In this document: positions 1 through 64,000 of the stretch, one piece after another | Layout: each line of letters opens with the position of its first letter | Position numbering within the stretch: the stretch's first letter is position 1 | IMG/VR virus record: IMGVR_UViG_3300030419_006105 | Location: 52,367-116,366 of that record | Reading direction: 5' to 3' (one strand) | From: a virus | DNA length: 64,000 nt | Program-made: the position numbers and the translations under genes | The notes under the pieces: generated by a model | Database searches by the model: none | What the model saw: the letters and a program-made list of their open reading frames with translations, nothing else | What the model was told of the DNA's origin: nothing

Positions 1-1
1 A

Positions 2-745
2 TCAATTTTAAGTAATAGACACAATATAACTATTTTTGATAAACCTCATGTCGAAAATATATGTGGAAAACAAGTAGGATTTTGCCCATGGGGTACAGAG
101 CCAAAAGATATACCCGAGAATTGCGATTTAATAGTCGGTCATTTTGAGTTACAAAACTTTAGCTTTAATTCTTTTAAGGTTTGTGAATCTGGAATGACAT
201 CAGATGATGTTTTAGCTAGATCTAACCTAATATTTTCAGGTCATTTTCATAAAAGACAGCATCGAAAGTATGATAACGGAGAAATTATATTTGCTGGTAA
301 TCCATTTGAAATGGACTTTAATGATATTAATGATCAAAAGGGTTATTATATATTAGATTTTAAATCTGACGATATAAAATATAAATTTTATAAAAATGAA
401 GTTTCTCCAGTTCATATAAAGGTAACATTATCAAATTTAGAAAAACTTAAAGAAATAGCATCTAAAAAAGGGTGGTCAAACTTAGCAGTAAAGATTGTAA
501 TTGATAAAGATATAAAATCTAATTTATTAGATAAAATTATCTCATCGATAAATTTTGAAGCTCCTTTTTCATTGACTACTGATTATTTAAATCAATTTAG
601 TATAGGAGATAAATTAAACATAACTAATGAGTTCGGTGACTTGAATGTCAAACAATGTATTATAGAATACATAGAGTCTTTAGATATTGACAACAAAACA
701 GAAGTAATAAGACGAACTGTACAGTTATATAATAATTTTTCATGA
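2..745 (+). CDS. 47: gp47-like recombination exonuclease subunit (SbcD/Mre11), 5'-truncated by window edge
   Basis: C-terminal part of an Mre11/SbcD-type metallophosphoesterase that works with the SbcC/gp46 ATPase in end resection and recombination-dependent replication. The reading frame is open from base 2, so the start lies outside the window. The visible part holds the late phosphoesterase motifs: a GHFEL stretch near base 140 and a GHFHK stretch near base 240, the metal-binding His pattern of this family. The stop TGA overlaps the ATG of the next gene (ATGA at 742-745), the usual coupled 47-46 arrangement of T4-like phages. Identification rests on motif plus synteny. Confidence 0.85.
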   Translation, partial: SILSNRHNITIFDKPHVENICGKQVGFCPWGTEPKDIPENCDLIVGHFELQNFSFNSFKVCESGMTSDDVLARSNLIFSGHFHKRQHRKYDNGEIIFAGNPFEMDFNDINDQKGYYILDFKSDDIKYKFYKNEVSPVHIKVTLSNLEKLKEIASKKGWSNLAVKIVIDKDIKSNLLDKIISSINFEAPFSLTTDYLNQFSIGDKLNITNEFGDLNVKQCIIEYIESLDIDNKTEVIRRTVQLYNNFS

Positions 746-2568
746 AGTATGTAGATTTTAACTCGGTGAAAATCCGTAATTTTCTTTCTATTGGATCAAA
801 GCCGGTGGAAATTGACTTTAGATACGGTTTAAACATTATTACTGGTGTTAATAAGGATAAAGAAGATAGAAGAAACGGGGTTGGTAAGTCGACAGTAGCT
901 GATGCCATACATTTTGCTATTTTTGGAGAGACTATTCGTGAACTATCAAAAGATTTTATTGTAAATTCTATTAATAAGAAAAATACATACGTAGAATTAA
1001 ATTTTTCTATAAATGAAAATAATAAAATACAAAACTACAAAATAGTTCGCAAACTTAAACCTACAAAATGTTATCTATATGTTAATGATGTAGATTTAAC
1101 AGAGAGTACTATACCTAACACAAATAAAAAGATAAAAAATCTATTAAATAGCTCTCCTGAGGTATTTCAAAACTGTGTTATTATGTCTCTTAATACAACC
1201 TTACCATTTATGGCACAGCGTAAGGTAGAAAAGAGAAAATTTATAGAAGGTATACTTAATTTAGAAATATTTTCTGAAATGTTACTATCAGCTCGTGCTG
1301 AATACAACGAAGTACAAAAAAAGTACGAACATATTACTAAGGATTATGATCACGCAAATAATATATGTAAATTATTAAATGATCAAAAGGAAAATATAGT
1401 TAAGACTGTAAAAGAGCAAAGAAAGAAAATATTATCTCGCATTGATATTATTAACACAGAAATAGAAGAGAATAAATCTAAAATACAAAATATTAATAAA
1501 GAATTATTTGAAAAAAGTAAAAGTAAATTTAAAGTTATAACTGAGAAAATTACTGACATATCAACCCAACTTTCTAATGTAAAAACTAAAATTACAAGAC
1601 ATGAAACTGAAATAGATTTTCATACTAAAAAGCTTGATGCTATTGGTACATCAAAAGATGTATGTCCTACATGTTTACATCAAATTACAAGTAATGATAG
1701 AGATCATATTAAAAATGAAAAAAATATTATAGAGAAAGATATTAAAAACTGTAAAGAGGATATAGAAAGTTTAAATAAACAAATTACTAATATAAGAGAA
1801 TTAAAACAAAATAATTTAAACGCACAAAAACAAATTAATGAATATATTTCTAATATTAAAGCTGTAAACAATAATAATAAATTAGCAAAAACATATATTG
1901 TAAATTTAAATAAAGACTTAGAAAAAAATAATAAAGAACTTAAAGAATTACAAGATAGAGAGACAAGTTTAGAGATAAAAGAACTAGATAATAAAATTAA
2001 TATTAATCTTAAAGAAGTACAACAATTAGAAAAAGATTCTACTAGTATTCACAATGACTTATCTATGTTAGAAGTTGTAAAATATATTTTATCAGAAGAG
2101 GGAGTTAAGTCATTTATTGTTAAAAAGATATTAGATGTTCTTAATAACAGATTATTGTACTATTTACAGAAAATGGATGCAAATTGTGTTTGTAGATTTA
2201 ACGAATACTTTGAAGAAGAAATTGTAAACGAAAAAGGAGAGAGTTGTTCTTACTTTAATTTTTCTGGTGCTGAAAGAAAGAATATTGACTTAGCTATATT
2301 ATTTACATTTATGGATATTAGAAGACTTCAAGGAGACATTGCATATAATTTAGTTATGTTTGATGAATTGCTTGATAGTTCTTTAGATGAAAAAGGTGTT
2401 GAATTAGTTCTTAATATAATAAAAGAAAGAGTAGAGACATATAATGAGAGTATTTATATTATTTCTCATAGAAAGGAATCAGTAAAAGCTGCCACTGGTG
2501 ATGTAGTAGTACTAGAAAAGAAAAACGGTATAACTACAAGAGTTGACTTTACTAATAAATCTGAATAA
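742..2568 (+). CDS. 46: gp46-like recombination endonuclease subunit (SbcC/Rad50-type ATPase)
   Basis: SMC/Rad50-type ATPase partner of gp47. At 608 aa it is close to T4 gp46 in size. An N-terminal Walker A (NGVGKST, residues about 45-51) and a C-terminal ABC signature (FSGAERK), Walker B (FDELLD, about 540) and H-loop (ISHR) flank a long Lys/Glu/Asn-rich coiled coil. A zinc hook CPTC sits at about 308-311 in the middle of the coil. Together these are diagnostic. The start ATG overlaps the gp47 stop by 4 nt. The pair processes DNA ends and feeds UvsX-mediated strand invasion encoded further on. Confidence 0.93.
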   Translation: MKYVDFNSVKIRNFLSIGSKPVEIDFRYGLNIITGVNKDKEDRRNGVGKSTVADAIHFAIFGETIRELSKDFIVNSINKKNTYVELNFSINENNKIQNYKIVRKLKPTKCYLYVNDVDLTESTIPNTNKKIKNLLNSSPEVFQNCVIMSLNTTLPFMAQRKVEKRKFIEGILNLEIFSEMLLSARAEYNEVQKKYEHITKDYDHANNICKLLNDQKENIVKTVKEQRKKILSRIDIINTEIEENKSKIQNINKELFEKSKSKFKVITEKITDISTQLSNVKTKITRHETEIDFHTKKLDAIGTSKDVCPTCLHQITSNDRDHIKNEKNIIEKDIKNCKEDIESLNKQITNIRELKQNNLNAQKQINEYISNIKAVNNNNKLAKTYIVNLNKDLEKNNKELKELQDRETSLEIKELDNKININLKEVQQLEKDSTSIHNDLSMLEVVKYILSEEGVKSFIVKKILDVLNNRLLYYLQKMDANCVCRFNEYFEEEIVNEKGESCSYFNFSGAERKNIDLAILFTFMDIRRLQGDIAYNLVMFDELLDSSLDEKGVELVLNIIKERVETYNESIYIISHRKESVKAATGDVVVLEKKNGITTRVDFTNKSE

Positions 2569-2577
2569 ATCTATATA
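2543..2577 (+). promoter_or_regulatory. possible sigma70-type promoter before glycosyltransferase
   Basis: TTGACT at 2543-2548, 17-nt spacer, TAAATC at 2566-2571, then 6 nt to the ATG. The -10 box is weak, but the geometry matches the better promoters before the polymerase, the 6539 gene, dUTPase and the DUF932 gene. Confidence 0.35.
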
Positions 2578-3825
2578 ATGCTTACCCCTTTTCGACAAGC
2601 TCATGTACCATTTAGCAACGTTACTCCTAACAATCCGTTAATGGCAGGAGTAGTTCAACCACAAGCATTAGGTCACCGACCACAAAAAAAAATTACTGCT
2701 GATGCTCACACACATTCTGCCCCAGATTTACCTCGAGGTATAAACTTTTATGCTGACTATTCAGGTTGTGGTCATTGGAGAATGATATGGCCAGAATTAT
2801 TACTCAACTGTTACGGTAAAGCTAACGTACAAGGTGGTACAGTAATGATTGGTGATAAAAATTTTTATAAAGATATAAAGACCATACGTATACAGAGACA
2901 GGCGACTAATTCTCAATTAAGTTATATTAAATGGCTTAAAACTATACAAGCAGAAATGAAATTTAAAATCGTTTATGAAATTGACGATTTAATTTTTAGT
3001 GAAGATATACCGCAGTATAATAAATTTAGATTTGCATTTGAAGACTCAAGCATTAGAAAAACTAGCATGGAAATCATGCAGATTTGTGACGAAATTACAG
3101 TTACAAATCAATTCATGAAAGATTACTATATAGAAAAAACCGGGAACAAAAATGTAACTGTTATTCCTAATTTTATTCCAAGATTTTGGATGGATAGATA
3201 TTTTGACTCTAATAGTATAAGAGAAAATTATCAAAAATTTAAAGGTAAGCCTCGTGTTGTATATTGTGGTAGTGGAGCTCATTTTGACGTTGAAAATAAA
3301 ATTGGACAAAAGGATGATTTTTTTCATGTTAATGATATTATTCGTCAAACCGTAAATGATTTTCAATGGGTTTTTGTAGGTGGTTTTCCTTTAACTTTAC
3401 GAGATTTAATACAGCAAAAAAAGATTGAATACCATGAATGGTCTAATTTAGTCGATTATCCTGCTTATATTAGTAAGCTAAAACCAACAGTTTTTTACGC
3501 TCCACTGGAAGATAGTAATTTTAATAGAGCTAAAAGTGATTTAAAATTTATTGAAGCTTGTGCATTTGGTATTCCAAGTATTTGTCAGGATTTATGTACA
3601 TATGAAACTGCATTTCATAAGTTTAAGACTGGAGATGATTTAATTAATAAAATTAAATTAATTACCGGAGATACAAAAAAATATTATAAAGAAGTTAAAA
3701 GAGCTAGAGATTATATGAATAAAAGATGGATGGAAGATAATATTGACCATTACACTGAACTTTATTCCCTTCCATATGCAGATCCAAACCGAAAATTACT
3801 CAATCTCCAAAACGGAATTAGTTGA
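2578..3825 (+). CDS. GT-B type glycosyltransferase (GT4-like)
   Basis: 415 aa. The C-terminal half looks like a GT-B donor-binding domain: NVTVIPNF, then GKPRVVYCGSG, then an E-x7-E-like segment (FIEACAFGIPS, about 324-334) that usually contacts the nucleotide sugar. An N-terminal YEIDDLIF segment is typical of phage-borne members. The substrate cannot be told; candidates are virion glycosylation, DNA glycosylation or host surface glycan. Three dTDP-sugar genes elsewhere in the window could supply the donor. A possible promoter (TTGACT, 17 nt, TAAATC) ends 6 nt before the ATG. Confidence 0.75.
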   Translation: MLTPFRQAHVPFSNVTPNNPLMAGVVQPQALGHRPQKKITADAHTHSAPDLPRGINFYADYSGCGHWRMIWPELLLNCYGKANVQGGTVMIGDKNFYKDIKTIRIQRQATNSQLSYIKWLKTIQAEMKFKIVYEIDDLIFSEDIPQYNKFRFAFEDSSIRKTSMEIMQICDEITVTNQFMKDYYIEKTGNKNVTVIPNFIPRFWMDRYFDSNSIRENYQKFKGKPRVVYCGSGAHFDVENKIGQKDDFFHVNDIIRQTVNDFQWVFVGGFPLTLRDLIQQKKIEYHEWSNLVDYPAYISKLKPTVFYAPLEDSNFNRAKSDLKFIEACAFGIPSICQDLCTYETAFHKFKTGDDLINKIKLITGDTKKYYKEVKRARDYMNKRWMEDNIDHYTELYSLPYADPNRKLLNLQNGIS

Positions 3826-3857
3826 TTTATTTTTAAATTTTTCGTATACTTAATAAA
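3822..3857 (+). promoter_or_regulatory. sigma70-type promoter before DNA polymerase
   Basis: TTGATT (3822-3827), 17-nt spacer, TATACT (3845-3850), 7 nt, then the GTG start at 3858. Expected transcription start falls on the start codon, so the mRNA would be leaderless. No Shine-Dalgarno is visible. Confidence 0.6.
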
Positions 3858-6515
3858 GTGTATAGAAATTTAGCCTACATACCTAATCAACGAGTCATGA
3901 GACTCTACACATGGGATGAGGATGGAGTACGAATAGAAACTGATTGTCCATATCAACCATATTTTTATTATGAAACAAACTCAAATAGATATGACGGAGT
4001 GTCGTTATATGGTACTAAATTAAGAAAAGTCTTCGCTAATAGTAATTTAGATCGCCGTAAAAAAATTGAAGATTTAAATGATCATAAAATTTATGAAAAC
4101 ATTACCCCGTATCAGCAATTTTTAGTAGATAGGTTTTGGGAAGTAAATGAAACTGACGATTTTAGTAAATTTCCTTTAAAGGTTTGGTTTTTTGATATTG
4201 AGACATATTCCCCTGACGAGTTTCCGAAACCAGAAGAAGCTAGTCATATGATAAATGTTATCACCATATATGACACTGTAAAGAAAACATATTATACATG
4301 GGGAATTAATCCATATACTCCGAAGACAGATGATGTAGTTTATTTTCATTGCAACAATGAAGTCGATTTGTTGCAACGATTTTTAGATTTTTATTGTGAA
4401 GATAGACCAGATATATTATCCGGGTGGAATAGTGAAATATTTGATGTTCCGTATGTAATAAATCGAGTTAGAAATCTCTTAGGAGAAGATGCAACAAGAC
4501 TGTTTTCACCAGTTCATGACGAAATAATGAAACCAATTTACCAGAGAGTGTACAAAGGTAATTTTGGTAAAACTACTACAAAATACGTTGTAGAAGGTAT
4601 ATCTATGCTTGATTATCTTGACGTGTATAAAACCTTCAGCATGGGTATGAGAGACAGTTATAAGCTAGATAACATAGCCCATATAGAACTAGGAGAGAAC
4701 AAGGTAGATATAGGAGAAACTAACCTCGCATCCCTATCTATACAAGATTGGGACAAATTTGTTGATTATAATATTCATGACGTAAGACTACTAGTACGAT
4801 TGGAAGCAAAGCTAATGTATATGGATTTAGCTAGAATGTTATCATATATTGGATTAACACCGTTTAACGCTGCTTTAGGTACAATTAGTACTGTTAATGG
4901 TAGGGCTATAGTTGAAGCCCGAAAGCAAGATCCTCCAAGGGTTATACCAACTTTTATAAAAGGAGACGATAGAACCGAAAAATATGAAGGTGCATATGTC
5001 GGTGAACCAAAACGTGGTTTTCAAGATAATATTATCTCTTTTGATGCTAATTCTCTATACCCTAGTGTGATGGTAACTTTAAATTTAAGCCCAGAAACGA
5101 AAGTAGGAAGCATTGTTGGAACAGATAATGACAAGGTTTATGTAAAGACTGTAAATAACAAGGATATTGAAATGTCTTATAGTGATTTCAATAAATGGTG
5201 TACAAAAAATGAAATTGTAATTACTCGCGCAAAAAAATTATTCTCACAAAAAACCAAAGGAATCTTTCCTAGAATTACAGATCATTTTTATGCAATACGT
5301 TCTGGTAAAAAACAAGAATGGAACGAAGCTCGTGAAGAATTACATCAATTATCTGTGAAAATAGAGAACGAAACAGATGAGAAAAAATTAGACATCTTAA
5401 GAGAAAAATCAAAAGCTACACAGTTTAAGATTGACCAACTTTGGATTTGGCAATTTACACTAAAAATTCTTATTAACCGAATTTATGGTTATTTTGGTAA
5501 TAAAATATCACAAATGGGTGATGGTGATATTGCAAGATCAATTACTTTAACTGGCAGAGATGTAATTAAACAAAGTAATATTATTCTAAGAAATTATATT
5601 AAAAAGGTAACTGATTTAACTGACAAAGACTTAGATAAAAATGATCCAATTATTTATAATGACACAGATAGTTCATATTGTACAATTACACCTATTTTGA
5701 ATCATATGGGTATACCCTTACATATTGATAATAAAATTGATGATAGAGTATATAAAATAGTACAAGATATAGAAGATGATTTAAATGTTAATATTGAAAA
5801 ATGGGCCAGGGAAACTCTATTAACTAAAGACCCACGGTTTGTATTTAAACGAGAGTCTATTTGTGATAAAGGAATATTTTTACAGAAAAAAAGATATGTA
5901 CTTCATAAATTAGATGACGAAGGAGTTGTATGTAATAAATTCAAATATACAGGTGTTGAAGTAGTGAGAACTACAATGCCTAATGCAATAAAACCATATG
6001 TGAAGAAAATTATTGAGCATATGATTATGACTAAAAACCAAAATAGTACTAATGAATTATTTGAAGAAACATATGAAATTTTTAAGTCTCTTCCTATTAG
6101 GGATATTGCATTTGTAATGGGTGTTAAAGAGTATGAGAAATATAGTATATATGCTAAAAACTGGGAAGTTAAAAAGGGAACACCTATACATGTTAAATCA
6201 TCTATATACTATAACAAACTATTAGAGCATTATGGTATATCTCAAAAATACGAAGCTATTGGTTCAGGAGACAAAATACGATACTTTTATACAGTAACTC
6301 CAAATAAATTTGGTTTAAACTCTCTTGGATTTAAATATGATTTTCCAGAGGAGTTTGAACAAGACTTTAAAATAGACTATGAAAAGATGTTTGATAAGAT
6401 TGTTTATAGTGTTATTGATAGATTTTATGAAAATGTAAATTGGAAATCTTTTAAACCCGGTCAAGCAGTAAACATGGACCTATTTGATTTCTTTAAAACA
6501 GAAGTTGCAAATTAA
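3858..6515 (+). CDS. 43: Family B DNA polymerase (gp43)
   Basis: Replicative DNA polymerase with proofreading exonuclease; 885 aa against about 898 in T4. Exo I (FFDIET, about 110-115), Exo II (SGWNSEIFD) and Exo III (YNIHDVRLL) are intact. Polymerase motif A (DANSLYPS, about 395-402), motif B (KILINRIYGYFGN) and motif C (NDTDSS, about 601-606) carry the catalytic aspartates. The start is GTG, chosen because MYRNLAYIP is the family-like N-terminus and a good promoter ends 7 nt upstream. It heads a block with a small hypothetical and UvsX, as in marine T4-like phages. Confidence 0.96.
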   Translation: MYRNLAYIPNQRVMRLYTWDEDGVRIETDCPYQPYFYYETNSNRYDGVSLYGTKLRKVFANSNLDRRKKIEDLNDHKIYENITPYQQFLVDRFWEVNETDDFSKFPLKVWFFDIETYSPDEFPKPEEASHMINVITIYDTVKKTYYTWGINPYTPKTDDVVYFHCNNEVDLLQRFLDFYCEDRPDILSGWNSEIFDVPYVINRVRNLLGEDATRLFSPVHDEIMKPIYQRVYKGNFGKTTTKYVVEGISMLDYLDVYKTFSMGMRDSYKLDNIAHIELGENKVDIGETNLASLSIQDWDKFVDYNIHDVRLLVRLEAKLMYMDLARMLSYIGLTPFNAALGTISTVNGRAIVEARKQDPPRVIPTFIKGDDRTEKYEGAYVGEPKRGFQDNIISFDANSLYPSVMVTLNLSPETKVGSIVGTDNDKVYVKTVNNKDIEMSYSDFNKWCTKNEIVITRAKKLFSQKTKGIFPRITDHFYAIRSGKKQEWNEAREELHQLSVKIENETDEKKLDILREKSKATQFKIDQLWIWQFTLKILINRIYGYFGNKISQMGDGDIARSITLTGRDVIKQSNIILRNYIKKVTDLTDKDLDKNDPIIYNDTDSSYCTITPILNHMGIPLHIDNKIDDRVYKIVQDIEDDLNVNIEKWARETLLTKDPRFVFKRESICDKGIFLQKKRYVLHKLDDEGVVCNKFKYTGVEVVRTTMPNAIKPYVKKIIEHMIMTKNQNSTNELFEETYEIFKSLPIRDIAFVMGVKEYEKYSIYAKNWEVKKGTPIHVKSSIYYNKLLEHYGISQKYEAIGSGDKIRYFYTVTPNKFGLNSLGFKYDFPEEFEQDFKIDYEKMFDKIVYSVIDRFYENVNWKSFKPGQAVNMDLFDFFKTEVAN

Positions 6516-6538
6516 TTTTCACAGCGTATAATACTTAC
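6505..6538 (+). promoter_or_regulatory. sigma70-type promoter, near-consensus -10
   Basis: TTGCAA (6505-6510), 16-nt spacer, TATAAT (6527-6532), then 6 nt to the ATG at 6539. The -10 is perfect consensus; predicted start of transcription is at the ATG (leaderless). Confidence 0.65.
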
Positions 6539-6892
6539 ATGGACATTATCACATACATTGATAGTATAGGTAGAACTTGCTTTGGAGAGTTAGAAGAACG
6601 AACAGACGAGTTCATTAAAGTAAAGGCACCAGCCATGATTATGGTAACTCCTAACGATGCCGCAAATATGAAGGTTGATGTTATGCCACTATTTTTTACA
6701 GAATTTTCTAATGGTGTACAACCCATTTTTATTTATAAAAATTCACAATTTGTAGAAGTTACTATAGATATTTCTGAAAAGATTTTACAGCATTATCATG
6801 CTAAAATTAATACGAATGGTGAACCGAATCCTGAACCAGTTGCTGAAGCTTTAGAGGAAGAAGTACCTGAGGTAACACTATTTGAAGATTAA
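6539..6892 (+). CDS. Hypothetical protein, possible Sm-like fold, between gp43 and UvsX
   Basis: 117 aa, beta-rich N-terminal 80 residues (a TYIDSIGRTCFGELEER opening followed by strand-like segments), then an acidic proline/glutamate tail. Small proteins of this look occur between polymerase and recombinase genes in other T4-like marine phages by my memory; the function is unknown. The RNA-chaperone-like (Sm) suggestion is only from the strand pattern. It has its own strong promoter, which argues it is a real early or middle gene. Confidence 0.6.
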   Translation: MDIITYIDSIGRTCFGELEERTDEFIKVKAPAMIMVTPNDAANMKVDVMPLFFTEFSNGVQPIFIYKNSQFVEVTIDISEKILQHYHAKINTNGEPNPEPVAEALEEEVPEVTLFED

Positions 6893-6893
6893 T

Positions 6894-7982
6894 ATGGCTT
6901 CTCTCGCTGATAAAGCGTTCGCTAAATTACAAAAATTAAATCAGAACGCAACTACATTAGAAAATAATACTCTAAGTAATGTAACCGAATGGATTGATAC
7001 TGGATGTTTAGTACTTAATTCAATAGTATCAGGTTCGATTTATGGTGGTGTACCTAAGGGTAGAATTACCATTTTTGCTGGAGATTCTGGTTGCGGTAAA
7101 ACATTTATTTTAAATAAAATATTAGCGAACGCTCAGCAAAAGGGAATGATTCCAATCATATTTGATACGGAGGTTGCTGTAGAAAATGAAGGTGCAGAAA
7201 ATGTTGGATTAGATACATCAAACGTAAAGTACGTACCAGTTGATACAGTAGAAAATTGTCGTAATCAAATTATGACCTTTTTAGATGAAGTTGAAAAAGA
7301 ACCAGAACTACATGGTAAGTTTATTATTTCAATTGACTCTTTAGGTAATTTAGCGTCATCAAAAGAAATTCATGATGCTGAATCTAATAAAGGCGCCATG
7401 GATATGGGGCTAAGAGCTAAACAGCTTAAATCCATGATGCGTATGGTTACGTTTAAAGCAGCTGTTACTGGTACAACTGTAATTTGTAGTAATCATACTT
7501 ATGCTGATCCTGGTGCACTCCATCCTACCTTAGTTAAGTCCCAGGCTGGTGGCTCTGGTCCCATATACATGGCGTCTATATTAGTACAAATGGCAGCGAA
7601 AAAAGAACGAACTGATACAGGTAATGATAGTGATGAAGCTTTAACCGAGAGTAGAAATTACTCTGGTGTTACTCTTCGTATGTTAACAGTAAAAAATAGA
7701 TTTATACCTGCATTCCTTCAAGGTGAAGCATACTTAAACTTTAAAACTGGTTTAGAAAAATACTCAGGTCTAAAAGACGTTGCTGTAGCTCACGGCATTA
7801 TTCAGCAAAACGGTTCTACATATAGTATGGGAGATAAAAAATTAGGTTATTATAAAAATTGGCGCAACGATGATGAGACGTGGAATAATATATTACCTAA
7901 GTTAGAATCTTCTATAAGTGAGAAGTACCGATATGGTAAATCACTTAATGAAGTAGCTATATTAGAACAAGACGATGAGTAA
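6894..7982 (+). CDS. uvsX: UvsX RecA-like recombinase
   Basis: Strand-exchange protein of recombination-dependent replication. Walker A GDSGCGKT lies at about residues 63-70, preceded by the TGCLVLNSIVSGS segment typical of RecA-like cores; the Walker B region reads IISIDSLGNL, and a loop with SQAGGSG and a C-terminal globular part follow. About 362 aa, close to T4 UvsX (391). I prefer the ATG at 6894 (MASLADKAF) over 6882 because it sits one base after the preceding stop. The last codons overlap the queC start. Confidence 0.92.
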   Translation: MASLADKAFAKLQKLNQNATTLENNTLSNVTEWIDTGCLVLNSIVSGSIYGGVPKGRITIFAGDSGCGKTFILNKILANAQQKGMIPIIFDTEVAVENEGAENVGLDTSNVKYVPVDTVENCRNQIMTFLDEVEKEPELHGKFIISIDSLGNLASSKEIHDAESNKGAMDMGLRAKQLKSMMRMVTFKAAVTGTTVICSNHTYADPGALHPTLVKSQAGGSGPIYMASILVQMAAKKERTDTGNDSDEALTESRNYSGVTLRMLTVKNRFIPAFLQGEAYLNFKTGLEKYSGLKDVAVAHGIIQQNGSTYSMGDKKLGYYKNWRNDDETWNNILPKLESSISEKYRYGKSLNEVAILEQDDE

Positions 7983-8670
7983 AGCAGTAGTTCCTATTTC
8001 GGGTGGTTTAGATAGTTCAATAATTCTAAGCTTAGCATCTCAAAAGCATGATGAAGTTTATGCATTAACTTATGACTATGGTCAAAAGCATAGAAAAGAA
8101 ATCATAGCTGCTAGTAGTCAAATAAATGAATATGATAATATAGAAGATCATGTAACTATAGATATTAGATTCTTTAGAGATATTGCTTCAACTTCTTCTC
8201 TTACTAATAATAATATTAAAGTGGCACATGCGAGGGATGTGTTAGGAGACGCTCAAACAGTAAATTATGTTCCATTTAGAAATATGATGATGCTATCAAT
8301 TGCATGCTCATATGCAGAGTCAGTAGAAGCAGATGTCGTATATCATGGATCAGCTCTAGTAGATAGTCAAGCTGGTTATTGGGACGGTAGTGCAGAATTT
8401 TTAGAACAAATTAATAACGTAACAGCGTTAAACCGTAAAAATAGAATACGGATAGAAGCACCATTAATTACATTATCTAAACAAGAAATTGTAAAGTTAG
8501 GTATCGATAATAATATAAATTTTGAAGACACATGGACATGTTATGAAGGGAAAGATAAAGCATGTGGTTATTGTACGGCATGTAGTTCTCGAATACAAGG
8601 CTTTTTGCAAAATAATATTAAAGACCCAATAGAATATGAACGCGACGATATCCCCTGGAAAGGAACTTGA
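7975..8670 (+). CDS. queC: QueC, 7-cyano-7-deazaguanine (preQ0) synthase
   Basis: Converts 7-carboxy-7-deazaguanine plus ammonia to preQ0 with ATP. The PP-loop SGGLDS is at residues 9-14, the VPFRNMMML segment follows mid-protein, and four zinc-binding cysteines sit at 189, 197, 200 and 203 (CGYCTAC pattern). 231 aa matches bacterial QueC. QueD, QueE and a DNA-inserting transglycosylase (DpdA) are not seen in the window. Two genes later is a class II glutamine amidotransferase, the domain that is fused to QueC in Gat-QueC proteins of some archaea and phages, so a preQ0-to-archaeosine-type step is possible. Overlaps UvsX by 8 bp. Confidence 0.92.
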   Translation: MSKAVVPISGGLDSSIILSLASQKHDEVYALTYDYGQKHRKEIIAASSQINEYDNIEDHVTIDIRFFRDIASTSSLTNNNIKVAHARDVLGDAQTVNYVPFRNMMMLSIACSYAESVEADVVYHGSALVDSQAGYWDGSAEFLEQINNVTALNRKNRIRIEAPLITLSKQEIVKLGIDNNINFEDTWTCYEGKDKACGYCTACSSRIQGFLQNNIKDPIEYERDDIPWKGT

Positions 8671-9589
8671 GTATAGTGATGTACTGTTAGTACCTAAGTA
8701 CAGTATATTACAGTCTCGTAAAGACGCAAATACTACTCTATATGTAGGTAAGTTTAAATTTAATTTACCAGTTGTTCCTGCAAATATGGAGACTGTAATA
8801 AGTTTAGAACTTGCCAAAAAATTAGATGAGTTAGGTTATTTTTATATTATGCACCGATTTGAAGATGTAGTAAGATCGTGCGAATATATGAATAGAAATA
8901 AGTTTAAATGTATTAGTTTAAGTATTGGTGTTAATTCACAATCTTATGAACAAATAGATAAAATTTTAGACAAAAAATTACGAGTAGATATTTTTACAAT
9001 TGATGTAGCACATGGACATCATGTTAAAGTACAAAACATGATTCACTACATAAAAAATAAATTACCGAGTTGTGTTATTATAGCTGGTAATGTAGGGACA
9101 TATGAAGGTTTTAAATATCTTGAAAAAGCAGGTGCAGATATTGTAAAAGTAGGAATTGGTTCTGGAGTAATATGTACAACTAGATTTAAAACAGGTTTTG
9201 GTACACCTATGTTTTCAACCATAACAAAAATAGCACAATCAGATAATACTGCTAAAATTATGGCAGATGGTGGTTGTAAACATTTTGGTGATATTGCTAA
9301 AGCGTTTGTGGCAGGTGCTGATATGGTTATGGCAGGTTCTTTTTTTGCATCATGTATTGATTCACCAGCAAAGTTAGTTAACGGTATTAAACAATATTAC
9401 GGTAGTACATCTTATAATCAAAAACAAGATAGGTTAAATTTTGTTGAAGGTAGAGAAGTTGAGTTAAACCTAGCACCAGAATATGAAATTAGATTAAAAG
9501 AAATACAAAGCGCTTTACAAAGCTCTCTTTCTTATGCTGGTGGTTATGATTTAACTTGCCTTAAACAAGTAAAGTATATAACATTATAA
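8636..9589 (+). CDS. guaC: GMP reductase-like (IMPDH/GMPR superfamily) enzyme
   Basis: TIM-barrel of the IMPDH/GMPR family without CBS domains; 317 aa. It shows the opening YSDVLLVPKYS, a VPANMETV segment, catalytic Cys180 in GSGVICTTRFKTG, and DGGC at 211-214. The KTGFG after the catalytic loop and the DGGC (IMPDH normally has DGGI) favour GMP reductase: GMP + NADPH to IMP + ammonia. The role in a phage is unclear; it could adjust guanine nucleotide pools or recycle guanine displaced by 7-deazaguanine insertion. The start overlaps queC by 35 bp, and no later start keeps the first motif. Confidence 0.85.
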   Translation: MNATISPGKELEYSDVLLVPKYSILQSRKDANTTLYVGKFKFNLPVVPANMETVISLELAKKLDELGYFYIMHRFEDVVRSCEYMNRNKFKCISLSIGVNSQSYEQIDKILDKKLRVDIFTIDVAHGHHVKVQNMIHYIKNKLPSCVIIAGNVGTYEGFKYLEKAGADIVKVGIGSGVICTTRFKTGFGTPMFSTITKIAQSDNTAKIMADGGCKHFGDIAKAFVAGADMVMAGSFFASCIDSPAKLVNGIKQYYGSTSYNQKQDRLNFVEGREVELNLAPEYEIRLKEIQSALQSSLSYAGGYDLTCLKQVKYITL

Positions 9590-9591
9590 TT

Positions 9592-10257
9592 ATGTGTGGA
9601 ATATTTGGATCAAACAATATAGAAACGTTTAGAGAGCTGTATATTAAAAACACAGAACGTGGTAATTTTGTACGCAGTATAACAAAATTATTCCCTGCAG
9701 GAACTAGAAATAATATACGAGTAGAAACTAATTACGAGCAAGATTTAGGTAAACATATACATGAAAATCCGTTTTGCATGTATTACTTAGGTCACTTACA
9801 ATCACCAACATCTAAAGTAAGAGATTTTAATAAAACAACTAGCCATCCGTTTAATTTAAATAATCAATATCTTGCTCATAATGGAGTATTAGAAAATGAT
9901 AGAGATTTAATTGAAGAATATAACCTAGAAGGATATAATGATGTGGATAGTAGTGTAATATTACCGTTAATAGAAAAGATTGGATTTGAAGACGCAATAT
10001 CTTCTTTACAAGGAACGTTTAGTTGTTGGTATTATAATAGTAACACTGGGAGTTTACGGATATTTAGATCTGGTTCTACATTATTTTCTAACGGTGGAGA
10101 TTTTAGTTCAATACAACCAGAAACTGACCACGAAAGAGTCAATAGCTTAGGATATAAATATATAAACGAAGGGTCTATATTAGAATATAACTTTACTTCT
10201 AACACTTTTAAGGAGGTTAATCAGTTTGAACTTAATAAGACTCCGTTCTTTTTATGA
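9592..10257 (+). CDS. Class II (Ntn-type) glutamine amidotransferase domain protein
   Basis: 221 aa. Met-Cys-Gly start (MCGIFGSNN) places the nucleophilic Cys at position 2, to be exposed after Met removal. GHLQSP (67-72), HNGVLEN (96-102) and a VDSSV segment near 118-122 match the glutaminase core of GlmS, PurF and Gat-QueC. There is no synthetase or isomerase domain, so it must deliver ammonia to a partner. Neighbours are QueC and the GMP reductase-like enzyme, which suggests amidation of a 7-deazaguanine or QueC's own ammonia need. It starts 2 nt after the previous stop. Alternative: a generic amidotransferase for an off-window synthetase. Confidence 0.8.
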   Translation: MCGIFGSNNIETFRELYIKNTERGNFVRSITKLFPAGTRNNIRVETNYEQDLGKHIHENPFCMYYLGHLQSPTSKVRDFNKTTSHPFNLNNQYLAHNGVLENDRDLIEEYNLEGYNDVDSSVILPLIEKIGFEDAISSLQGTFSCWYYNSNTGSLRIFRSGSTLFSNGGDFSSIQPETDHERVNSLGYKYINEGSILEYNFTSNTFKEVNQFELNKTPFFL

Positions 10258-10958
10258 AAACTTTAATAGCAACAGCTACTAAACATGATATAGACGGGTT
10301 TAAAAATACTAGACTATCAAAAAGTTTAACATATCACAAAGAAAATCAAAGCGTTGTAAACTATGAATTAGAACCAACATTTAATAATACAACTGGTTTA
10401 TGTTCTGTATATAATAATTATCTAACGAAAAAATACCTAAAGAAATATGACTGTATATTATTTGTACATGATGATTTACATATCGATAGTGTTAATTTTT
10501 TAACATGCATAAGAGAGTATTTTAAAAAGGGTTATGATGTAGTAGGATTAGCTGGCGGTAGTAAAATACAAATTAAAAAACCATGTCTATGGCATATTTT
10601 ATGTAAACCGGAAACCCTATCAGGAGTTGTAGCTCATTACAAAAACAAAACAGATTATTATCAAACTATATTTGGACAAGTACCAAAAGAAGTTGTATTA
10701 TTAGACGGTTTATTTTTAGCTGTAAAGACAAAATCATTAGCATTACATAATATACGATTTGATGAAAATATAAAAGGATTCCATCATTATGATCTAAAAT
10801 TTTGTTTAGATTGCCATTTAGCAGGTATGCGTTTGACGACAGCTCCAATACAAGTAATTCATGACTCACCAGGCTTAACTAAATTCACAGAAGAATTTGC
10901 AAAATCAGAGGAGTACCTATATAATGTACTCGTAAAACATGCTGACCAGCGAAAATAA
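10254..10958 (+). CDS. Glycosyltransferase-2-like protein (StrF-type domain)
   Basis: 234 aa, GT-A-like. CILFVHDDLHID (about residues 63-74) resembles the VHDD nucleotide-sugar/metal motif of StrF-domain proteins; VVLLDGLFLAVK and FHHYDLKFCLDCHLAG match the second half of that fold (acceptor-site aspartates and HYD). The acceptor is unknown. Overlaps the amidotransferase by 4 nt (ATGA) and the helicase gene by 20 nt, so it belongs to the same transcript. Possible roles are virion or DNA glycosylation. Confidence 0.7.
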   Translation: MKTLIATATKHDIDGFKNTRLSKSLTYHKENQSVVNYELEPTFNNTTGLCSVYNNYLTKKYLKKYDCILFVHDDLHIDSVNFLTCIREYFKKGYDVVGLAGGSKIQIKKPCLWHILCKPETLSGVVAHYKNKTDYYQTIFGQVPKEVVLLDGLFLAVKTKSLALHNIRFDENIKGFHHYDLKFCLDCHLAGMRLTTAPIQVIHDSPGLTKFTEEFAKSEEYLYNVLVKHADQRK

Positions 10959-12285
10959 TTATTTAGATATAGATCTTGATTATTTAGAGAAAATAGTATT
11001 TAAAAATTGTCTTGAAGATGATATTTATTTAAATTCTATTATTGATAATCTTAATTATAAGTTTTTTAAAAATAAAGACTTTCAACAGATTATTAAATTA
11101 ATTCAAGCTCTATATAAGAAGAATAATAAGAGACCAACGCGTACAGAATTAGAATTATACTTAAATAATGATCAGTTAAAAGAACATTATAATAAAAGTA
11201 AAATAATAATTAATGACGTTGATTCAGATTTAACATCTGAAGATTTATATGCTTATACAGAAAAATACTTGCAAGAGCAAGCTGTATTTAATACATTTTT
11301 AGAAATTGTTGATAGTAAAGAGAGAGATGTAAAAACAATACATGATAAGTTTAATAAAGCTTGTAATATTTCTATTACTACAAATGTAGGTCATAATTAT
11401 TTTAAAGACATTGAAGAACATATAACCAATTTAACTACAAGAGAACATAAAATTAAAACTGGGTGGGATTGGTTAGATGAAAGATTAGATGGAGGTTTCC
11501 TGGAAGCTGGTAGAAGTATGTATGTATTTGCAGGTCCGACTAATGTAGGTAAATCTATATTCTTAAGCAATATAGCCACGACTGCAGCAAGTGAAGGAAA
11601 AAATGTACTAGTAATTTCTCTTGAAATGTCAGAAATGATATATAGTAAGAGAATAACTTCTAGGTTAACTGGACTACCTATAAATCATTTAGATCAACAT
11701 ATAGATGGTCTAAGAGAGAGTGTAGGTAAATTTAAAATGTTACACCCTAGAGCTAATATTATAATTAAAGAATTTGCACCTAATTCTATTACACCTCCTC
11801 AATTAGAAGGTTTTATTAAAAAGCTTATTAATAAACAATTTAAACCTGATATTATAGTTTTAGATTATTTAAATTTGATGGCTAGTACATATGGTAATAA
11901 TTCGTATGAAAGAATTAAAAGTATATCAGAGCAAGTAAGAGCTATGTCGTATACATTTGAATGTCCAGTTGTATCTGCTACACAAGTAAACCGTACAGGA
12001 TATGGTAATAACGCTGGAGGTCCTGGACTTGAATCTATTGGAGAAAGTTACGGATTAGGTGCAACAGCAGATGCTATTGTTAGTATATGGAGAACAGAAG
12101 AAGATGAAGAAGATAACGCCTTACATATAGGTATTATTAAAAACCGATTTGGTTCTAATACAGGTAGTACAAGATTAAGCATAGACTATAATACTTTAAC
12201 ATTAACTGAAAATACCGACTTAAATGTTAATAATGATATTAACGCAGCTGAAGATGATGCTGTACAATTCGGTAGGGTTGTGTAA
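10939..12285 (+). CDS. 41: Replicative DNA helicase (gp41, DnaB/RecA-fold)
   Basis: 448 aa against 475 in T4. The N-terminal helical domain is followed by a RecA-like motor with Walker A GPTNVGKS at about 199-206, VLVISLEMS (motif 1a), Walker B IIVLDYLN, and a Gln-containing SATQVNRTG segment. These are typical of DnaB-family hexameric helicases. Works with primase gp61, loader gp59 and gp32, all encoded nearby. Its start lies within the end of the glycosyltransferase gene. Confidence 0.92.
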   Translation: MLTSENNYLDIDLDYLEKIVFKNCLEDDIYLNSIIDNLNYKFFKNKDFQQIIKLIQALYKKNNKRPTRTELELYLNNDQLKEHYNKSKIIINDVDSDLTSEDLYAYTEKYLQEQAVFNTFLEIVDSKERDVKTIHDKFNKACNISITTNVGHNYFKDIEEHITNLTTREHKIKTGWDWLDERLDGGFLEAGRSMYVFAGPTNVGKSIFLSNIATTAASEGKNVLVISLEMSEMIYSKRITSRLTGLPINHLDQHIDGLRESVGKFKMLHPRANIIIKEFAPNSITPPQLEGFIKKLINKQFKPDIIVLDYLNLMASTYGNNSYERIKSISEQVRAMSYTFECPVVSATQVNRTGYGNNAGGPGLESIGESYGLGATADAIVSIWRTEEDEEDNALHIGIIKNRFGSNTGSTRLSIDYNTLTLTENTDLNVNNDINAAEDDAVQFGRVV

Positions 12286-12294
12286 ATATATACA
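12283..12294 (+). promoter_or_regulatory. TAAATA late-like box before DHH gene
   Basis: TAAATA at 12283-12288 overlaps the gp41 stop and ends 6 nt before the ATG at 12295, the spacing seen at many late genes here. Confidence 0.4.
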
Positions 12295-13179
12295 ATGGCC
12301 AAAGAGGATTTAATATTTACAGATCTAGATTTAGACGGAAGCTGTAGCTATTTAACATACTCTTGGTTCACTCAAACTAAACCAAAAGTAATAACAGTAA
12401 AGGTTTCATCTTTACGTGAAAAATTTCTAGCATGGTTAAAACATAATAAAATTAGTGATTATAAACGAATATACTTTTTTGACTTAGATACAACAGAAAT
12501 AAAAGATCTTATTGATAAGAAAAACGTTACAATATTTGATCACCATAAATCCCATGAAGAAGAATATAAAAACGCTACTACTATAATTGATAAAGAATGT
12601 ACTTCATGTAGTAAATTAATATATACATTTTATAAAGATAAAGCTAATCTTACAGTAGAGCAAAAAAAACTCATAGCTTTAGTTAATGACTATGATTGTT
12701 ATGAATTAAAATTTCCAGAAAGTAATAAATTAAATTTTCTCTTTTGGTATAAAAATGGAGATAAATTACAAAATTTTATTAATGATTTTGAATCTGGTTT
12801 TCACGGTTTTGATAATGAGCAAAACAAAATTATTAGTTATCATTTTTATAAATTTAAAAAATTAAGAGATCAAATACAATTATATAAATCTACATTGAGT
12901 ATAGGTAAAAAGAAATATAAGTTTATTAGTACATTTGCTAACGAATATGTAAATGATTTATGTCAATATATTATTGATAATAATGATTGTGATGTATGTT
13001 TAATGATTAACTTAAAAAACAATAGAGTTTATTTACGTAAAAATAGAAAGGTAGATTTAAATCTAGGGAAGTTCGCTAAAAAAGTATGTGAAGGAGGTGG
13101 TCATGAATATGCAGCAGGCGGTGTATTAAATGACAATATACTCACATTAAGCAAAAAGTTCATACCACTAAATGGATAA
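12295..13179 (+). CDS. DHH/DHHA1 family phosphoesterase
   Basis: 294 aa. Motif I TDLDLDG (9-15), FDLDTTE (62-68), the DHH signature (82-84, in IFDHHKSHE), an aspartate-rich VNDYDC segment and the C-terminal GGGHEYAAGG (267-276) of DHHA1 domains are all present, so the Mn-dependent phosphoesterase site looks intact. Family members include RecJ exonuclease, NrnA nano-RNase/pAp phosphatase and cyclic dinucleotide phosphodiesterases. The size fits the NrnA-like end better than RecJ. It sits between helicase and helicase-loader genes, a place not known to me for this family in T4. Confidence 0.85.
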   Translation: MAKEDLIFTDLDLDGSCSYLTYSWFTQTKPKVITVKVSSLREKFLAWLKHNKISDYKRIYFFDLDTTEIKDLIDKKNVTIFDHHKSHEEEYKNATTIIDKECTSCSKLIYTFYKDKANLTVEQKKLIALVNDYDCYELKFPESNKLNFLFWYKNGDKLQNFINDFESGFHGFDNEQNKIISYHFYKFKKLRDQIQLYKSTLSIGKKKYKFISTFANEYVNDLCQYIIDNNDCDVCLMINLKNNRVYLRKNRKVDLNLGKFAKKVCEGGGHEYAAGGVLNDNILTLSKKFIPLNG

Positions 13180-13447
13180 TCCTTATACAACATTAGAAAA
13201 AAAAGATATAGTACATAAGTTTTTAAGCTTATGTAGTTTTGTATCTATTTGCGAAAATAAAAAATTAAATTTAGCTAATGTATTTTTATTAGTTCTTAAA
13301 AATAAAAAATATAGAGATTTATTTAAAGAAATTCTTATAATTGAGAGTAATTATGAACTTGTAAAATTATTTTTACAACATGACCCGTACTTATATAAAA
13401 GTAAGTATATCACTAAGTTTTTAAAAAAACACACTCTTAATTTATGA
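13172..13447 (+). CDS. Small protein in the gp33 position (possible late transcription co-activator)
   Basis: 91 aa, Lys/Leu/Asn-rich and helical by composition, overlapping the DHH gene by 8 bp and the gp59 gene by 4 bp. In T4 the gene just upstream of 59 is 33, encoding the 112-aa late transcription co-activator that bridges the sliding clamp and RNA polymerase. Size and position fit, but I see no motif that proves it, so gp33 is a positional guess. The protein ends in KKHTLNL. Confidence 0.45.
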   Translation: MDNPYTTLEKKDIVHKFLSLCSFVSICENKKLNLANVFLLVLKNKKYRDLFKEILIIESNYELVKLFLQHDPYLYKSKYITKFLKKHTLNL

Positions 13448-14091
13448 CTGATCAGGATCAATTAAGCATATACGAACAAAACATATATAATACATATCTT
13501 AGAACTGCACGAAAAAATAAAGGGTTTACTCCTAGAAAAAATTTTAAAGATCTAGATAATGAAAAATATGTTTTAATTAAAAAAGTCTCTAAAACTCTAC
13601 AAAACAAAAAAATTGACCCTACATTATTTTTTATTGCTCCATATGAGTTACATTCAGAAAAACACGTTTCATTAAATTTCTATAGTACATTTGGAGCTAT
13701 AACTACATATAGAAAATACGTTCAACAAATAGAATTAACTGACCCTGATCATATTTTTAATATTACTCAATTAAGAAATAGTATGAAATATATTTATCAA
13801 ATATGTGCAGATAATAATATTAAAGATTGTGAGGAATACTTATTATTTCAAAAAGGTGTATATCCAAATTTTATTTTAGATTTAAAAGAAGGTAATGTAA
13901 GTTTTTATAGCTTGATTGCTCTAGATCTATGCGAAAATAAAATTAAGCTAGAAAAAAATATAGTTGAATTTGCATGTAAAGGATTTTATAATACCTTAAG
14001 CAGTTTGAGAACTCGATACACATTTTCGAAAAAAATCAAACCGTTGAGTATAAAACTTATTAAAACTATAAATAAAATATTAAAAATATGA
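13444..14091 (+). CDS. 59: gp59-like helicase loader
   Basis: 215 aa against 217 in T4. The pattern of the two proteins lines up by eye: a VSLNFYSTFG/TYRKYVQQI region against the T4 ALVFYREYIGRLKQI region, and YPNFILDLKEGNVSFYSLIALD against the T4 segment ending in SFETFILLDS. The very basic C-terminus and the position immediately before gene 32 also match T4. gp59 loads gp41 helicase onto gp32-coated forks. Overlaps gp32 start by 4 bp (ATGA). Confidence 0.72.
   Translation: MTDQDQLSIYEQNIYNTYLRTARKNKGFTPRKNFKDLDNEKYVLIKKVSKTLQNKKIDPTLFFIAPYELHSEKHVSLNFYSTFGAITTYRKYVQQIELTDPDHIFNITQLRNSMKYIYQICADNNIKDCEEYLLFQKGVYPNFILDLKEGNVSFYSLIALDLCENKIKLEKNIVEFACKGFYNTLSSLRTRYTFSKKIKPLSIKLIKTINKILKI
14067..14087 (+). 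promoter_or_regulatory. Perfect TATAAATA late-type box before gp32
   Basis: TATAAATA at 14067-14074, inside the end of the gp59 gene, 13 nt before the gp32 ATG. It would give a leader of about 6 nt. Confidence 0.45.
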
Positions 14092-14954
14092 CAACGAGTA
14101 TGTTCGCATCAATTAAGGACGCGCTAGCAAAACCAGCGCAAGGTAACAACACAACTAGCAATATTATGCGGTTGAAGACAGGTAACACATATGTTTTACG
14201 TTTAGTTCCGTATGTGAAAGATCCAAGTAAGACGTTTTTTCATTACTACTCACATGGATGGGTAAGTGAAGCAACTGGACAATTTCAAAGTGCTATTAGT
14301 CCACAAACATGGGGTGATAGGGATCCAATTGCCGAAGCTCGGTATAAAATTTCTCGTACTGGTACAGAGGAAGAGAAGGAAAAGGCAAAAGCTCTTAATC
14401 GTAAAGAGAATTGGTTAATTAACGTTTACGTAGTAAAGGATGGTGATAATCCAGAAAATGAAGGTAAAGTTAAAATTCTACGATTCGGTAGACAGTTACA
14501 TAAAATTATTATGGAAGCTATCGAAGGAGAAGACGCTGACGAATTTGGTGAGCGTATTTTCGATCTGACTGAAAATGGTTGCAGTCTAAAGGTTAAAGTT
14601 GAAGAGCAAGGTGGTTATCCTACTTATGTAAGTTCAAGGTTTGCTGCCCCTGCAGCAATTCCAGGTGTTACTGCAGATAATGTTAAGGATGTATATGATA
14701 AAGTATTCGATCTTGACAATGTATTTCCTGTTAAGAGTTATGAGGAATTGCAGACTATGCTTAATGAGCATTATCATGGACTAGATAGTTCTACTGTAGA
14801 GGAGCAAACACATGCCCCGGCTACAACATCAACTAAAGTAGATGATGATGACGATGATGATATTAATTTCGATGATATCGAACCTACATCAAAGTCTAAC
14901 GATACTCCTGTTGATGATACTAAAGTAAAAGAATTACTTGATAGCTTGGATTAA
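14088..14954 (+). CDS. 32: Single-stranded DNA-binding protein (gp32)
   Basis: 288 aa against 301 in T4. The core VVKDGDNPENEGKVK...RFG matches the corresponding T4 gp32 segment very well, as does the SLKVKVEEQGGYPTY region. The C-terminus is an Asp-rich tail (VDDDDDDDI near 252-260) that in T4 contacts partner proteins. Unlike T4 gp32, I see no CPVC-type zinc site: only one cysteine is present (in NGCSLK). A strong terminator follows 8 nt after the stop, so gp32 ends its operon. Confidence 0.93.
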   Translation: MTTSMFASIKDALAKPAQGNNTTSNIMRLKTGNTYVLRLVPYVKDPSKTFFHYYSHGWVSEATGQFQSAISPQTWGDRDPIAEARYKISRTGTEEEKEKAKALNRKENWLINVYVVKDGDNPENEGKVKILRFGRQLHKIIMEAIEGEDADEFGERIFDLTENGCSLKVKVEEQGGYPTYVSSRFAAPAAIPGVTADNVKDVYDKVFDLDNVFPVKSYEELQTMLNEHYHGLDSSTVEEQTHAPATTSTKVDDDDDDDINFDDIEPTSKSNDTPVDDTKVKELLDSLD

Positions 14955-14962
14955 ACAAATAT

Positions 14963-14988
14963 GGGGGAGGGTAACCTCCCCCTTTTTT
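14963..14988 (+). terminator. Intrinsic terminator after gp32
   Basis: Perfect 8-bp GC-rich stem GGGGGAGG / CCTCCCCC with loop GTAA, followed by a run of T (14963-14988). Confidence 0.9.
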
Positions 14989-14997
14989 AAAAAAACT

Positions 14998-15390
14998 ATG
15001 AACGACGAAGTTATAGAGAAATTAATGCTTCACCAGTTAAATCAACAAGCTGGTGAACTTAATCAAAATATAGTACAGAAAAGCTCTGCATTAAATGATA
15101 TACCTATAGATAATAAACTATATGAATCTTCACAACCACAACCTCAGCCACAACAATTTCAGCAACAAATTCCACAACCAGTACAACAACCCGTACAGCA
15201 AGCAGTTCAACCACAAGTACAAACTGTTGTACAACAAGATTTAAATCCTCTAATAGAAAGAGTAACTTCTTTAGAAAAACAAGTCACTAAATTTATAACC
15301 CTTATTGAGCGTAACGTTGCAAAGAACGCAAAAGAGATTAATATAAGAATCAAATTAAACGAAAATAATGGTTCTACCAATAAAAAGTAA
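14998..15390 (+). CDS. Gln/Pro-rich hypothetical protein
   Basis: 130 aa from the ATG at 14998 (MNDEVIEKL). I reject the longer frame starting at 14938, because it would read through gp32's end and the terminator. The middle is a low-complexity Gln/Pro/Val stretch (about residues 45-80), flanked by an N-terminal helix and a C-terminal coiled-coil-like segment (LIERVTSLEKQVTKFI). No family recognised. The low-complexity centre suggests a flexible linker between two interaction helices. Overlaps the clamp gene by 23 bp. Confidence 0.65.
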   Translation: MNDEVIEKLMLHQLNQQAGELNQNIVQKSSALNDIPIDNKLYESSQPQPQPQQFQQQIPQPVQQPVQQAVQPQVQTVVQQDLNPLIERVTSLEKQVTKFITLIERNVAKNAKEINIRIKLNENNGSTNKK

Positions 15391-16099
15391 AGACAATTTT
15401 ATTAGGAGTTTTCTTAATCCTGTCTCAAGACTAGATACATCTGCTACACTACTCGTTGATAATATTATCTCAGCAGTTGTACATAATAATTCAAATATTT
15501 TTCTTCGTGCAGAATATAAAATAAATTGGGAAGATCATCCTCAAGATTATATATTATGCTTACCTGATACAATTAAATTAATTAAAATATTGTCTTGCTT
15601 AGAGAAAGATGAAATTAATCTTACAATAGACGACAATTGTATTACATATAAAGATGATAACAATAGATTCAAATATCATCTATTTGATGATAGCTTAAAA
15701 TCTAAAAATGCATTTGATTTTGCCAAGATTAATAATATTAATTTCGGTACCAGTTTTGATTTAACTCGTGAAAAGAATAGTGCGTTACTTAAAGCGTTAC
15801 CATTTGTTACTGAAACAAGTAAAGTATATTTAAAAACTGAAGGTAGAACTGTTTTTGCTGAATTATCAGATAAAAAAATACAAAATATAGATAGTTATAC
15901 GGCTTTAATTGCAGATGAGTTTGATGGAGATGATTTAAATTATGAATTAATATTAGATGTAGAATTATTTAGACTTATCTCGACATTGAGTTTTGATACT
16001 GCAAAAGTATATATTAATAACGAATATAAGATGTTAATGATGAAGTTAGAACTTAACGAAGCTACTCTTACATTTGTAAGTACGAGTTATAAAAATTAA
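15368..16099 (+). CDS. 45: Sliding clamp (gp45)
   Basis: 243 aa against 228 in T4. Strand-helix alternation of a PCNA-type clamp is visible. Features resembling gp45 are the N-terminal AVVHNNSNIFLRAEYK region, the central DLTREKNSALLKALPFV, and the closing LTFVSTSYKN. It tethers polymerase and, in T4, recruits the late transcription machinery. The clamp loader large subunit lies 26 kb away at 41772, which is not the T4 order (45-44-62). No catalytic motif exists in this family, so the call is by pattern and context. Confidence 0.7.
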   Translation: MVLPIKSKDNFIRSFLNPVSRLDTSATLLVDNIISAVVHNNSNIFLRAEYKINWEDHPQDYILCLPDTIKLIKILSCLEKDEINLTIDDNCITYKDDNNRFKYHLFDDSLKSKNAFDFAKINNINFGTSFDLTREKNSALLKALPFVTETSKVYLKTEGRTVFAELSDKKIQNIDSYTALIADEFDGDDLNYELILDVELFRLISTLSFDTAKVYINNEYKMLMMKLELNEATLTFVSTSYKN

Positions 16100-16401
16100 T
16101 GAAAAATAAAGTAACAACATGTGGTTATTTTATAAAAAGGTTAAGAGATAACGGATATATAGTAAATAGAATTTTTAATCAATACCCTAAAGATGATTGT
16201 CGAAAATGGACTGTAATGATTGAACCAGGAGCGGCATCATTGTATATTACATGTTATGTGAATAAAGATTGGTACGGGGATTTAATGTTTGAACTTAACG
16301 ACGGAATTAGATTTAAAAACCTCCAATTAAAAACAGATAGTATGGAAGTAATATTTAACAAATTAATAGATAAAGAAATTATACCAAGTGAAAAAAACTA
16401 A
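16099..16401 (+). CDS. Hypothetical protein, 100 aa
   Basis: Small alpha/beta protein (MKNKVTTCGYFIKRLRD opening; a WTVMIEP strand; an LYITCYVNKDWYGDLMFEL pair of strands). It begins at the last base of the clamp gene stop and overlaps the next gene by 14 bp, so it is expressed from the same transcript. No recognised family. In T4 the small clamp-loader subunit gp62 follows nearby, but this is too short and shows no resemblance I can defend. Confidence 0.6.
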   Translation: MKNKVTTCGYFIKRLRDNGYIVNRIFNQYPKDDCRKWTVMIEPGAASLYITCYVNKDWYGDLMFELNDGIRFKNLQLKTDSMEVIFNKLIDKEIIPSEKN

Positions 16402-16681
16402 CAAACCAAAAAACTTCGACAATCTCCTTAAAACAAGTATTAACGCTGCGGAAGATATAAGTAACGGAAATGAAGAGGACTTATCTGTAATAAATGATTA
16501 TTTAGCTGAATATTTAAAATCATTTGTTTTACTAGGATATGATACAAAAGGAGAAAGTGTAGTTATATTATCTGGTAAAACAGCGCAAGATTATGATGCA
16601 TTAGAAACCCTATTACGTAGAATAGGTAATATAGATTTTTTTAATAATATTCAAGAAGAAAAAACTAAGTCAAATGAATAA
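16388..16681 (+). CDS. Hypothetical protein, 97 aa (GTG start)
   Basis: Starts with GTG at 16388 inside the end of the previous gene. A helical acidic middle (NAAEDISNGNEEDLSVINDYLAEY is split around residue 20-40) is followed by a VVILSGKTAQDYDALETLLRRIG segment. No family recognised. It ends 8 nt into the RmlD-like gene, so translation is coupled. Function unknown. Confidence 0.55.
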   Translation: MKKTNKPKNFDNLLKTSINAAEDISNGNEEDLSVINDYLAEYLKSFVLLGYDTKGESVVILSGKTAQDYDALETLLRRIGNIDFFNNIQEEKTKSNE

Positions 16682-17606
16682 GATAATTGTTTTAGGTAAC
16701 GGTTATATCGGTAAACAGGTGTATAAACATCTTACGTCAACAATGACGGATTTTGATGTAAAATTACTAAACTCATATGAGTATAATTGCCCAAGTGTAT
16801 TAAGAGAGACTCTTTTTACAAATTTAAAAACTGAATTTATTACAAATAGAGAAATTCATCCTCACACAAGTCAATCTCATGAAACCAACCAAAAATGGCT
16901 TATTAACTGTGTAGGTTATACTGGGAAGCCAAATGTAGATGCATGTGAGAATGATAAACAAACCTGTTGGGACTTAAACGTTACATTTCCTACTTTACTA
17001 GCAAATGAATGTGCAAAATATAATGTAAAAATTATTAATATTAGTTCTGGTTGTATATATGATACTGAAGATGGTAAATCTATTTTTAATGAAGAAGATT
17101 GGCCAAATTTCGGTTTAAATAGTTCTAGTAGTAGCTGGTATAGTCGCACTAAACATGCGGCAGAGCTTAATCTCAATGCATTTGACAATATATATACTCT
17201 ACGTATACGTATGCCTATATGTAATAATTTTAATTCTAGTAAAAACTATTTAACTAAGATTTTAAAGTATAATGACATATTACAAGAAGTTAATTCAAAG
17301 ACTGTAATCGAAGATTTGTATAATACAGTGAGTAAGATAATATATCGACAAGATATACCAACAGGAATATATAACTGTGTTAATCCTGAACCATTAGATA
17401 CAAAAACAGTAACACAAATTCTCGACAAATATGGTATGTGGAACCCTAATTGGAATTTTATTGATTATAATGGACTAAAAAATCATATTAAAGCAAATAG
17501 ATCTAATTGTATTCTTACAACCGATAAATGTAGAGAAGTAGGTATAGAGTTTCCTTCGGAAGAAGAATCATTACATCGTATATTAGCTAAAACTAATGAA
17601 GAATAA
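16674..17606 (+). CDS. RmlD-like NAD(P)-dependent sugar reductase/epimerase
   Basis: Short-chain-type Rossmann enzyme of the dTDP-4-dehydrorhamnose reductase / NAD-epimerase group; 310 aa. GNGYIGKQ (8-15) binds the cofactor; NISSGCIYDT (Ser/Thr of the triad) and Y156-x3-K160 (WYSRTK) supply catalysis. Late segments (GIYNCVNPEPLDT) resemble RmlD. It is followed directly by RmlB (11-bp overlap), while RmlA is at 28745 and RmlC is not seen. Product could be dTDP-L-rhamnose or a related 6-deoxysugar for the glycosyltransferases. Confidence 0.75.
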   Translation: MNKIIVLGNGYIGKQVYKHLTSTMTDFDVKLLNSYEYNCPSVLRETLFTNLKTEFITNREIHPHTSQSHETNQKWLINCVGYTGKPNVDACENDKQTCWDLNVTFPTLLANECAKYNVKIINISSGCIYDTEDGKSIFNEEDWPNFGLNSSSSSWYSRTKHAAELNLNAFDNIYTLRIRMPICNNFNSSKNYLTKILKYNDILQEVNSKTVIEDLYNTVSKIIYRQDIPTGIYNCVNPEPLDTKTVTQILDKYGMWNPNWNFIDYNGLKNHIKANRSNCILTTDKCREVGIEFPSEEESLHRILAKTNEE

Positions 17607-18630
17607 AAAAATACTAGTTACTGGAGGTTTAGGTTTTATTGGAAGTCATTTCGTTGAACTACTACATAAAAAGTGTACAAATTGTATAATAACTATAGTA
17701 GATAATTATAGTTATTGTGTCTCTCAAAAAACAGAAGATTATTTATGGGATTTATATGAACCTTTTCCATGGTATAGGGGCGATAAAAAGAATAAATTAG
17801 AAATAATATATAGTGATATTAATGATTATGACGATGTAGCTAAACATGATTATATTATAAATTTTGCTGCTGAATCTCATGTAGATAATAGTATTAAGAA
17901 TGGAGACCCATTTTTAACATCTAATGTTAACGGTGTATACTATTTACTAAAACAAGTTAAAGAACATCAACGTTTTATTCAAATTGGTACTGATGAAGTT
18001 TATGGTAGTTTAGAGCTTAATTCTTCCCCAAGCGAAGAAGGTCATTTATTAGAACCATCTTCTGTTTATTCTTCAACAAAAGCAGCTGCAGATTTAATAT
18101 CCTTATCATTTTATCATACTTATAATAAAGATGTTATTGTAACAAGATGTACTAATAATTTTGGCCCTAGACAGTATCATGAAAAATTAATACCTGTAGT
18201 GATTAAAAAAGCATTAGCAGATGAATCTATACCGGTTTATGGCACTGGTGAAAATATACGACAATGGATATATGTAAAGGATCATTGTGAGAAAATTTAT
18301 AACATATTAAAGTTTGGTACTGCAGGAAAAATATATAATATAGCTCCAGATTACTACGAAGGAGAATCTGAAATTAACAATATTAATCTTGTTCAAGAAA
18401 TACTATTTAATCTTAAAAAACCAGAGAAATTAATATCGTTTGTTGAGGATAGGAAAGGTCATGATGTGCGATACTCTTTAAGGCAAGGTATGTATAGAGC
18501 TATGATGATAATGAATGATCAACAATTAGAACTACCAGGAATAGAAAAAACATTTGCCGATGATTTAAGATATACTATAATGTGGTACAAAAAACATAAT
18601 GACTGGTGGGACAAAAAATCTAATAATTGA
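17596..18630 (+). CDS. rmlB: dTDP-glucose 4,6-dehydratase (RmlB)
   Basis: 344 aa, full length. Cofactor motif TGGLGFIGSH (9-18), AAESHVDNSI (91-100), catalytic TDEVYGS (132-138) and Y158-x3-K162 (YSSTK) are the RmlB hallmarks; RCTNNFGPRQ and GENIRQWIYVKDH are the conserved substrate segments. It turns dTDP-glucose into the 4-keto-6-deoxy sugar used by the neighbouring RmlD-like reductase. Overlaps the FEN gene by 32 bp. Confidence 0.93.
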   Translation: MKNKKILVTGGLGFIGSHFVELLHKKCTNCIITIVDNYSYCVSQKTEDYLWDLYEPFPWYRGDKKNKLEIIYSDINDYDDVAKHDYIINFAAESHVDNSIKNGDPFLTSNVNGVYYLLKQVKEHQRFIQIGTDEVYGSLELNSSPSEEGHLLEPSSVYSSTKAAADLISLSFYHTYNKDVIVTRCTNNFGPRQYHEKLIPVVIKKALADESIPVYGTGENIRQWIYVKDHCEKIYNILKFGTAGKIYNIAPDYYEGESEINNINLVQEILFNLKKPEKLISFVEDRKGHDVRYSLRQGMYRAMMIMNDQQLELPGIEKTFADDLRYTIMWYKKHNDWWDKKSNN

Positions 18631-19543
18631 TGGTAATAACTTACTTTACAGAATATTCTGGACTAGTAACTATAAAATTGAAGAGTCACAAAGCCCTGGA
18701 CAAATTTTTTTATTTTTAAGATCATTAAAATCTTATGTAGATAAATTTCAACCAGATAATATTTATTGTACATGGGATAAGAAATTAGAATGGCCTTCAA
18801 CAAATTTTCGCAGAGAAGCTACTGCAGTACAATATAAAGCTGGGCGAGATGATGAAAAGTTTAAAGATGTTTTTGAATATGCTGAAAAAATACAGGAACT
18901 TATTAATGATTTAGGTGTATTTAATATATATCCTCTACGAATGGAGGCTGATGATTTAATGGCATATTTATCACACAGACTTCCAGGTCCTAGTGTAATT
19001 ATAACTACAGATAAAGATTTACTACAAACTGTATCTAAAAACACTATCGTATATAATCCTATAAAAAAGAAAGAAATAAATTTAAACAATTTTGAAGAAT
19101 ATACAGGTGTAAAAAAAGAATATTATATTTCGTTTAGAGCAGTAACTGGAGATAAGTCAGATAATATTCCTGGTTTTCCTAGATATGGTATAAAAAGATT
19201 CCTTAAATTAGAACATAAATTAGTTTCCCTAGAAGGTGAAGAAACTGCTCTAATAAAAGGAGATGCAATCACAGAAGAACAATTTGAAATATATAAGCGC
19301 AATTGGAAACTAATGGATCTTAAACAGGGATATGCTTATTATGATGACGAAGTACCAGCCTACGAAAAGCAATTAGAACAACTAAGAAACCATAAGAGTA
19401 ATTTTTCTAAATTTCTAGATGAAGCTAAAAAATTAAACTTATGGTCTATTGTGAGAAACTATACATCGTGGAGAAACTCGTTTGATAATAACGAGATTTT
19501 ATTAAATACTATTAACAAGGCTATAAAAAATGCATGTACCTAA
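18599..19543 (+). CDS. rnh: FEN-type 5'-3' exonuclease / RNase H (T4 Rnh-like)
   Basis: 314 aa against 305 in T4 RNase H. It has the acidic metal-site motifs of the FEN family: IIDGNN near residue 9-14, YCTWDKK, MEADDLMA, TTDKDLLQ, and GDKSDNIPGF followed by a helix-hairpin-helix-like YGIKRFL. It removes RNA primers and flaps at Okazaki junctions. The start ATG lies inside the rmlB 3' end; no later in-frame start keeps the first motif. Confidence 0.9.
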   Translation: MTGGTKNLIIDGNNLLYRIFWTSNYKIEESQSPGQIFLFLRSLKSYVDKFQPDNIYCTWDKKLEWPSTNFRREATAVQYKAGRDDEKFKDVFEYAEKIQELINDLGVFNIYPLRMEADDLMAYLSHRLPGPSVIITTDKDLLQTVSKNTIVYNPIKKKEINLNNFEEYTGVKKEYYISFRAVTGDKSDNIPGFPRYGIKRFLKLEHKLVSLEGEETALIKGDAITEEQFEIYKRNWKLMDLKQGYAYYDDEVPAYEKQLEQLRNHKSNFSKFLDEAKKLNLWSIVRNYTSWRNSFDNNEILLNTINKAIKNACT

Positions 19544-19709
19544 TCAACCAAAATCTATTATAGCTCCATCAGGAGCAACGGCGCGACCTGTACTTAAAAA
19601 TGTTCGGTTTGGTGATGAAATAAGAGTTGAAGCTCATTATACTGATCCAAAAACTGGACAATTTATTACTAAGATCAACGTCTCAGTTACTAAAGTAGAT
19701 GATCAGTGA
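19530..19709 (+). CDS. Small hypothetical protein, 59 aa
   Basis: Short frame from ATG at 19530 to TGA at 19707-19709. It begins MHVPNQPKS and then has alternating charged/hydrophobic strand-like segments (VRFGDEIRVEAHYTDP; GQFITKINVSVTKVDD). It fills the only gap between the FEN and primase genes, overlapping both (14 and 11 bp), and the coding-like composition makes it credible. Its regular strands suggest a small beta-barrel. Function unknown. Confidence 0.6.
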   Translation: MHVPNQPKSIIAPSGATARPVLKNVRFGDEIRVEAHYTDPKTGQFITKINVSVTKVDDQ

Positions 19710-20727
19710 GATAGTACCTCAAGAATATATTGTAGAAAAATTCTTTCAGTACGCAGGATATCCTAAGTACAAAAAAATTACTAATGTATATGAAGGTGGA
19801 TGCCCTATGTGTAGAGAGGGTAAATCCTGGGGTAAAAAACGTAGATTATATTTTGTAGCAAAACAAGATTATATATTTTGTCATAATTGTGGATGGTCTG
19901 GATCACCTGTAAAATGGGTACAAGAAGTTACAGGTAAAAACTATATAGAAATTGTTGAAGAATGTAAATCGTTTAACACATTTACTATACCGGAAGAAAA
20001 AGAAAATACACTTTCTATTGAAAAACCTCCTCCATCACTCCCTGGAGATTGTATTAATTTATACGATAAAACTCAGTGTAGTTTTTATGGTCATGAACCA
20101 ATGGTAAGACATGCAATTGATACATGTAAGAAGAGAAGATTGTTTAATGCAGTAAATAAGCCGAAGTCTTTATGGTTTTGTAGAAATGATTTTGTACATA
20201 AAAATAGAATAATAATTCCATTTTATGAAGATAATGATATTATTTTTTATCAATCACGAAAGTTAGAACAAAATAAAAAAGATACTAAACCAAAATATCT
20301 ATCAAAAATTGGAGCTGATAAAACTGTATTTAATTTTGATAAAGTACAAAATGAATTAGATTATATATTTGTGTTTGAAGGACCTATTGATAGTTTTTTT
20401 GTAAAAAATGGTGTTGCAGTAGGAGGTATTAGTAGAGGGAGATCTATTTTTACAAAACGACAAGAAAAACAAATAACACAAAAACCATTTCATAAACGAA
20501 TATGGGTTTTAGATAATCAATGGTGCGATCAAACTGCAAAAGAAAAAACCCTTTCATTATTAAGTCAAGGAGAAAAATGTTTTTTATGGCCTGAAGAATT
20601 TAAACATTTTAAAGATTTTAATGACATTTGCCAAAAAATAAACCGAGATTCAATTGAACCTCAGTTTATCGTAAAAAATAGTTATGCTGAATTAAAAGGT
20701 AAGCTTTTATTAACTAAAATCACCTAA
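19699..20727 (+). CDS. 61: DNA primase (gp61)
   Basis: 342 aa, the same length I recall for T4 gp61. N-terminal zinc ribbon with Cys35/Cys38 (CPMC) and Cys61/Cys64 (CHNC), then a TOPRIM-like core (VFEGPIDSFF near 225-234, then VGGISRGRS, then WVLDNQ). It makes RNA primers together with gp41. Its stop overlaps the 3' end of the convergent gene at 20720 by 8 bp. Confidence 0.9.
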   Translation: MISEIVPQEYIVEKFFQYAGYPKYKKITNVYEGGCPMCREGKSWGKKRRLYFVAKQDYIFCHNCGWSGSPVKWVQEVTGKNYIEIVEECKSFNTFTIPEEKENTLSIEKPPPSLPGDCINLYDKTQCSFYGHEPMVRHAIDTCKKRRLFNAVNKPKSLWFCRNDFVHKNRIIIPFYEDNDIIFYQSRKLEQNKKDTKPKYLSKIGADKTVFNFDKVQNELDYIFVFEGPIDSFFVKNGVAVGGISRGRSIFTKRQEKQITQKPFHKRIWVLDNQWCDQTAKEKTLSLLSQGEKCFLWPEEFKHFKDFNDICQKINRDSIEPQFIVKNSYAELKGKLLLTKIT

Positions 20728-21019
20728 CCACAATTAACTTTTTCGCGTCCGCTGCTGTTGCACATTTAACAGCTCCTAAAAATATATTATAGGAACCAGC
20801 AGCTGTACTCGCAGGAAATTCTATTCCTGTTGTAAATGGTGGTGATTCATCATCTTGTATAGCTGATTCAGTCATAATATAAGCAGTTACAACACCAGTT
20901 AAACTAGACGTAATAATAAGACCATCATAACCACCACCGGTTACATCTAGATCAATTTTATCTGTAGAGTTCCCGGCGCTAGCTCTTTTTGCCTCTGTAT
21001 ATGTACCACGTATAAACAT
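20720..21019 (-). CDS. Hypothetical small virion-like protein, 99 aa
   Basis: Small beta-rich protein (MFIRGTYTEAKRAS opening, a GGGYDGLIITSS segment and FPASTAAGSYNIFLGA), composition like phage decoration or fibre-associated proteins. It is the last gene of a three-gene minus-strand run (21752, 21349, 21019) that starts at a late box. Only a loose TAAAATA sits just before its start. No family recognised. Confidence 0.55.
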   Translation of the reverse strand: MFIRGTYTEAKRASAGNSTDKIDLDVTGGGYDGLIITSSLTGVVTAYIMTESAIQDDESPPFTTGIEFPASTAAGSYNIFLGAVKCATAADAKKLIVVR

Positions 21020-21037
21020 AATATTTTATTTTATTTT

Positions 21038-21349
21038 TTAACCTTCTGGTGTCCAGCCAGCTGGACGAGGTGTTGACCTATTATAACCAAATCTAATACA
21101 GTGACGACCCCATGCATCATCTAATTCTGCATCATTAGTATTAACAGGTGTACCTGCCTCTTCTGCAACTTTAGCAGCAAGTGCAGCTTCAGCAGCAGCT
21201 TTAGCTTCGGCAGCTTCTTGAGCTTCTTTAGCAGCTCTTGCAGCAGCCTCATCAGCTTCTTGTTGGGCTTTTTCAGCTTGTGCTTCTTCTTCAGCAGCAA
21301 TTGCTTCTAATTCCTCTTTTGTTTTATCTTCAAAATTTAACTCAGACAT
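21038..21349 (-). CDS. Ala/Glu-rich coiled-coil protein, 103 aa
   Basis: Residues about 8-70 are a nearly uninterrupted Ala/Glu/Lys/Gln helix (heptad-like AEEEAQAEKAQQEADEAA pattern), followed by a short globular end with WGRHCIRFGYN and a Pro-rich tail. Probably an elongated assembly or virion-associated protein. A TAAATA box (21361-21366 on the minus strand) lies 11 nt before the ATG. Function unknown. Confidence 0.6.
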   Translation of the reverse strand: MSELNFEDKTKEELEAIAAEEEAQAEKAQQEADEAAARAAKEAQEAAEAKAAAEAALAAKVAEEAGTPVNTNDAELDDAWGRHCIRFGYNRSTPRPAGWTPEG

Positions 21350-21359
21350 AGTATTATAA

Positions 21360-21752
21360 TTATTTATGTTTTTCTATATAAAGGTTCTTGAATATTTGAT
21401 TCAGACTTGCGAGTCTTTCACAAATATCTAAAATTTCACTCTTCGTGGCATCAGATACACCATCAAAAATTGTTCCGGTCTTGTTATCAGTTCTTAAATA
21501 ACCCAGGACACTATCTGTACCACCATTTAAATATTCAATTACTTCATCGATATTACTTACCCATTCTTGTAATTGTTCTAGTTCGTGTGCAGTATTTGGC
21601 TGGTTATCTTGTACATCTTCAAAATCTCTAGCATTTTCCGGTTTATCTAAGGTATTAGCAAATGACTGGGCGTCATCACTCGGTTCTGCGTCAATCGCTG
21701 GAACGTCGTCTTCTTTTAATAAAGATAAAAATCTATTTTCAAACTTTCCCAT
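21360..21752 (-). CDS. Hypothetical protein, 130 aa, late gene
   Basis: Acidic helical protein opening with MGKFENRFLSLLKEDD, an N-terminus style also seen in other small virion-associated proteins of marine T4-like phages by my memory. The last third (TKSEILDICERLASLNQIF) is a clear amphipathic helix. A late box TAAATA (minus strand, 21758-21763) ends 5 nt before its ATG, within the 21-bp divergent gap to the plus-strand gene at 21774. Confidence 0.6.
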   Translation of the reverse strand: MGKFENRFLSLLKEDDVPAIDAEPSDDAQSFANTLDKPENARDFEDVQDNQPNTAHELEQLQEWVSNIDEVIEYLNGGTDSVLGYLRTDNKTGTIFDGVSDATKSEILDICERLASLNQIFKNLYIEKHK

Positions 21753-21773
21753 GTAAGTATTTATTAAATACTT
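21753..21773. promoter_or_regulatory. Divergent late promoter pair in a 21-bp gap
   Basis: The gap contains TATTTATTAAATA: a minus-strand TAAATA at 21758-21763 (5 nt from the 21752 start) and a plus-strand TAAATA at 21765-21770 (3 nt from the ATG at 21774, or 6 nt from the ATG at 21777). Confidence 0.6.
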
Positions 21774-22142
21774 ATGATGAAAGGCATACTTTTCGAAGAT
21801 TTATATAAGTACACCAACAAGTACTGGAAGGACGTAAAGTCTAGACATGTTCGACCAACTACTAAAACACTTGCTGATATCGCTAAAGCAAGCCCAGAAA
21901 CATATAACAAAGTTAAAGCAGAGTTAACACCATTTCCTGGTGACCATGTAGTGGAACAGCTAGGATCTGCCTTTAAAAGTATATCGGACGCTACCTATCT
22001 CTTGAATCAATTATTCGAGAACCCTACAGTAAGATCAGATGAAGAGACTAAAACATCCGTAAATAATAAGTTGCAAAAAATTCAGGATCTTATAAAATCG
22101 ATAGCGGACGATTTAGATCATGATGGCGCAAATAATTCGTAG
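21774..22142 (+). CDS. Hypothetical protein, 122 aa, late gene
   Basis: Helical, charged protein (LFEDLYKYTNKYWKDVKS opening, and KTSVNNKLQKIQDLIKSIADD near the end). Two start codons are adjacent, 21774 and 21777; the second gives the 6-nt spacing from the late box seen elsewhere and may be the true start. Overlaps the next gene by 23 bp. No family recognised; a virion or head-assembly role is guessed only from the late box. Confidence 0.55.
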   Translation: MMKGILFEDLYKYTNKYWKDVKSRHVRPTTKTLADIAKASPETYNKVKAELTPFPGDHVVEQLGSAFKSISDATYLLNQLFENPTVRSDEETKTSVNNKLQKIQDLIKSIADDLDHDGANNS

Positions 22143-22509
22143 TTTAATATACCTAATAATAATTTCAAGTAGCATAGGTGGTATTTATTACTTCTTTAAC
22201 CCTACATTAATATCTTTTATTAAAGCTACTATTTTTACAGCAGGTGTACAGATAATTTTCTTTATTTTGTACAATAACATTCTTAGATATATTGCACAAC
22301 TACAATTAGAAAAGGAAGCATTATCATTAGCTCAATTAGCTAATAAAAATAAAATATTAGCTGAATGCCAAGGATGTAAAAAAACAAATAGTGTTGATAT
22401 TGACCTTTCAGAAGAAAATCAATTTACTTGTGAATGTGGTGCAGAGAATAAAATCGAAATCGACATGAACACCGTATTAGTTACAAATATTATATATGAC
22501 AACAAATAA
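22120..22509 (+). CDS. Membrane protein with C-terminal zinc-ribbon-like domain
   Basis: 129 aa. Two hydrophobic segments (about 5-26 and 33-57) suggest a hairpin in the membrane, then a helix, then a small Cys cluster CQGC near 86-89 and CEC near 105-107, the spacing of a minimal zinc ribbon. Topology would leave the ribbon in the cytoplasm if the N-terminus is cytoplasmic. No recognised family. The layout (TM hairpin plus metal knuckle) differs from a holin. Confidence 0.6.
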   Translation: MMAQIIRSLIYLIIISSSIGGIYYFFNPTLISFIKATIFTAGVQIIFFILYNNILRYIAQLQLEKEALSLAQLANKNKILAECQGCKKTNSVDIDLSEENQFTCECGAENKIEIDMNTVLVTNIIYDNK

Positions 22510-22738
22510 GACGAAAATAAATTACTCATCATTAGCTAGGTGGTTATGCCTATATGAAGCAGTTAATATTATATCTGAAAAAGCAGAAAAAATGGGAAGC
22601 TCAAAAGATTGCTTAAAACCAATTCCTATTAACAAATATATAAACGAGAGATATCATTCAGTTCTTAAAGACATAGAATATGAATATGAAAACGAGGAAG
22701 AAACTATTAATAATAGTCCCCGTAAACGTCGTCATTAG
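22496..22738 (+). CDS. Hypothetical protein, 80 aa
   Basis: Short protein with helical start (SSLARWLCLYEAVNIISEKAEK) and an acidic then basic tail (YENEEETINNSPRKRRH). Overlaps the membrane protein gene by 14 bp and runs 32 bp into the convergent gp14-like gene. No family recognised. Confidence 0.5.
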   Translation: MTTNKTKINYSSLARWLCLYEAVNIISEKAEKMGSSKDCLKPIPINKYINERYHSVLKDIEYEYENEEETINNSPRKRRH

Positions 22739-23447
22739 TTCCATAGTCAAAATACGAAGATTGTTCCGTATCTAAATCATTAATATAATCAGTTTCAATT
22801 GCAGTTAACGGCCCTACACCAGATGTATCTGTAACCATAGTAGAACCAGTTTCTGAGTCCAGCCCCGGTAGGAATGTATGATCATTCCTCCGGGCTTTTA
22901 ATTTGAAAACATAATGTCCTTGTAACTGATTTATTTCACCAACCATTTGATCCATGCGTTCTGTAACTTCGAATATTTTACCGTCTTTATTACCAGGTCG
23001 ATCATCTCCATATTCAGTTAATTGAAAAGCATCTCCTGCTTTTGGTATTGACGCAGTAACTGAGCCAGTATATGATGATACATTTTCTTGAAAGGTTTGT
23101 ATATCTATTACTGCGTCTATCTCATCATCTGAAACAAGACCGTATTGTGAATAAGTTAATGACCCATCTGTTAAAGTCATTAACATTACAAATGTTGTTT
23201 TTGGGTGAAAACCTTGATGTGTATTTTCACCATAAACTTTGTCTGAAGCACTTAAAGTAAAATTACGAACATAATAATCTATTTCAGTACCATATAATCG
23301 AATTTGTTCCTTCCACCATTTTTTATATGTTTGAGCTCGCTCATTAACATTATAACCCTTATAGTTGAACCTATTAACATCAGTATTTTCTCCACCGCTT
23401 AAATACTGAACTGCAGTAATAGATTCTGTAAGAAACCCTTGTGCCAT
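22707..23447 (-). CDS. 14: gp14-like neck protein
   Basis: 246 aa against 256 in T4 gp14. Matching stretches by eye: YGTEIDYYVRNFTLSASDKVYGE against T4's CYYVPREYVSPDLIFGE, the SYSQYGLVSDDEIDAVI-like region against T4's FSNFGMQVQDEVTLSI, and IPKAGDAF against T4's PKEGDLIYF. The Asp/Tyr-rich end (FDYGTNDDVYGDYY) is also gp14-like. gp14 seals the portal after DNA packaging and joins head to tail. It starts at the last base of the upstream minus-strand gene's stop. Confidence 0.7.
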   Translation of the reverse strand: MAQGFLTESITAVQYLSGGENTDVNRFNYKGYNVNERAQTYKKWWKEQIRLYGTEIDYYVRNFTLSASDKVYGENTHQGFHPKTTFVMLMTLTDGSLTYSQYGLVSDDEIDAVIDIQTFQENVSSYTGSVTASIPKAGDAFQLTEYGDDRPGNKDGKIFEVTERMDQMVGEINQLQGHYVFKLKARRNDHTFLPGLDSETGSTMVTDTSGVGPLTAIETDYINDLDTEQSSYFDYGTNDDVYGDYY

Positions 23448-23785
23448 TATTTTTTAATATAATATTTGTTATCAGCGATATAAAATGTAATACCAGTATT
23501 ACCTAAGTTCCGCGAGCCTTTTTCTTCTAAATCAGTAATATTAAATAATTGCTTTACTGACTGTACTTCTTGATCATTCAATAAAAATAAACCTGATTGC
23601 ATATTTTTAAGCTGTTTTAACTTACGAGGGTAATTTGAATCAGCTCTATGTACATCAGGTAATATGTTCATTTTACCTCCTTTACGCCCTTGTAAACCAG
23701 TAGATCCTTTGAATCTTCTACTACCTAATACATTTCTCAATTTAGGAGGTTGTCTAAGAAGCTCTAGAAATATCTTTTTAAACAT
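23447..23785 (-). CDS. Hypothetical protein, 112 aa, late gene
   Basis: Basic N-terminal half (KIFLELLRQPPKLRNVLGSRR, then GRKGGKMNILPDVHRA) and a C-terminal half with regular strands (GNTGITFYIADNKYYIKK). A late box TAAATA (minus, 23792-23797) ends 6 nt before the ATG and lies immediately after the terminator of the upstream operon. Position beside gp14 suggests a neck or head-completion role (gp13 would be expected there), but I see no clear similarity. Confidence 0.5.
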   Translation of the reverse strand: MFKKIFLELLRQPPKLRNVLGSRRFKGSTGLQGRKGGKMNILPDVHRADSNYPRKLKQLKNMQSGLFLLNDQEVQSVKQLFNITDLEEKGSRNLGNTGITFYIADNKYYIKK

Positions 23786-23797
23786 TTTAATTATTTA
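23786..23797 (-). promoter_or_regulatory. Late box before the 23785 gene
   Basis: TAAATA on the minus strand at 23797-23792, 6 nt from the ATG at 23785, directly downstream of a terminator, so this transcript is insulated from the previous one. Confidence 0.6.
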
Positions 23798-23799
23798 AT

Positions 23800-23827
23800 A
23801 AAAAAAGCCCCCTGCAAGCAAGGGGCT
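23800..23827 (-). terminator. Intrinsic terminator after the acidic 308-aa gene
   Basis: On the minus strand AGCCCC pairs with GGGGCT around an inner TGC/GCA stem, followed by T7. Confidence 0.85.
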
Positions 23828-23852
23828 CTTTAAAGGTATTGTTTATTGTCGA

Positions 23853-24356
23853 TTAGACGGCTTGTGAACCAGGCTTACCTGCACCTTTTGCATTACCAGG
23901 TTTCTTGCCTTCACCAGTGTCTTTACCAGTGGATTGCTCATCAGTTCCACCACCATCACCAGTACCAGAGGACTTACCACCTAAAGCATCGGCTGGTGCT
24001 TCAGTAGTTTTACCACCACCGTCGGAAGGATCGTGACCAGTCTTTTTACCGTCACTAGTTGCTTTACCTGTTGTTGGATCAACATCTTCTTCGACTTGCT
24101 CCTCTTCAGTATCAGCTAGCGGATCATCTTCTCCAACATCACCGGCTTCTTCTTCGTCTCCACCTAGTTGGTCGACTATAGCTTTAAGAGCGTCAGCCTG
24201 ATCTGCTGTTAATGTAACAGTGACATCGTCACCGACACCATTTTCATCACCAACGTCAAGACCAGCATCATCACCTGGAATACCAAGATCAAAATCCTCG
24301 TCTTCACCCATTACGCTCTCGTAGAGCTTATCAAATATTGATTTATCTTCCGACAT
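23853..24356 (-). CDS. Internal-start product (167 aa) of the acidic gene
   Basis: In-frame ATG at 24356 is preceded by AAAGG (minus, 24368-24364; 7-nt spacing) and, further up, a late box TAAATA (minus, 24382-24377). This is the same layout as at the tail sheath gene, the only other place in the window where late box and Shine-Dalgarno are combined so clearly. The protein begins MSEDKSIFDKLYESVM and lacks the zinc knuckles of the long form. Confidence 0.6.
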   Translation of the reverse strand: MSEDKSIFDKLYESVMGEDEDFDLGIPGDDAGLDVGDENGVGDDVTVTLTADQADALKAIVDQLGGDEEEAGDVGEDDPLADTEEEQVEEDVDPTTGKATSDGKKTGHDPSDGGGKTTEAPADALGGKSSGTGDGGGTDEQSTGKDTGEGKKPGNAKGAGKPGSQAV

Positions 24357-24779
24357 AATATTACCTTTGTTAGAATTATTTATGCTCTCATTCGTAGTTT
24401 TTTTGGACTTTTGGTCCTTTTCTTCCTCATCAACCGGTTCTTGTAAATCAGCATGTATACGATCACATGCACTATCAGCTATTTTTTCATCAGCATCTAC
24501 TTCATCCTTAGGTCGCTGATCTGTAGCTTTTTCTTTGAGAACACCTGTACCTTCACATATTGTGCAACATTCATTCTCAAGTTTACCTGTACCTTCGCAT
24601 TGCTCACATTGTAATGCGTCTTGAGCTTCATTAGCTGTTTCTTTGTCTTTAAGAGCTTTTTTCATTGGCTCTTTTTTATTTCCGTCTTTATCGGCATCAA
24701 GAAAATCAGGCTTTTTACCTTTTTCATTTACCGATTTGACATAAGCCTCATTTAACATGTCGAAATCTTTTCCGGTCAT
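23853..24779 (-). CDS. Acidic low-complexity protein with a DnaJ-type half zinc finger (possible prohead core/virion protein)
   Basis: 308 aa. The N-terminal third carries two CxxCEGTG knuckles (CEQCEGTG at 58-65 and CTICEGTG at 72-79), half of a DnaJ cysteine-rich domain. The second half, from Met142 (MSEDKSIFDKLYESVMGED), is Asp/Glu-rich and then Gly/Thr/Lys low complexity. A late box and Shine-Dalgarno precede Met142, so a 167-aa product from 24356 is probably made as well, or mainly. Acidic scaffold-like composition and the terminator right after suggest a prohead core or abundant structural protein; this is inference. The full-length start has a late box 5 nt upstream. Confidence 0.6.
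   Translation of the reverse strand: MTGKDFDMLNEAYVKSVNEKGKKPDFLDADKDGNKKEPMKKALKDKETANEAQDALQCEQCEGTGKLENECCTICEGTGVLKEKATDQRPKDEVDADEKIADSACDRIHADLQEPVDEEEKDQKSKKTTNESINNSNKGNIMSEDKSIFDKLYESVMGEDEDFDLGIPGDDAGLDVGDENGVGDDVTVTLTADQADALKAIVDQLGGDEEEAGDVGEDDPLADTEEEQVEEDVDPTTGKATSDGKKTGHDPSDGGGKTTEAPADALGGKSSGTGDGGGTDEQSTGKDTGEGKKPGNAKGAGKPGSQAV
24357..24382 (-). promoter_or_regulatory. Internal late promoter plus Shine-Dalgarno
   Basis: Minus strand: TAAATA at 24382-24377, AAAGG at 24368-24364, ATG at 24356. It lies inside the open frame of the 308-aa protein. Confidence 0.6.
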
Positions 24780-24793
24780 GTAAATATTTATTA
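24780..24793. promoter_or_regulatory. 14-bp bidirectional late promoter (TAAATATTTA palindrome)
   Basis: The palindrome TAAATATTTA (24781-24790) gives TAAATA on the plus strand ending 7 nt before the terminase ATG at 24794 and TAAATA on the minus strand ending 5 nt before the ATG at 24779. The whole divergent gap is only 14 bp. Confidence 0.65.
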
Positions 24794-26500
24794 ATGCCGA
24801 GACAAAAAAAGGAAGATAAATTTTATTTAGGCAATAAAAATTTACCTAACGCCAATATGGAGTTTGAATGGACTCCGGAAATGGTTAAAAATTTAAAAAA
24901 GGCAAAACAAAATATATTACATTTTGCAGAGAATTATTTTTATATTGTTAACCTAGATCAAGGTAAAATAAAAATAGACTTATATCCTTGTCAAAAAAGA
25001 GTTTTACGTAGTTTAAGAGATAATAGATTTGTAGCATGTCTTGCATCAAGACAAACTGGTAAAACTACAATGATGACAATCTACGCACTTTGGATTGCAT
25101 GCTTTCAAGAAGATCAACGTATATTAATTGTTGCTAACAAAGAACAAACAGCTATTAATATATTTTCAAGAATTAGAACTGCGTATGAAAAAATACCTAA
25201 CTTTTTAAAACCTGGTGTATTAGAATATGGTAAAACTTCTATGAAATTAGCTAATGGTAGTAGTATTGGTATTAGTACTACTAGCTCGGATGCTGGTCGT
25301 GGTGAATCTGTAAATGTATTAATTCTAGACGAGCTTGCATTTATTCCAAACAATTTAGTAGATAGTTTTTGGAAATCTGTATACCCTATTATTTCAAGTT
25401 CGAAAAAATCTAAAATATTTGTAGCTTCAACCCCTAACGGAAGCAATAATTTATTTTTCCATTTATATAATGATGCTATTAATGGAAAGAGTAATTGGAG
25501 AGGAGAAAAAATATTATGGGATGAAATACCTGGTCGTGATGAACAGTGGAAGCAAGATACTATTCGATCTATAGGTAGTGAAGAAGCTTTTGCGCAAGAG
25601 TTTGAATGTAAGTTTCTTGATACCGGTGACTCTTTTATTGATGAAGTTTTTTATGCTAAGCTTCAAAGTCAGACAAGGGATCCAAAACATCTATTTGAAG
25701 ATGGTTGTTATAGTGTATGGGAAGAGCCAAATAAAGAACATTTATATACAATAGGTGTTGATGTCGCAGAAGGTGTACAACAAAATTATAGTGCTATACA
25801 AGTTTTAGATATCACAGATTTACAAAATATAAATCAAGTAGCTGAGTACGCTAGTAATGAAATTAATCCATTTGAGTTTACCACTAAAGTTAGAGACATT
25901 TGCTATCACTGGGGAACTCCTCCAGTTTGTATAGAAAGAAATAATTGTGGTAGCCAAGTGGTAGATAATTTATATCATCAATACAATTATAGACATATTG
26001 TAAATTACTCACCTAAAGTCGGTCAAGTAAAATATGATAGATTAGGAATTTATGCACATACTAATACCAAATATAAAGGTATTACTAATATGAGATACTG
26101 GGTGAACGAACTCAAATGTGTACGGTTAAATTCTAAACCCGCTGTAGAAGAACTTAAGAATTTCGTAAGATATCCTAATGGTTCTTGGGCAGCACAACCA
26201 GGTTATGATTTTGATGACCGAGTTATGTCATTAGTATGGGCATTATTAATTTTAGAAAATACCGTAGTACAAAGATATTATAATGTAATGGAAATAGATG
26301 ACAACCAACGTCCTGCAAAACTAGAATTAGGAGATTATATAGATCAGAAATTTAGCAATTTCTTACAAGATCATAGAATGCAAAATATAGATGATAGCTG
26401 GAATCCTAATCCAGTTTACTTTGAAGACATAAATATTTTAGGACAGGAAGGTCCAACAGATATAGAAGCATTAGAAGCAGAAGGTTGGTCTAAATTATGA
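24794..26500 (+). CDS. 17: Terminase large subunit (gp17)
   Basis: DNA-packaging motor; 568 aa against 610 in T4. ATPase Walker A SRQTGKTT (about 86-93), Walker B LILDELAF (about 176-183), coupling motif STPNG, and a C-terminal RNase H-like nuclease with GVDVAEG (about 320) and a late FDDRVMSL acidic motif. The start at 24794 is fixed by the 14-bp gap and late box. The small subunit candidate is not adjacent but at 40740-41213. Stop overlaps the next ATG (ATGA). Confidence 0.96.
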   Translation: MPRQKKEDKFYLGNKNLPNANMEFEWTPEMVKNLKKAKQNILHFAENYFYIVNLDQGKIKIDLYPCQKRVLRSLRDNRFVACLASRQTGKTTMMTIYALWIACFQEDQRILIVANKEQTAINIFSRIRTAYEKIPNFLKPGVLEYGKTSMKLANGSSIGISTTSSDAGRGESVNVLILDELAFIPNNLVDSFWKSVYPIISSSKKSKIFVASTPNGSNNLFFHLYNDAINGKSNWRGEKILWDEIPGRDEQWKQDTIRSIGSEEAFAQEFECKFLDTGDSFIDEVFYAKLQSQTRDPKHLFEDGCYSVWEEPNKEHLYTIGVDVAEGVQQNYSAIQVLDITDLQNINQVAEYASNEINPFEFTTKVRDICYHWGTPPVCIERNNCGSQVVDNLYHQYNYRHIVNYSPKVGQVKYDRLGIYAHTNTKYKGITNMRYWVNELKCVRLNSKPAVEELKNFVRYPNGSWAAQPGYDFDDRVMSLVWALLILENTVVQRYYNVMEIDDNQRPAKLELGDYIDQKFSNFLQDHRMQNIDDSWNPNPVYFEDINILGQEGPTDIEALEAEGWSKL

Positions 26501-27081
26501 ATCAAGCACCACTTAATAAAAATAGACAAGATAAATTTATCTTAGTTTTAAACTTACCTGAAGGTATAAAAGAAATTTCTGACAGGTATAGTAGAAACAA
26601 TAATCGAATAAACGCAAACAGTCTTGAAATTAGTATCGCAGGAACAGTGACACCTAATATTAGTGTACCAGAGCAAACATTACCATATGGATCGCAAAGT
26701 ATTAAAATTAGTTCACATGCACGACCTGCTTACAGTTCATTAAATTTAAATTTTAAGATAGATAACGAGTATAACAATTACTGGGCTATATTTAAATGGT
26801 TAGATGTAATTAACGACGTAAGAGAAGGAACGGTTAATGAAGATGAAATTGTAAAATATCATCAACCAGGAAAAGTGTTACCAATTTATTCTTCTAATTT
26901 AACCGTTTACGGTTTAGATGAATATCATAATAGAAAAATACAATGGGATTATATCGGAGCTTTCCCGACTCAGCTTTCTGAGATTCAATGGAATTATAAC
27001 GACTCACAGGAAATAGGAGCAACCGCAACATTTGAATTTACAAGGTTAGAAGCAAAATTATTAGACTCTGACGGTAATTAA
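26497..27081 (+). CDS. Tail-tube-like (gp19 fold) protein, extra copy
   Basis: 194 aa, nearly the size of the gp19-like tube protein at 32264 (196 aa). Similar layout: an N-terminal strand, a SLEISIAGTVTP segment, a central PGKVLPIYSS region, and a C-terminal DYIGAFPTQLSEIQWNYNDS...TATFEFTRLE that mirrors the tube protein's LYGVFPVNSGDISYTISGS...TTITMAYQFF. Likely a paralogue adapted for the neck, the tube end or a virion connector. Follows terminase by 4-bp overlap and its stop shares TTAA with the opposing gene's stop. Confidence 0.6.
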   Translation: MNQAPLNKNRQDKFILVLNLPEGIKEISDRYSRNNNRINANSLEISIAGTVTPNISVPEQTLPYGSQSIKISSHARPAYSSLNLNFKIDNEYNNYWAIFKWLDVINDVREGTVNEDEIVKYHQPGKVLPIYSSNLTVYGLDEYHNRKIQWDYIGAFPTQLSEIQWNYNDSQEIGATATFEFTRLEAKLLDSDGN

Positions 27082-28322
27082 ACAATATTTAATTCTCCTG
27101 TTGAATCTCCAAAATGTTTCATATCTATATTATGTTTATGTAATATACTAACAAACAAATCACACATTGGTTTTTCTTTTTTAACTCTAAAATGTTTTCC
27201 GTTTTGTTTGTTACCAACTAACATAAAAGGTAACTCATCATGATTATGTCTATTACCATCTGAAATACCAGCACCATATATTATATCTGTATTTTCTAAC
27301 AAATTATCTTTTTTCATTTTAGAAATAAATTCAGAAAATAATCGTACATTAAATAGATCAATTTTTGCAAGTGCTGCTAATTTCTTAGGATCTTTTTGAT
27401 GGTGAGATAAGCTATGATGACCTTCTCTAATTCCTATTTCTTTAAACGGACCATTATAACCATCATGAGCCGTCAAAAATGTTATAACTCTAGACGTATC
27501 AGTTAAGAAAGCTAAATGCATCAAATTATACATAATTCTAAATTTATCTGATTTACTTTCTATATCAAAATTAAGTTCAAAATTATTAGTTAAATTAAAT
27601 TTATCTCTTCTCTCTAATTCTAACTCTACCTCTCTAACTGAGTACATATATTCTTCTAATTTAACTTTATCAGCATCTGAGGCAATTTTTGCCAAACTCT
27701 TACTTTCTTCTAAAACAAAATCTAAAATTGACTTTTTTCTTAATTTTACTTTTTGCTCGAGCTTAGTGACATTAAAAAGTCTATTAAAAATATCTCTAGG
27801 ATTATACATCGCAGCAAGTGGTTGATTAGCAGACTTCCATGATAAATTATACTGATAAGCACAACTATATCCTGAATCACATTTACCTATTAATCTAGAC
27901 TTATCACCACTAAATTGTAAACTATCAAACCTTGTTAAACCATTATACTTGTCAGCTAAATATTGATCAACAGATTTACCCGATCTAATTTTAGATTCAT
28001 GCTTATGGGCTTGTATTCCAGTCAAAAAAGTAGAAGCTGCTCTAGCATGGTCACCTGCCCCGTCTCCATTAGCACGTGCTTTATCATGAGTAAGACCAGA
28101 AATTATAGATGTATAATCCATATGGTCTTGCATAGGAGATAAACTATCAGGCATATTCATTATATCTCCATAATGCTTAGGAGTCCAATGATGCATGTTT
28201 ATACCATTAGGTACATAAACAACTCCTAATCGCTTTATATTAGTATTAGTAGTACCGAAGCATTCCAAGCCTGGTAATGCAAATGACAATCCCAATGTAC
28301 CTATAAACGCTCTCCTATCCAT
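27078..28322 (-). CDS. HXXSHH/DUF1552-family protein with Tat-like signal
   Basis: 414 aa. N-terminus MDRRAFIGTLGLSFALPGLE has a twin-Arg plus hydrophobic stretch, like the Tat leader of bacterial DUF1552 proteins. Then come VYVPNGINMHHW (35-46), GDHARAASTFLTG (90-102), SVDQYLA, CDSGYSCAYQ (148-157), the name-giving HSLSHH (303-308) and AGISDGNRHNHDELP (351-365). This family (PF07586) is common in Planctomycetes and related phyla; it is distantly like alkaline phosphatase-type enzymes and has no proven reaction to my knowledge. A perfect TATAAATA ends 3 nt (core TAAATA 5 nt) before the ATG, so it is a late gene. All key motifs look intact. Very unusual for a T4-like phage. Confidence 0.85.
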   Translation of the reverse strand: MDRRAFIGTLGLSFALPGLECFGTTNTNIKRLGVVYVPNGINMHHWTPKHYGDIMNMPDSLSPMQDHMDYTSIISGLTHDKARANGDGAGDHARAASTFLTGIQAHKHESKIRSGKSVDQYLADKYNGLTRFDSLQFSGDKSRLIGKCDSGYSCAYQYNLSWKSANQPLAAMYNPRDIFNRLFNVTKLEQKVKLRKKSILDFVLEESKSLAKIASDADKVKLEEYMYSVREVELELERRDKFNLTNNFELNFDIESKSDKFRIMYNLMHLAFLTDTSRVITFLTAHDGYNGPFKEIGIREGHHSLSHHQKDPKKLAALAKIDLFNVRLFSEFISKMKKDNLLENTDIIYGAGISDGNRHNHDELPFMLVGNKQNGKHFRVKKEKPMCDLFVSILHKHNIDMKHFGDSTGELNIV

Positions 28323-28335
28323 AGAAGTATTTATA
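28323..28335 (-). promoter_or_regulatory. Perfect TATAAATA late promoter before the HXXSHH gene
   Basis: Minus strand: TATAAATA (28335-28328; the TAAATA core is 28333-28328 read on the minus strand) followed by 5 nt and the ATG at 28322. It overlaps the stop codon of the 28-aa membrane peptide. Confidence 0.65.
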
Positions 28336-28417
28336 ATTTAGAAAGTATTGCTACTAGGGTAACTACGACAACAATAATAATTGTTATTTTAAGATCTTCC
28401 TCAGGAAACCATTTCAT
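28331..28417 (-). CDS. 28-aa membrane micropeptide
   Basis: MKWFPEEDLKI followed by about 15 hydrophobic residues (Ile/Val/Leu/Ala) and SKL: one transmembrane helix with an acidic N-terminal end. It overlaps the 32-aa peptide by 4 bp (ATGA) and ends 8 nt before the HXXSHH gene. Both overlap and reading-frame quality argue that it is real. Possible roles: small subunit of a membrane complex with its neighbours, or a lysis peptide; not decidable here. Confidence 0.55.
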   Translation of the reverse strand: MKWFPEEDLKITIIIVVVVTLVAILSKL

Positions 28418-28512
28418 GATAGGTACTTACCAACAATTATACCATTTACTATAGCAATAATAAGTATAACTACTACCCACGCGTATTTCTGTTTTTTATT
28501 AAGTGTCGCCAT
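28414..28512 (-). CDS. 32-aa membrane micropeptide
   Basis: MATLNKKQKYAW followed by a 16-18 residue hydrophobic helix (Val/Ile/Leu/Ala) and GKYLS. Basic N-terminus and single helix predict N-in topology. Starts inside the ferredoxin gene's last codons (14-bp overlap) and stops in the start codon of the 28-aa peptide. The four-gene chain ferredoxin, TM32, TM28, HXXSHH is therefore translationally linked. Confidence 0.55.
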   Translation of the reverse strand: MATLNKKQKYAWVVVILIIAIVNGIIVGKYLS

Positions 28513-28735
28513 CATTACCTATTGCTTCTACTGGACATCCATCCATTGCTTGTTTACACATTTCCTCTTCTTCCTCATTTTCCGGTTGCTTATATACATA
28601 AGAGTACCCTTCCTCTTCTTGACGTGTAAAATTATCGGGAGCTTCTTCTCTACATAAATCACAATCTATACACTCTTCATCCACATAATACCTACCTGGT
28701 GTATTTTCAGGTTGTTTGTGTTCTTTATCTGGCAT
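28499..28735 (-). CDS. Single-cluster 4Fe-4S ferredoxin
   Basis: 78 aa. C22-xx-C25-xx-C28 in CIDCDLC and C66-P in GCPVEAI bind one cubane cluster; Cys60 is an extra. GYSYVYKQPENEEEEE is a strongly conserved-looking middle that, by memory, is typical of ferredoxins from Verrucomicrobia and relatives. An electron carrier of low potential in the cytoplasm. A late box TAAATA (minus, 28747-28742) ends 6 nt before its ATG and lies in the end of the rmlA gene. It leads the cassette with two membrane peptides and the HXXSHH protein, with which it may work; it could equally feed phage or host reductases. Confidence 0.88.
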   Translation of the reverse strand: MPDKEHKQPENTPGRYYVDEECIDCDLCREEAPDNFTRQEEEGYSYVYKQPENEEEEEMCKQAMDGCPVEAIGNDGDT

Positions 28736-28747
28736 TTTAAATATTTA
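28736..28747 (-). promoter_or_regulatory. Late box before ferredoxin
   Basis: Minus-strand TAAATA at 28747-28742, 6 nt before the ATG at 28735, overlapping the end of rmlA. Confidence 0.6.
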
Positions 28748-29611
28748 GTCGAAACAATAACTCATTACTAAATTAGTTTTATATGAGCAATGAGGCATTC
28801 TATCTTTAATTTTTATAAATTCATCGTGTGTAATAAACCCTTGCTTATATGCCTCTCCTTCAATACAACCAATCATTGTATTAGTTCTATCTTGTATAGA
28901 TTTGACATACATAGATGCAGCAAACATTTCATCTGGATTTCCAGTATCAAACCAGGCATAATTACTATTTAACATATTATGTCCTAATACGTTATCATTT
29001 AAATAACTCTTATTTAAATCTGTAATTTCTAGTTCACCTCGCGCCGATGGTTTAAGTGCTCTAGCTCTTTTTCCAGCTGTATTATCATAAAAATAAATAC
29101 CAGTTACAGCATAATTACTCATTGGTGTATCTGGTTTTTCTTCAATAGAAATAACATCTCCATACGGGTTTAATTCAATTACACCATATTCAGATGGATT
29201 TGACACTTTATAACTTACAACACAAGCTTTATTTCCATTAATTGTAGGTTTTTTTATACCAGTAAAAATATTATCTCCAAGAACTAAGCATACATTATCA
29301 TCTCCTTGCCATTCTTCGGCTATAATGAGCGCTTCGGCTATACCTTTAGGTGATGGTTGTACTTTAAAAGTGAAATTAATTCCTAAGTATGGTTTATGTT
29401 TTCCATCAGCTTGATTAAACATTGTTAATAAATGAGGATAAGATATACCATTAGTAATAATCATTATATCTTTAATGCCTAATTTTATAAGAGTAGATAG
29501 AGGATAATAAATTGTAGGTTTATCATAAATCGGTAAAAGCTGCTTAGAAACTGTTTTTGTACTTGGATAAACTCTGGACCCAGTACCGCCGGCTAAAATG
29601 ATACCCTTCAT
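28745..29611 (-). CDS. rmlA: Glucose-1-phosphate thymidylyltransferase (RmlA)
   Basis: 288 aa, typical RmlA length. Nucleotide-binding GGTGSR (8-13) and the K-QLLP-YDKPTIYYPLS segment (about 22-39), VLGDNIF (Asp for metal) and EEKP are all in place. It makes dTDP-glucose, the substrate of RmlB at 17596. RmlA sits 10 kb away from RmlB/RmlD on the other strand. Upstream on the minus strand TTGAAT, 15 nt, TATAAT (29625-29620) and an overlapping TATAAATA (29620-29613) suggest both early and late expression. Confidence 0.93.
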   Translation of the reverse strand: MKGIILAGGTGSRVYPSTKTVSKQLLPIYDKPTIYYPLSTLIKLGIKDIMIITNGISYPHLLTMFNQADGKHKPYLGINFTFKVQPSPKGIAEALIIAEEWQGDDNVCLVLGDNIFTGIKKPTINGNKACVVSYKVSNPSEYGVIELNPYGDVISIEEKPDTPMSNYAVTGIYFYDNTAGKRARALKPSARGELEITDLNKSYLNDNVLGHNMLNSNYAWFDTGNPDEMFAASMYVKSIQDRTNTMIGCIEGEAYKQGFITHDEFIKIKDRMPHCSYKTNLVMSYCFD

Positions 29612-29646
29612 GTATTTATATTATACTGCTTATTTTAACAATTCAA
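29612..29646 (-). promoter_or_regulatory. Overlapping sigma70-like and late promoter before rmlA
   Basis: Minus strand: TTGAAT (29646-29641), 15-nt spacer, TATAAT (29625-29620), sharing its last base with TATAAATA (29620-29613), then 1 nt to the ATG at 29611. Spacer is short, so moderate confidence. Confidence 0.4.
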
Positions 29647-29670
29647 CTAAATTATTCGGCTGGAAATCAA

Positions 29671-29692
29671 TAAATAATTGTAAAGGTTAACT
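29671..29692 (+). promoter_or_regulatory. Late promoter with Shine-Dalgarno before tail sheath
   Basis: TAAATA (29671-29676), AAAGG (29682-29686), ATG at 29693. Spacing leaves room for a short leader, unlike most late genes here. Confidence 0.65.
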
Positions 29693-32233
29693 ATGAGTAG
29701 AAGAACAATTCAATCACCTGGTGTAGAAATTAGAGAAATCGATCTGTCCCAACGGCCTGCTGCAGCCCTGGGTACGAGCGTATTTATTGCGGGATTTTCG
29801 AATCAAGGACCTACAGATGAAATTTTTAATGTTGGTACCTTCGCAGAATTCGAAGAAATTTACGGAAAACCCACTAACGCAGCTGAGAGATATTTTTATC
29901 ACTCCACCAAACAGGTTTTTGACAGTGATGCAAATGTTTTAGTATCTAGATTACCGTACGGTACTGGAGATGGTCAAAGTACTGAAAAGTATAGTGCACT
30001 ATTTTACCCAGTTTCTAGTATTAATACATCTACTATTACAGCGATTTCTAATAATACAATAACTCTTAATACTAGTGACGGACAAATCGGTTCTGAAAAC
30101 ATGTCAAATGTAGGTGCTGGTTGTACATTTGAGTTAGTAACTCAAGATTCAAACGGTCAAGTAAAATATACAAGTATTGATGGTACGGGTACTTATACCT
30201 CAGGAACGTTTACTTTAACATCTACTACAACAGAATTTGCTACTATCACGGGAGATACGTTAGTATCTGGTCAGGCATTATCAGGAGCTCCTGTAAATCA
30301 TACAGTTAGTTTATCAGCAGATAATTATTTTGTTCTTGGTAACCCGTTACACGTTGAATTAACAAGAGCTCAATATCTAAGTGCCCAGGATGAGAATTTT
30401 ACTTGGTATGATGCTGGCGGAACTGTTAACCCAGGATTCCCTGGTAGAGCTGGTATGATTGTTTTAAACAAAGCAAAAGTAGCAACTAATAATGATTTTG
30501 AAGGTTATTATGTTGGTGTTACAGACAATAGTGTTGTTTCTCCAGCATCTAATCATGATATAATAAGAACTATAAAAGCTGTAACAAGTTCAAGTTCATA
30601 TACTACATTTGGTAGTTTAACTGAAATTCCATCATCAAGATATGAATTCGCTCTAAGTTCTACTCCTACATCTGAAAAGAATAGTGTGAGTAAGACTTTA
30701 GAAACATTTTCAAAATTTGATATTGATGGTGGTGAGTTTGTTGATACAATTAATATTGGATTGTTCAAAATCCGTAATACACCATTTAGTAATACTGATT
30801 TATCATTAACTCACTTCCTTGCAGAAGGTTATACAGGTTCTTTAAACTCATTTCGTAAAGTTCAAAACGAAAACGGTGGTCAAAAGAAAACATTTTTTAT
30901 TGGAGATGTTGAAGAAAATTCTCCTAACATAAAAGTACTAGTTAATCCATATATATCTAAGCACGGTGGTGATTGGGCTTCTTCAACAGGAGATGGACCA
31001 AAGAAATATGTACGTGTCGCTAATAAAATCGGAGCCAGTAATGCAGCTGTATTAGAAAAAGTTTTAGGTGCTAGTTCACCATCTGCTACAGGTAAAAACT
31101 TCGGTGGCGAGCCAGCTCTTGTAAGTTTAGGAGCTTATAGTGATGTTAATAATAATAGCAGTAAAAATACTGGAAGTATTCCTGATAAATTAGATAGAAT
31201 ATTTAATGTTGCTTCTAATGTAGATCTATTACCTATTGACGTCAGTATTGAAGCAGGCTTAGGTACAGTATTTGCAGTAGGTAAGACTCAAGGTCTAAGT
31301 GCTTATGATGATACTGCGTTTGTTGATGTAGATGGAAGTGGTACTGGTTTTTATACTTCTGGAGATAATATGACAGGTTCTGATCAAATTAGTCTTCGAG
31401 ATAATTATAGAACCATTTTCAATAAGTTTGAAACATTTGCAAGACAAACAAGAAAAGATCATATTTTTGTTGCTGATATATTAAAACCATTAGTAGTACA
31501 AGGAAGTAGAGGTAAAGTATTAGATGATAAAACCAAAAACTTTAGCCAACATGTTTATTGGCCAATGAGACATCAATTTGGTTTTGCTAATAGTAACTTT
31601 GCTACAACTTACGGTAACTGGGCAAAGGTATATGATGGCACAAGTGATAATCAAATATGGATTCCATTCTCTGGAGTCGCTGCTAAAATTTATGCTAACA
31701 ATGACGCAAACTTTGCTCCTTGGTACGCTCCTGCTGGTTTTAATCGTGGGGTTGTTACAGGAGTAAATGACGTGGCTATTAGCCCAACTCAACGTCAGAG
31801 AGATCAATTATATCGAATTGCAATTAACCCTGTTACACAATTCCCTGCTGAAGGTATTGTTGTATTTGGTCAGAAGACCTTACAAAGAAAACCAACGGCA
31901 TTTGACAGAGTTAATGTTCGTAGATTGTTCCTCGATTTAGAGAAAAGAACACGAGAGACATTGAAATACTTTGTCTTTGAACCTAATACGTTCTTAACAA
32001 GGAATAAAGTAGTTAATACTTTAACACCAATTTTTGAGAACTGCAAGCAAACAGAAGGAGTGTATGATTACCTTATTGTTTGTGATAGTCGGAATAACCC
32101 TGCAAGTGTTATTGACCAGAATGAGCTAAGAGTAGATATCTATTTGAAGCCAGTTCGTGCTGCAGAGTTTATATTAGTTAACTTCTACGCTGTTAACACA
32201 GATGTTAATTTCGAGGAGATAGCAGGTCAATAA
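29693..32233 (+). CDS. 18: Contractile tail sheath protein (gp18)
   Basis: 846 aa against 659 in T4; the extra length probably sits in surface domains between the N- and C-terminal cores. N-terminus SPGVEIREIDLS is the classic sheath start, and the end region (RRLFLDLEKRTRETLKYFVFEPN, then YLKPVRAAEFILVNFYAVNT) is the conserved sheath handshake/C-terminal core. It contracts to drive the tube into the host. One of only two genes in the window with late box plus Shine-Dalgarno, in keeping with high expression. Confidence 0.95.
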   Translation: MSRRTIQSPGVEIREIDLSQRPAAALGTSVFIAGFSNQGPTDEIFNVGTFAEFEEIYGKPTNAAERYFYHSTKQVFDSDANVLVSRLPYGTGDGQSTEKYSALFYPVSSINTSTITAISNNTITLNTSDGQIGSENMSNVGAGCTFELVTQDSNGQVKYTSIDGTGTYTSGTFTLTSTTTEFATITGDTLVSGQALSGAPVNHTVSLSADNYFVLGNPLHVELTRAQYLSAQDENFTWYDAGGTVNPGFPGRAGMIVLNKAKVATNNDFEGYYVGVTDNSVVSPASNHDIIRTIKAVTSSSSYTTFGSLTEIPSSRYEFALSSTPTSEKNSVSKTLETFSKFDIDGGEFVDTINIGLFKIRNTPFSNTDLSLTHFLAEGYTGSLNSFRKVQNENGGQKKTFFIGDVEENSPNIKVLVNPYISKHGGDWASSTGDGPKKYVRVANKIGASNAAVLEKVLGASSPSATGKNFGGEPALVSLGAYSDVNNNSSKNTGSIPDKLDRIFNVASNVDLLPIDVSIEAGLGTVFAVGKTQGLSAYDDTAFVDVDGSGTGFYTSGDNMTGSDQISLRDNYRTIFNKFETFARQTRKDHIFVADILKPLVVQGSRGKVLDDKTKNFSQHVYWPMRHQFGFANSNFATTYGNWAKVYDGTSDNQIWIPFSGVAAKIYANNDANFAPWYAPAGFNRGVVTGVNDVAISPTQRQRDQLYRIAINPVTQFPAEGIVVFGQKTLQRKPTAFDRVNVRRLFLDLEKRTRETLKYFVFEPNTFLTRNKVVNTLTPIFENCKQTEGVYDYLIVCDSRNNPASVIDQNELRVDIYLKPVRAAEFILVNFYAVNTDVNFEEIAGQ

Positions 32234-32246
32234 TAACGACGAAACC

Positions 32247-32263
32247 TAAATAATTATAACATC
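32247..32263 (+). promoter_or_regulatory. Late box before tail tube
   Basis: TAAATA at 32247-32252 in the extended form TAAATAATTAT, 11 nt before the ATG at 32264. Confidence 0.55.
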
Positions 32264-32854
32264 ATGGCTGATATTAAACAAACAATTAAGGACTTTTATA
32301 AGGTAGCTCAAACAAGAGACTTTGCACGTGACTTTCAGTTTCGTGTATTAGATGTCTCTAATAAAGGTGTACCTGTTTTTACTGAAGATGATCTAGTGTA
32401 CGCTACAACAGCGACACTTCCTGGTAAACAAATTTCACCGAAGGAGGTACCGTATAATGGTTTTACTTTCCGCATCCCTGGAACAGTATCGTATAATAAC
32501 AGTGATGGGTTTACTATTGATTTCTATTGTGATGCGACGACAAATACTCGTGTACAAATGGAAAACTGGGTAACAGAAACATTTAACGACGAAACTACTA
32601 CTGGTGATGGTGTTCTTCATAATAATAGCACCATTACTTTAGTACAGCTTGATACTAAATTTGAGCCATTACGTACATATAAATTATATGGAGTGTTTCC
32701 TGTTAATAGTGGTGATATTAGTTATACTATCTCTGGTAGTGGAGAAGTTGCAACAACTACAATTACTATGGCTTATCAGTTCTTTAGGAGAGACAATGAG
32801 CTTAACACAGCAGTAAACTCAATTGGTAAATTAGCTGGTGCAGTATTAGGTTAA
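32264..32854 (+). CDS. 19: Tail tube protein (gp19)
   Basis: 196 aa against 163 in T4. Short helical opening (DIKQTIKDFYKVAQTRDFARDFQFRVLD) then tube-fold strands: a TTATLPGKQISPKEVPYNGF segment split over residues 42-62, and the closing YKLYGVFPVNSGDISY...TTTITMAYQFFRR. Forms the hexameric inner tube inside the sheath. Directly downstream of gp18, as in T4. Confidence 0.9.
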   Translation: MADIKQTIKDFYKVAQTRDFARDFQFRVLDVSNKGVPVFTEDDLVYATTATLPGKQISPKEVPYNGFTFRIPGTVSYNNSDGFTIDFYCDATTNTRVQMENWVTETFNDETTTGDGVLHNNSTITLVQLDTKFEPLRTYKLYGVFPVNSGDISYTISGSGEVATTTITMAYQFFRRDNELNTAVNSIGKLAGAVLG

Positions 32855-32860
32855 TTGACC

Positions 32861-32872
32861 TAAATACTTTAA
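32861..32872 (+). promoter_or_regulatory. Late box before the 32873 gene
   Basis: TAAATA at 32861-32866, 6 nt before the ATG at 32873. Confidence 0.6.
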
Positions 32873-33637
32873 ATGGGTTTATTTGATTTTCTAACTGCAG
32901 CTCCTGGTGGAGCAAATGTAGAGATGCCACCTCTTGAGAAGAGAAACTTAAGAGAGTCTTTCTTTCAACTATTAAAAGAGTTCTCTACATTTCCTGCCAC
33001 TCAAAATTTATTCTTAGTAAAGATAGATAATCTTCCTAAAGCCCTTACTGACGAAAATCAAAAAAATCTAGGTATAACAGAAGGTGCACAACCGTTAGGG
33101 GTAAATAAGGCAAAGTCTGTTTATGAGAGATATATATCAGGTCCTGAGTTTATGTATCTAGCTACAGGTGTTGACTTAACTACAGAAAAATTATCTGTAG
33201 CTAGTGAAGGTAAATTAATTAACGGTTATTTACCAGTTGGTCCATTTGTTAATAATAGAGAGTATCCTGATACAGATCTTGAAATACAATTCTCTGAAAC
33301 TAATATTAGTTTTGTAGATTCTATAATTAGACCATGGATTCAATTATATAGTGTACATGGAAATTTTGATGATATAGATTTAACAACAACAGTTACAATA
33401 TATTTTATAGCTAAAGAACAATTAACTACAAGAGCTACATTTAAATCTATATTATTTGGCCCGTCAGGTGGGTCTCCTGTTATTCGAAAAATATACAAAT
33501 ATAAAGACTGTATACCATATAATATAGTTAGTGCGAATGTTGCAGAGTATAGTTCAGATACTAAAATAGGTTCTGTGGGTACCAGATGGAGATTTTCTAC
33601 GTATGACGTAATTACTCCTATAGATGGTAAGTTATAA
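32873..33637 (+). CDS. Tube/baseplate junction protein (gp54-like by position and fold)
   Basis: 254 aa. The C-terminal half has a tube-like pattern (RPWIQLYSVHGNF, then KIYKYKDCIPYNIVSANVAEYSS, then GTRWRFSTYDV). That resembles the tube initiator proteins gp54/gp48 of T4-like phages, and gp48 itself is at 36660. Opening residues MGLFDFLTAAPGG are loop-like. gp54 is the best guess; a second tube terminator is the alternative. Confidence 0.5.
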   Translation: MGLFDFLTAAPGGANVEMPPLEKRNLRESFFQLLKEFSTFPATQNLFLVKIDNLPKALTDENQKNLGITEGAQPLGVNKAKSVYERYISGPEFMYLATGVDLTTEKLSVASEGKLINGYLPVGPFVNNREYPDTDLEIQFSETNISFVDSIIRPWIQLYSVHGNFDDIDLTTTVTIYFIAKEQLTTRATFKSILFGPSGGSPVIRKIYKYKDCIPYNIVSANVAEYSSDTKIGSVGTRWRFSTYDVITPIDGKL

Positions 33638-34316
33638 TAATGTCGCAAAACTAACTTATTTTTCAGAAAATGACAGAAAGAAGAACTTTTTAGATTTATT
33701 CCTGTCTTTATGTGACAGTAATAATATTATTGAAATTTTATCATTTATTAAAGAAGAACGATTTGTTGAAAAAGATAGTAGTATAAAAATAATATACGAC
33801 GGAAAAGAGGCAATTATTTTTAAAGAAAATTTTCTACTAAATATACCAGAAAGTAATCCTACAAACCACACAATAGATGATTTTGAATTTGTATTAGACT
33901 ATCCTGATATTATAGATTATACATGTAAACCTATGCATTGTATTAAAAGTATAAAATATCAAGATGAAATTCACCATATGAAAGCTAATACAGATTATAA
34001 TTTAATTACCAAACCATTATATAATCAATTACGTCCTAAAATAAATGAATATATAAGTGAGTTACATAACATTTCAATATACGAAATCGGTCCTATAGTT
34101 AGTGGATTTACATTGCATATCGACTTAATAATTAAAATAATTGAATTAGCTTTTGTAACTTCATTTAAACATATAATTGATGAACGATTATTTTTAATGA
34201 AAGAATATAATTTTACATATGAAGCATTTGATCAACTATCATACTTAGAAGCTAAACAATATTTGATAAAGGGAATAAAACTAATTAATGAACGCAATAA
34301 TTCAGAAGCTAAGTGA
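33624..34316 (+). CDS. Baseplate hub assembly-type protein (gp26/gp51-like by position)
   Basis: 230 aa, Ile/Asn/Lys-rich, alpha/beta; overlaps the previous gene by 14 bp. A central region with YTCKPMHCIKSIKY and a C-terminal helical domain recall the small T4 baseplate hub assembly proteins (208-249 aa), which in T4 lie just upstream of the hub and tape-measure genes. No decisive motif; assigned mainly by place in the tail cluster. Confidence 0.4.
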   Translation: MVSYNNVAKLTYFSENDRKKNFLDLFLSLCDSNNIIEILSFIKEERFVEKDSSIKIIYDGKEAIIFKENFLLNIPESNPTNHTIDDFEFVLDYPDIIDYTCKPMHCIKSIKYQDEIHHMKANTDYNLITKPLYNQLRPKINEYISELHNISIYEIGPIVSGFTLHIDLIIKIIELAFVTSFKHIIDERLFLMKEYNFTYEAFDQLSYLEAKQYLIKGIKLINERNNSEAK

Positions 34317-34932
34317 GTTAAGTAAATTAAATTTAACTTTACCAATTAGTCAAAAACAAATTGAAATTAATAAGATAAACTTAGAATTACAATCTAAGTT
34401 TGAAGAATTTGCTCGAAATGTAAACAATGAAATTGCTGCCAGTACTAAATTTTTACAATTTATTAATAATCATATAAGAAAAGAAGCAAAACAAAATGTT
34501 GGATATTTAGATAAATTGTATATTTTACAGCAATGGTATAATGATGTAAAAACTGATGAAAATGTAGAATGTGAAATTACAGATATACAAATACCAGATT
34601 TTACTATTACTATAGATGGTACTGATTTACTATTTAAATTTGAACTTCCAGAGATTGCTAAGGAACTAGCTTACTTAAAATATGTTATTGATACTAAAAA
34701 AGACGAAATGAAATCTGTAGATGTATTATTTTATTTTGTTTTTAGATATATACTATCTGTTGAAATAGAAGGAGACACACTAACAACAGAAGATATTGAA
34801 ACTTCAGAGACTTTATACAAGCATTTGAGCATGAATAAAATTACATCTATCTCTGAACATATAGATAAAGCCTTAAAACCAATACAAACAGTAAGAAACT
34901 TCGAAGTAGACCCACGCGTATTCTTTGCCTAA
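34288..34932 (+). CDS. Hypothetical hub-region protein, 214 aa
   Basis: Mostly helical with a strand block in the middle (CEITDIQIPDFTITIDGTD). Overlaps the preceding gene by 29 bp and precedes the tape-measure-like gene. Ends with RNFEVDPRVFFA. Could be the second of the T4 gp26/gp51 pair; I cannot show it. Confidence 0.5.
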   Translation: MNAIIQKLSELSKLNLTLPISQKQIEINKINLELQSKFEEFARNVNNEIAASTKFLQFINNHIRKEAKQNVGYLDKLYILQQWYNDVKTDENVECEITDIQIPDFTITIDGTDLLFKFELPEIAKELAYLKYVIDTKKDEMKSVDVLFYFVFRYILSVEIEGDTLTTEDIETSETLYKHLSMNKITSISEHIDKALKPIQTVRNFEVDPRVFFA

Positions 34933-34936
34933 TAAT

Positions 34937-34947
34937 TAAATAATTAT
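34937..34947 (+). promoter_or_regulatory. Late box before gp29-like gene
   Basis: TTAAATAATTAT: TAAATA at 34937-34942, 5 nt before the ATG at 34948. Confidence 0.6.
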
Positions 34948-36651
34948 ATGGCAGAACTGACTGCAGAACAACTCAATGCTTTAATGGGTAATCAAAGAAG
35001 CATTGAACGCAATAGATCTGAGATGGAGGCATTCCGACAACAGGATATTCCTCCCATTATTAATCAATTAAGAGAGGTTAATAGTAAATTATTCAGTTTA
35101 GCGGAATCTGTTGGTCGGATAGTAAGACAAGTAGATAAACCACCTGTAATCAAAAACGGAGATAACGGAGATGATAATTCTGAACAAAAGACCGACAAAA
35201 TGGTCACTACTCCGTTAGAAACAATCTCCAATCATTTAGCTGATATTAAAGATTTTCTCAAACAAACATTTCAACCTACAGGTCTTTCTGGATCAACTCA
35301 AGATACAAATATAGGAATGCTTGATAAGCAGGAAAAAGAAGATCAAGAAGAAGATCAAAAACAAATAGCAGCAGGACCGAAAGGAACTGCTCTTGCATGG
35401 TTAGGTGGTTTATTCGCAGTTGGTGCTTTAGGTCAACTTAGTAAAGTATTCGGTATCGGAGCAGGGGCTGGTGTCGCCGGTGGTTTATTAGCTAAGATAG
35501 GACCTAAGATATTTAAGTGGACTGGACCTATAATGAGACGTATACCTATTATCGGTTCTTTATTTTCATTTTGGGAAGCCTATAAAAAGTTTCAAGCTGG
35601 TGGTATAGATAATATAATATTTGGTTTAATGGATGTTGCTGCTGGTATTGCGTATGCAGTACCAGGCATTGGCACTGCTATAGGTCTAGGTCTAGATGTA
35701 CTTCAATACTTTTTAAAAGAGAAAGCTAATGAATGGAAAAAGGAAACTGGTGAGACTAGCTTCTTTGGAAGTATGTGGGATAAGATAATGGAATATTTGA
35801 AAAAGACCCCAATGTTTAAATGGTTTATTGATACTGGTAAAAAAGGTAAAGAGTTTTGGAATAAACCAACATGGGAAACATTTAAGGCGTTTGGTGGTCA
35901 ATTTTTCAGTGTTCTTCAACCATTGTTAAATACATTTAGTATGCTTGATAAAGATGCAGGTGCAGCATTAGGTTTAACAGATGACAAGGGTAAACCACAA
36001 GGGTTATTTGGGTGGGTTGCGGATAAAGTAGATGAATGGATTATTACACCTGTAATGGATTTTTTAGAAAGCATATTTGTTTCAATTGGTGAAAGTATGA
36101 TAAAGGTAGGAAAATCAGTTGATGATTTTATTAAAAGAGTTGTTGATAATAATATTTCTGATGGAATGATAAAAGATAGTGTCTATTGGGCTTTTGGTTG
36201 GAATAAAGGACCAGAACCAGAAGGAGGCTGGGGTGAAGTAGAGGGACTTACAGACGGAGGTGAACATAAAGAAGCTCGGAAAGAAGGTATATCTAAGCTT
36301 AGAAAAGCCGATATAGAACGTATTAAAAAATGGGGCAAACTAGTCGGGGGTCACTACTCAACTCAAGAATATTTTAATTCTCTACCTAACCTATCAGATG
36401 AAGGAATACAAGAACAATTAAAAATGCTAAAATTTAAAGCTTCAAGAAGAGGCCTAGAATTTAAAAAAGTACCAGACCCTCAAACAGTGCCACCAACAAT
36501 AGAACAAGAACAATTCTTTAAAAATCAGTTACGCGAGTTCATTAAACCACAAAGTAATATTAATACTAGTATAAACAACCAATCAGTTACATACGTAGCT
36601 CCAGTGTCTCCGTCAGTAAAACATTTAACCCAGCAAGGTATAGGTGGATAA
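34948..36651 (+). CDS. 29: Tape measure / baseplate hub protein (gp29-like)
   Basis: 567 aa against 590 in T4. N-terminal coiled coil (residues 1-65), acidic linker, then a hydrophobic Gly/Ala-rich stretch (about 150-180, LAWLGGLFAVGALGQL and GAGAGVAGGLLAKIG) and a second one near 225-255 (DVAAGIAYAVPGIGTAIGLGLDVL), followed by a Trp-rich helical part. Such membrane-like segments are typical of tape-measure proteins that enter the host envelope. Immediately precedes the tube-cap gene, as 29 precedes 48 in T4. Confidence 0.75.
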   Translation: MAELTAEQLNALMGNQRSIERNRSEMEAFRQQDIPPIINQLREVNSKLFSLAESVGRIVRQVDKPPVIKNGDNGDDNSEQKTDKMVTTPLETISNHLADIKDFLKQTFQPTGLSGSTQDTNIGMLDKQEKEDQEEDQKQIAAGPKGTALAWLGGLFAVGALGQLSKVFGIGAGAGVAGGLLAKIGPKIFKWTGPIMRRIPIIGSLFSFWEAYKKFQAGGIDNIIFGLMDVAAGIAYAVPGIGTAIGLGLDVLQYFLKEKANEWKKETGETSFFGSMWDKIMEYLKKTPMFKWFIDTGKKGKEFWNKPTWETFKAFGGQFFSVLQPLLNTFSMLDKDAGAALGLTDDKGKPQGLFGWVADKVDEWIITPVMDFLESIFVSIGESMIKVGKSVDDFIKRVVDNNISDGMIKDSVYWAFGWNKGPEPEGGWGEVEGLTDGGEHKEARKEGISKLRKADIERIKKWGKLVGGHYSTQEYFNSLPNLSDEGIQEQLKMLKFKASRRGLEFKKVPDPQTVPPTIEQEQFFKNQLREFIKPQSNINTSINNQSVTYVAPVSPSVKHLTQQGIGG

Positions 36652-36659
36652 TTAAATAA

Positions 36660-37838
36660 ATGAGTAAACTATTTAAATTTGTAAGAGAAGAACAATCTCA
36701 CATAGGTATTGGAGATAATGTACCAGATAAACTTTCTGGTGTAGGTCAAGCAGGCGCGCAAGCAACTGTAGAAGGTAAAAGTGACCGATTAGTACCTGAT
36801 GGTAGTACTGTAATAGATGTAGTTAAAAACTTTAAATGGACAAAAACTAAAAGAAACAGTGTTGGGAGAGATAATACACCTGCTATAGAATTACAAGAGT
36901 TTTATGTTACATTACCAGCCTTTTATAGTAATTTAAATGTTGCAAAACAGATCGCTACTTCAGCTGGAAAAGGTATAAGTGGAATAATGGATCAAATAAC
37001 AAAAATCGCCGGCTCTGGTCAAAGTGTTGTCAGCGCAGTAAAAGAAGGAGCGAGTTCTGTTAATGAATCTGTAGAAAGAATATTAGAACAAGCAAGAGCA
37101 ACATTTGGTGTTGAAGAAATGAAAATGCCACAATATCTTAAAGCTTATGAAATGTTGTATGGTGTAAAAAGATCAAACTTTATTTATAAGTTACCATATT
37201 TAGATGATACATATAAAGAAATTCAAAATCAATGGCAAATGGGTGGTGGTACAGTAAATGAAACATTAACAACTGGAATAGGAGAGCTTACAGACCTAAT
37301 AGGTGCAATGGCAATGCCTGGAGTAGGTATTGACTTTTCTAAATCGTTTTCATACCCTACTGACGGTCCGAGCCACACCTTTGAATTCTTCTTAGATAAT
37401 ACAAGAGATTCAGCTTACACAGGAGAAGAAATTACTATGAATGCAGGATCTGGTGCACCATGGGTTGCTGCTACAGGTAATAGACGAGTTGTACCAAATT
37501 ATGAAACAAATTATCGGTTAATATTTTTATTACTTTATCAAAATATGCCTAACAAATTAAATCGTGTAGCATTAACACCACCTGTTATTTACAGAGCTAA
37601 GCTACCAGGTGTGTTTAGTTATAGATATAGTTTTTTATCTAGCATAAAAATTGAGATGTTAGGTACAAGAAAAAATAAAGTAATACCAAAATTTATTACT
37701 ACAGAAGGTAATAGAGATGTTCAAGCAGTAATACCAGAAGGATATAAAATAAATTTAACTTTACAAAGCTTAGTACCAGAGACTCAGAATTTATATTTTG
37801 ATGCAATTAATAACCCAGTATTTTCAACAGAAGAATAA
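36660..37838 (+). CDS. 48: Tail tube cap / baseplate-tube junction (gp48)
   Basis: 392 aa against 364 in T4. Late region with EGYKINLTLQSLVPETQNLYFD matches the closing pattern of gp48, and the SYPTDGPSHTFEFFLDNTRD segment is tube-like. The middle contains a helical insert (NESVERILEQARATFG). It caps the baseplate hub and starts tube polymerisation. TAAATA abuts the ATG directly (36654-36659), so the usual spacing is missing and transcription may come from upstream. Confidence 0.7.
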   Translation: MSKLFKFVREEQSHIGIGDNVPDKLSGVGQAGAQATVEGKSDRLVPDGSTVIDVVKNFKWTKTKRNSVGRDNTPAIELQEFYVTLPAFYSNLNVAKQIATSAGKGISGIMDQITKIAGSGQSVVSAVKEGASSVNESVERILEQARATFGVEEMKMPQYLKAYEMLYGVKRSNFIYKLPYLDDTYKEIQNQWQMGGGTVNETLTTGIGELTDLIGAMAMPGVGIDFSKSFSYPTDGPSHTFEFFLDNTRDSAYTGEEITMNAGSGAPWVAATGNRRVVPNYETNYRLIFLLLYQNMPNKLNRVALTPPVIYRAKLPGVFSYRYSFLSSIKIEMLGTRKNKVIPKFITTEGNRDVQAVIPEGYKINLTLQSLVPETQNLYFDAINNPVFSTEE

Positions 37839-37840
37839 TT

Positions 37841-38212
37841 ATGATTACAGACTTAGAACAATATCAAAATCAAATAACTGACTTACCGAATTTAGAGGAA
37901 GTAAGATATGAAAATATTTTTAAAGTGGCTAAGTCTGATAAATTCTTTTTTTATAATATTATAAAAAAGATTACTATACCAGAAGACTTACAATCTGATA
38001 TTTATTATGAACTAAGAATTAATAGTAACAAGCCATGGACAACATTGTCTCATGATGTATATGGTACTCAAGATTTATGGTGGTTAATTTGCTTAGTAAA
38101 TAATATTTTTAATCCTATTGATAACCCTGAGTTAGGAGCTGTATATAAAATAATAAGACCTGATTATGTTAACCCTATTTTAGCAGAAATAAAGAGACTT
38201 ACTAATGGCTGA
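37841..38212 (+). CDS. 53: Baseplate wedge protein gp53-like (LysM-like)
   Basis: 123 aa against 196 in T4. The core WTTLSHDVYGTQDLWWLICLVN, followed by NPIDNP and a closing IRPDYVNPIL, is the LysM-related pattern of gp53 and phage tail LysM proteins. Shorter than T4 gp53 at the N-terminus. Overlaps the next gene by 8 bp. Joins wedges around the hub. Confidence 0.65.
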   Translation: MITDLEQYQNQITDLPNLEEVRYENIFKVAKSDKFFFYNIIKKITIPEDLQSDIYYELRINSNKPWTTLSHDVYGTQDLWWLICLVNNIFNPIDNPELGAVYKIIRPDYVNPILAEIKRLTNG

Positions 38213-39674
38213 TATAAAGCAATCAAAAATTAAAGCAGTAAAAGACTTTCCATATGTATCTATTAATGCTAATGGTACAGATTATAAAGTCACTACTTTT
38301 ATTTTTAATAATCGAGGAGAAGCTCGATATATTGATTCTTCGTCATTAAATCAAATAATATTTGAAACAAATCACAATACACCATTTCTCTTAGGTAGTT
38401 TATCTCTAAACAATAACGAAAACTCTAGTACTTTAAATAAAGTTGACTTTGGTGATCACGCTGGTGTATTATCAGAAGTTAATAGTTATGGTGACGGGGA
38501 ATTATTTATAAAAATTATAATTAAAACAAAATCTTCTGCTAGAGTAGCATGTGACTATACAGATGAAGTTATATTAGAAAAACTATTTGTTGTTACAGAT
38601 CAAGAAAATACTGTACAAAACAATAATAAACTATCAGTATATTATTTTATAGATGTAGTTTATACTCATTTTGCAAATAAAAAACAAGTATGGAATACTG
38701 ATCTATTAAATGAAAAAGCTAAATACAGAAATGGTTATACTAGAGTAAACTCAGGTAAAGCTTTAAAGCATATATTAATACAGTTCTCTGGTGATGATGA
38801 TATTATAGATGAAAAAAATTGGGATAACGGTCAGGGTAATCTTCCTTATTATTCTTTACCCGCTGGTGAACCAGCGTTGACCGCAATAAATGAAATAATG
38901 AAAACATATGTATCATCAGATCAAAGCGGAGGTATATTAACATATTATAACGGACAATTTCAATTACAATCTATAAGAAGTAATACAAATAAAATTTATA
39001 AACAAACGCAGCAAAATAGTGTATCCGAAGGAACTATTCGTACAACAATACTTGGTAATAATTTTGCTGGTGGTGTTAAAATCCAAACTACTGATAACAG
39101 ACAAACATATACTAATAGAGAAGCAGGATTAATACTCGGAAAAAATTATTCTTATATACCTGTAGATATTAATAAAATACAATTTACAGATGTATCACCA
39201 ACAGCTACCTTAAACGACTTAAATAAAAAAGAAGTAATACAATTTGATCCGATAACTAAACAATTTCATATTTATAGTAATGAAGGAACAATACAGAGTG
39301 TAGAAGAAAGAAGTAGTCTTGATTCTCTTCCCGATGGAGAAGATAATAAAATTAATATTGATGTAAACACAAAATTTAGTGAATCTAAAGAACGGTTATT
39401 TCAAATGACTGATAATAATACAGTATTATATCGAGGCACTATTAAATTACAAAAACAATTACTTAATAGTTTAACAAAAGCTAATTTTATATGTAATGGA
39501 GATATTAATATATCTGCAAACAAGTTTATTTATATAACAATAGATTTAAATAAAAAAAATACATTTGCTAAAAAAATACCTGGTTTTTGGTATATAACAA
39601 AAAATCTTACTACACTAGCATCAGGTCAATATTCAAGTGCAATTGAATGTGTTAAATTAGATAAACCGAAATGA
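38205..39674 (+). CDS. Baseplate hub protein (gp27-like)
   Basis: 489 aa. An N-terminal beta-barrel region followed by a TDYNN-like helical/strand middle and a final GFWYITKNLTTLASGQYSS segment, the style of hub proteins related to gp27/late-control D that end in a W-x-V-like strand plus a Y-x-T/S repeat. Position between gp53 and another hub gene fits. No lysozyme domain (gp5 type) is visible. Assignment by pattern only. Confidence 0.45.
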   Translation: MADIKQSKIKAVKDFPYVSINANGTDYKVTTFIFNNRGEARYIDSSSLNQIIFETNHNTPFLLGSLSLNNNENSSTLNKVDFGDHAGVLSEVNSYGDGELFIKIIIKTKSSARVACDYTDEVILEKLFVVTDQENTVQNNNKLSVYYFIDVVYTHFANKKQVWNTDLLNEKAKYRNGYTRVNSGKALKHILIQFSGDDDIIDEKNWDNGQGNLPYYSLPAGEPALTAINEIMKTYVSSDQSGGILTYYNGQFQLQSIRSNTNKIYKQTQQNSVSEGTIRTTILGNNFAGGVKIQTTDNRQTYTNREAGLILGKNYSYIPVDINKIQFTDVSPTATLNDLNKKEVIQFDPITKQFHIYSNEGTIQSVEERSSLDSLPDGEDNKINIDVNTKFSESKERLFQMTDNNTVLYRGTIKLQKQLLNSLTKANFICNGDINISANKFIYITIDLNKKNTFAKKIPGFWYITKNLTTLASGQYSSAIECVKLDKPK

Positions 39675-40747
39675 GCGCAATACCATCTAAAACAGGAGTA
39701 CCAGATATTGTTAATAATAAATTAACAAACACTGTTGACTTCCATATTGCATCTACAAATTTTAATTCTATTTTAAAATCATATATTAACTTTTTAGCAC
39801 TTAGTAAATATTATGACAGTTTAAAATATGAACCAGATCCTATAACAGCAGAAGCGACATTTTGGGAAGAACTAGCGAACTCAAATATTAATTTACAAAC
39901 TTTTGCTAAAAACCCTAAAGCTACAAAATACTTATCTCGATTAGAGATAAACTTAAATGATGGAGAATTTTTAAAATTAAACGAAACAGGTGATCCGTTA
40001 ATTTATGTAAACGCGACAGGAAATTTAATAGCAGAAACAACTGAAGGGAGAGAAATACCTCTAACTAAAGACGATTCAGAAAAAGTAAATACCCAATTAG
40101 AGGAAATTAAAACATCGTTTGATATAGGGAATGAAGATTTAAATGGAGAATTCATCGCATGGTGGTTAGATAAATATCGTAAATGTCATAGTAAGGTCAA
40201 AGAAGTATTACAAGAAAAATTAAACATCGAAGATACAATATTACAAGAAGTATCTGAAAGTGTAGGTTTTATTTCTTATCAATATCTCACACCACAAGGA
40301 AGATATATGCATTATGCAGATGAAGATTCAGATCCAACACCATTTCCTTTTAATAGTATCATAGATGATAAGTTAGAATTAGATACACGTAAAAATATTT
40401 TAGGATTAAGTAGAAGAACAGAAGCTATTTTCAAACGAAATATACAGCAAGTAATTACAACACCTCATCTAGGAGATGTTCCTCATGGAGAAAATTTAGT
40501 TACAGATCATTTTTATTATAAACGATTAAAAGAAAATCAACCAGAAATAAATGAAATAGTAGCTGTCACATTAGGGGGTGCATATAAACTATTAATATGG
40601 TTAACTACAAATAAAGTAAGTAATAAACAAAAAACAGTTCCAGGTGTTTTTGAATTAGTAGTAGAAAATTCAAAAGAAGAAGTTGATTTATTATTGAATA
40701 AAATTGAAACTCTTAAGAGACCATTTAATATGAGTATACTTAGTTAA
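39671..40747 (+). CDS. Hypothetical hub/baseplate protein, 358 aa
   Basis: Begins MSAIPSKTGVPDIVNN; mixed helix and strand with a Trp-rich middle (FIAWWLDKYRKCHSKV) and a C-terminal ELVVENSKEEVDLLLNKIETL helix. Overlaps the gp27-like gene by 4 bp (ATGA) and the convergent gp16-like gene by 8 bp. Not recognised; co-translation with the hub gene suggests a baseplate role. Confidence 0.5.
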   Translation: MSAIPSKTGVPDIVNNKLTNTVDFHIASTNFNSILKSYINFLALSKYYDSLKYEPDPITAEATFWEELANSNINLQTFAKNPKATKYLSRLEINLNDGEFLKLNETGDPLIYVNATGNLIAETTEGREIPLTKDDSEKVNTQLEEIKTSFDIGNEDLNGEFIAWWLDKYRKCHSKVKEVLQEKLNIEDTILQEVSESVGFISYQYLTPQGRYMHYADEDSDPTPFPFNSIIDDKLELDTRKNILGLSRRTEAIFKRNIQQVITTPHLGDVPHGENLVTDHFYYKRLKENQPEINEIVAVTLGGAYKLLIWLTTNKVSNKQKTVPGVFELVVENSKEEVDLLLNKIETLKRPFNMSILS

Positions 40748-41213
40748 GTTGTTCTGGTTCTTTTACTTCAGCGTCTACATTAATTACAGATTTATCATTT
40801 ATAAGTTTTGCCATTATTTCTTCTCTACTCATAGTTAATGCATGATTTTGATCTGCGGTTTGTAGTTCTTTTTTAGAATCAATATCCATCTTCTTAGAAG
40901 CGATTGTAGTATTAGATTTTTTATCTTGTATAACAATTTTGTTTAATGTTTCTATAGCTCCGGAAGATGCTTTTACTAATTCAGATAATGCAGATATGTT
41001 TTCTGCTTCTGGCATATGATGAACAACCTCTTTCATATTATCTATTAACTCTAAACTATCTTGAATTAATTTAGAAGATTTTTGTATAACAAAATTTTCA
41101 ATGTCCTCTTTATTCAACTCTGGATGGTCTCTTTCCGCGCGTTCTAGCATCTTACTATCTGCAGGAATTGATTTTAATTGCGAAATTAAATCATCTGGGT
41201 TAATATCATCCAT
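40740..41213 (-). CDS. 16: Terminase small subunit (gp16-like)
   Basis: 157 aa against 164 in T4. The central coiled coil (ENISALSELVKASSGAIET, then LNKIVIQDKKS) aligns by eye with T4's [23 protein letters not shown], and TMSREEIMAKLIND matches T4's GSPTELMDEIGD. Small terminase recognises DNA and regulates gp17. Oddly it is 16 kb from gp17 and on the opposite strand. A late box (minus TAAATA, 41224-41219) ends 5 nt before the ATG. Confidence 0.6.
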   Translation of the reverse strand: MDDINPDDLISQLKSIPADSKMLERAERDHPELNKEDIENFVIQKSSKLIQDSLELIDNMKEVVHHMPEAENISALSELVKASSGAIETLNKIVIQDKKSNTTIASKKMDIDSKKELQTADQNHALTMSREEIMAKLINDKSVINVDAEVKEPEQLN

Positions 41214-41259
41214 AAAATTATTTACTTGAACAACACATAATTTATACTATACTAGGGGC
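41214..41259. promoter_or_regulatory. Divergent early/late promoter region
   Basis: Minus strand: late TAAATA (41224-41219) for the gp16-like gene. Plus strand: TTGAAC (41226-41231), 16 nt, TATACT (41248-41253), 6 nt, ATG at 41260 for dUTPase. Two regulatory classes are packed back-to-back in 46 bp. Confidence 0.6.
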
Positions 41260-41772
41260 ATGAATTTACAAATTTCGCGCGAGCTTGATATTAAATTTGT
41301 TAAGACTCACCCAGATGCAAAGCTACCAGAGCGAGCGCACGACAGTGATTCAGGGTATGATATATATAGTGTTGAGGAAGTAGTAGTACCTGGAAGAGGG
41401 TCTGTTGTAGTGCCTGTAGGTTTAACTTTAGGTTATATAAGTGATGGATGGTGGTTCCGTGTTGAACCTAGAAGTGGTTTAGGATTTAAACATAACTTAC
41501 AACCTCATTTAGGAATTATTGATAATGGATATAGAGGAGACTTAGCAGTTAAATTATATAATTTTAGTGATACAAATGTAACTTTAAATAAAGGCATGAA
41601 AATAGCACAACTAGTTTTATACCCTCAAGTTGGTGCTAGAGTTAGTTTTATTGATAAAGTTACTGAAGCAGATAGGGGAGATGCTGGATTTGGTTCTACA
41701 GATTATGTATCTGATATGGATACTGATAAATTATCTGAACCTGAAGTTTTTGATATTAAAAAAGACATGTAA
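41260..41772 (+). CDS. dut: dUTP diphosphatase (dUTPase)
   Basis: 170 aa trimeric dUTPase. All five motifs are visible: DSDSGYDIYS (28-37), PRSGLG (70-75), GIIDNGYRGD (85-94), an AQLVL-type motif 4 and a C-terminal RGDAGFGSTD (about 147-156), then an acidic tail. Removes dUTP and supplies dUMP for thymidylate synthesis. It has its own sigma70-type promoter and probably a leaderless mRNA. Its stop overlaps the clamp-loader ATG by one base. Confidence 0.95.
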   Translation: MNLQISRELDIKFVKTHPDAKLPERAHDSDSGYDIYSVEEVVVPGRGSVVVPVGLTLGYISDGWWFRVEPRSGLGFKHNLQPHLGIIDNGYRGDLAVKLYNFSDTNVTLNKGMKIAQLVLYPQVGARVSFIDKVTEADRGDAGFGSTDYVSDMDTDKLSEPEVFDIKKDM

Positions 41773-42680
41773 TGGAAGTTTCTGATATTTGGTGCGAAAA
41801 ATATAGACCTAGTACTTTAGATCAAATAGTACTAAACTCTAACACTCGTACGTATTTTGATAAAATACGAGAAGATCAAAATATACCTAATGTTTTATTT
41901 GTAGGCCGACCAGGAATCGGTAAAACATCTTTAGCAAAAATTATAGTTTCAGATGTTCTTAATTGTCAGTATCTGTATATCAATGCATCAGATGAGAACG
42001 GAATAGACACAATACGTACAAAAGTATTAAACTTCGCGCAGACAAAGAGCCTCTTTGGGAGCATTAAGATTATAATACTTGACGAGTGTGATGGTTTGTC
42101 TATTGATGCACAAAAAGCTCTTCGTAACTCTATAGAAGAATATCATGAATTAACTCGATTTATACTTACAGCTAACTACAAGCATAAAATCATACCAGCT
42201 CTACAAAGTAGATGTCAAGTATTTGATCTTAATTATGATAAAAATGAATATATAGCTAAATTAATATCCATAGTTAAAACAGAAGATGTAAAAATTAATA
42301 AAGAACAATTTTCTGCTATTGCTAATAGTTGTTACCCAGATTTCCGTAAAGGTATTAATGCGTTACAAAAATATAGCTTATCTGGTGGTAATGATAGTGC
42401 TGTATTTGAATCAGCTGAATTTTTTGATGGATTATTAGATCTTCTCCGTAAACAGAAGTATACTGTAATACGAAAACATATAATTAGTCACGAACCAGTG
42501 TTTAATAATGATTATGATGAACTATTCAAACATTTGTTTGATTATATCTATGGAGTTAATATAGATAATGATAAAAAAAGAGACTGTCTTTTAACAGTCT
42601 CGAAATACTTTTATCAGAATAGTCAGTGTATAGATCAAGAGATCAACTTCTATTCTTGTATCTTAGAATTACGCGTTTAA
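41772..42680 (+). CDS. 44: Clamp loader large subunit (gp44)
   Basis: 302 aa against 319 in T4. AAA+ ATPase: a YRPSTLDQIV opening, Walker A GRPGIGKT (45-52), Walker B ILDECDG (102-108), sensor 1 FILTANY and the SRC arginine finger (LQSRCQVF). Loads the gp45 clamp. The gene lies 26 kb from gp45 and is paired with dUTPase. No gp62 candidate is seen near it. A minus-strand terminator is embedded at 42573-42601. Confidence 0.92.
   Translation: MEVSDIWCEKYRPSTLDQIVLNSNTRTYFDKIREDQNIPNVLFVGRPGIGKTSLAKIIVSDVLNCQYLYINASDENGIDTIRTKVLNFAQTKSLFGSIKIIILDECDGLSIDAQKALRNSIEEYHELTRFILTANYKHKIIPALQSRCQVFDLNYDKNEYIAKLISIVKTEDVKINKEQFSAIANSCYPDFRKGINALQKYSLSGGNDSAVFESAEFFDGLLDLLRKQKYTVIRKHIISHEPVFNNDYDELFKHLFDYIYGVNIDNDKKRDCLLTVSKYFYQNSQCIDQEINFYSCILELRV
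42573..42601 (-). terminator. Minus-strand terminator embedded in the gp44 gene
   Basis: Minus strand: GAGACTGT, loop TAAAAG, ACAGTCTC, then T7. It lies about 70 nt past the stop of the 42669-43163 gene and inside the gp44 coding region, where the plus-strand frame stays open. Confidence 0.8.
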
Positions 42681-43163
42681 GTACTTTGCAGTATTTAATT
42701 TATAATCTCCACCAGGAACCTTAGTTTGATGACCATCTATCTCCTGATCTTCAACAACTTCCGGTTTTAATGTTTGGGCATCTCTCTGATCATTAGTTGG
42801 ATCAGTTTTTGTAGCTCTATGTTCATCCCAAGTTTCAGCAAACTCTAAGAGTTCTAATGGAATTGTAAGATTATTTTGATAAAAACCTGGAGCCATTTCA
42901 ACCGTAATATCAGCTAGTTGAGCTTGTGAGTCTGTTGTTTCTGTCTCATATAATCCTTTTTTTATAGTAGAAAGCATAAGTGGTTTACCTTGTTCAGATA
43001 ATGTTTTAATTTCCTGAACATAATCCTGTCTTACCTTGTCTAGAGATTTATACCAGTCTGAAGATTCACATCCATTTTTTAACTTAACATAATCCCCTGC
43101 AATAGGACCAGATTTTACAAATCGCCCGATCTGCGCTTCAAATAATGTATCGAACTTACTCAT
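42669..43163 (-). CDS. Hypothetical virion-associated protein, 164 aa
   Basis: Opens MSKFDTLFEAQIGRFVKSGPIAGDYVKLKNG, a small SH3-like start, then KVRQDYVQEIKTLSEQGKP helices, a TVEMAPGFYQNNLTIPLELLEF segment and a hydrophilic tail. I recall similar small proteins in marine T4-like phages but know no function. Late box TAAATA (minus, 43175-43170) ends 6 nt before its ATG, and it is followed by its own terminator, so it is a single-gene late transcript. Confidence 0.6.
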   Translation of the reverse strand: MSKFDTLFEAQIGRFVKSGPIAGDYVKLKNGCESSDWYKSLDKVRQDYVQEIKTLSEQGKPLMLSTIKKGLYETETTDSQAQLADITVEMAPGFYQNNLTIPLELLEFAETWDEHRATKTDPTNDQRDAQTLKPEVVEDQEIDGHQTKVPGGDYKLNTAKYLNA

Positions 43164-43209
43164 TTAAATTATTTATTCTTTTAAGCATTTTAAAATTAAA
43201 TAATTATAC
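43164..43209. promoter_or_regulatory. Divergent late promoter pair (46-bp gap)
   Basis: Minus TAAATA at 43175-43170 (6 nt from the ATG at 43163) and plus TAAATA at 43197-43202 (7 nt from the ATG at 43210). Confidence 0.6.
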
Positions 43210-43692
43210 ATGGCTCTTAAATTAGACATTCTAAAAGATGCAAAGAATAAAGATAAATATCGTAATTATTCTTATGCAGATTTACATTTAGATTTGAAAT
43301 TAGATAGTTATCTATCAGATCAAACAGTAGGAGCTAGTAAAAACAATCAAGATTTAAAAATAAGTTACGATGAAGAGGCGATTTATAACTCAATAAGAAA
43401 TATTTTTAATACTAAAAAAGGACAAAAAATTCTTAATCCTACATTTGGTTTAGATGTTGAACAATACCTATTTGAGAATATTTCAAAAGAAAACGGTGAA
43501 TTAATAGGTACTACAATTTATGAAGAGTTAGCATTGTATGAACCTCGTATTGTTTGTGATAGTGTTAATGTTGTAGCACGTCCGGAGCAAAACGAATATA
43601 AAATTACTATATCTATAACAATACCGTCATTAAATAATAAAAAAGGGACAGCTAGCGGAATATTAACTCCAACAGGATTTACGTATATATAA
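43210..43692 (+). CDS. 25: Baseplate wedge protein gp25
   Basis: 160 aa against 132 in T4, with an N-terminal extension. The core EEAIYNSIRNIFNTKKGQ, then PTFGLDVEQYLFENI and the closing VNVVARPEQNEYKITISITIP are the gp25/lysozyme-like wedge pattern. In T4 gp25 links sheath to baseplate. The gene starts 7 nt after a late box and is followed by gp6. Confidence 0.9.
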   Translation: MALKLDILKDAKNKDKYRNYSYADLHLDLKLDSYLSDQTVGASKNNQDLKISYDEEAIYNSIRNIFNTKKGQKILNPTFGLDVEQYLFENISKENGELIGTTIYEELALYEPRIVCDSVNVVARPEQNEYKITISITIPSLNNKKGTASGILTPTGFTYI

Positions 43693-43693
43693 A

Positions 43694-45526
43694 ATGGCAA
43701 ATTTTACACAATTCGACTTACCGACAGATGCTTATGCAAGCTTTGATGCACAGAGCTTGAGGGATCTGATTATAGCTAGAATTAATAAAGACACTAATAT
43801 TAATTTTACAGATCAAAACTTTGAAGGCAGCAATATTTCTGCCCTAATAGATATTATTTCGTACTCGTATCATACCCTCCTGTTCTATTTAAATCAAACT
43901 AGCTCTGAAAGTAATTTTAATGATGCAGAATTATATGAAAATATAAATCGTATAGTAAAGTTAATTGACTATAAACCTGTTGGTAAACAATCAAGTGTTT
44001 TACCTATTAATATAAAAGGTACATCTGATTTATCAGCAGGCTATTACACTGTACCTAAATTTACATTTGCAAGTACTGGTGGTAAAACTTTTACATTTAC
44101 TGAAGATCTAACTTTCGAAAAACTAACTAGTGAAACTGAAACAATTACCGCTACAGGTAATCAATTGTTATATGAAGGTACTGTTGAAGAATATCCTACT
44201 ATTAATCCTGTAGGAGAAAAATTCGAAGTTATTAATTTATTACCTGGTGGAGATACAATTATTGATCACTTTAATATTTTTGTTTACGTAAAAGAAATTA
44301 ATGAACAAAATAAATGGTTTACATGGAAAAGAGTCCCGAGTATTTTTCTAGCAGATGCAAATGAAAGAGCATTTGAAATTAGGTATAATGAAAATAAAAA
44401 ATATGAAATTAAATTTGGTAATGGTGTTAATGGAAAGAAATTAAACGAACAAGATCAAGTTGGTGTTTATTACATTAAGTCATCTGGACCAAATGGTAAA
44501 GTTACAAAAAATGCATTTGTAGATAATTCAATTAATATTTATAATACAACCAGGTACGATCAAATCTTAGATGATGTTAAAGATACATCATTAAATTATT
44601 TAACTATCGAAACTTCCGTAGATGTAACAGTAAACAATACTGAAGATAGTACCGACTTTGGAGAAGAAGAACAAGTATCAGAAATAAAACAAAATGCACC
44701 ACGGTTCTTTAGCTCGGAATATAAATTAACTACTAAAGGAGATTATAAAGCTTTTATTCAACGAAATTATAAAAACTTAATATATGATGTAATAGTACAA
44801 AATAATAGTGATTATACACTTGACTATTTAAAATATATTAACGATGAATTAGGGTTGACTAATTACAGTACAGACACTAATGCATTATTTAATCAATATT
44901 ATTTTGCAGATAGTTCTGATTCAAATAATATATATTTAACTATTGTTCCTAATTTACGTAAAAATAAAACTGTAGTAACACGGTCTAATTATCTATCTAA
45001 TTCATTAAAAGAAAAAATAAGAAGTGAAATTGAAGATTACAAACTCCTTAACAGTGAAATTGCATTTATTGATCCGATATATCTAAATTTAGACTTATCA
45101 TTAAAAATGTCTGGTGAGAGTTATAAAACAATATATAAAGATTATACTGAATTACAAATAGTACGTAGAGCTCGGTCTTTAGTTAATGAAGAAGATTTGA
45201 AAACTAAAGTGTTTAATATAATAACAAATTATATTAATACTATTAAATTAGGTGGGTTAATAGATGTAAGATATTTAAATAATGAAATTGAAAAAATTCC
45301 CGGAATAGAAAGCATACATACGGTAAGGACGGATGTACAACGAGCAATACCAGGTCTTTCATTTTGTATTTATAATCCGATTTACAACGGTAGAGATATA
45401 AAACCAATTGAAACCAGATTGCGACTACGACCGTATCAAATACCTTATATTGAAAACACACTTTTATTTAAAGATAAAATTAAAGTTATATCTAGCAAAA
45501 CTAACAAACGCGTTGTTGAATATTAA
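43694..45526 (+). CDS. 6: Baseplate wedge protein gp6 (baseplate J-like)
   Basis: 610 aa against 660 in T4. N-terminal FDAQSLRDLIIARINKD and a SALIDIISYSYHTLLFYLNQT stretch are the conserved gp6/J-like start; residues 220-260 (NERAFEIRYNENKKYEIKFGNG) and the late GGLIDVRYLNNEIEKIPGI segment fit the same family. gp6 forms the dimer ring that closes baseplate wedges. The last base of the stop overlaps the next ATG (TAATG). Confidence 0.9.
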   Translation: MANFTQFDLPTDAYASFDAQSLRDLIIARINKDTNINFTDQNFEGSNISALIDIISYSYHTLLFYLNQTSSESNFNDAELYENINRIVKLIDYKPVGKQSSVLPINIKGTSDLSAGYYTVPKFTFASTGGKTFTFTEDLTFEKLTSETETITATGNQLLYEGTVEEYPTINPVGEKFEVINLLPGGDTIIDHFNIFVYVKEINEQNKWFTWKRVPSIFLADANERAFEIRYNENKKYEIKFGNGVNGKKLNEQDQVGVYYIKSSGPNGKVTKNAFVDNSINIYNTTRYDQILDDVKDTSLNYLTIETSVDVTVNNTEDSTDFGEEEQVSEIKQNAPRFFSSEYKLTTKGDYKAFIQRNYKNLIYDVIVQNNSDYTLDYLKYINDELGLTNYSTDTNALFNQYYFADSSDSNNIYLTIVPNLRKNKTVVTRSNYLSNSLKEKIRSEIEDYKLLNSEIAFIDPIYLNLDLSLKMSGESYKTIYKDYTELQIVRRARSLVNEEDLKTKVFNIITNYINTIKLGGLIDVRYLNNEIEKIPGIESIHTVRTDVQRAIPGLSFCIYNPIYNGRDIKPIETRLRLRPYQIPYIENTLLFKDKIKVISSKTNKRVVEY

Positions 45527-48500
45527 TGGCTGATAGTACGGAAAAAGGACCGCAATCTGTAGAAGTACCGTTTACGGTAACTGTTAATACTTCTGGTACT
45601 GTACCTGCTCCACTCGCAGGGCTCCAATGTGCTTGGTTATCAGGTGCTGGGTTTACACGTATTTCGAAATTTACATTTAGTTCTCTTGTATCTGGTATGG
45701 ATAGTATGTTCGAACCTAAACTATCCAACAATCATATATTATGGGATTTTGGTGACGGTTATTCTTTGAGCGCCGCTGATACCTTAACTACTGAACATAC
45801 GTATCAAGTTCCTGGTATATATAAAGTATCTCAATATCTATTTGATGCAAACGGTGACGCAATTGTTAATACATTAACTGCATCAGTTTCAGTATACAAC
45901 TACATACAAACCGATATAAAAGTTAACACTGCTTTTACTAAAGAAATGACTGGGTCAAGTGCATCTCTTTATCAGGGTAGTTGGCAAATACCAGCAGGAT
46001 CAAAAAACACTACATTTAATGTAGGTGTCTCAACATCATGGCAAGATATACCAGAAGATGGAAAATATACATTATATCTTACATCTAGTGGCAGTAAGGC
46101 TAAACCATATGACACTAAAAATAAATACGCACACTTAATTCCATTTAATGCATTTTATGAACCTGTATCTGGTTCATCCCCGGAGCGAATTGACAACACA
46201 GAAGGTTTATCATTTGAACTTAATAATATATATTACGGAATTAACCCGTCAACTAATAAAATAACTGATAGACCTATATTAGAAGAAGAAGTACAAAAAT
46301 TTAAAGACGAAGGAATAGAGCCATTTTTATTAGGGGCAACAGTTGATAGTCTACCAAGTTTTGAAAGTATTAGAACAACATCTGCTGGTGTAACATCTTT
46401 AAGTGGATCAAGACGACCCAGTAGAAAAGATGTACAGTTTATATATTACGACGATATACCGAATATTGACCCAGGTGTAAAATTATTATTCAAACTCGAT
46501 ACAAGTAAACATAAAGTTAAAAATTTCTATGTAGATGGATTAGATGGAGATTTAAACACAACAAATAGAAACTTTTTAGAAACTGGTGCTGTTGGAAAAT
46601 ATACCCATTACTCACCTAATACCGGAGTTGAGAGAGAACCACAAACAGTTACAGGTTATTCAGTAGTAATTACTAATCCTGCAATTAAGCAGCTATCATT
46701 TACATCAACAGGTATGAAAGAAATGTCTGGTATCAATTACAAAAGACAAGGTGATAAATTTCAATTGTTTATAAGCTTAGCAGATAAGGATATGAATATA
46801 TTAAAATTATATCCTAATTTTCTTTGGTCTTCAACTCTCGCATCAGATTATTCTTTTCATGCTACTTGGGAGCAAGATGGAGATTTACATACAAGTAATA
46901 TATCTAGTATAAGTACAAACAAATTTCCATATAATGCATCTACTGGCAAGACTCAATTAAGCAGTTTTCTATATGCTAATATAGATCCTCTTAGCGCTGG
47001 TACATGGACATTAAATGTAACTGGTCGGGTACCTTCTCTATCAACACAAAGTTCTTTATCTGGGTATAGTGGTAATGTTGGTTATGGTAATACCGGTAAT
47101 ACAGGTAATGTAGGTATAGGTGTTGAAAACGCTAACTACATACAAGGGTCCTATACATTTACAATATGTCCTTCTACTAATGACACTGAACTTTATAAAA
47201 TAAATGAAGATATAGATTATTCACAAACATTAAAAAGTTATAGATTTCAATCCTTCATGCATGAGTATGATAATTTATTTGATGGTATATTTACTTCATT
47301 TGTAGGTGAGGCGAGTTCAAGTCCAACTGTATTTGGTAAGACTATATTTGAAAAAATAGCAAACTTCGTGGCTAATAATAGTGATGTAGATTATTGTAAT
47401 TTAGATAATTTACAAGCTTTTTATGACTTCTTTAATGAAGATATAGATATTGTATTACCTACACCACCTCCAGAGTTAAAACGGTTATATGATTTATTCA
47501 GTATAAAGATTACAAAACTGTTAGGAGACTACGAACGAGATAATTTAAGACTTAGTTCAAACTATTATACTAATTCCGCTGATGGCAGAAATGTAGATTT
47601 TGATAATAAAATATCTACATCAACATATACAGTTACTGCATATACGAATTTTGTAGCTCGACAAAAATTTAATAACGAATTTACTTTAATTAAACCTCAA
47701 AAAGTTGCATCAACACAGGTATCTACAATAAATCCAGTATTCCTGATTCGTGGAAACGTAGGTAGTGGTTCATCCTTTTCTGATTCTAGCACTAGTACAA
47801 CTACACATACTATTACTGCGAATAGGAATGCAACTCATAGTACTACACAGTCGAAGTTTACCGGCGGGTCAATTAAGATTGATGGAGATAGTGGCGGCAC
47901 CAATGCGGATTACTTATGTGCAGGTCCTCATGATGATTTCGTCTTTGGTACAGACGATTTTACTATTGATTGCTGGTTCTATGCCGAATCATTTGATGAT
48001 TACGAAGCTGTATTTAGTCATGGCTGTAGAACTAATAATAATATGCTACATGCTTTAGAGCTTACCGCAGATGAAGCGGTTCGTTGGCTAATAAGAGCAA
48101 CCGGTACCGATGGGACAGAAACAATAGATATGAGAACACCTAACGGTACGGTTTCTACCGATACATGGCATCATATTGCAGCAGTAAGGAGTGGTGCTTA
48201 TTTTTATATTTTTATTGATGGTGTTTTACAGGCCAAGAGTGATGAGGATGCTCAGCCTTGGCCAATTAATACAGGAGTGAATCAGGGTGGATTTACTACA
48301 CGATCAAGCACCGGAAATTACTGGTACGACCCAGCGAATGGTCCAGCGGATCTAGTTGAACCTAAAAGTAGTGGAGGTACATCATATCCGGTTTATATTG
48401 GTGCTCGGGTTAGAAATCCCTCCTCTAATATAGACAGTATGCATGGTTATATAGACGAGTTTAGAATAACAAGAGCCGCGCTTTGGACATCCGATTTTAC

Positions 48501-48822
48501 TCCTCCGACCAGCCGCGGTGGTGCTACTGCAGACTCCACATACCCGTTATCATCTTATAATGTATATAGTAACTGGGGTTGGCCATTAGATACATCAATT
48601 ACTGGTTCTAGTGGGTTAGATGGTCTATATGAATTCTATCCATTCACGACATATGATTCAACATCAGCGAATGAAAATATAAAAAATAGTATCATAGATT
48701 TTGATAATGAATATACAAGTATAACTCGTAGTAATTCTTCGTTAAGTGCGAACTGGGATAATACTGGTGGTATAGTATATAAGAATCTAGACTATCAAAT
48801 AAGGAAAGGACTTAATATATGA
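45526..48822 (+). CDS. Large baseplate/fibre protein with PKD-like and LamG domains
   Basis: 1098 aa in the position of T4 gp7. An Ig/PKD-like domain (about 60-125; WDFGDGYSLSAAD and YQVPGIYKVSQYLFDANGD) opens the protein. A LamG/concanavalin-type domain (about 780-1005) shows FGTDDFTIDCWFYAES, TWHHIAAVRSGAYFYIFIDG and GYIDEFRITRAALWTS. The DNA around 47.76-48.54 kb looks richer in G+C than its neighbours, suggesting a recently gained receptor-binding module. Flanks read as baseplate or fibre segments (ending IVYKNLDYQIRKGLNI). gp7-like wedge plus adhesin is the best guess. Confidence 0.65.
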   Translation: MADSTEKGPQSVEVPFTVTVNTSGTVPAPLAGLQCAWLSGAGFTRISKFTFSSLVSGMDSMFEPKLSNNHILWDFGDGYSLSAADTLTTEHTYQVPGIYKVSQYLFDANGDAIVNTLTASVSVYNYIQTDIKVNTAFTKEMTGSSASLYQGSWQIPAGSKNTTFNVGVSTSWQDIPEDGKYTLYLTSSGSKAKPYDTKNKYAHLIPFNAFYEPVSGSSPERIDNTEGLSFELNNIYYGINPSTNKITDRPILEEEVQKFKDEGIEPFLLGATVDSLPSFESIRTTSAGVTSLSGSRRPSRKDVQFIYYDDIPNIDPGVKLLFKLDTSKHKVKNFYVDGLDGDLNTTNRNFLETGAVGKYTHYSPNTGVEREPQTVTGYSVVITNPAIKQLSFTSTGMKEMSGINYKRQGDKFQLFISLADKDMNILKLYPNFLWSSTLASDYSFHATWEQDGDLHTSNISSISTNKFPYNASTGKTQLSSFLYANIDPLSAGTWTLNVTGRVPSLSTQSSLSGYSGNVGYGNTGNTGNVGIGVENANYIQGSYTFTICPSTNDTELYKINEDIDYSQTLKSYRFQSFMHEYDNLFDGIFTSFVGEASSSPTVFGKTIFEKIANFVANNSDVDYCNLDNLQAFYDFFNEDIDIVLPTPPPELKRLYDLFSIKITKLLGDYERDNLRLSSNYYTNSADGRNVDFDNKISTSTYTVTAYTNFVARQKFNNEFTLIKPQKVASTQVSTINPVFLIRGNVGSGSSFSDSSTSTTTHTITANRNATHSTTQSKFTGGSIKIDGDSGGTNADYLCAGPHDDFVFGTDDFTIDCWFYAESFDDYEAVFSHGCRTNNNMLHALELTADEAVRWLIRATGTDGTETIDMRTPNGTVSTDTWHHIAAVRSGAYFYIFIDGVLQAKSDEDAQPWPINTGVNQGGFTTRSSTGNYWYDPANGPADLVEPKSSGGTSYPVYIGARVRNPSSNIDSMHGYIDEFRITRAALWTSDFTPPTSRGGATADSTYPLSSYNVYSNWGWPLDTSITGSSGLDGLYEFYPFTTYDSTSANENIKNSIIDFDNEYTSITRSNSSLSANWDNTGGIVYKNLDYQIRKGLNI

Positions 48823-51170
48823 CAATAGATTTAAATACAACCAACCCATTAACATTTCTTGAATGGAAAGGATATTATGAAGATATTTCTGATGCATCTG
48901 AATTATCTATTAAGTATAATAACTATTTGATTGAATGGAAAGATCAAAAACAAATTAATACTAATGCTGATAATGATTATACTAGAAAAATATATGTACA
49001 GTTTTTAGAGAATTTAAATTTATCATCTTTAGATTCAAATGTAGCAGCATTTATTGAAAGAATAGATACAGATGATATATACGAACTAGAATTATCTGTT
49101 TTTTACTTTGTAGAAGTAATACAGAATCAATTAAAAAATGTTAGGGAATTAAGAGAAGAAGTTAAATTTGCTACCCCTAAAAATAAATTAAAAACATCAA
49201 GACTAGGTATTGAAAAATATATTAAAAATTATATTTCTAGATTACTAAACAATAACGAGTTTATTAAAGAAGGTACAGATACATTAATTCATGAGATTAA
49301 TTTACCAAAAATTGCGAATAATATAAAAATAGGATTAAAGAACTATGTTACAGATAATTTTATCTATGATATTCACTCAGTAGATAAAGACTTAGTTTTA
49401 AATCTCGCACGGAAAGTATGGAACGAGTCTTACCATAAAAAAGGTGATCCACAAAAAATAATACAATTACTATCTATTAATAAAGACGGGAAACAATTAC
49501 AAGTACGAACAAATTGTATATCCACACCAGATAGTATGATCAGTATTAATGATACATACACAGATTATAAAAGACTACCTGGAAGATATTTTAGAGGAGA
49601 AGAAAAAACATTATCAAACTTAATATGGACTCATGAAAAAGATTTAGTAGAAAAATATATAGCTAATGATTTATATCATTTTGAAGGTAATAAACAAGGT
49701 GCTATAATAGGTCAAATATTTGGAACTACTAATCCAACAAATAATTTAACTCAAAGATATGGGCCAAATTTATTTAGCGATGCAGTAGATTTTAAACATA
49801 CAGATATATATCCATATCAATTATCATATAAAAATACTGGTACAACAAATTTTTATTCAAGAGGCTTAACATTTAATGTAAACTTATCTGCATTTAAAGG
49901 AAGAGAATATCTAATACCTAATCCGTATAAATACGAACCAGGTATGAAAGCTGTAGGTTATATTAAAAATAGTAGAACTGGTGAAATACTTCGTAATATT
50001 AAATTAAAACAAAACTTACCATTAATTTTTACAGCAAAAACAAATGTGTATAAAAATGAAAACCAGAAATCATCTATAGAATTTTATGATAATAAACTAT
50101 TACGTAATTATGGATATCAAAGTCTAGAAAATAGTTTAGAATATTCTACTGCAGGTATTAATAAGAGAGAAGATAATATTAGTTTTTGGGAAGATGAAAT
50201 AGGGCATATAGATTGGAAGAATACTGATACATATCCGATTAGTGTGTTAAATATATATCCAGAATCTTCAAGACTCACAGATCTATTAATAACCAACAAA
50301 ACTGGCATTAAATTACGGAGCGATGTATATGGTAATGAGTTTTATTTTATAAAGCCAGTATACCCAAAGAGAAAAGCAGGAACAGCATATTATGAAGCAG
50401 AGTCATCCTCAACAGATACAAGTTGTACAACGGCTGCAGAATATTACGATGCATTATATTTCACTCCACTACTAGAAGCTCTAACAGCTCAAGCTTTAAT
50501 AGGTGGTACTACATATACTGATGTAACAGGAGTATATGATGAATTTGTTGTAAGTAATACTACATTATGCTCTAGTGTATCTGATGGGTTTGCAGCTCCA
50601 TTAACAGATCATTATGCTATAAGTGGTACTCATATATTTCATACGAACACAGCTTTTTCATGTTCTGATTTACATACAATAGCACTATCTTGTGGTTCAG
50701 TATCCGCTGTATCTGCTATTGACGGTGGACCGTTTTGTAATCATCCAGGTACATCAACAGATTTATTAGTCGATTATTTTACAGATACTACAGTACCTTA
50801 TTATTCAATTGCATTATCTGCTATATATTCAAGTATTACAACTACATATGAAGCATCAGCAACTAATAATCCAACAACTTCTCCTGTAAGATTATTTGAT
50901 CAACAATTTATTAGCGCTGGAGAAATTTATGTAAGGAACGTACATTCGCAGACAGTTGATCCATTATCTACAGCTTTTGTAAATGTGTTTAATAAGCATT
51001 CATCTGGTGATACGAAATCTAATATATTATCAACAAGTAATATTTTAGATTTTGATATTATTGAAGATACAATAGTTGTACAGACATCAGCTGAAACTGT
51101 AACAGAAAGATACAAATTTGAAGATGGATTGTTTAAAGTTAAAGTTAGTTCGAAATCTATAGTAACTTAG
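48819..51170 (+). CDS. Large structural protein, 783 aa, possible first half of a split fibre gene
   Basis: First 450 residues are mixed helical (YYEDISDASELSIKYNNYL, then VWNESYHKKGDPQKIIQLL), a baseplate-like part; from about 520 a Ser/Thr/Cys-rich beta region follows (SSSTDTSCTTAAEYYD, TALSCGSVSAVSAIDGG). It ends in TVTERYKFEDGLFKVKVS, a strand pattern that seems to continue in the next gene. Overlaps the previous gene by 4 bp. Not recognised as a specific T4 protein. Confidence 0.55.
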   Translation: MTIDLNTTNPLTFLEWKGYYEDISDASELSIKYNNYLIEWKDQKQINTNADNDYTRKIYVQFLENLNLSSLDSNVAAFIERIDTDDIYELELSVFYFVEVIQNQLKNVRELREEVKFATPKNKLKTSRLGIEKYIKNYISRLLNNNEFIKEGTDTLIHEINLPKIANNIKIGLKNYVTDNFIYDIHSVDKDLVLNLARKVWNESYHKKGDPQKIIQLLSINKDGKQLQVRTNCISTPDSMISINDTYTDYKRLPGRYFRGEEKTLSNLIWTHEKDLVEKYIANDLYHFEGNKQGAIIGQIFGTTNPTNNLTQRYGPNLFSDAVDFKHTDIYPYQLSYKNTGTTNFYSRGLTFNVNLSAFKGREYLIPNPYKYEPGMKAVGYIKNSRTGEILRNIKLKQNLPLIFTAKTNVYKNENQKSSIEFYDNKLLRNYGYQSLENSLEYSTAGINKREDNISFWEDEIGHIDWKNTDTYPISVLNIYPESSRLTDLLITNKTGIKLRSDVYGNEFYFIKPVYPKRKAGTAYYEAESSSTDTSCTTAAEYYDALYFTPLLEALTAQALIGGTTYTDVTGVYDEFVVSNTTLCSSVSDGFAAPLTDHYAISGTHIFHTNTAFSCSDLHTIALSCGSVSAVSAIDGGPFCNHPGTSTDLLVDYFTDTTVPYYSIALSAIYSSITTTYEASATNNPTTSPVRLFDQQFISAGEIYVRNVHSQTVDPLSTAFVNVFNKHSSGDTKSNILSTSNILDFDIIEDTIVVQTSAETVTERYKFEDGLFKVKVSSKSIVT

Positions 51171-51182
51171 TAAATATTTTAT
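51171..51182 (+). promoter_or_regulatory. Late box before the 1143-aa gene
   Basis: TAAATA at 51171-51176, overlapping the upstream stop region and 6 nt before the ATG at 51183. Confidence 0.6.
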
Positions 51183-54100
51183 ATGCCTTTTAGTACAAAA
51201 CAATCAGATGTATATTACAACGATGAGACTAAAGAACTGTTTGTTTGTACTGTAAGTTCTGTGTCAGCAGATCGCTGCCCGGGTTCTAGTGATGAAGCTG
51301 TACAAGGAGCACTTCCTATTATATATAAAATTGACAAAGAAACAAACTATAAAAAATGTGTTTATCCAAGAAATCTAGAAACAATACGAACAGATGAAAA
51401 GTCTGATTTATATAAATTAACTGCCCCTTGTTCAGAGGGCACAGATTTTGATTCAATAACAAAACCACTTATTAATTATAATAAACGTAATTCAAGATAC
51501 TCGGTCACATTTTTAGGAAGATATACAGATGATGGAGATGGTTTAAGTGTTAATAACTATATATTTGAAGATATAAATTCTGATTTTTATTTATTAGACG
51601 CTAAAACATATATTCCTAAAGATAAATTTACTAATAATTTATTTACATTTGAAAACGGACATATAAATTCAGATTTATATATTGTAGGTAATACCATACG
51701 TAACGGTCGACCATCATGGTTTAATCCATCTGATGGAGTTGAAATTGAAAGATCTCCTGATTATCAAATTGCCCCTATGTATGTCCAAGCTACAAGCAGC
51801 TTAGGTTTTAATTTAATACTAGATAATAAAGATGTAACTATTGATGCTCTTTCTGGGGATGTAGCATTTCCAATGTTATATAGTGGTGGTTTTATAACAT
51901 ACAATCCAAAGTATGTTGCATTTGACCCTCAATACACAATAAGAGTTGATTTTAGAGCTCGATCTTTTACTGTACCTAGTCCTACAGCATACGGTGGCAC
52001 TCAATCTGTAGGTAACAGTGCTACTAGATGGATACAACAATGGGCACCAGCCGGCGCTGGTGAAGGATTTTGTCTATCATTCTTTAAAAATCCAGAAACA
52101 GATCATTACGTTATACCTAATGGTATTGGTTCTACTTTAGGGTATGCAGAAGCAAACTTTAGTTCTAATGAGGTAGCTGGTACTGCACAATCGACAATTG
52201 GGTTATTTAAAAGAAAAGATTGGTCACCAAATACTGGTTATGAAAATGTAGGTAACATAGGTAACGGATCACCAGCTGATAGTTTAATAGGAGTTGGTTT
52301 TGATATTGGTGGTAATTTCGCTTCAACGTCAGAAGAAAAAAATGGATGGTTCGACGGTACTTCATATACTGCAACTCCTTGCTCAGTAGGTATACGAGGT
52401 AGTGCATATCATGGTACACAAGTATTAACTTCAGTAGCTATGAGTGCAGTTGGTAATACTGTACCAATGCATACATCAGCAGTTTCAGCAGAATTTGTAG
52501 ATTATAGAATAGATCTAACTAATAAAGGTACTAAGGTAACTGTATATAATAAGCTTACAAGCGCAACAGACTATAATACAATTTTAGAATTTAGATTAAA
52601 TGTTAACACTAATACAAACGCAAACGGAGAAAGTTATGATACATGGAAAGGAATGCGGAGTATACTAGAACGTAGGGATAATTTACTACCACCTTTAAAT
52701 GTTGGACTATCATATACTACAAGTGATAAATCTGCTAACTTCGAATTACATAAATTTGAAGTTACTGGTGTAAAAATAACTAAGCCATGGAATAAGAAAA
52801 AGATAGATGAGATAGAAGAACCTAAGAAAACTAAGATTGATTATTTACAAGAATCATCTAAGAACCTTCGTAAAAAATTAGTTAATGTTGAATCAGATGA
52901 TCCTGTTGATGTAGAAATGGTAGTACCAGCGAAACAGGTAATATCATCTACCTTAAATGAAGATCAATATAAACCGCATATTACATTATGTGAAGGTTCT
53001 GAACCAGAATATGTAGAACAAGATGTTGATATTAAAATTACAGGAATAAAACCTGAGCAAGTTGACAAAACAATTGAAGTCGCTAGAACTGGTCATATAC
53101 CTAAGATACCAGAATCTCCGACAATAATTAAAAACTTTAAACCAGCTCTCGAATTAGAAAATATAGATGTATCTGGTGGAGACTTCCATATAAAGGTCGA
53201 AGATGATATATGGGATACATATTTAAAATGTAGATATTCTGATAAGAAAATACGATATAAAGTTGCTGATGATACATCTGGATCATTTTCTATTTTAGAA
53301 AGAGGAGGCCAAGCCGCATCAGAGGTAATAACAGCCGCCGGTCAGGGTAATAAAATGCAGTTCCAAGACGAGGAACCAGATCCAATTACCATGGGTGGTA
53401 GAGGTGGTCAAGCTGCTGCATCTAACCAACAGCTGAATATAGCAAAACAAGGTAACCTCAAAGCTTTATATCACGAAGGTCGCCTTGCATGGGGCAGACT
53501 ATATGTAAATAGTAAATATAGTATTTTTGTAAGAACTGTTGTATTAGATAATTTTATAAACGGAGATGATTATAATGACTGGTATGGAAGAACTGTAAAA
53601 ATGAAACATGCTAGATCTGGTAGGTCATCTGAACAACAAGACCATGCAGACGGTATAATGGGTTCTATTGCTAAAGCATTCTTAGAAGCAGATATTGTTG
53701 GTCAACAAATAAAAATTTGGAATAAAGAAGGTGTAAAAAAGAAAGATAGAACATATAACTGGGTTTTAAATTTCGACCCAGCACACCCAAGTCCACCAGA
53801 TAAAATGAATGAATTATTAACTCGTACACACCCTGATACTGATTATCCTATAATTGGTATAGATGCAAGAAACTGGGTTGATAATTTTAAGAAGATTGGG
53901 TTTACACATATACCAAGCGCAAACCTAAGAAATAATACCCTAACCCCGATACCGAATATACCTGGTATTGGTGAAGACTTTGTATGTAAAGCAAAATGGG
54001 ATATACCAGAAGATGGACCAGATGAAGATCATAAAGGTGTAGATGATTATTATTCTCTTACCGAAGGTGCAAAAAATATGGCTGAGACTATGGTATCTAA

Positions 54101-54614
54101 CTACAACAAAGCAGTAGCTGATGAAGAAGCAGGTATACCACCTAAGGAAGAAACTGCTGGTGGACAAGCAACGACTAGCGATATGAAAACAGGTGGCGAG
54201 TTAGCAGCTGGAAGGGATTCCAGTTGGATAAAAGCCACAGGTCTTACGAAATACAGTGAACACGGAAATTATCAACATGGAACTCAAACAGGTGGTACTA
54301 CATCATCAGGAACAGGAGTAGCTGGGAATGTTAGTGACATTGGAGATAGTGAAGGTCGCCCACCAGGCTGGAATGAAAATCTATCACCTAATACAACTGG
54401 AAAAACAGAATCAGGCACAGCTGGTGAAATTACAACACTTGACAGTAAAAGTCTAAATTTAACTAATCCCGCTCCAAAACCAGATGCTGGTTCAACCACA
54501 GGTGGTAAAAAAGCAGGTGGATCTAATACAACTAAAGGTGGTAATCTAAAAAGTAAACCTACAGATAAAGGTACGAAGAACACGTGGTCGTTAGAAGGCG
54601 GCGAGCCAGAATAA
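51183..54614 (+). CDS. Large fibre/adhesin with L-type-lectin-like domain
   Basis: 1143 aa. N-terminal 230 residues are strand repeats (SDVYYNDETKELFVCTV, PIIYKIDKETNYKKCVYP). Residues about 240-530 look like a concanavalin/L-type lectin domain (GEGFCLSFFKNP near 293, LIGVGFDIGGNFAS near 368, and a closing FELHKFEVTGVKI). Two RGGQAA-type short repeats occur near 707 and 740. A folded part (ARNWVDNFKKIGFTHIP) and a Gly/Thr/Lys low-complexity tail (about 1000-1143) follow. Probably a host-binding fibre or baseplate-attached protein. Confidence 0.6.
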   Translation: MPFSTKQSDVYYNDETKELFVCTVSSVSADRCPGSSDEAVQGALPIIYKIDKETNYKKCVYPRNLETIRTDEKSDLYKLTAPCSEGTDFDSITKPLINYNKRNSRYSVTFLGRYTDDGDGLSVNNYIFEDINSDFYLLDAKTYIPKDKFTNNLFTFENGHINSDLYIVGNTIRNGRPSWFNPSDGVEIERSPDYQIAPMYVQATSSLGFNLILDNKDVTIDALSGDVAFPMLYSGGFITYNPKYVAFDPQYTIRVDFRARSFTVPSPTAYGGTQSVGNSATRWIQQWAPAGAGEGFCLSFFKNPETDHYVIPNGIGSTLGYAEANFSSNEVAGTAQSTIGLFKRKDWSPNTGYENVGNIGNGSPADSLIGVGFDIGGNFASTSEEKNGWFDGTSYTATPCSVGIRGSAYHGTQVLTSVAMSAVGNTVPMHTSAVSAEFVDYRIDLTNKGTKVTVYNKLTSATDYNTILEFRLNVNTNTNANGESYDTWKGMRSILERRDNLLPPLNVGLSYTTSDKSANFELHKFEVTGVKITKPWNKKKIDEIEEPKKTKIDYLQESSKNLRKKLVNVESDDPVDVEMVVPAKQVISSTLNEDQYKPHITLCEGSEPEYVEQDVDIKITGIKPEQVDKTIEVARTGHIPKIPESPTIIKNFKPALELENIDVSGGDFHIKVEDDIWDTYLKCRYSDKKIRYKVADDTSGSFSILERGGQAASEVITAAGQGNKMQFQDEEPDPITMGGRGGQAAASNQQLNIAKQGNLKALYHEGRLAWGRLYVNSKYSIFVRTVVLDNFINGDDYNDWYGRTVKMKHARSGRSSEQQDHADGIMGSIAKAFLEADIVGQQIKIWNKEGVKKKDRTYNWVLNFDPAHPSPPDKMNELLTRTHPDTDYPIIGIDARNWVDNFKKIGFTHIPSANLRNNTLTPIPNIPGIGEDFVCKAKWDIPEDGPDEDHKGVDDYYSLTEGAKNMAETMVSNYNKAVADEEAGIPPKEETAGGQATTSDMKTGGELAAGRDSSWIKATGLTKYSEHGNYQHGTQTGGTTSSGTGVAGNVSDIGDSEGRPPGWNENLSPNTTGKTESGTAGEITTLDSKSLNLTNPAPKPDAGSTTGGKKAGGSNTTKGGNLKSKPTDKGTKNTWSLEGGEPE

Positions 54615-54615
54615 T

Positions 54616-55704
54616 ATGAATACGTACACATATACAGTAACAGCAACACCAGCAGCCACAGGAGGTACAAAGACTAAATCACAGTCTTTAACTGGTACTA
54701 CTAACGTTACGTTTTCATTGTCTGGACTAAATGCTGGTTATGAAGTTAACAACAATTATAAAATAAATAAAGTTGTTGTAGATTTTGATGACGGTGAAGA
54801 ATTAGTTGTAACAAGAGCATTATCTGGAACAACTGTTCCTTCATTAACAGGTGAAACATTTGAGCATGTAATACAAACAGATTTTACTGAAAAATCAGAC
54901 AGACATATATACTTTACAATTTATAGAGATGATCAACAAGTAGATGTAATAGATGTAAAGTTTAAAATGTATAAACCACCTATTGCTACATATGAAGATG
55001 TTAATCTACTTAAAACAGATTACTTTAATAATGATGAAGACAATGAGAAGGTGTTACTGACTTTTATTAATAAGAACCCTGAAGTTTTAGGATTAAGTCT
55101 ATTAGATTTAGATATACCTGGAAAATCTGGTTATGATCCAACTCTATCTACAACAAGTGAAAGTGTAAGTGTACAACAATTTAACATAGGATTTACAACT
55201 GAGTATGTCAATGTACATGCCTCTGAATCTAATACTGGTAATGCTGTTCAAGTTCAATTAGGTAATACTATTGATGCAAATACAGGTCTACCAAAAGAAA
55301 ATGCAAAAGTATCATTTAAATATAGAACACGAGCCGCAGCGTCTATTGAATCTGGTACTAGCCCAGGAGTAATAAACTTACCTAATAACCCAGAGTTATA
55401 TTATATACCACTAACTGCTAATTCTAGTTTCATCCACTTAAGTGGATTTTTAACTTGGAATTGTAACGATTTATTAAAAGATTTAGATTTAAGTACTAAA
55501 ACCATAACAATACCTCTTATAGATATTACAGGAACAAAAACATCATTAACAGATTACTATTTCACAAATGTTGGTGTTGGTGTAGGAACATCTATGACTG
55601 GGATTGCTTCTGGTGGGTATTTTTACGTAGATTTATATGATGTTAGCGGATGCGACTCATTGACAACAACAACAAGTACAATTACAGCGTTTGTAAATTA
55701 CTAA
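54616..55704 (+). CDS. Ig/PKD-like beta-sandwich structural protein
   Basis: 362 aa. Residues 1-125 look like an Ig or PKD-type domain (NKVVVDFDDGEELVV, YFTIYRDDQQVDVIDVKF). Middle and end are strand-rich and Thr/Ser-rich (AKVSFKYRTRAAASI, FYVDLYDVSGCDSLTTT). Starts 1 nt after the previous stop, so same transcript. Likely a fibre-linker or baseplate-surface protein. Confidence 0.5.
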   Translation: MNTYTYTVTATPAATGGTKTKSQSLTGTTNVTFSLSGLNAGYEVNNNYKINKVVVDFDDGEELVVTRALSGTTVPSLTGETFEHVIQTDFTEKSDRHIYFTIYRDDQQVDVIDVKFKMYKPPIATYEDVNLLKTDYFNNDEDNEKVLLTFINKNPEVLGLSLLDLDIPGKSGYDPTLSTTSESVSVQQFNIGFTTEYVNVHASESNTGNAVQVQLGNTIDANTGLPKENAKVSFKYRTRAAASIESGTSPGVINLPNNPELYYIPLTANSSFIHLSGFLTWNCNDLLKDLDLSTKTITIPLIDITGTKTSLTDYYFTNVGVGVGTSMTGIASGGYFYVDLYDVSGCDSLTTTTSTITAFVNY

Positions 55705-55711
55705 TAGGAAT

Positions 55712-55722
55712 TAAATAATTAT
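55712..55722 (+). promoter_or_regulatory. Late box before the 55723 gene
   Basis: TTAAATAATTAT: TAAATA at 55712-55717, 5 nt before the ATG at 55723. Confidence 0.6.
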
Positions 55723-56607
55723 ATGGCCATAGAAGACGAAATCATTAATATTTCTGATATAGATGTAGGTACGGAAATACTCAACAACGATAAGATCATT
55801 ATTGAAACCAATAATGGCACCAAACTACTAGCCTTTAAAGACTTTGTAATTGGTGAAGACAACATAACATTTAAAGACAAACTAATTCAAGGTCGTGACG
55901 AAACCGGTGCTGTTACATCTACAGTATTTACCACAGTCACTGGTTTTGATATACTAACAAAAGATTCATCGGCTGGCCATATAACGACGTATCAAGATGT
56001 TAGTGGGTCTATAGGACTAACACAGTTTAATTTTAACGCTGTGTCTCATTTAGCTACATTATCTGGAATGACTGAACGACATGAAGGTGAGATTGCTAAT
56101 TTAAAATCTCAACTATCACAAATTAATACTACATTTACAAGTTCAAGTGCTTTAAGTACAACTAAGCTAACATTATCAGCTACTAATTTTAAAGCAACTA
56201 TGCATGGTAGATCTCAGAATATGAGATATATAGGATTTAGTAAATGGGATTTGAATCCAACTGATTATAATCCATCGGTAACTGCTTCTATTAATCCGTT
56301 TAAAATAACATATCCTACAGACGGGTCATTTAATGCTGGATGGGTACAATTTATAGGTCTACTAGACGGGAGAAGCCCGAGTACTTCTAGATTTGAAGCT
56401 TCAATATATAGAGCTAGACCAGGTTCTTCACAGGGTGACAAAATTTTCACAACTAATTGGCGACAATCTTCTGGATCAGGAGGGAGTGCAATTCAAACAT
56501 TCAATCACTTAGAATGGATTGAACCAGGAGACACAATAACAATATCATCTGGTGAGAAACGAATGTATGGAGCTGGTTCATATTTTTCAGGAGTAAAACT
56601 AGGATAA
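55723..56607 (+). CDS. Short tail-fibre-like protein with a jelly-roll-type C-terminus
   Basis: 294 aa. N-terminal phage-attachment-like region (IINISDIDVGTEILNNDKIII), a short coiled coil (ERHEGEIANLKSQLSQINT, about 117-135), then a strand-rich head ending LEWIEPGDTITISSGEKRM and SYFSGVKLG. That ending (hydrophobic strand, PGDTI, Ser-Tyr-Phe-Ser-Gly) is typical of C1q/TNF-like trimeric heads. Probably a trimeric short fibre or receptor-binding tip. Confidence 0.55.
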   Translation: MAIEDEIINISDIDVGTEILNNDKIIIETNNGTKLLAFKDFVIGEDNITFKDKLIQGRDETGAVTSTVFTTVTGFDILTKDSSAGHITTYQDVSGSIGLTQFNFNAVSHLATLSGMTERHEGEIANLKSQLSQINTTFTSSSALSTTKLTLSATNFKATMHGRSQNMRYIGFSKWDLNPTDYNPSVTASINPFKITYPTDGSFNAGWVQFIGLLDGRSPSTSRFEASIYRARPGSSQGDKIFTTNWRQSSGSGGSAIQTFNHLEWIEPGDTITISSGEKRMYGAGSYFSGVKLG

Positions 56608-56622
56608 AATAGTGTTTAAGAA

Positions 56623-59600
56623 ATGAAGATTAATTCTATAGACACCGAAAACATTATACCAGTTGAGTATAGCCATACTCACGATGCAAAGATTGTGTTT
56701 CGTAAATATAGAGAGAACTTCGACTTTGGTTTAACTGTTGATCAATACTATTTTAACCAAGATGTAAAAGATAAAAAAACCAATTACAATACTCAATATA
56801 CTCTTACTAATTTACATCCACTTTCTACAGTTGCAGAATTAGATATACCATTTACTAAAGATGCAGTGGATGTGTTTTCATCAACAATACGTAACGATGG
56901 AAAATATTTAAAAAATGTTTACACTAATAAAGATGCGTTAAGTGGAGTATCAGCTATATTCGTCGCTGCGTCTCAATTTACTGATACAGTTGGTTCCGCA
57001 CTAGGTGCTGATGGTGGTGGTAACACAACACAAGTAGGTAATTTAAGTAGTCAGTTTTTATATACATTTACATTAACTAGTGTATCAGCAGATAACGAAC
57101 AAAAGGTAGAAGATAGAATAATAGTTAGTCAAGAGTATGATTCAGTAACTTGGTACTTACAAGCTATAAATGGTCTTAATATAGATGCAGCTGATGTATC
57201 ACCTACGTCAGCTCAATCTGCATCCAGACTCACTATACCATGGACATCAGATGGACCAGCTGGTTGTTATTTTAGATATGCTTTAGAAGATAATAAAATA
57301 AGTTTATTAAACCCTACTAATGCAGGTAGAGTATGTAACGCACTTGACAATTTAAGTGTATCAGCATCTCCTGGTAATTTTACTTCAGCAGCAGCTCTAA
57401 GTACATCATACTTCGATATTACTAGGAATGTATTAACTAAAAACTTTAAACATATTCCAAATAGCTATACTAAATACACTTCATCTTTTAATACAGATAC
57501 AGTCGATTTAAATACATCAACTGTTGTCGATCATATTAGTAATAATTATTTTGTGTTTACTAATAACTATAATTTTTATTATAACAAAAGTATTAGTAAT
57601 GAAAATAAAATTAAATCTCATGCTGACTTTTTTCCGTTAAAAAACCAAGCTACATTACATGAATATTATTCAGAAAATAATCACTTTAATTCTGAACCTG
57701 GTTATCTAAATCGAATTTATGAAAAGGTAAATGCAGGAACAAACCAACAACGCGGTTATGATAAGATAGGTTTATCATACAACATTGGTACATATGATGT
57801 TGTATTTAAACCTAATAAGTTAACTTATTTTACTACACCTAATTCTATATCACCATATACTATTCTAAACATTAAAGATTCTAAATTAGAAAATATTGGA
57901 TCTGTAGCTGGTGATAACCCACTAATGTCTGACAAAGTATTTAAACGTAGGGAAACTGTAAAAAGTAATTCTTTTAGTAATGACATTGACCCAGTGTATC
58001 TATGTAGTTGGTTGTCAGGTAGTAGTACTGGAGAAAGAATGTGGGTTGACAGATATTATAATCCTAATATTACTAACTTTACAAATGCATTAACAGGTAC
58101 TTCTTATTATAGTGTAATAACAGCTGCAGGTGCAGAAACATCACAAACATTTGATGTATCATCCTGTCTAACATTTGAACCTAATAATGATTATATTTTT
58201 TATCACGTAGGAGATAACGATTACGAAAACTTATTTAAAGCATATAATACAAAATATAATGTTGCTTCAGCTTTACCACTAGATGCAACAGACGTAGAAC
58301 GAACCAATCATACAGGTGTACAATATATGAATTTTAAAGGTGTACCATTGCAACCTTATAAATTTAAACAAGAAGATGAAATTATTTTAGATGGAGAGTC
58401 GTTTGGTAGATTTAAAACAGATATTACTGGTGACTTTAGTACAGGTTTTTGGATGTATACAGAAAACAATACTTTACCGTTTGCATACCAAATAGTAGGT
58501 AATTATTTTGATGAAGGTTTCGGAATATTTAACACAGACTTAGTTACCCCAAATATTATATTACCAGTCGAAAATACAGAATCTGGTAACATAAGTAAAC
58601 TATTATTTTTAAATAATGACTTTGAAATATATGATGAAGTTGTTGTAAAAGACGGTAATGTTGAAATTGAAATTATAGGTATAGGACGTAAAGATAATTT
58701 CTCAGAATTTTATGTACTAGGTAGACATCCTGATTATGTTGGTCCTATTATATATGTTTATAATGCTAATAATAATTTAATTAGTCAAGTCGAAGACTTA
58801 AAAGACACACCTGTAAGTGAAGGCATTATAGACGATTTTGAAGTTGGAGAAGAAAGAGTACATGTACTGTTTAATCCTGTAACAGAGAAAAATTTCTTTA
58901 CATATAATACTAATACAAACCAGACTAACAGTATTTTAAATAGTGTTAGTGCTGATACTAAAGGTGAAAAGGGAAAAATAATTGATAGAGCTACTGGTGA
59001 AACAATATATAAAGTAGATGCTGATAATGGTTTCGGGAATGAAATATCGTTTGACAATGATAATAAGCCATATGTAATTAGAAGAAGTAGTCCTACATCG
59101 GCAGGAGATTTACGAAACTATTTACAAAAAAATGCACAAACATTTTTTGAACCGACTAGCTCTCATGATACAAGTAACAATCTTATTACATCCGGTTTAG
59201 ATAAAAAATCTAGAGTTAACGGAGTACAAATAGATGATGAAAATAATATAATTGTATTACATGATAATAATATTATTTCTATACTCGATAATGACCGAAT
59301 ACTACAAAGAAGTAGAGAGTTCTGTGACTTAAAAAATTCAACATTCGAACAATCATATATTGATTTAATATATGATTTTGAAAACGGTGTATATAAAAAG
59401 TATATTTTATTTATTCAAGAGCGAGGTCTTGGATTTAGATTAACTAAATTAGATGAAAAATTAACTATAATTTATAGTAAACGTTTTACAAATCTTAATT
59501 TAGGTAGTTTAGAATTAACTAAATCTGTTACATCGTTTTATTATCTTCGTAAAATAGGAGCCAATAAAAATAGATTTAAAGTAGTATTAAAAACAAAACC

Positions 59601-60204
59601 AAAATATTCATCTACAGGTACAATACCAAAAACTAGAACTCAAATAGACTTTGATCTAACTCAACTTAATTCTGGATATAATTATTTCTTTGTTAATGTG
59701 TCTCTGAGAAAAGGTTATATAGAATTATATGTTAATAGTAAACTATATAGTAAGACAGGCTTTCAAGCAGGTACATATGCATTAGATAACGTTCTCGGCA
59801 CTGGTTGTTATATTGGAGCTGTAAGTACTCCATTCTATTTAACATTAGCTAATAGATTATTACAACCTAAAAAATACTTTGTTAGCAGAGCTAAAATAAA
59901 AAGCTTTAAATTGTATAATAAAACAATGACATATTTTGATATGTTAGCTCATTATAATTATCATTTTAAAGATAAAGATTTAATATGGTCTTATCCATTA
60001 GGGCAACGTACATATGTGGATACGATTGATAAATTAATGAAATTTAATTACCCAGAAAAACTTACTAATAAATATAAAGTTGAAATCGAAAACACTGGTA
60101 TTACAGATAATAAGTTGAAAGAAAAACTTAAAGAAAGAATAACCGGTGAGCTACAAAAAATAACTCCTTATTTTGATGAGGTACAAGATATTATAATATC
60201 TTAA
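56623..60204 (+). CDS. Very large tail fibre / adhesin, 1193 aa
   Basis: Strand-rich throughout. Parts look like propeller repeats (ISKLLFLNNDFEIYDEVVV near 650, SEFYVLGRHPDYVGPIIYVY near 690). The C-terminal region (about 1010-1120: SLRKGYIELYVNSKLYSKTG, GCYIGAVSTPFYLTL, AKIKSFKLYNKTMTYFDML) has the arrangement of a LamG/concanavalin domain. A short helical tail ends the protein. Probably a long fibre or baseplate adhesin. The stop shares TTAA with the opposing gene's stop at 60201. Confidence 0.6.
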   Translation: MKINSIDTENIIPVEYSHTHDAKIVFRKYRENFDFGLTVDQYYFNQDVKDKKTNYNTQYTLTNLHPLSTVAELDIPFTKDAVDVFSSTIRNDGKYLKNVYTNKDALSGVSAIFVAASQFTDTVGSALGADGGGNTTQVGNLSSQFLYTFTLTSVSADNEQKVEDRIIVSQEYDSVTWYLQAINGLNIDAADVSPTSAQSASRLTIPWTSDGPAGCYFRYALEDNKISLLNPTNAGRVCNALDNLSVSASPGNFTSAAALSTSYFDITRNVLTKNFKHIPNSYTKYTSSFNTDTVDLNTSTVVDHISNNYFVFTNNYNFYYNKSISNENKIKSHADFFPLKNQATLHEYYSENNHFNSEPGYLNRIYEKVNAGTNQQRGYDKIGLSYNIGTYDVVFKPNKLTYFTTPNSISPYTILNIKDSKLENIGSVAGDNPLMSDKVFKRRETVKSNSFSNDIDPVYLCSWLSGSSTGERMWVDRYYNPNITNFTNALTGTSYYSVITAAGAETSQTFDVSSCLTFEPNNDYIFYHVGDNDYENLFKAYNTKYNVASALPLDATDVERTNHTGVQYMNFKGVPLQPYKFKQEDEIILDGESFGRFKTDITGDFSTGFWMYTENNTLPFAYQIVGNYFDEGFGIFNTDLVTPNIILPVENTESGNISKLLFLNNDFEIYDEVVVKDGNVEIEIIGIGRKDNFSEFYVLGRHPDYVGPIIYVYNANNNLISQVEDLKDTPVSEGIIDDFEVGEERVHVLFNPVTEKNFFTYNTNTNQTNSILNSVSADTKGEKGKIIDRATGETIYKVDADNGFGNEISFDNDNKPYVIRRSSPTSAGDLRNYLQKNAQTFFEPTSSHDTSNNLITSGLDKKSRVNGVQIDDENNIIVLHDNNIISILDNDRILQRSREFCDLKNSTFEQSYIDLIYDFENGVYKKYILFIQERGLGFRLTKLDEKLTIIYSKRFTNLNLGSLELTKSVTSFYYLRKIGANKNRFKVVLKTKPKYSSTGTIPKTRTQIDFDLTQLNSGYNYFFVNVSLRKGYIELYVNSKLYSKTGFQAGTYALDNVLGTGCYIGAVSTPFYLTLANRLLQPKKYFVSRAKIKSFKLYNKTMTYFDMLAHYNYHFKDKDLIWSYPLGQRTYVDTIDKLMKFNYPEKLTNKYKVEIENTGITDNKLKEKLKERITGELQKITPYFDEVQDIIIS

Positions 60205-60419
60205 TTACCAGATAAAAATACCTGCTTAATATTTTCAAGATCAGCAACTACTTGCTGTGCTAACGATATACGTTGCGCATCTGCACTCTCCATAATTAAT
60301 TGCTGACCGTTGTGTGTGTGTTCTCTCACTATTTGACGATACTTAAAAATAGCACTATCAATAGCAGCATAAGCTTGTGTAGGTTTTGTTCGTTCGAATT
60401 CACTAATATTCATATCCAT
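60201..60419 (-). CDS. Small helical protein, 72 aa
   Basis: Helical throughout (EFERTKPTQAYAAIDSAIFKY, AQRISLAQQVVADLENIKQVF). A second Met lies two residues in. Upstream on the minus strand is TATAATAA rather than the TAAATA box. Could be a small assembly chaperone or virion protein; not recognised. Confidence 0.5.
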   Translation of the reverse strand: MDMNISEFERTKPTQAYAAIDSAIFKYRQIVREHTHNGQQLIMESADAQRISLAQQVVADLENIKQVFLSGN

Positions 60420-60444
60420 AAAATTATTATAATTACTATTTTAA

Positions 60445-60933
60445 TTAACTCAAGTCTGGTTTATCGGATAACTTTTCTAAAATATGATAAACTTCGATAA
60501 ATTCTTTTTTATACCTTCTTTCAAATCTCCTTGCATCTACTTCCCACTTATTGTAACAATAAGCTCTCCGCTCTTTATCACAATCTTCATCTGTGTAATT
60601 TAATTTAGATTCTGCAACCCCAAATACATTGTCTTGCATCCAATGTCTAAACTCATGAAGAAAATGACTTACAAATGTATCTAATTTTTTTTCTCTACCC
60701 CACCCGTGTTGATCTAAATTTTCTGTTATATAAACTTCGTTAAATCCAAAATAATAACCACTACTGTCTCCTTTTGACTTTATTACCTGCAGTTCAGTAT
60801 GATCTGGCTTTTTCTTCATACGAACCTGATTCAGAATTATATTAAGACACTTCTCGATAACTTTTATATTAATTTCGTTAGCTCGAAGCCATCTTCTCAC
60901 GCTGGGTTTTGCTTTCAACTCAACCACGTTCAT
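60445..60933 (-). CDS. Zincin-like metallopeptidase candidate
   Basis: 162 aa. A single HEFRH (93-97) inside the helix FVSHFLHEFRHWMQD, with a downstream Glu (KWEVDARRFE, about 129-138) that could be the third zinc ligand, gives the gluzincin pattern HExxH...E. The N-terminal helix is basic. It may cut a host or virion protein, but inactive relatives exist. Late box TAAATA (minus, 60944-60939) ends 5 nt before the ATG. Confidence 0.55.
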   Translation of the reverse strand: MNVVELKAKPSVRRWLRANEINIKVIEKCLNIILNQVRMKKKPDHTELQVIKSKGDSSGYYFGFNEVYITENLDQHGWGREKKLDTFVSHFLHEFRHWMQDNVFGVAESKLNYTDEDCDKERRAYCYNKWEVDARRFERRYKKEFIEVYHILEKLSDKPDLS

Positions 60934-60944
60934 ATAATTATTTA
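60934..60944 (-). promoter_or_regulatory. Late box before the zincin-like gene
   Basis: Minus TAAATA at 60944-60939, 5 nt before the ATG at 60933, in the extended form TAAATAATTAT. Confidence 0.6.
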
Positions 60945-60970
60945 GTCGAACTATCCTACTGATCAGACAT

Positions 60971-60995
60971 AAAAAACCTGCGTTTCCGAAAGGTT
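60971..60995 (-). terminator. Second, weaker terminator-like hairpin
   Basis: Minus strand: AACCT...AGGTT with an inner CGGAAACG mini-hairpin and a T run. Tandem to the stronger one at 61039-61061. Confidence 0.45.
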
Positions 60996-61038
60996 CTCTC
61001 CTATTTAAATATATAAAGAATATAAGATTTGGTGATAG

Positions 61039-61061
61039 AAAAACCCCCGTTTCCGGGGGTT
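61039..61061 (-). terminator. Intrinsic terminator after DUF932 gene
   Basis: Minus strand: AACCCCCG, GAAA tetraloop, CGGGGGTT, then T run; 22 nt past the stop of the gene at 61083. Confidence 0.88.
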
Positions 61062-61082
61062 GCTAGAAGCTGTTAGATTTTA

Positions 61083-62108
61083 TTAACCAGCTATCATAAT
61101 TTCTGGTTCTTTGACAATTGGCTTCTTAAATCTGTCAGTACCAGTTAGCAGATTTAATGCACGGCGCTTGAATCGATCCATCTGACCACCTGGAGTGCTC
61201 AAACTACCAATTCGGTTCTGGATGTACTCATGATTCTTATTCTCAATAGCATTTGCCATCCGAGTTGCATGCTGATGATGATCAACATATTCAGTCACTG
61301 CATTAAATGCATCCCAGCGTGACTTACCAAGGTTACCAGCACCTCGTGAGAACAATGCCGCAATATCATTGTGACGATTAATTGTACGCTCATCTTCTGT
61401 ATCTTTCATCGGATATAATTGACCGAGGAAGTTGTACAACTCTTCCTTAGAAATTGCCTTACTATCAAGCTTAGCAAAATCAGTGTACATGTTCTTCAAG
61501 CTATTAATATTCTTAGCGAAGATTTCCTTAACTGTGTCCAATCGCTTCTCCCAATTAGCAAAATGCTGGATTCGATAATCACGAGTAGACTCTTTAGTCA
61601 TCGCAACAAACTGATTATTACATGCACCTCGCATTGACGTCGGGAAGATACAATTAGACACAATACCATCCTGACCAATCAACATTGTAAGCATGGAATT
61701 AATCTTATCACCCTTACGATTAGGAATCTCAAATGTATAATCTTTTGGCAATTGTGCCTGTACCCAAATCCGACTACCACCACGCATAACACCAGCAGCC
61801 TTATAATCTGCTCCATACATTTTACGAACCTCGTCAAATGCATCAATTAATTCATGATTCTGAATCGGTGCATACTTACGACCAGTAACAGCGTAAACCT
61901 GACCAGTCTTATTATTACGCAATCCGTAAAACCTGTCGAAATTGTCGTTTCCGGTGGCTTCTCCTAGATTGACCTGCTCTACCTCGAAATCTAGACCAGC
62001 TTTACTATAAAGCTCATCTTTACTTGAGATCTGATGAACACCTTCTACTGCTATTGCTGAGTGTTCGTTAATATCCTGTAATGCTACGTTTCTGTCGTTA
62101 ACTCTCAT
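61083..62108 (-). CDS. DUF932 / TIGR03299-type phage protein
   Basis: 341 aa. The opening VQGVH-like region and YAPIQNHELIDAFDEVRKM, then GSRIWVQAQLP, GQDGIVSNCIFPTSMRGACNNQF and the late LGKSRWDAFNAVTEYVDHH are the signature of the phage/plasmid DUF932 family (TIGR03299). Function unknown; members occur in mobile elements and phages. A strong sigma70-type promoter (TTGATA-N17-TATAAT) ends 9 nt before the ATG and a strong terminator follows, so it is an independent early unit. Codon use looks less A/T-biased than neighbours. Confidence 0.85.
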   Translation of the reverse strand: MRVNDRNVALQDINEHSAIAVEGVHQISSKDELYSKAGLDFEVEQVNLGEATGNDNFDRFYGLRNNKTGQVYAVTGRKYAPIQNHELIDAFDEVRKMYGADYKAAGVMRGGSRIWVQAQLPKDYTFEIPNRKGDKINSMLTMLIGQDGIVSNCIFPTSMRGACNNQFVAMTKESTRDYRIQHFANWEKRLDTVKEIFAKNINSLKNMYTDFAKLDSKAISKEELYNFLGQLYPMKDTEDERTINRHNDIAALFSRGAGNLGKSRWDAFNAVTEYVDHHQHATRMANAIENKNHEYIQNRIGSLSTPGGQMDRFKRRALNLLTGTDRFKKPIVKEPEIMIAG

Positions 62109-62146
62109 AACTCGTTTATTATAGACTGTCTCTTATTCTTTATCAA
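62109..62146 (-). promoter_or_regulatory. Sigma70-type promoter before DUF932 gene
   Basis: Minus strand: TTGATA (62146-62141), 17 nt, TATAAT (62123-62118), 9 nt, ATG at 62108. The best early promoter in the window; leader of about 3 nt expected. It overlaps the end of the 35-aa gene. Confidence 0.75.
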
Positions 62147-62240
62147 CTACTTTCTTCCGGATATATGAGCCTTTACCCTTTCGAGGCTTGTGAACTCGAG
62201 TTCCTGTATTGAACTTGATTATTACTCTTGGCTTTTTCAT
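62133..62240 (-). CDS. Basic 35-aa peptide
   Basis: ATG at 62240 to TAA at 62133-62135: opens MKKPRVIIKFNTGTRVH, then KPRKGKGSYIRKKVV. Small proteins with a K-x-N-T-G-T-x-V/T-H start occur in T4-like phages by my memory. A competing frame (42 aa from ATG at 62301 to about 62173) overlaps it, so the exact gene is uncertain. Confidence 0.5.
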   Translation of the reverse strand: MKKPRVIIKFNTGTRVHKPRKGKGSYIRKKVVDKE

Positions 62241-62332
62241 TTTTCCGGAACTTAATCTGAAGTTTATTCTGATTAACCATTATTCGCATTTTTACTGCCA
62301 TAACTTCGATTATTATAGGTATTTATAATGAG

Positions 62333-62350
62333 ACAGTCAAGTCTTTTGTT
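62333..62350. repeat. 18-bp direct repeat, copy 1
   Basis: ACAGTCAAGTCTTTTGTT, identical to 62895-62912; includes the stop codon of the nuclease candidate. Sequence to the left also resembles that left of copy 2 (an A/T-rich stretch ending in TGAG). Confidence 0.85.
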
Positions 62351-62840
62351 TTGGATACTCCAAAATTTGATATTCTAAAAGTAACTTAGTGTTATTTATT
62401 TTTTGTCTATCGTATTTATTGTATGTACCACTCCAATGAAATTCTCCGGCGCAGAAGTCAGCACGACCATACCACTCATCATGCGGTATTATAAAGTGCA
62501 TATTATTTAATATATCAATTATTGTCATATAATCGAATAAATTTCTCTTATTTTTATTACATGAATTAATTCGCAAGTATCCTTCTTTTCCGTTTTTATC
62601 TTTTTGCCGATAACTAGTAGATTTGACCTCGTATTTTTTACCGTTAATTATTCCGTCATATCCTGGAGCGTCGCAAAATTCTCCATTATAATAATCAAAG
62701 AATTGACGTTCAACTATGTGACCTTGTAAAATATTGTCTTTTTTTATTTTCATATCAAAATCCGGTAAACGCGGATCTCGCAAAAATAATGTTTCAGGAC
62801 GCTCTTTACAACGATTAATGATAGAGTTTATATCAAACAT
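62337..62840 (-). CDS. PD-(D/E)XK nuclease candidate flanked by an 18-bp direct repeat
   Basis: 167 aa. PGYDGIINGKKYEVKST puts Asp62, Glu71 and Lys73 in the PD-(D/E)XK order; Glu44 in a preceding helix (HIVERQFFDYY) is a further possible ligand. Size and motif suit a small phage restriction-like or mobile endonuclease. The gene lies between two 18-bp direct repeats (62333-62350 and 62895-62912), each covering the QKT-stop end of a gene, which suggests cassette-like gain. Its own last residues are PKQKT. Substrate unknown. Confidence 0.55.
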   Translation of the reverse strand: MFDINSIINRCKERPETLFLRDPRLPDFDMKIKKDNILQGHIVERQFFDYYNGEFCDAPGYDGIINGKKYEVKSTSYRQKDKNGKEGYLRINSCNKNKRNLFDYMTIIDILNNMHFIIPHDEWYGRADFCAGEFHWSGTYNKYDRQKINNTKLLLEYQILEYPKQKT

Positions 62841-62894
62841 ATTTTTTTAGCTACCGTTTAGAAGCTAACGATAATCATAGGGTCATTTTGAGTA

Positions 62895-62912
62895 ACAGTC
62901 AAGTCTTTTGTT
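62895..62912. repeat. 18-bp direct repeat, copy 2
   Basis: Identical to 62333-62350, 562 bp away; includes the stop codon of the 89-aa gene. Confidence 0.85.
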
Positions 62913-63168
62913 CCGGCAATGCTTTCGGTCGAATTATATCTGAATTTTCGTTGATATTGCAACACACCCGGCCAATAAATTTTCTGGCTTCGGCAATGGC
63001 TTTATCATTGATCTTCCGGACATCTTCCGGTTCGTTACAGGTGGTGAGTTCTGTACCATGATATATTAGCATATTTGCTAATTCCATATAAAAGCACTTA
63101 TAATCGTACTTATTTTGTGACTTTGAAGGCATCGAGTAATAATTGTAATGTGTCTTTTTCAACTTCAA
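62899..63168 (-). CDS. Hypothetical protein, up to 89 aa
   Basis: Mostly helical (CFYMELANMLIYHGTEL, INDKAIAEARKFIGRV), with three cysteines. The ATG at 63168 would overlap the upstream gene by 59 bp; an internal ATG at 63132 (MPSKSQNKYD) overlaps by 23 bp and is equally credible. Ends PEQKT, sharing its stop region with the repeat. Not recognised. Confidence 0.45.
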   Translation of the reverse strand: MKLKKTHYNYYSMPSKSQNKYDYKCFYMELANMLIYHGTELTTCNEPEDVRKINDKAIAEARKFIGRVCCNINENSDIIRPKALPEQKT

Positions 63169-63619
63169 CTATGACTTCAGGTTCAGCTGCTGCCGTAATA
63201 CCTTCTGAGTCATAATCCCCATATATGTCATCACCATCTTCTTCGAATATACTAGGATCTAATACTTTCGGGGCTTTTGTATTAGCAGACTCTAATATAT
63301 TTTGTTTCTTTATATCTAAAACTATTAAATTAAGTAGTTGGTTAACAACTGTGTCTTTCTTTGCCCTTGCTAAGAAGTCTGTACAATCTGCCTTCGTGAA
63401 TACACCTTCTAGCATTGCAATAGGGTTTTTAATCTGTGAGTATATTAAATGAGGTAAATATAGCTCTGCAACCTTCGCGCAGTCTCTTATAACATAATAA
63501 GCGGATTTCTTAAGTATTTTTACTCCTGTATCCGGCTCTTTTGCTGCTTTCTTAGCAGCTCGTAAGAGTTTAGCTTCTTTATTTTTAGACTCTTTGAGAA
63601 TCTTTTCTTCGAAAGTCAC
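63110..63619 (-). CDS. Hypothetical protein, 169 aa (GTG start)
   Basis: Starts with GTG at 63619, exactly 5 nt after a late box TAAATA (minus, 63630-63625). Lys/Ala-rich N-terminal helix (ILKESKNKEAKLLRAAKKAAK), a helical core (AKVAELYLPHLIYSQIKN), then an acidic tail (FEEDGDDIYGDYDSEG). The spacing fixes the start. Function unknown. Confidence 0.6.
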   Translation of the reverse strand: MTFEEKILKESKNKEAKLLRAAKKAAKEPDTGVKILKKSAYYVIRDCAKVAELYLPHLIYSQIKNPIAMLEGVFTKADCTDFLARAKKDTVVNQLLNLIVLDIKKQNILESANTKAPKVLDPSIFEEDGDDIYGDYDSEGITAAAEPEVIVEVEKDTLQLLLDAFKVTK

Positions 63620-63630
63620 GTAATTATTTA
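63620..63630 (-). promoter_or_regulatory. Late box before the GTG-start gene
   Basis: Minus TAAATA at 63630-63625 in the form TAAATAATTA, 5 nt before GTG. Confidence 0.6.
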
Positions 63631-63737
63631 GTCCTTAGTCGAGACTTAATCCAACGATAATAGTAACTAATATACAATCTCCAATTTTTTATTCGCCACT
63701 TCCATCCGTTAATGGCTAATTGTACGAAAAAGTTCAA
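63624..63737 (-). CDS. Possible 37-aa basic aromatic peptide (TTG start)
   Basis: TTG at 63737 overlaps the TGA of the upstream gene (TTGA). The peptide opens LNFFVQLAINGWKWRIKNW and ends KSRLRTK: Trp/Tyr/Arg-rich and amphipathic. Its stop lies in the next late box. The start codon is weak, so it may be chance. Confidence 0.3.
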   Translation of the reverse strand: MNFFVQLAINGWKWRIKNWRLYISYYYRWIKSRLRTK

Positions 63738-63967
63738 GGTACCTCTATTAAATAGATTGAATCATTCGTCTCTGCGTTTAAGCTACGCAAATACAACATG
63801 TATTCATCTCTCTCTTCTCTCGTAAGATTATCATGTAAACTTAACTTGTTTTGTATTATCCTATTTGCTTTAGCTTCTACTGGCTCTTCTATCGAATATA
63901 CAATAATACCAATTATAATTAATACAAATAATAATAGCGTCTTACTTATTTCTCTTATCAATATCAT
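63734..63967 (-). CDS. Small single-TM protein, 77 aa
   Basis: Hydrophobic helix at about 9-25 (TLLLFVLIIIGIIVYSI), then a charged helical region (KANRIIQNKLSLHDNLTREERDEYMLYLRSL). One-pass membrane protein with a cytoplasmic or periplasmic helical domain; topology not clear. Could be a spanin-like or superinfection protein, but nothing shows that. Confidence 0.5.
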   Translation of the reverse strand: MILIREISKTLLLFVLIIIGIIVYSIEEPVEAKANRIIQNKLSLHDNLTREERDEYMLYLRSLNAETNDSIYLIEVP

Positions 63968-64000
63968 AAAAAAAACTACATACCATACAAAACAACGCTA

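Follow-up and report, generated by a model that had tools for sequence, protein, structure and literature searches.

The four minus-strand open reading frames (ORFs) between an rfbA-like gene and the convergent gene 19 of this virus are probably independent passengers that co-reside in a recombinational slot. They encode a ferredoxin (Fd), two single-helix peptides (p32 and p28) and an HXXSHH (DUF1552) protein (HXX), and they lie in the window (the 64,000-nucleotide stretch analyzed here), which belongs to a virus record of 116,366 bp. The preliminary description had taken them for parts of one envelope redox or hydrolytic module. Their sizes, positions and spacing were as given there (Table 1): read along the minus strand, Fd follows rfbA after 9 nt and overlaps p32 by 14 bp, p32 and p28 share an ATGA overlap, and HXX begins 8 nt further on, its stop overlapping that of gene 19 by 4 bp. 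p32 has 32 residues when counted from the second ATG and 33 from the first (28515). Each of the four genes is under purifying selection or strongly conserved, so all are used.

Table 1. Positions in the window of the slot, its borders and its cargo
Feature	Position	Strand	Evidence
gp17 terminase	24794-26500		adjoins gene 19
Gene 19 (tail tube)	26497-27081	+	phrog_45, 1.3e-17; convergent slot border
Cargo-exchange slot	27078-28744	-	from rfbA stop to gene-19 stop; same two borders in 80 loci
HXX, HXXSHH (DUF1552) protein, 414 aa	27078-28322	-	PF07586, 1.3e-80
GHHxLSHH motif of HXX (H302, H303, H307, H308)	27399-27419	-	invariant in phage and bacterial relatives
Tat-like signal sequence MDRRAFIGTLGLSFALPGLECFGTT of HXX	28248-28322	-	R3, R4, F6, G8 invariant in 17 phage proteins
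p28, 28-aa single-helix peptide MKWFPEEDLKITIIIVVVVTLVAILSKL	28331-28417	-	homologues MKWFPG(D/N)DLK...; pN/pS 0.30
p32, 32-aa single-helix peptide MATLNKKQKYAWVVVILIIAIVNGIIVGKYLS	28414-28512	-	homologues with KKQKxxW core; pN/pS 0.27-0.37
Fd, single-cluster 4Fe-4S ferredoxin, 78 aa	28499-28735	-	Fer4_13 (PF13370), 8.2e-23
CxxCxxC cluster motif of Fd (C22, C25, C28)	28652-28672	-	identical in all aligned Fd relatives
rfbA-like glucose-1-phosphate thymidylyltransferase	28745-29611	-	PF00483, 5.9e-53; upstream slot border, kept in ~80 loci

The gp17 and gp19 genes place the window phage among the T4-like phages, and it is a member of an uncultured marine group of these; the best-ranked cultured gp17 matches share 35–39% identity. 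When HXX and Fd were searched by tblastn against 50,697 GenBank phage records, zero matches were obtained; the set is thus unfamiliar in cultured phages, in agreement with the earlier remark on T4-like phages. The rfbA product matched TIGR01207 at 5.5e-90, under the curated cut-off of that model. The description of the genes as a late unit was not borne out, TATAAATA being present 15 times in the window vs. 24 expected (no enrichment). A copy of this motif located 5 nt upstream of the HXX start was weighed as a late promoter and dropped; upstream of HXX relatives it is kept only in L001. Verrucomicrobiota as host, in which Fd is 69% identical, was also dropped, since Acidobacteriota Fd reaches 70% and these are the phyla that were sampled.

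The rest of the record outside the window was examined as loci L191-L193. To the left of the window (record bases 20001-52366; L192, L193) lies a large sugar cluster with a cytidylyltransferase, a GHMP kinase and epimerase- and glycosyltransferase-like ORFs, together with a TPP enzyme, a ketopantoate hydroxymethyltransferase and three radical-SAM proteins. A QueE-like radical SAM (weak match), a PTPS/QueD-like protein and GTP cyclohydrolase I stand in a row (L193:4482-6569); they likely constitute a 7-deazaguanine pathway, perhaps for DNA modification.

The search of IMG/VR with rfbA returned 80 loci, and 80 of the fetched loci hold both rfbA and gene 19. Because several loci are overlapping pieces of one contig, the count used here is that of the 49 distinct junction sequences. 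The slot is empty in 24 of the 49, with rfbA and gene 19 separated by −48 to +25 bp. Filled slots carry 0.1–2.1 kb of cargo, in most cases starting ~10 nt past the stop codon of rfbA and running to that of gene 19; TTAAAT is common at both cargo edges, and the border sequences read TTAAAT..../....TTAAATTAATTTTGC. The cargo without HXX comprised p28; Fd and p28; Fd and p32; Fd, o61, p32 and p28; Fd and o61; or p32, o76 and Fd. HXX was found by itself, after a sulfotransferase, or as the last part of o58, p32 and HXX, of o58, Fd, p32 and HXX, and of o58, Fd, o61, p32 and HXX. Other slots held a sulfotransferase, a radical SAM/SPASM protein, a B12-radical SAM protein, or a glutaredoxin with FeS_assembly_P, the last pair (SufT/MIP18-like second gene) at L111:6889-7803. 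The first slot gene in L011, L012 and L024, o58, is a 58-aa ORF (MGDEKQKELAETIAAFEESQKMAALSGKLEAKKITVAIARANRRDGKKRPCCSVEPIK). The cargo set suggests two themes, namely Fe-S and redox functions (radical SAM, glutaredoxin, Fe-S assembly, Fd) and surface chemistry (sulfotransferase, HXX).

Near relatives differ in what they carry. Where gp19 is identical or almost so, L014 has HXX and L107 a radical SAM, L016 has HXX and L094 a sulfotransferase, and L099 has the B12-radical SAM while L100 is empty; a whole sister clade on the gp19 tree has an empty slot. On that tree 6 changes are required to explain the HXX label, vs. a mean of 6.7 for shuffled labels, and 5 to explain the Fd label; the L072 row, labelled empty, carries the p28 cargo of L071, which leaves the HXX and Fd counts unaffected. 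With conserved borders, content that differs between near relatives and an empty state, the junctions define a variable island: its borders are fixed, its content changes rapidly, and its genes turn up singly, in partial sets and in phages of other types.

The complete order Fd, p32, p28 and HXX was found in the window and, among related contigs, only in the near-identical L001 (HXX 99% identical). The relative order Fd-(o61)-p32-p28-(HXX) is kept wherever subsets co-occur, with the exception of L097 (p32-o76-Fd), and L024 resembles L011 minus Fd. These two features would also be expected if the parts were relics of an ancestral cassette (o58-Fd-o61-p32-p28-HXX) that decayed differently in each lineage with no repeated insertion. 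We consider this quite improbable. The HXX tree splits the slot copies: those of L011, L013-L017 and L024 cluster with the non-slot copies of L004, L006 and L019 (100/99), and those of the window and L001 fall outside; therefore, HXX entered or left the slot more than once. Decay would likewise not account for unrelated cargo (radical SAM, glutaredoxin, sulfotransferase) at the same borders, nor for how common the empty slot is.

We then asked of each pair of parts how often it shares a slot. The 26 distinct filled slots comprised 4 with both Fd and HXX, 6 with Fd but not HXX, 5 with HXX but not Fd and 11 with neither (Fisher p = 0.69). Of the refuting outcomes set out beforehand, separation of Fd from HXX was thus observed, and lack of conservation of the peptides was not. 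The p value was 1.0 when the slots were collapsed to 18 lineages and 0.065, short of significance, when empty slots were also counted; on long records the two genes were again independent. p28 and HXX were independent in filled slots (p = 0.67), and p32 and HXX were weakly linked (p = 0.08; 0.27 with lineages collapsed). Fd and p32 were the only linked pair: Fd is present in 7 of the 8 p32 slots (p = 0.001; p = 0.013 for collapsed lineages).

These distributions largely refute the notion of one functional envelope redox module, in which Fd electrons would pass through membrane-bound p32 and p28 to exported HXX, and which we now regard as very unlikely. It draws on the overlapping genes and their fixed order in the window and L001, and on the redox neighbor of bacterial HXX: in Acidobacteriota and many Verrucomicrobiota a PSD/PSCyt (DUF1587/1592/1588) gene with a cytochrome-c-like domain (weak match) adjoins HXX (L043-L047, L151, L153-L156, L158, L159), although it is missing beside other bacterial copies. 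The parts, however, swap separately. HXX is alone in the slots of L013-L016 and has neither Fd nor the peptides beside it in most other phage groups; p28 is the sole slot gene in L071, L078, L104 and L109; no PSD/PSCyt gene was noticed by inspection of the ORFs neighboring phage HXX; and the predicted fold of HXX matches hydrolases.

A narrower association, pairing Fd with p32 as a two-part unit (a membrane-docked ferredoxin) and leaving p28 and HXX as separate cargo, would refine the independent-passenger reading; we hold it to be possible, albeit doubtful. The linkage of the pair extends over several divergent lineages and both gene orders (window, L011, L036, L097), and the two genes overlap in the window, L001, L011 and L036. 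Yet L024 has p32 without Fd, L032 and L073 have Fd without p32, in other phage groups (L029, L031, L035, L037, L038) no p32 adjoins Fd, and the independent events are few.

In line with the preliminary description, the sequence evidence makes the two peptides real genes: both have conserved homologues in other phages and evolve under purifying selection. p32 relatives, with a KKQKxxW core and usually a NG[IV][IV][IV]GxxL C-terminus, are found in the slots of L001, L011, L012, L024, L036, L075 and L097; L106 has one outside the slot. Relatives of p28 (MKWFPGDDLKYTIIIGAVILFLIVLSKSCEYYGKYSS and the like), apart from those that occupy the slot alone, follow Fd in L073 and p32 in L075. Synonymous changes exceed replacement changes in p28 (p = 2e-8) and in p32 (p = 0.02 and 0.004). 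That both are mere open frames in a spacer is hardly credible: they are very short and matched no database family in profile searches, but they are under selection, they are kept in differing contexts, and such ORFs are rare, the whole 116-kb record containing 7 gap-filling ORFs of 20–44 aa, of which p28 and p32 are the only strongly hydrophobic ones. p28 is most likely a separate small membrane peptide that is independent of the other cargo. A different 31-aa single-helix ORF (MIENEPDYEFWTIFIIMTIVVTWIVLKNWIQ) shares an ATGA overlap with the HXX stop in L004 (9245-9340), L006, L007 and L009; beyond these, most other phage HXX genes have no tiny membrane ORF alongside.

Fd belongs to the Fer4_13 family by its profile match and its CxxCxxC...CP ligands, with C67 as the candidate fourth cluster ligand. 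Its match in the PDB is a Desulfovibrio-type ferredoxin I (1dax, E 2e-6), and its pN/pS is 0.07–0.14. In L034 FeS_assembly_P directly precedes a ferredoxin. The o61 ORF lies between Fd and p32 in L012 (7722-7907) and in the L075 slot, and after Fd in L032 (8069-8448); its C-terminus resembles that of Fd (...DGCPVEAIGNDGDA in L032 vs. ...GCPVEAIGNDGDT in the window Fd). It looks as if o61 had been inserted at the Fd stop, with the Fd 3′ end duplicated and the overlap with the start of the following gene preserved.

HXX matches PF07586 over its full length (271.8 bits vs. a cut-off of 30) and has both the H303SLSHH308 motif and a twin-arginine N-terminus. The Tat-type start proposed earlier holds up among the 17 phage proteins, and R3 and R4 are shared with bacterial relatives. 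The scan of IMG/VR yielded 26 HXX loci with 73–99% identity. They include phages in which the genes around HXX are not T4 late genes: L002 and L018 have unclassified neighbors; L003/L005 and L008/L010 have ammonium-transporter-like, PhoH and heptose adenylyltransferase-like neighbors; L004/L006 have a methyltransferase and other genes; and L019/L022 have a T4-like gp17 and a locus different from the slot. Across several unrelated phage groups HXX is 73–82% identical, which argues that it is useful during infection. Phage copies of this type are united in one clade (100/100), which a long branch separates from the bacterial copies. HXX of L170, another phage contig, groups with Acidobacteriota copies and is a separate acquisition. 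Bacterial relatives, 37–47% identical, belong to Verrucomicrobiota and Acidobacteriota. A CobW-like GTPase, of the metal chaperone type by sequence appearance, and a WD40-like gene come after HXX in two verrucomicrobial genomes (L041:11366-12880, L042:11361-12836). The DUF1552 literature consulted assigns no function. A study of freshwater Verrucomicrobia states that PSCyt genes mostly adjoin families of unknown genes and that nothing is known of what they do (PMC5615132).

AlphaFold with the 17 phage HXX sequences alone gave an unusable model (pLDDT 33.6); with bacterial relatives and L170 added to the input, pTM was 0.65 and mean pLDDT 59. When this model was compared with the PDB by Foldseek, all 50 listed matches were members of the alkaline-phosphatase superfamily (sulfatases, LtaS-type enzymes (lipoteichoic-acid synthase), phosphonate monoester hydrolase and phosphopentomutase), with a best E of 3e-4 and TM of 0.39–0.45. 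In BFVD, two matches fell below 0.001: a sulfatase and a phage DUF1501 protein. Neither sequence nor profile searches with HXX gave any match in the PDB. The agreement among the fold matches outweighs any single score, and the model is too poor to place catalytic residues. The predicted fold most likely resembles the alkaline-phosphatase superfamily, as far as this moderate-confidence model goes. Candidate metal-ligand or nucleophile residues are N39, D87, T101, H302/H303, H307/H308 and H359, all invariant, and D355, nearly so.

The slot is a known general kind of island with unusual contents. T4-like cyano- and pelagimyophages have hypervariable islands, e.g., the host recognition cluster between VrlC and gp14 (PMC7029224). 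As there, fixed core genes flank auxiliary genes that differ between near relatives, and the typical cargo includes glycan, radical-SAM and metabolic genes. In contrast, the slot described here is tiny (0–2.1 kb), and is located exactly at the rfbA and gene 19 stops, not between VrlC and gp14. Its contents also set it apart: HXXSHH, a 4Fe-4S ferredoxin and two families of micro-peptides. Phage and bacterial HXXSHH proteins are alike in their full-length PF07586 match, twin-arginine start and GHHxLxHH motif, with up to 46–47% identity, but the bacterial gene often stands beside the PSD/PSCyt cytochrome-type gene, and none was noticed beside phage copies. HXX is like the alkaline-phosphatase superfamily (sulfatases, LtaS, phosphonate monoester hydrolase) in predicted fold and unlike it in that sequence similarity to PDB members is undetectable. 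As a phage auxiliary ferredoxin, Fd can be compared with cyanophage PetF, a plant-type 2Fe-2S protein; Fd is a bacterial single 4Fe-4S form, nearest among the sampled groups to those of Verrucomicrobiota and Acidobacteriota (69–70%). PetF is present in 44 of 153 cyanophages (PMC10452541).

If the four genes are independent passengers, the slot could work as follows. The adjoining stops of two convergent conserved genes would let it take genes without harm to either border, and the conserved rfbA and gene-19 flanks would give homology for exchange between co-infecting phages. The cargo may be translated from an rfbA-led message through its overlapping or nearly touching genes. Assuming a working Tat pathway in the host, Tat would carry HXX into the periplasm or envelope. 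There it may act on envelope sugars or lipids that are sulfated or phosphorylated, as a hydrolase or transferase like those of the alkaline-phosphatase superfamily. Such a role fits because the phage also has rfbA and a glycosyltransferase and sugar-nucleotide cluster. Fd would supply single electrons in the cytoplasm to Fe-S enzymes, whether of the phage or of its host, with radical-SAM enzymes as candidates, and p32, the sole part that travels with Fd above expectation, may dock it at the membrane. Donation to phage radical-SAM enzymes was unsupported by co-occurrence: on long records radical SAM was present in 3 of 7 with Fd and 3 of 7 others, i.e., no association.

It is conceivable, if on the whole unlikely, that an exported, alkaline-phosphatase-like HXXSHH enzyme of marine phages remodels the envelope of the infected cell and that these phages have, separately, a p32-tethered membrane Fd, both delivered through the same slot. 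If true, two kinds of phage-encoded function without cultured counterpart would be shuttled through one tiny slot. These data mean that (i) HXXSHH, a function-unknown family of Verrucomicrobiota and Acidobacteriota, is now brought into phages, and its predicted superfamily makes it testable; (ii) two membrane peptide families of 28–38 aa, which ordinary gene calling would miss, show selection; and (iii) the slot is a well-bounded natural exchange site with ~50 sampled junction states, at which gain and loss of cargo can be studied directly because empty and filled states exist beside near-identical neighbor genes.
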